Shown in pieces: positions 1 to 10,592 of a DNA stretch of 10,592 nucleotides. The stretch is taken from assembly GCA_016177315.1 (NCBI GenBank), contig JACOVN010000079.1, positions 1-10,592 of the forward strand. The letters run 5' to 3'. Source of the DNA: Candidatus Woesearchaeota archaeon (GTDB lineage Archaea; Nanobdellota; Nanobdellia; Woesearchaeales; UBA12501). Position 1 is the stretch's first letter; the number at the start of each line of letters is the position of its first letter. Position numbers and translations under genes: made by a program. The notes below the pieces were generated by a model that saw only the letters and a program-made list of their open reading frames with translations, had not been told where the DNA came from and did not search any database.

Positions 1-923
1 ACTGGCTGCTGCGGAAGATGGAACATGAGCGCATGGAAAAACGGGAGCAAGGCATTCTTCTCCTCTCGGTTTTCTGCATTCTTCTCCTCCAATTTCTCCT
101 CTACCAGAAAGCTTTTCTCTTACACGGCATTGCCACCATCTGGCAGAACATTCCTTCCCAATTGTTAGCAAAATATTTCCAGGATATAACCATCCTTGAA
201 GTCATTTACCAGATAGGATCTCTCCCCTTTTTCTATGGAATCTACGCGATCTACACGACCGTTTTCGGAGAGCGCATGAGCCGGGAATTCACACTCCTCC
301 TCGCTCTTACCCTTTCCATGGTTCTCCTCCTCTGGCTCAAATTCATCCAGATAGCAGTTGGTTTAGCCTACCTTGGTGTTGTGATGAGTATCCTCTTTGC
401 CCAGTTTACGAAGGTCACCACCCAATACATTGAGAAGACAACATTTTGGTACGTCAAGCCTGGCCTGTATCTCATTTTGATTCCCCTCTTCCTTCTGGCG
501 AATGTTTATCCTGCTCTCCTCTTTGGAAGGCAAACCTTGTATACATCCTTCTCCCCCGGCACACTCGAAGCCATGGAATGGATCAGGCAGCATACAGAGG
601 AAGATGCCACCATTATGGCAACAGACACAGAAGGTCATCTTATCACAGGGCTCGCGAACAGGAAGAATGTGCTGGACAACAACTTCCTGTTCATCCCAGA
701 CGCGGAACAACGATATGCCGCTATGCTGGAAATCTACACCACCACGGATAAACGCAGGGCTATCCAATTGCTCAATGCCTACAATGTCACCTACCTTCTC
801 TTTTCTCCAACTGCTCAGGAGAAGTTCCATGCACTTTCCCTGCCATACTACGATCCCTACTGCCTCAAACCGGAGTACTATGAAGCAATCAAGATCTATA
901 AAGTTCAGTGCGTGGTGGAGTAG
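1..923 (+). CDS. 3' part of a polytopic membrane protein with GT-C/oligosaccharyltransferase-like C-terminal tail
   Basis: The frame is open to the left edge: codons before the ATG at 18 read W-L-L-R-K, like the end of another membrane helix. I therefore treat the gene as truncated by the window, not as starting at 18. Counting from that ATG, hydrophobic segments lie at about residues 13-35, 60-85, 92-127 and 147-169. A soluble tail of about 120 residues follows, beginning T-L-E-A-M-E-W-I-R and including a stretch D-A-T-I-M-A-T-D-T-E-G-H. Many membrane helices followed by a 'WIR..T..DA.I' segment is the architecture of GT-C enzymes such as STT3/AglB and related lipid-linked-sugar transferases. 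The catalytic N-terminal loops would lie outside the window, so enzymatic function cannot be confirmed. A family-2 glycosyltransferase further right fits a surface-glycosylation neighbourhood. It could equally be an uncharacterised membrane protein. The coding call is firm; the family call is weak. Confidence 0.75.
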   Translation, partial: WLLRKMEHERMEKREQGILLLSVFCILLLQFLLYQKAFLLHGIATIWQNIPSQLLAKYFQDITILEVIYQIGSLPFFYGIYAIYTTVFGERMSREFTLLLALTLSMVLLLWLKFIQIAVGLAYLGVVMSILFAQFTKVTTQYIEKTTFWYVKPGLYLILIPLFLLANVYPALLFGRQTLYTSFSPGTLEAMEWIRQHTEEDATIMATDTEGHLITGLANRKNVLDNNFLFIPDAEQRYAAMLEIYTTTDKRRAIQLLNAYNVTYLLFSPTAQEKFHALSLPYYDPYCLKPEYYEAIKIYKVQCVVE

Positions 924-924
924 A

Positions 925-932
925 TTTATATA
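925..932 (+). promoter_or_regulatory. TATA box of the three-gene envelope operon
   Basis: TTTATATA is centred about 26.5 bases before the ATG at 955. This is the archaeal TATA-to-start-site distance, so the transcript would be leaderless or nearly so. The element starts two bases after the stop codon (921-923) of the upstream gene. No ribosome binding site is visible before 955, which agrees with a leaderless message. Confidence 0.65.
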
Positions 933-954
933 GTAAATTCTTTTAAAACCCTCT

Positions 955-1725
955 ATGAAGAAAAGAGGTCAAGTCACCTTCTTTGTTATCCTGGGCATTT
1001 TTCTCTTGGTTGTTGTTGGGCTTTTCTATGCTCAACTGGAGAGGGAGATGGCCATAAAAGCACCACCTTCTCTCTCCTTCGATAGAGGAGCCATTCAGCA
1101 ATACGTAGAGTCCTGCATCGCTTCTATAGGAGAAGAAGCTCTCCAGTGGATAGGGGAGCATAGTGGTTATTTCGAATTGCCTACAGAAGCAGTTACCGGT
1201 AGCCCTCTCCAGGCAGCCTATTACTTCTACCTCGATAAGGATCTGATGCCTTCCAAGGAGCGCATCGAACAAGAGATTTCTCGCTACCTGGATGAGGAGC
1301 TTTTTTTCTGCCTCAAGAATTTTGCCGATTTTCCAGGGATGTATATCATCCCAGACGAGGTTGCCACTACTGCCACCATTCTCGACGAGAGCGTGCTCTT
1401 TGAAGTTCGCATGCCACTGCGCATTCAACAGGAAGCCAGCGAAACAAAAATCTCTCTCTTTAGAAATGAAATGAGGAATATTCGATTGCATGCACTCTAT
1501 GCGATGATGAGAGCTTTCATGGATGAGCAAATGAAGAATCCAGCCTCTGTTTGCCTCAGCTGTCTTCTCAAGCTTGGGATACAGTACGATGTTCATATTG
1601 CTATGCAGCGGTTGGATGATGATGTTGTCCTATTCACTCTTACGGATGCACAATCGAAAATAGACGACCAACCCTATCGTTTTGTCTTTGCAAATAAATA
1701 CAAGCTAGCAGAGATGACACCATGA
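955..1725 (+). CDS. pilin-like N-terminally anchored surface protein of unknown function
   Basis: The protein has 256 residues. It begins M-K-K-R-G-Q-V-T-F-F and continues as one hydrophobic helix to about residue 26. A basic K/R-G-Q stretch directly before a hydrophobic helix resembles the class III (type IV pilin-like) signal of archaeal surface proteins, cut after the Gly. The glutamate usual at position +5 of mature pilins is absent, so it may simply be an N-terminal anchor. The remainder is predicted extracellular, with cysteines at 54, 119, 200 and 203. From memory, proteins with a GQVTxF start followed by 'YVESC..S...EAL..IG...GY' recur in Woesearchaeota-like genomes as hypothetical proteins. 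The gene is first in an operon, with its own TATA box and an ATGA overlap with the zincin gene downstream. It may present or assemble with that protein at the surface; this is inference. Confidence 0.88.
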   Translation: MKKRGQVTFFVILGIFLLVVVGLFYAQLEREMAIKAPPSLSFDRGAIQQYVESCIASIGEEALQWIGEHSGYFELPTEAVTGSPLQAAYYFYLDKDLMPSKERIEQEISRYLDEELFFCLKNFADFPGMYIIPDEVATTATILDESVLFEVRMPLRIQQEASETKISLFRNEMRNIRLHALYAMMRAFMDEQMKNPASVCLSCLLKLGIQYDVHIAMQRLDDDVVLFTLTDAQSKIDDQPYRFVFANKYKLAEMTP

Positions 1726-4184
1726 GAAAGAGCAAGGGGTATTGGGTGTTTGGTATTTTGATGGTAATAGCGCTCTACAGTACCCTTGCTCTTGCTGAAG
1801 AGAAAGAATGGGATTACCAAGATATCGAAACCTACCAGAACAATTATGATGATTTCTACCAAAATTCTGATCCAAGCAAGTGGAACTGGGTAAGTGTCGA
1901 CTGGAAGAACGCAGCATTGCAGGATAGATTGACTCGAGACGCTGCTGCGAGCAAAGCATATCTCGGGCATTTAGGTTGCAATAACTGCAAGGTTGAAGTA
2001 TCAAGCCTTCAAGTATATCCGGGAGTGAAGCCATTGCAATACTCAGATAAAGGTATCTCTTACCAGAACAGTTTTGTCTCTCCAGGCAAATATCCTTCTG
2101 GAACAGCATTTATAGCTACAGACGAAGGCATTGAAGTCAGAATCCCCGAAGGAGTAACAAACCTCAAGATTCCTAAGACCGATACCTTCCTTCTTCATAC
2201 AGGAGAGCCTATGATTGAAGCTACTCGGAGAGATACCAGCAGTCCATGGAAACAGAACATTATGCGAATGGGGAGAAAAGTGACTTTAGAAGATGGGACC
2301 ACTGTTAGTGGGAGCCTCTTCTTTGACAAAGAAAAGGTCTACGTGAAAAGCTCAGCCGGTATTGCAGTGATAAATGGTGTGAGCATTGAAAGTAGTGGGG
2401 GATCGGGGGTTACGAGAGTATTTTTTGATGGAAAACCCCATCCTGAATCGAAAATTAGCTATGTTTCTCTTAGTACTACAGAAAAAATGATGACTGCCAA
2501 AGCCATAGACGCACATATCTATTTATCTTTTGGGGAAAATAACCCTTTATTTAAGATAGAGAAACAAGATTCTCCTGTAGATTTTAGGCTTGAGCAAGAA
2601 GTGCAATTAACAGTACAAAACCGCGACCAAGAAGGCCTCATTCCGCTGGTGCGCATACGAAAAACAGGAGACAGAAGCGACTATCATGTACGATCAGGAT
2701 TAGTAGAGTTTGAATACTCCGGACATTTCGACAGAATGGAGTGGTACCCTCTTCCACCAGCTGCTTATCCTACCAGTTCTCCCATGGCTCTCCTTCTTGA
2801 GGATAAAGAGGGAGTTGATTTATTCGGGTCGACTGATGGAAAACCGAATTTTCTTATCACAAACTATAACGAGCTTATAGCAATGGGAACTCTACCCGAT
2901 ACAGAAGGGACCTTTACTAGAAATGTTATTCCCCATGAGAGGGGTGGTTCTTCTCCAGATATCGCTCCTGGCAGGTACAGCGAACGGCTGGACTTCAACT
3001 ATGATGCATTTACTATCAAGGCTTTTCGGCAAGACTTTCCCCGCATCCAGCTTACTGGGGCTATAAACCCAACTGTCGTTAAGCGCCTTTCTGATGCTCT
3101 CCACGATCTGCCCCCGGCTGTGGTGGCAAGCGTAGAAGAAATTATAGTATACACAGACGAAGAATATGAGAAGGCATCCCCAGAAAATAGCGGAGCTTGG
3201 ACATCAAGCGATAGAATCATGAGGCTAAAATTAAGCACTTTAGGGGAATCAACAGTTTATCACGAAGCTGCACATGATTTGACCTTTCTTCTCCAGCAGC
3301 AGAAGAGACGGCAACAAGCTCAACAAAATTATCTCTACGGCAACAATGTTCTATTGGATTCGCAATTAGAAGCGCTCACCAAGAAATACCAGCTAGAGAA
3401 AAAACCTTTGGACAAAATTGACGAGCTTCTGCATGCTTCCAACCTTCCACCTGATGCAAGAGTAGCACTGCAGGATATCGCTCAGCAGTTTCAAAGGAAT
3501 GTAGAAACAATGGAGGCATACGATGCGCAAATAGAACGCTCTTTCGAATACCGATGGATAGATATTGCTGGTAATGTTTATGGTAAAGACCTGGGTCCGA
3601 AAACAGTGGGAGGAAATGTATTTGGTTTAGGGCAGCTTTCAGTCGCATGGAAGGATGGGACTTCCGGGCCCAGAAATGGTTGTGTACGAGCCTATGGCTG
3701 CAACAATTTTTTTGAAGATGTCGCAACCTTTGTCGAATACGCCGATATGCCTTCCTTTTTTACGCCATTTACTAACCAGGATCCAAGAGAAGCTCGAGTT
3801 TTGAGGTTCCAGACACTAAATGAAATTCCCCTCTACTTTCGAACACAGCTTTTGACTAATATCGATGTAAACGATGTACGAACAACAACACAAACCATAA
3901 CCCACTGGTCACCGGATAAGGCCAATTGGATGCCCTTATCTATTCTAACGGTAGATACAGGAAAATTTAAGGGGTACGATCCAGAGAAAACTACAAAAGA
4001 AATTATCACGAAACTCGATAACAATGGAGATGCAAGTGTTCTCTATGAAGCTGCTCGTGAGCATAAAACTACTGTTACCAATGCAGAGTACGATTCCCGC
4101 TATAAGGAAAAGGTAAAATTATTATGTGGGCATAAATTTATAGGGGTGAAGACATGCCAAGCCATCCTCGGGGGAACACCATGA
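1722..4184 (+). CDS. large secreted putative zinc metallopeptidase (HEAAH zincin)
   Basis: The protein has 820 residues. It starts with a clear signal peptide (basic M-R-K-S-K, hydrophobic core, probable cleavage after A-L-A near residue 25). Residues about 100-300 are rich in short beta-strand-like segments with G/T turns and may be a beta-solenoid or beta-sandwich. A zincin motif H-E-A-A-H lies at residues 514-518, preceded by the strand-like S-T-V-Y. Residues about 520-620 are charged and probably helical or coiled. E665 in F-F-E-D-V-A-T-F-V-E, followed by an aromatic-rich segment, resembles the third zinc ligand of gluzincins in anthrax lethal factor-like proteins. The spacing of about 150 residues would need the helical insert to loop out. 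Cysteines at the far C-terminus (CGHK...TCQ) could form a disulfide. Start: ATGA overlap with the preceding gene. I recognise no named family; substrate unknown. Confidence 0.9.
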   Translation: MRKSKGYWVFGILMVIALYSTLALAEEKEWDYQDIETYQNNYDDFYQNSDPSKWNWVSVDWKNAALQDRLTRDAAASKAYLGHLGCNNCKVEVSSLQVYPGVKPLQYSDKGISYQNSFVSPGKYPSGTAFIATDEGIEVRIPEGVTNLKIPKTDTFLLHTGEPMIEATRRDTSSPWKQNIMRMGRKVTLEDGTTVSGSLFFDKEKVYVKSSAGIAVINGVSIESSGGSGVTRVFFDGKPHPESKISYVSLSTTEKMMTAKAIDAHIYLSFGENNPLFKIEKQDSPVDFRLEQEVQLTVQNRDQEGLIPLVRIRKTGDRSDYHVRSGLVEFEYSGHFDRMEWYPLPPAAYPTSSPMALLLEDKEGVDLFGSTDGKPNFLITNYNELIAMGTLPDTEGTFTRNVIPHERGGSSPDIAPGRYSERLDFNYDAFTIKAFRQDFPRIQLTGAINPTVVKRLSDALHDLPPAVVASVEEIIVYTDEEYEKASPENSGAWTSSDRIMRLKLSTLGESTVYHEAAHDLTFLLQQQKRRQQAQQNYLYGNNVLLDSQLEALTKKYQLEKKPLDKIDELLHASNLPPDARVALQDIAQQFQRNVETMEAYDAQIERSFEYRWIDIAGNVYGKDLGPKTVGGNVFGLGQLSVAWKDGTSGPRNGCVRAYGCNNFFEDVATFVEYADMPSFFTPFTNQDPREARVLRFQTLNEIPLYFRTQLLTNIDVNDVRTTTQTITHWSPDKANWMPLSILTVDTGKFKGYDPEKTTKEIITKLDNNGDASVLYEAAREHKTTVTNAEYDSRYKEKVKLLCGHKFIGVKTCQAILGGTP

Positions 4185-4786
4185 GAAAATACCTGCTCTT
4201 CCTCTTCAGCGTTATGCTGCTCTCGATGTCCGTGTACGCTGCCATGGATCATTACTATGAGATTGCCCTCCACTATAACCGTGGAGAGATCTCCCTTCAG
4301 GCTCTTCGCGTCTTGCCAGTAACTAGCGAAGAGAGGAAAGAGAATCTTCCCGGAGGTTTCATCGCAGAGGTAAAAGCTGCTGGCAATGAGGTGTTGAATG
4401 TAACATTCTTTGATGTCCCCCTTGTTGTTCTCTATGATTTCTTCGATAACGGAACAGGGGAGGCTACTGGAGGAGGGATACTCGAGCTCAACGAAACAGA
4501 TGTTCTGCTCAGCATTCCCTATTTTCCCAACGCCAAGGAAATCAACATTTACGACAGTTCCATGACAAAGAAATTAACGATTGATGTCTCTCCTTACGCA
4601 AAGCAGGGCGAAGAAAAAAGAGAAACAGAAATACCAAAGGAACAAGGGAGAGAGGAGAAAGAGCTACCATCCAAAGAGAGAGAGGAAACGAAATCTGAAG
4701 AACAGAGGAAGTATTTCCTCATCGGGCTCATCGTTCTGGTCTTCTTGTTGGCTATTCTCTTCTGGCGGCATTTTGAAAGAGGTTGA
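4181..4786 (+). CDS. type I membrane protein with signal peptide, small ectodomain and charged stalk
   Basis: The protein has 201 residues. An N-terminal signal peptide (M-R-K-Y-L-L-F-L-F-S..., cut near A20/A21) is followed by a probably beta-rich ectodomain to about residue 138. A highly charged Glu/Lys/Arg stalk (about 142-177) and one C-terminal helix (about 178-195, then R-H-F-E-R-G) follow. The ectodomain has three N-x-T sequons, at 73, 90 and 104. I chose the ATG at 4181 over an in-frame ATG at 4154 because it overlaps the zincin stop as ATGA, has GGGGG six bases upstream (4170-4174), and starts exactly at the signal peptide. Function is unknown. The same architecture is used by anchored accessory or receptor subunits, and its translational coupling to the zincin suggests a partner or membrane tether for that protein. 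This is inference from context only. Confidence 0.88.
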   Translation: MRKYLLFLFSVMLLSMSVYAAMDHYYEIALHYNRGEISLQALRVLPVTSEERKENLPGGFIAEVKAAGNEVLNVTFFDVPLVVLYDFFDNGTGEATGGGILELNETDVLLSIPYFPNAKEINIYDSSMTKKLTIDVSPYAKQGEEKRETEIPKEQGREEKELPSKEREETKSEEQRKYFLIGLIVLVFLLAILFWRHFERG

Positions 4787-4839
4787 AGAAATAGGCTCGT
4801 GTTCCCCGCCTTCTGCCTTTTTAAGCCAAAACAGCAACC

Positions 4840-4848
4840 TTTAAAAAT
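4840..4848 (+). promoter_or_regulatory. TATA box of the glycosyltransferase-thioredoxin operon
   Basis: TTTAAAAAT, preceded by a CC-containing stretch, lies about 45 bases before the ATG at 4889. Transcription would start near 4870, leaving a leader of roughly 19 bases that contains GAGG (4878-4881) seven bases before the start codon. The 102-base gap after the previous gene and a T5 run at 4818-4822 (a possible weak archaeal terminator) also suggest a new transcription unit. Confidence 0.5.
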
Positions 4849-4888
4849 CTCCCCAGATTTGAGGGGAAAGAAGCATAGAGGCTTTACG

Positions 4889-6130
4889 ATGGCGATTACA
4901 CCAGGAGAATTACTGCTTTATGTCTGTTCCTACTTTAGCCTCTTCACTGCCATTTTTTTCTTCATCACGTTCTTCGAGGACAAGAAGAAATTGCGAAACC
5001 CAAAACTGCAGTATTTTCCAAGCGTTTCCGTTATTGTCCCTGCGTATAACGAGGAGAAGACCATTACCAAGACCATCCAATCCCTTCTCAAGCTGGACTA
5101 TCCAAAAGGAAAATTAGAAATTATTGTTGTGGACGATGGGAGCAAAGATAGCACCTATAGCAGTGCGAAGCAATTTGTCCCTTTTGGTGTCAAGGTTTTT
5201 ACGAAGGCAAACAGCGGAAAGGGCGATAGCTTGAACTTTGGATTGGCAAGAATTTCTGGAGAGTTCGTTGCCTGTCTGGATGCAGATTCCATTGTCGAAA
5301 GAGGGTGCCTAAAGAAAATGCTTGGATATTTTGAAGATTCCCAAGTTATGGCTGTCACCCCATCCATGAAAATTTTCAGTCCAACAGGGCTGTTACAGAG
5401 AATACAGGCTATAGAATATCTTTTAGGTGTGTATTTGCGTAAGGTATTTTCCTACCTCGGTAGCATCCATGTGACGCCAGGACCGTTCACCATTTTCCGG
5501 AAATCCTTCTTTGACTTGTATGGTGGCTATGATACCCACAATTTGACTGAGGACATAGAGATTGCCTTGCGCATCCAGAGCCATAAGTTCCATATCGAGA
5601 ACAGCATGGATGCGAATGTTTGGACGATTGGTCCTAATACTTTCAGCAGTCTTTTACGTCAAAGACTGAGATGGTATATTGGTTTTTTAGACAACATACA
5701 GGAATATAAGCACCTCTTCTCTCGGAAATATGGCAACCTGGGTGTCTTCTTTCTCCCGGGGGTTTTTGTCTCTACTGCTTTGGTCATTGCCCTTCTTTTC
5801 TATCTAGTGTACAAAACTCTGACCAGATTCTATACGGAATTTCTGGATCTTCTGGCCATTAACTTCGATATATGGCCTCTGCTCAAACTCGAATTCAAAC
5901 CATTCTTTCTGAATGTTGATCCCTTGATGGTTCTTTCCATCATTTCTCTCACCATTGCTACCATGATCATCTACCTTGCCAGAAAGTATTCCAAGGAACA
6001 GTCTCGTTGGACCTTTTCCTACTTCCTCTACCTCGTCCTCTACCTCCCCCTCTATGCGTTCTGGTGGCTACTCTCCTCAGGCTATAAGCTTTCTGGAAAG
6101 AGCATTGCCTGGGGGAGGAAAGGGGAATGA
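4889..6130 (+). CDS. membrane family-2 glycosyltransferase (processive-type, hyaluronan/cellulose synthase-like)
   Basis: The protein has 413 residues: one N-terminal helix (about 7-29), a cytoplasmic GT-A catalytic domain, and about three C-terminal helices (about 284-308, 345-363, 376-396). The GT2 signature is complete. P-A-Y-N-E-E is at 51-56, V-D-D-G-S at 81-85, the metal- and nucleotide-binding D-A-D at 131-133, and T-P-G-P in the acceptor region at 196-199. The catalytic-base motif T-E-D is at 220-222 and Q-R-L-R-W at 258-262. Q-x-x-R-W is the hallmark of synthase-type GT2 enzymes that pass the product through or along the membrane. The sugar donor and product cannot be read from sequence. 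I chose the ATG at 4889 because GAGG precedes it and the helix follows closely; a frame extension to 4799 has no supporting signal. The gene overlaps the thioredoxin-like gene by ATGA. Confidence 0.95.
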   Translation: MAITPGELLLYVCSYFSLFTAIFFFITFFEDKKKLRNPKLQYFPSVSVIVPAYNEEKTITKTIQSLLKLDYPKGKLEIIVVDDGSKDSTYSSAKQFVPFGVKVFTKANSGKGDSLNFGLARISGEFVACLDADSIVERGCLKKMLGYFEDSQVMAVTPSMKIFSPTGLLQRIQAIEYLLGVYLRKVFSYLGSIHVTPGPFTIFRKSFFDLYGGYDTHNLTEDIEIALRIQSHKFHIENSMDANVWTIGPNTFSSLLRQRLRWYIGFLDNIQEYKHLFSRKYGNLGVFFLPGVFVSTALVIALLFYLVYKTLTRFYTEFLDLLAINFDIWPLLKLEFKPFFLNVDPLMVLSIISLTIATMIIYLARKYSKEQSRWTFSYFLYLVLYLPLYAFWWLLSSGYKLSGKSIAWGRKGE

Positions 6131-6774
6131 CCCAAGACAGGCAGAGATTGGATAAAAATAAGTACTTGGCAGCATTAGCCATAACAACCCTCATTTTTCT
6201 TCTTGGAATCTTTATCGGGAATAAAATTAGTCAAGCAAAATTGAGCAATATAGACACGTTAGAGCGTGAGATCCGAACAGATGTCCTGGGAGCAGAGTTG
6301 CAGTATCGCCTCATTTTAGAAAATCCATGCAATGTTACGGATCCTGGAGTATTGACTGAACAATTGTACGAAATTGGCTCTCGGCTGGATTTTATGGAGA
6401 GTGAGTTGGGAAAGGACAACCAGCAGGTACTGGGGTTGAAGGAATTTTATTCGATGCTGGAAATTCAGCATTGGCTCCTCTTAAGGAGAACGAAGGCGGT
6501 GTGCAACAAAGAGTATGACTTAATTCTATACTTCTACTCCAACTTAGGGGACTGCGACGCATGCGAACTGCAGGGCCATGTGCTCAACTACATGCATGAG
6601 AAATACCCGGAAATTAATATCTACTCTTTCGATATTAATATGCAAAATCCCGTCCTACAAACCATCAGAGACCTATACCGGATTCAAACTCCTCCAACCT
6701 TGATCATCAATGATAAAGTTTCTGTAGGATTTATGAACAGCCAGACAGTAGAAGAAGCCCTTGAATTGGCCTAA
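6127..6774 (+). CDS. membrane-anchored thioredoxin-fold protein
   Basis: The protein has 215 residues. A short basic N-terminus is followed by one membrane helix (about 13-31), a helical linker region (about 38-120) and a thioredoxin-like domain (about 130-215). The domain shows a strand L-I-L-Y-F-Y, the redox pair C143-D-A-C146, and the cis-proline segment T-P-P-T at 188-191, the three landmarks of the fold. Two further cysteines (C68, C126) lie in the linker. The orientation predicted from the basic N-terminus puts the domain outside the cell, where it could make or isomerise disulfides. That would suit the cysteine-rich lipoprotein encoded at 8586, though no direct link is shown. The start is set by an ATGA overlap with the glycosyltransferase, so the two are translationally coupled. 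The 3' end overlaps the convergent MBF1 gene by four bases. Confidence 0.9.
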   Translation: MTQDRQRLDKNKYLAALAITTLIFLLGIFIGNKISQAKLSNIDTLEREIRTDVLGAELQYRLILENPCNVTDPGVLTEQLYEIGSRLDFMESELGKDNQQVLGLKEFYSMLEIQHWLLLRRTKAVCNKEYDLILYFYSNLGDCDACELQGHVLNYMHEKYPEINIYSFDINMQNPVLQTIRDLYRIQTPPTLIINDKVSVGFMNSQTVEEALELA

Positions 6775-7229
6775 CCATGCTTCTGCTTGAGAATATCCCC
6801 GATTGTTAATGCTCCAGAACCAGCTTTCTTCTCCTCATGAATTTCCTCGTGCTGCTCTACCAGTTTGATGTGCAATGCTTTCTCCAGCCTCCTTGCTAGG
6901 TGAATGCTTGGCTCTACCCTGCCGGATTCTATTTTATGGAGAAGGGATTCCTTCTCTGCCAATTGCTTTGCCAATTCCTCCTGAGTCAAACTTTTGTGCT
7001 CCCTAGCCCTTTTTACCCTCTCACCAAAATCCTCTACAATGAGCTCTATGATCTCCTTTTGCGGCCTTTCAGGTTTTTTCTCCTGTTTTTGCTTCTGTGC
7101 AAAAACTCTTGGTGTACGCAGGACCTTGCCAAATTTGGTACATTCCTTGCAGACATCCATCTCCACTCCTTCAACGATTCCCTTAAACTTTGCTTCCTTT
7201 CCACACAGATCGCAGCTTGCCATATTCAT
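6771..7229 (-). CDS. archaeal multiprotein bridging factor 1 homologue (zinc ribbon plus HTH)
   Basis: The protein has 152 residues. An N-terminal zinc ribbon has ligand pairs C6-x2-C9 and C27-x2-C30. A basic Lys/Gln-rich linker (about 44-59) and a cro/C1-type helix-turn-helix (about 67-123, with S-L-T-Q-E-E-L-A and K-I-E-S-G-R) follow. This order and size match archaeal MBF1, a transcription-associated factor related to the eukaryotic coactivator that bridges TBP and activators; in archaea its role is less settled and may involve ribosomes. The last 25 residues are a charged tail ending G-D-I-L-K-Q-K-H-G. The start codon directly follows the stop of the YjbQ gene, with GGAAGG five bases before it. 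A second ATG two codons later (7223) is also possible. Family assignment is strong. Confidence 0.93.
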   Translation of the reverse strand: MNMASCDLCGKEAKFKGIVEGVEMDVCKECTKFGKVLRTPRVFAQKQKQEKKPERPQKEIIELIVEDFGERVKRAREHKSLTQEELAKQLAEKESLLHKIESGRVEPSIHLARRLEKALHIKLVEQHEEIHEEKKAGSGALTIGDILKQKHG

Positions 7230-7634
7230 TCAGCCTTCCAAAACTTTCACGATAACCTTTCTTTCCCTGGGCCCGTCAAAGTCGCAGAGGAAAATGGACT
7301 GCCAAGTTCCTAACTGGAGTTTCCCATTTTTAATGATAACGGTTTCTGACGGCCCGAGTAAGGACGCCTTGATGTGCGCATGAGCATTATTATCTATTGT
7401 ATCATGTAGCCACCCTCCATGTTTTTCTACCATCTTGTTGAGCGCTGTAAGCAAATCGTTGCCGACATTGGAGTCGGCTCCTTCGTTAATAACAATGGCA
7501 GCAGTAGCATGAGGCACATAAACAACACATATTCCTTCCTTGACTTTGCCTTCTGCTACAATACGTTCCACTTGCTCTGTAATATTCACGATAGATTCTT
7601 CTGCCCTGGTAGAAATCTGGAATTCTTGGATCAT
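7230..7634 (-). CDS. YjbQ/UPF0047 family protein (secondary thiamine-phosphate synthase-type)
   Basis: The protein has 134 residues, the usual length of this single-domain family. Family motifs are all present: P-H-A-T-A-A-I (41-47), the acidic E-G-A-D-S-N-V-G-N-D (51-60), H-D-T-I-D-N-N-A-H-A-H (77-87) followed by S-L-L-G-P-S, and W-Q-S-I-F-L-C-D-F-D-G-P-R (111-123). The conserved His and Asp residues line the proposed metal and active site. E. coli YjbQ has low thiamine-phosphate synthase activity in vitro, but the physiological role across archaea is not established, so the name is provisional. The gene lies 45 bases downstream of tRNA-Cys on the same strand and is followed without a gap by MBF1. 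No convincing TATA box precedes it, so read-through from the tRNA promoter is possible. Confidence 0.94.
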   Translation of the reverse strand: MIQEFQISTRAEESIVNITEQVERIVAEGKVKEGICVVYVPHATAAIVINEGADSNVGNDLLTALNKMVEKHGGWLHDTIDNNAHAHIKASLLGPSETVIIKNGKLQLGTWQSIFLCDFDGPRERKVIVKVLEG

Positions 7635-7679
7635 GGAATTTCTCTGCTCTTTTCTTTGTTTGGATACTTTTGTGATGTA

Positions 7680-7795
7680 AGGCGGGAGAGGGACTCGAAC
7701 CCTCGAATAATCGGGATCTCCATTTCATCGCCGGAACGGCTCAACATCCCGGGCTGGTTTGCAGCCGATCGCCTTAGCCGCTTGGCTATCCCGCC
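7680..7795 (-). tRNA. tRNA-Cys (GCA) with an intron in the anticodon loop
   Basis: Read on the minus strand, the 5' acceptor strand GGCGGGA pairs perfectly with TCCCGCC. U8-A9 is followed by a D arm closed by GCC/GGC. The anticodon stem ATCGG pairs perfectly with CCGAT only after an insert is removed. The variable loop TATTC and the T arm GAGGG-TTCGAGT-CCCTC follow. The anticodon loop C-T-G-C-A-A has U33 and anticodon GCA, and the discriminator base is U73, both identity elements of tRNA-Cys. No CCA is encoded, as is common in archaea. Exons are 7759-7795 and 7680-7715. A TATA palindrome lies about 30 bases upstream. U8 is a candidate for 4-thiolation by the ThiI-type protein encoded just upstream. 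Confidence 0.93.
7716..7758 (-). other. tRNA-Cys intron (about 43 bases)
   Basis: Removing this segment restores a perfect five-pair anticodon stem and a seven-base loop. It puts the intron at the canonical 37/38 site, with one or two bases of boundary uncertainty. The intron contains a GCCG-TTC-CGGC hairpin. A bulge-helix-bulge can be drawn only in relaxed form: C32-U33 pair with AG near the intron's 3' end, an outer CCA/TGG helix closes above, and a strict four-pair central helix would contain a G-G mismatch. Confidence 0.8.
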
Positions 7796-7819
7796 AATAG
7801 CGTTTCTAGATTATAGAGG

Positions 7820-7831
7820 CGTTTATAAACG
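7820..7831 (-). promoter_or_regulatory. TATA palindrome upstream of tRNA-Cys
   Basis: CGTTTATAAACG is a perfect 12-base palindrome containing TTTATAAA, centred about 30 bases upstream of the mature tRNA 5' end at 7795. That predicts a start site a few bases before the tRNA. CGTTTCT occurs on both sides (7801-7807 and 7830-7836). Confidence 0.6.
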
Positions 7832-7876
7832 TTTCTGCGCCATTTCTTCATATACAATTATCATATTTAAATTAGG

Positions 7877-8518
7877 TCAGTTTGAGATTTTGATTTCCGC
7901 CTTTCCCATACCCAGCTGAACAAGCTTAGGGATATCCAGCAAGGATTCCAGCTTTTCAATCATTTCCAATTTTGCTCTTGTCTCCGGATGCTTCGCAATC
8001 AAAAAAGAGCAGCAATCGCTGTACGGCAGAATAGAGGTTTCATACGTTCCAATCTTCTTAGCCAAATCAACAATTTCCTGTTTGTCAAAGCCCAGCAAGG
8101 GGGTTACCATGGGCTTCTTTGCTGCTTTGTAGATAACAGTCAAATTCGTTAGGGTCTGACTTGCCACCTGGCCTACATTATCTCCAGTAACAAAGCCAAA
8201 CGCCTTTTCCTGTTCCAGGATTTTCTCTGCAATCGTGAACATCAGCCTCCTGTAAATAATCATCCGATATTTTGCTGGAATGATACCAATAATCTGCTGC
8301 TGGATTTCAGCAAACGGGACCATAGAGAGTTTGCATGCCTGTCCTTTCTGGTATTTTGTTAGGATTTTCACTAACTGCTCTACTTTGCTCTTTACTGCCT
8401 GTCTTGCATGGGTAAAGTTGTAGAAATGCACGAAAACAATCTCACAGTCTTTCTGCATCATCAGGTAGGCAGCGACAGGAGAATCGATGCCTCCGGAGAT
8501 AAGGGAAAGGAGCTTCAT
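7877..8518 (-). CDS. ThiI-type PP-loop protein lacking the THUMP domain (probable tRNA 4-thiouridine synthase-like)
   Basis: The protein has 213 residues and consists only of the ThiI adenylation domain. The PP-loop S-G-G-I-D-S-P is at 8-14, R-R-L-M-F-T-I-A-E at 90-98, G-D-N-V-G-Q-V-A-S-Q-T-L at 112-123 (the ThiI family box), and P-Y-S-D-C-C-S at 165-171. C169-C170 correspond to the region of the catalytic cysteine of E. coli ThiI. ThiI activates U8 of tRNA with ATP for sulfur transfer. Typical ThiI carries an N-terminal ferredoxin-like plus THUMP tRNA-binding module of about 170 residues, and bacterial forms such as E. coli's add a rhodanese domain; neither is present here. I chose the ATG at 8518 because the PP-loop begins eight residues later and a TATA box sits about 26 bases upstream. 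In-frame codons further upstream run antisense through the lipoprotein start and look non-coding. Confidence 0.88.
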   Translation of the reverse strand: MKLLSLISGGIDSPVAAYLMMQKDCEIVFVHFYNFTHARQAVKSKVEQLVKILTKYQKGQACKLSMVPFAEIQQQIIGIIPAKYRMIIYRRLMFTIAEKILEQEKAFGFVTGDNVGQVASQTLTNLTVIYKAAKKPMVTPLLGFDKQEIVDLAKKIGTYETSILPYSDCCSFLIAKHPETRAKLEMIEKLESLLDIPKLVQLGMGKAEIKISN

Positions 8519-8539
8519 GAAAAGAGAAAATAGGAAAAT

Positions 8540-8549
8540 CTTTATAAAG
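8540..8549. promoter_or_regulatory. palindromic TATA element between divergent genes
   Basis: CTTTATAAAG reads the same on both strands. Its centre (8544.5) is 26.5 bases from the minus-strand ATG at 8518, which fits a leaderless message. On the plus strand it predicts a start near 8571, 15 bases before the ATG at 8586, with GGGGG (8576-8580) in between as a possible ribosome-binding element. One element could therefore serve both genes. Which strand dominates would depend on flanking BRE sequence, and GAAAA lies on its left side. Confidence 0.6.
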
Positions 8550-8585
8550 GATTGGGTTTTTCCCTGGCTAGGTTTGGGGGTCGCT

Positions 8586-10481
8586 ATGAAAGAGGAACGG
8601 GTTGTTTTGCTTATTACTGCCATAGTGCTTCTCTTTGTTATTGCCGGCTGTACCATCCCTAGCATAGCCCCTCCGAGAGCCAGGGAGCCTGTTGAATCAG
8701 AAGATAAAGCCCTGCCAGCAGGATGCAATAACGATGGGAAGGGTGATCCAGGAGAAGCTTGCGATGATGGCAATTTTATTGAAAACGATGCTTGCGATAA
8801 ATGCAGGCCAACAACCTGTGGGGACAGTATTGTCAATGACTATTTCGCCAATAGCGAGAATCTTCCTGAAGCTTGTGATCCTGGCAAAGAAGTGGATGAG
8901 CAAGGCTTTGTGCCAGGGACAAAATTAACGCCCCAACAATACGGCAACCGGCAATGCTCGAACAACACTGGAGTGAATACAGCAGTCTGCATTCCAGATA
9001 AATGCATTTGCGTATACGAAGACCGGCCTGTTTGTGGGAATAATCTCATTGAAGGAGGCTGGACGCCATTCGGCTGGAGAGGAGAGGGTTGTGATGCTCC
9101 TGGCAATCAGGCATTAGGAGACTTACAATGTTTATTCTTAGGGCTAGGGGATACTTGCAATTTGAATGCGTGCAGCTGTTCTGGCTGCAATTATGATGGA
9201 GTTGTGGATGCAGGAGAGCAATGCGATGATGGAAACTTTATAGCCAATGATGAATGTGATGCCTGTGTGAAAACACACTGTGGAGATGGCATTCTGGATG
9301 ATAATCCGAAGAACTGGGATGGAATTAAAGAGGAATGCGGAGAGCCTGGTGCTCCTGCTTGCCCTGCAGATACGGTCTGCAAGGAATGCCAATGCAAGCC
9401 AAAGAAAGCTCCTGGAAATGATTCCATCAACGAAACTATTACTGCCTGTAAGCCGAATGGGCAGTTAGATGCTGGAGAACAATGCGATCCAGGAGTTCCT
9501 GCATTAGGAAAACCTCCCCAAGGATGCCCGGAAGGACAGTACTGTGAGCAAGATTGCAAATGCAAATCCTGGGATAGAGTCATAACACCAAGATGTGGAG
9601 ACGGGTATGTTTCCACAGCATGGGGGCCTGGAGGAGGAAATGAAGAATGTGATATTGGAGGAGGGTACAGCAATATCAAGTATCCGCCTGCGCCAGATAC
9701 CTGCCCACCAGGCATGAAATGTGCTGCCCCAGAAACGCCAAATCAGTGCAAATGTTTGCCGATAGAAACAGTAACAGGCATTTGCCCAGAGCCATATGAA
9801 ACCTTGGATGTCTGCCAATCCTACTGTCCTGAGGAAGGAGGAGAGTGCGATTACCGCCATCAAACAGATACTGGAGAAAGGTGCTATTACTGCTATGTGC
9901 CTTCCTGTCCTTCCGGAACAACAGAAGACTTGAAAAATTGTGAAAAACAGTGTCCAGGAAAGTGTCAGGAATATGAGCAGATTGGAGAGAAAATCTGTTA
10001 CCAATGCTTGCAGTACCAATGCCCGCAAGGAACAGTGAGTGACCAAGCAGCCTGCCAGAAGCAATGTACTACTGGAGACTGTGTTGTTGCGGCAGAGAAG
10101 GAAGGCTTCCAGTGCTGGGCATGCAAAACCAACTGTGAAAAGTACTGCACGAGCAAAGGATATACAACAAGACAGCCAGATTACACTTCTTACATTGAAT
10201 CCCAGCTGAATCAGAAATCCTGTGTTAAATCAGCCCATATACAGTTCCCGAATTACCTGAAGGCAGGAGACTGTACCTGTTATTCTCAGGAAATGCCAAC
10301 GATTACCTTTGATGAGACAAGGCCTATTTGTACTGGCACGGTTTGTGGAGATGTACCCTGTGGAGAGTCAAGGGAATGCAATATTGATGAAAACACTGTT
10401 GCAGAGGTTTCCTGCAACTGGAACGGATGGAAGAGAGTTGGAGAGTATCAGTATGTGCCACAGGTGGGGGCGGTGGGATGA
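8586..10481 (+). CDS. large cysteine-rich lipoprotein with 'CDDGN' disulfide repeats
   Basis: The protein has 631 residues and 67 cysteines by my count. The N-terminus has a basic start, a hydrophobic helix (about 6-19) and a lipobox V-I-A-G-C with C22 as the lipidation site. Residues about 47-360 carry a series of loose repeats (starting near 47, 78, 150, 201, 232, 288 and 337) of the form C-x-D/N-G...G-E-x-C-D-x-G. Two copies (59-68 and 213-222) share C-D-D-G-N-F-I-x-N-D. This matches the disulfide-rich repeat first described in Myxococcus (DUF4215-like). Residues about 400-516 hold three different tandem repeats of 38-41 residues with C-x2-C ends. The C-terminal 110 residues hold only about nine cysteines. 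Such proteins are expected outside the cell with many disulfides; adhesion or binding is a guess. I chose the ATG at 8586 over in-frame ATGs at 8487 and 8517 because it begins the signal sequence. Confidence 0.92.
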   Translation: MKEERVVLLITAIVLLFVIAGCTIPSIAPPRAREPVESEDKALPAGCNNDGKGDPGEACDDGNFIENDACDKCRPTTCGDSIVNDYFANSENLPEACDPGKEVDEQGFVPGTKLTPQQYGNRQCSNNTGVNTAVCIPDKCICVYEDRPVCGNNLIEGGWTPFGWRGEGCDAPGNQALGDLQCLFLGLGDTCNLNACSCSGCNYDGVVDAGEQCDDGNFIANDECDACVKTHCGDGILDDNPKNWDGIKEECGEPGAPACPADTVCKECQCKPKKAPGNDSINETITACKPNGQLDAGEQCDPGVPALGKPPQGCPEGQYCEQDCKCKSWDRVITPRCGDGYVSTAWGPGGGNEECDIGGGYSNIKYPPAPDTCPPGMKCAAPETPNQCKCLPIETVTGICPEPYETLDVCQSYCPEEGGECDYRHQTDTGERCYYCYVPSCPSGTTEDLKNCEKQCPGKCQEYEQIGEKICYQCLQYQCPQGTVSDQAACQKQCTTGDCVVAAEKEGFQCWACKTNCEKYCTSKGYTTRQPDYTSYIESQLNQKSCVKSAHIQFPNYLKAGDCTCYSQEMPTITFDETRPICTGTVCGDVPCGESRECNIDENTVAEVSCNWNGWKRVGEYQYVPQVGAVG

Positions 10482-10490
10482 CGGAATGAA

Positions 10491-10506
10491 TATAACGGGC
10501 GTTATA
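10491..10506. repeat. 16-base perfect dyad (possible operator)
   Basis: TATAACG and CGTTATA flank a two-base GG centre, starting ten bases after the lipoprotein stop. The spacer is too short for a stable RNA hairpin, so a binding site for a dimeric regulator is more likely than a terminator. It lies about 20 bases upstream of a TATA-like AT-rich tract (10526-10538). Confidence 0.4.
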
Positions 10507-10525
10507 CGACATAATGATCGGGAAC

Positions 10526-10538
10526 TTTTTAATAATTT
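10526..10538 (+). promoter_or_regulatory. possible TATA-like promoter near the right edge
   Basis: TTTTTAATAATTT is the most AT-rich tract after the lipoprotein gene. Its right half is centred about 26 bases before an ATG at 10561, the same leaderless spacing as at 955 and 8518. The T5 run could instead be the terminator of the lipoprotein transcript. Confidence 0.3.
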
Positions 10539-10560
10539 GATGGGCGAGAAAACAACGGAA

Positions 10561-10592
10561 ATGTTTATCTCTTTAATTCTGCTCTCTCTAAA
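10561..10592 (+). CDS. possible 5' end of another membrane or exported protein (cut by window edge)
   Basis: An ATG at 10561 opens a frame M-F-I-S-L-I-L-L-S-L that runs off the window and looks like a signal or anchor helix. The same frame is open from ATGs at 10486 and 10540. The codons between 10486 and 10540 overlap the 16-base dyad and the AT-rich tract, so the later start is preferred. With only about ten codons visible, the gene may not be real. Confidence 0.3.
   Translation, partial: MFISLILLSL

What the first reader, a model, noticed from the sequence alone, without database searches (positions are those of the whole stretch)
955..4786. Translationally coupled three-gene surface cassette built around an unfamiliar HEAAH zincin
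A pilin-like anchored protein, an 820-residue secreted zincin and a signal-peptide/C-terminal-anchor protein share one promoter and two ATGA overlaps. All three are predicted outside the membrane. The zincin has H-E-A-A-H at residues 514-518 and a likely third ligand E665 in a gluzincin-like 'FEDVATFVE' segment, but the rest matches no family I can name. An anchored protease with a coupled membrane partner could process surface proteins, host material or the pilin-like protein itself. Seen: overlaps, motif, signal peptides. Inferred: a common complex.
Basis: partly seen in the sequence, partly recalled or inferred. Interest (0 to 1): 0.7.

Follow-up and report, generated by a model that had tools for sequence, protein, structure and literature searches.

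The report
Conserved archaeal surface-protease gene cassette
In a group of tiny, uncultured archaea, three neighbouring genes make a pilin-like membrane protein, a secreted zinc-protease-like enzyme and a membrane-anchored partner, and this set is kept together in distant relatives, which suggests a shared surface machine whose enzyme part can be exchanged.

Summary
In detail: three coupled genes (955-1725, 1722-4184, 4181-4786), two ATGA overlaps, HEAAH at 514-518, E665. Named relatives are Woesearchaeota. The 820-residue protein is a Sec signal, a β-rich N-module (about 29-395) and a zincin domain (about 430-820). Through stand-alone archaeal relatives the domain joins Peptidase_Mx1 / MtfA-like gluzincins, although the window protein alone matches nothing. 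The cassette recurs: gene 1 lies in the same cluster at 34 of 36 N-module loci in the order and directly upstream at 11 of 12 outside it; gene 3 stands at 13 of 15 loci with this zincin type and at 1 of 25 others with downstream sequence (kinship not removed). Other N-modules carry other, partly hydrolase-like C-termini. Best reading: a pilin-tethered surface hydrolase with exchangeable catalytic domain and a cognate membrane partner. Substrate, gene-3 role and complex formation are inferred. No description found in the papers searched.

The parts
925..932 (+). TATA-like box TTTATATA, ending 22 nt before the start of gene 1; likely the single promoter of the cassette
   Evidence: sequence by eye; not tested
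955..1725 (+). gene 1: 256-aa protein with class-III (prepilin-type) N-terminus MKKRG|QVTFFVILGIF, one N-terminal membrane helix, outside domain with two Cys kept in 38 of 38 aligned gene-1 sequences
   Evidence: same-cluster partner of N-module genes
1722..1725 (+). ATGA overlap, gene 1 stop / gene 2 start
1722..4184 (+). gene 2: 820-aa Sec-type N-module + zincin protein
1722..1799 (+). signal peptide (residues 1 to about 26)
   Evidence: hydropathy, one segment at 7-25
1806..2906 (+). N-module, beta-rich constant module (residues about 29-395)
   Evidence: profile boundaries; 32 of 352 genomes of the order; 24 strands between 90 and 388, pLDDT mostly 80-95 with weak stretches at 161-180, 331-350 and 361-390
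3009..4181 (+). zincin catalytic domain (residues about 430-820), Mx1/MtfA-like gluzincin; residues 681-790 poorly modelled
3261..3275 (+). HEAAH, residues 514-518
3693..3719 (+). third-ligand segment, residues 658-666 (Y658, E665, D666)
   Evidence: E665 37 of 37, Y658 34 of 37, D666 29 of 37
4181..4184 (+). ATGA overlap, gene 2 stop / gene 3 start
4181..4786 (+). gene 3: 201-aa signal-peptide protein with C-terminal membrane anchor; goes with this zincin type

Best explanation
A conserved cell-surface protease cassette of Woesearchaeota and related orders. Gene 2 is exported by Sec; its N-module docks on the cognate gene-1 protein, a prepilin-type membrane protein that stays anchored in the membrane, alone or built into a pilus-like assembly; this displays the C-terminal Mx1/MtfA-like gluzincin (Zn by H514, H518, E665; E515 general base; Y658 probably stabilising) outside the cell, where it cuts surface or extracellular proteins of other cells or of the host. 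Gene 3, anchored by its C-terminus, acts on the catalytic half (most likely restrains it or holds it near the own surface). Shown: gene order, couplings, topology from sequence, conservation of the four site residues, recurrence of the cassette, association of gene 1 with the N-module and of gene 3 with the zincin. Inferred: docking, zinc, proteolysis, target, restraint by gene 3.
For: Four invariant columns H514 E515 H518 E665 in 37 domains, to which the window domain shows 17-35% identity. The profile of these domains hits PDB 4l7a (1.5e-8) and 9urd, a substrate import-associated zinc metallohydrolase lipoprotein (5.3e-7), with HExxH and the ED segment aligned; MtfA 9srw/3dl1 only weakly (0.05, 0.13), below chance-like entries; 11 of 37 members hit Peptidase_Mx1 at E <= 0.01. 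Gene 1 in the same-strand cluster at 34 of 36 fetched N-module loci of the order with upstream sequence (read), ending -120 to +60 nt from the start for 29 of 42 N genes, and directly upstream at 11 of 12 loci fetched outside the order. Gene-1 copies next to N-modules cluster in a tree: one side 29 paired + 1 other, other side 4 paired + 23 other; the split itself is weak (57/90), but none of 500 shuffles cluster as well. Gene 3 at 13 of 15 zincin-type N loci and 1 of 25 other N loci that have downstream sequence. Full cassette in L132, L133, L135, L138 outside the order. N-linked zincins group together (92/88), with one exception. Prepilin peptidase in 7 of 7 and a T2SSE-type ATPase in 6 of 7 genomes checked.
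Against: The window protein and the 8-row profiles of its nearest kin match no family or solved structure with weight on their own (36, MtfA at 0.16; 98, none). Foldseek with the full model finds nothing below E 0.03. The site geometry was not measured. Gene 1 is a family of 5-12 matches per genome in the six genomes checked, a few genes counted twice, also next to other large secreted proteins, so it is not specific to this enzyme; its model is poor. Gene-3-like domains occur away from N-modules too (65 of 352 genomes have a match). One zincin-type locus in the order (L015) has neither gene 1 nor gene 3, and L137 has no gene 3. L084 matched the zincin profile once but has no aligned E665 and is not among the 37.
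Confidence: 0.6

Rival explanations
1. Nutrient-gathering protease: the cassette digests proteins in the surroundings for amino acids, and gene 3 is a subunit or substrate-holding partner, as Mx1-type lipoproteins sit beside SusC/SusD import genes in Bacteroidetes.
For: Closest solved relatives are Mx1-type proteins, one named 'substrate import-associated' (the SusC/SusD link is recalled). Organisms of this kind are expected to be auxotrophs (recalled).
Against: No transporter family was found among the ten window proteins scanned with Pfam; some sister N-modules carry lysozyme-like ends (motif reading) that fit attack on other cells at least as well.
Confidence: 0.3
2. Maturation enzyme: the zincin processes the gene-1 protein or other own surface proteins (pilin processing).
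For: Tight coupling of genes 1 and 2. Surface peptidases of another (transglutaminase) family were linked to archaeal type IV pili, with a suggested role in processing or degrading pilins (PMC4858521, passages seen).
Against: Gene 1 is equally coupled to N-modules without this zincin and to quite different secreted proteins, so it is not a dedicated substrate of the zincin.
Confidence: 0.12
3. Toxin and immunity: the N-module plus gene 1 form a delivery platform, the C-terminal domain is a swappable effector, gene 3 is the immunity protein of the zincin.
For: Constant N-module with several different C-termini; gene 3 follows the zincin type in 2.8 of 3 independent pairs on supported branches and at 13 of 15 loci against 1 of 25; array of four zincins and three gene-3 copies in L017.
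Against: Only three independent pairs, too few for significance; gene-3-like domains are also found away from zincins; one gene 3 stands beside a non-zincin (L088); no killing data.
Confidence: 0.2
4. A structural surface protein with a dead enzyme remnant.
For: Very divergent overall (17-35% identity).
Against: Exactly the presumed catalytic residues are the invariant ones.
Confidence: 0.05

Closest known systems
Peptidase_Mx1 (PF15890) / substrate import-associated zinc metallohydrolase lipoprotein (TIGR04549), PDB 4l7a, 9urd
   Same: HExxH, then a G-[FY]-V...Y-x6-E-D segment; both aligned by profile; 11 of 37 family members hit the Pfam model at E <= 0.01, 2 of 33 N-module-set proteins hit TIGR04549 (best 0.0012)
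   Different: Window protein itself does not hit; 151 residues from H514 to E665 against a median of 76 in the 37; fused to an archaeal N-module; archaeal cassette instead of a SusC/D locus (recalled)
MtfA (Peptidase M90) and the lethal-factor-like gluzincins
   Same: HExxH plus Tyr and Glu seven residues apart (Y658/E665); that spacing in MtfA and in the lethal factor family is recalled; weak profile hits 9srw, 3dl1; one of 37 domains hits Peptidase_M90 (1.4e-4)
   Different: MtfA is cytoplasmic and stands alone (recalled); no significant fold match
Archaeal type IV pilins / class III signal peptide proteins
   Same: [KR]G|Q start followed by a hydrophobic helix; prepilin peptidase in 7 of 7 genomes
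   Different: Large outside part; in operon with one large secreted protein; fold not shown
Bacterial polymorphic toxin systems (PMC3482391, listing and abstract start only)
   Same: constant N-terminal part, variable C-terminal ends, small adjacent partner
   Different: archaeal, no known delivery domain recognised, partner is membrane anchored, immunity not shown

Membership tests
Gluzincin metallopeptidase (clan MA) | HExxH motif conserved in homologues | tested here: met
   36 of 37 contiguous; H, E, H columns 37 of 37 (L085 has one inserted residue)
Gluzincin metallopeptidase (clan MA) | third ligand Glu downstream, conserved | tested here: met
   E665 column 37 of 37; two candidates not in the 37: L056 (contig-end fragment) and L084 (no aligned Glu)
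Gluzincin metallopeptidase (clan MA) | three ligands meet at one metal site | tested here: inconclusive
   both helices (509-555, 663-675) modelled with block pLDDT 92 at 511-520 and at 661-670, but coordinates not available; Foldseek: MtfA-like 3khi at rank 18, E 0.30
Peptidase_Mx1 (PF15890) | window protein scores over the Pfam cut-off | tested here: not met
   no match; so it is a relative, not a member
Peptidase_Mx1 (PF15890) | linked to Mx1 through intermediates | tested here: met
   8-row full-length profile to G247:C22 (L066) 5e-13; L066 to PF15890 2.3e-5, 24.3 of 25.6 bits; 37-row profile to 4l7a 1.5e-8; the 8-row catalytic profile alone finds nothing
Type IV pilin (gene 1) | class III signal peptide | tested here: met
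   MKKRG|QVTFF in the window; a loose pattern in 30 of 40 gene-1 ORFs, the other ten truncated or with variant residues; Q6 in 36 of 38; cleavage not tested
Type IV pilin (gene 1) | pilin fold | tested here: inconclusive
   long N-terminal helix and C-terminal strands, but mean pLDDT 53 from 5 sequences; no fold search made with it
Polymorphic toxin system | constant N-terminal module with exchanged C-terminal ends | tested here: met
   N-module with zincin C, zincin B, lysozyme-like and unassigned ends; zincin label needs 6 changes on the 39-row N tree, at least 4 on supported branches; some rows are cut or short, which inflates the changes
Polymorphic toxin system | specific immunity protein | not testable with these tools
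   gene 3 is linked to the zincin but inhibition needs an experiment

The most novel reading that the evidence does not exclude
A class-wide archaeal weapon or host-interaction system: a prepilin-type anchor plus constant N-module forms a surface display or delivery platform on which different hydrolases (two kinds of zincin, a lysozyme-like domain, perhaps a caspase-like peptidase) are exchanged, with gene 3 as a membrane-anchored immunity protein for the zincin version.
Probability: 0.25. Interest if true: 0.85.

Novelty: new variant of a known kind. Interest (0 to 1): 0.62.

Why it matters
How ultra-small DPANN archaea act on their hosts or neighbours is an open question and few surface enzymes are known. 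A small, conserved cassette with an identifiable enzyme, a coupled anchor and a cognate partner, with exchangeable enzyme ends, gives concrete proteins to express and test, and a marker to look for in genomes of cultured pairs.

Tried and rejected
IMG/VR scans for the zincin, gene 1 and gene 3 found no relative. Foldseek of the full gene-2 model: 478 matches up to E 10, none at or below 0.001, 50 shown; many of those shown are named as beta-propeller proteins but with poor superposition, so I do not call the N-module a propeller. Gene 3: only scattered single-member Pfam hits, best 0.012, and no PDB relative. Lysozyme-like end: no PDB hit for L053, Pfam nothing usable; the label rests on recalled motifs. 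L088 end: two PDB hits at E 0.69 and 0.92, without meaning; the caspase-like label rests on recalled motifs. Sigma-70 promoter scan is not apt for archaea and found 4 sites against 6.8 in shuffles. Gene 1 as exclusive partner was rejected: of 18 gene-1 copies in the stretches, three are cut downstream, and 11 of the other 15 are directly followed by another large signal-peptide protein (my count; 143 for the totals). Gene-3 search: the 11 best hits all lie at zincin-type loci, but nine of them are rows of the search profile, so this proves little; the next hits (G111 1.9e-36, G052 4.9e-31) lie in genomes without an N-module match. The first count of gene 3 at other N loci, 1 of 35, included ten loci cut downstream; without them it is 1 of 25. 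Papers: Woesearchaeota+metalloprotease+secreted 0 papers; Peptidase_Mx1/PF15890/TIGR04549 0 papers; other searches. These cover only the open library.
Full report
What is there. The window is the whole contig C153 of an incomplete genome (908,737 bases, 167 contigs, 79% complete). Gene 1 (955-1725), gene 2 (1722-4184) and gene 3 (4181-4786) overlap by ATGA twice. A TATA-like box lies just before gene 1 and another before the next gene, a family 2 glycosyltransferase, so the three genes look like one unit; this was judged by eye. Of the seven relatives' loci with names, six are Candidatus Woesearchaeota MAGs and one an 'uncultured archaeon'; that the window is of the same kind follows from the shared order.

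Topology. A simple hydropathy script gives gene 1 one N-terminal segment, gene 2 only a signal peptide, gene 3 a signal peptide and a C-terminal anchor. In that call the N-module proteins have an N-terminal segment except two pieces without a proper start (L014, L073); three show a second weak segment. Gene 1 starts KRG|QVTFF, the prepilin-type pattern (recalled), and has two Cys columns kept in 38 of 38 sequences.

Gene 2 is modular. The single-protein search found relatives in 5 of 193 genomes of the order, own genome included; an 8-row profile found 39 of 352. Dissection by local profiles gives an N-module (about residues 29-395) and a catalytic domain (about 430-820). The N-module was found in 32 of 352 genomes of the order at E <= 1e-4, some near that limit. 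Among 371 genomes drawn from the phylum 34 had it, 20 of the order and 14 of other orders of the class; no hit was labelled as outside the class, but how many of the 371 lie outside it was not shown. It is beta-rich and mostly confidently modelled, with no convincing solved relative.

The metal site. In the alignment of 37 catalytic domains, with and without N-module, the only invariant columns are H514, E515, H518 and E665; Y658 is kept in 34, A668 in 36, G653 in 34. Contiguous HExxH is present in 36 (L085 carries an insert). Left out: L056, a contig-end fragment, dropped by me; L084, found with HExxH but no aligned Glu, not in the list. Of five more domains from other orders, four show all four residues and one (L138) has HELTH but did not align. 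The model puts HEAAH in helix 509-555 and E665 in helix 663-675, both confident, but distances could not be read.

Family. Pfam and NCBIfam give nothing of weight for the window protein. The profile of the 37 domains hits PDB 4l7a (1.5e-8) and 9urd (5.3e-7), the latter named a substrate import-associated zinc metallohydrolase lipoprotein; the next entries (virion RNA polymerases, 0.013-0.02) look like chance and MtfA follows at 0.05. The alignment to 4l7a covers HExxH and the segment with Y and ED. Eleven of 37 domains hit Peptidase_Mx1 at E <= 0.01. L066 bridges: the 8-row profile finds it at 5e-13 and it reaches PF15890 at 2.3e-5, just under the cut-off. The 8 catalytic domains nearest the window find nothing in the PDB alone. 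I therefore call it a distant Mx1/MtfA-like gluzincin, not a member of PF15890.

Neighbours. The fetched stretches of the order hold 44 N-module genes at 38 loci; five weak matches (G273, G253, G285, G143, G268) were not fetched, and L106 showed no N-module with the local profile. Forty-two genes have at least 300 nt upstream; 29 of these have gene 1 ending within -120 to +60 nt of their start. By locus, two are cut at the 5' side; of 36, 34 have gene 1 in the same-strand cluster by my reading (L060 has it downstream, L016 and L101 have gene 3 between); L015 and L104 lack it. Outside the order I fetched 12 loci from 10 of the 14 genomes; 11 have gene 1 directly upstream, L139 does not. Gene 3 stands at 9 of 10 zincin-type loci and 1 of 28 others in the order and, with the 12 outside loci, at 13 of 15 and 1 of 35. 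Ten of the 35 are cut downstream; without them it is 1 of 25 (Fisher 1e-7, kinship not removed). L052, zincin type with gene 3, is not counted because its N-module is only partly present. On the N tree only three independent pairs on supported branches exist, gene 3 going with the zincin in 2.8 of 3 on average, which cannot reach significance. Gene-3-like matches occur in 65 of 352 genomes, mostly weak and away from N-modules. The complete order gene 1 - gene 2 - gene 3 is seen in other orders in L132, L133, L135 and L138. In L017 one gene 1 is followed by four zincin proteins and three gene-3 copies.

Gene 1 is general. Six genomes hold 5-12 matches each, a few genes counted twice. In 13 further stretches there are 18 gene-1 copies; of 15 not cut downstream, 11 are directly followed by another large signal-peptide protein (my count). 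In the tree, N-paired copies fall together, apart from four (L018, L105, L107, L108; three of these have weak N-modules), with one unpaired copy among them; the dividing branch is weak. This suggests a common plan, anchor plus large secreted cargo, with partly specific pairs.

Other C-termini. Sister N-module proteins end in a second zincin type, in a lysozyme-like domain (L053, and L013 in the window's own genome), or in unassigned ends, one with a GHSG...AGCASA pattern reminiscent of caspase-like peptidases (L088). The lysozyme- and caspase-like labels are motif readings from memory; searches did not confirm them. N-linked window-type zincins form one group (92/88, bootstrap not settled) apart from the stand-alone ones, with L072 inside it as the one exception.

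Reading. Most likely a cell-surface protease: Sec-exported gene 2, tethered through its N-module to the prepilin-type gene-1 protein, with gene 3 acting on the catalytic half. That Woesearchaeota may attack other cells has been argued from lytic transglycosylase and hemolysin genes (PMC9723730, passages), and archaeal peptidoglycan hydrolases that kill bacteria have been reported (PMC12352652, abstract start and passages). Against pilin processing: gene 1 is coupled just as tightly to proteins without this zincin. The weak points are the missing geometry, the poor gene-1 model (pLDDT 53), and the absence of any biochemical data.

Noticed in passing
L013:28-2112 (own genome, contig C51): Paralogue with the same N-module but a lysozyme/transglycosylase-like C-terminus, shared with L053 (motif reading).
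   Followed up: partly
L088:7457-9568: N-module protein whose C-terminus has GHSG and AGCASA patterns, perhaps a caspase-fold peptidase, followed by a gene-3 relative.
   Followed up: partly
L110-L122: Gene-1-type proteins often directly before large signal-peptide proteins (640 to over 1400 aa) without N-module: a general anchor-plus-cargo gene pair.
   Followed up: partly
window 1717-1729 and 4176-4188: The two overlap junctions share the 13-mer ACACCATGAGAAA; both upstream proteins end in Thr-Pro.
   Followed up: no
L014:3-7721: Zincin with partial N-module at the end of an at least 2573-residue protein that also shows an HD-type motif (by eye).
   Followed up: no
L105:8938-19998; row G225:C7: Weak N-module match at the start of a giant open frame of about 10,000 residues, with gene 1 directly before it.
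   Followed up: no
window 8487-10481: 664-residue Cys-rich protein with repeated CDDGN..D.CD..C units (like DUF4215/Myxococcus Cys-rich repeats, recalled; no such Pfam match).
   Followed up: no
L016:5364-5948 and L116:4293-4823: A winged-helix or HTH-like gene (by eye) lies between gene 1 and the large secreted gene.
   Followed up: no
L110:8445-13999: A run of small proteins with class-III-like starts next to a gene-1/cargo pair; may be a pilus-like cluster.
   Followed up: no
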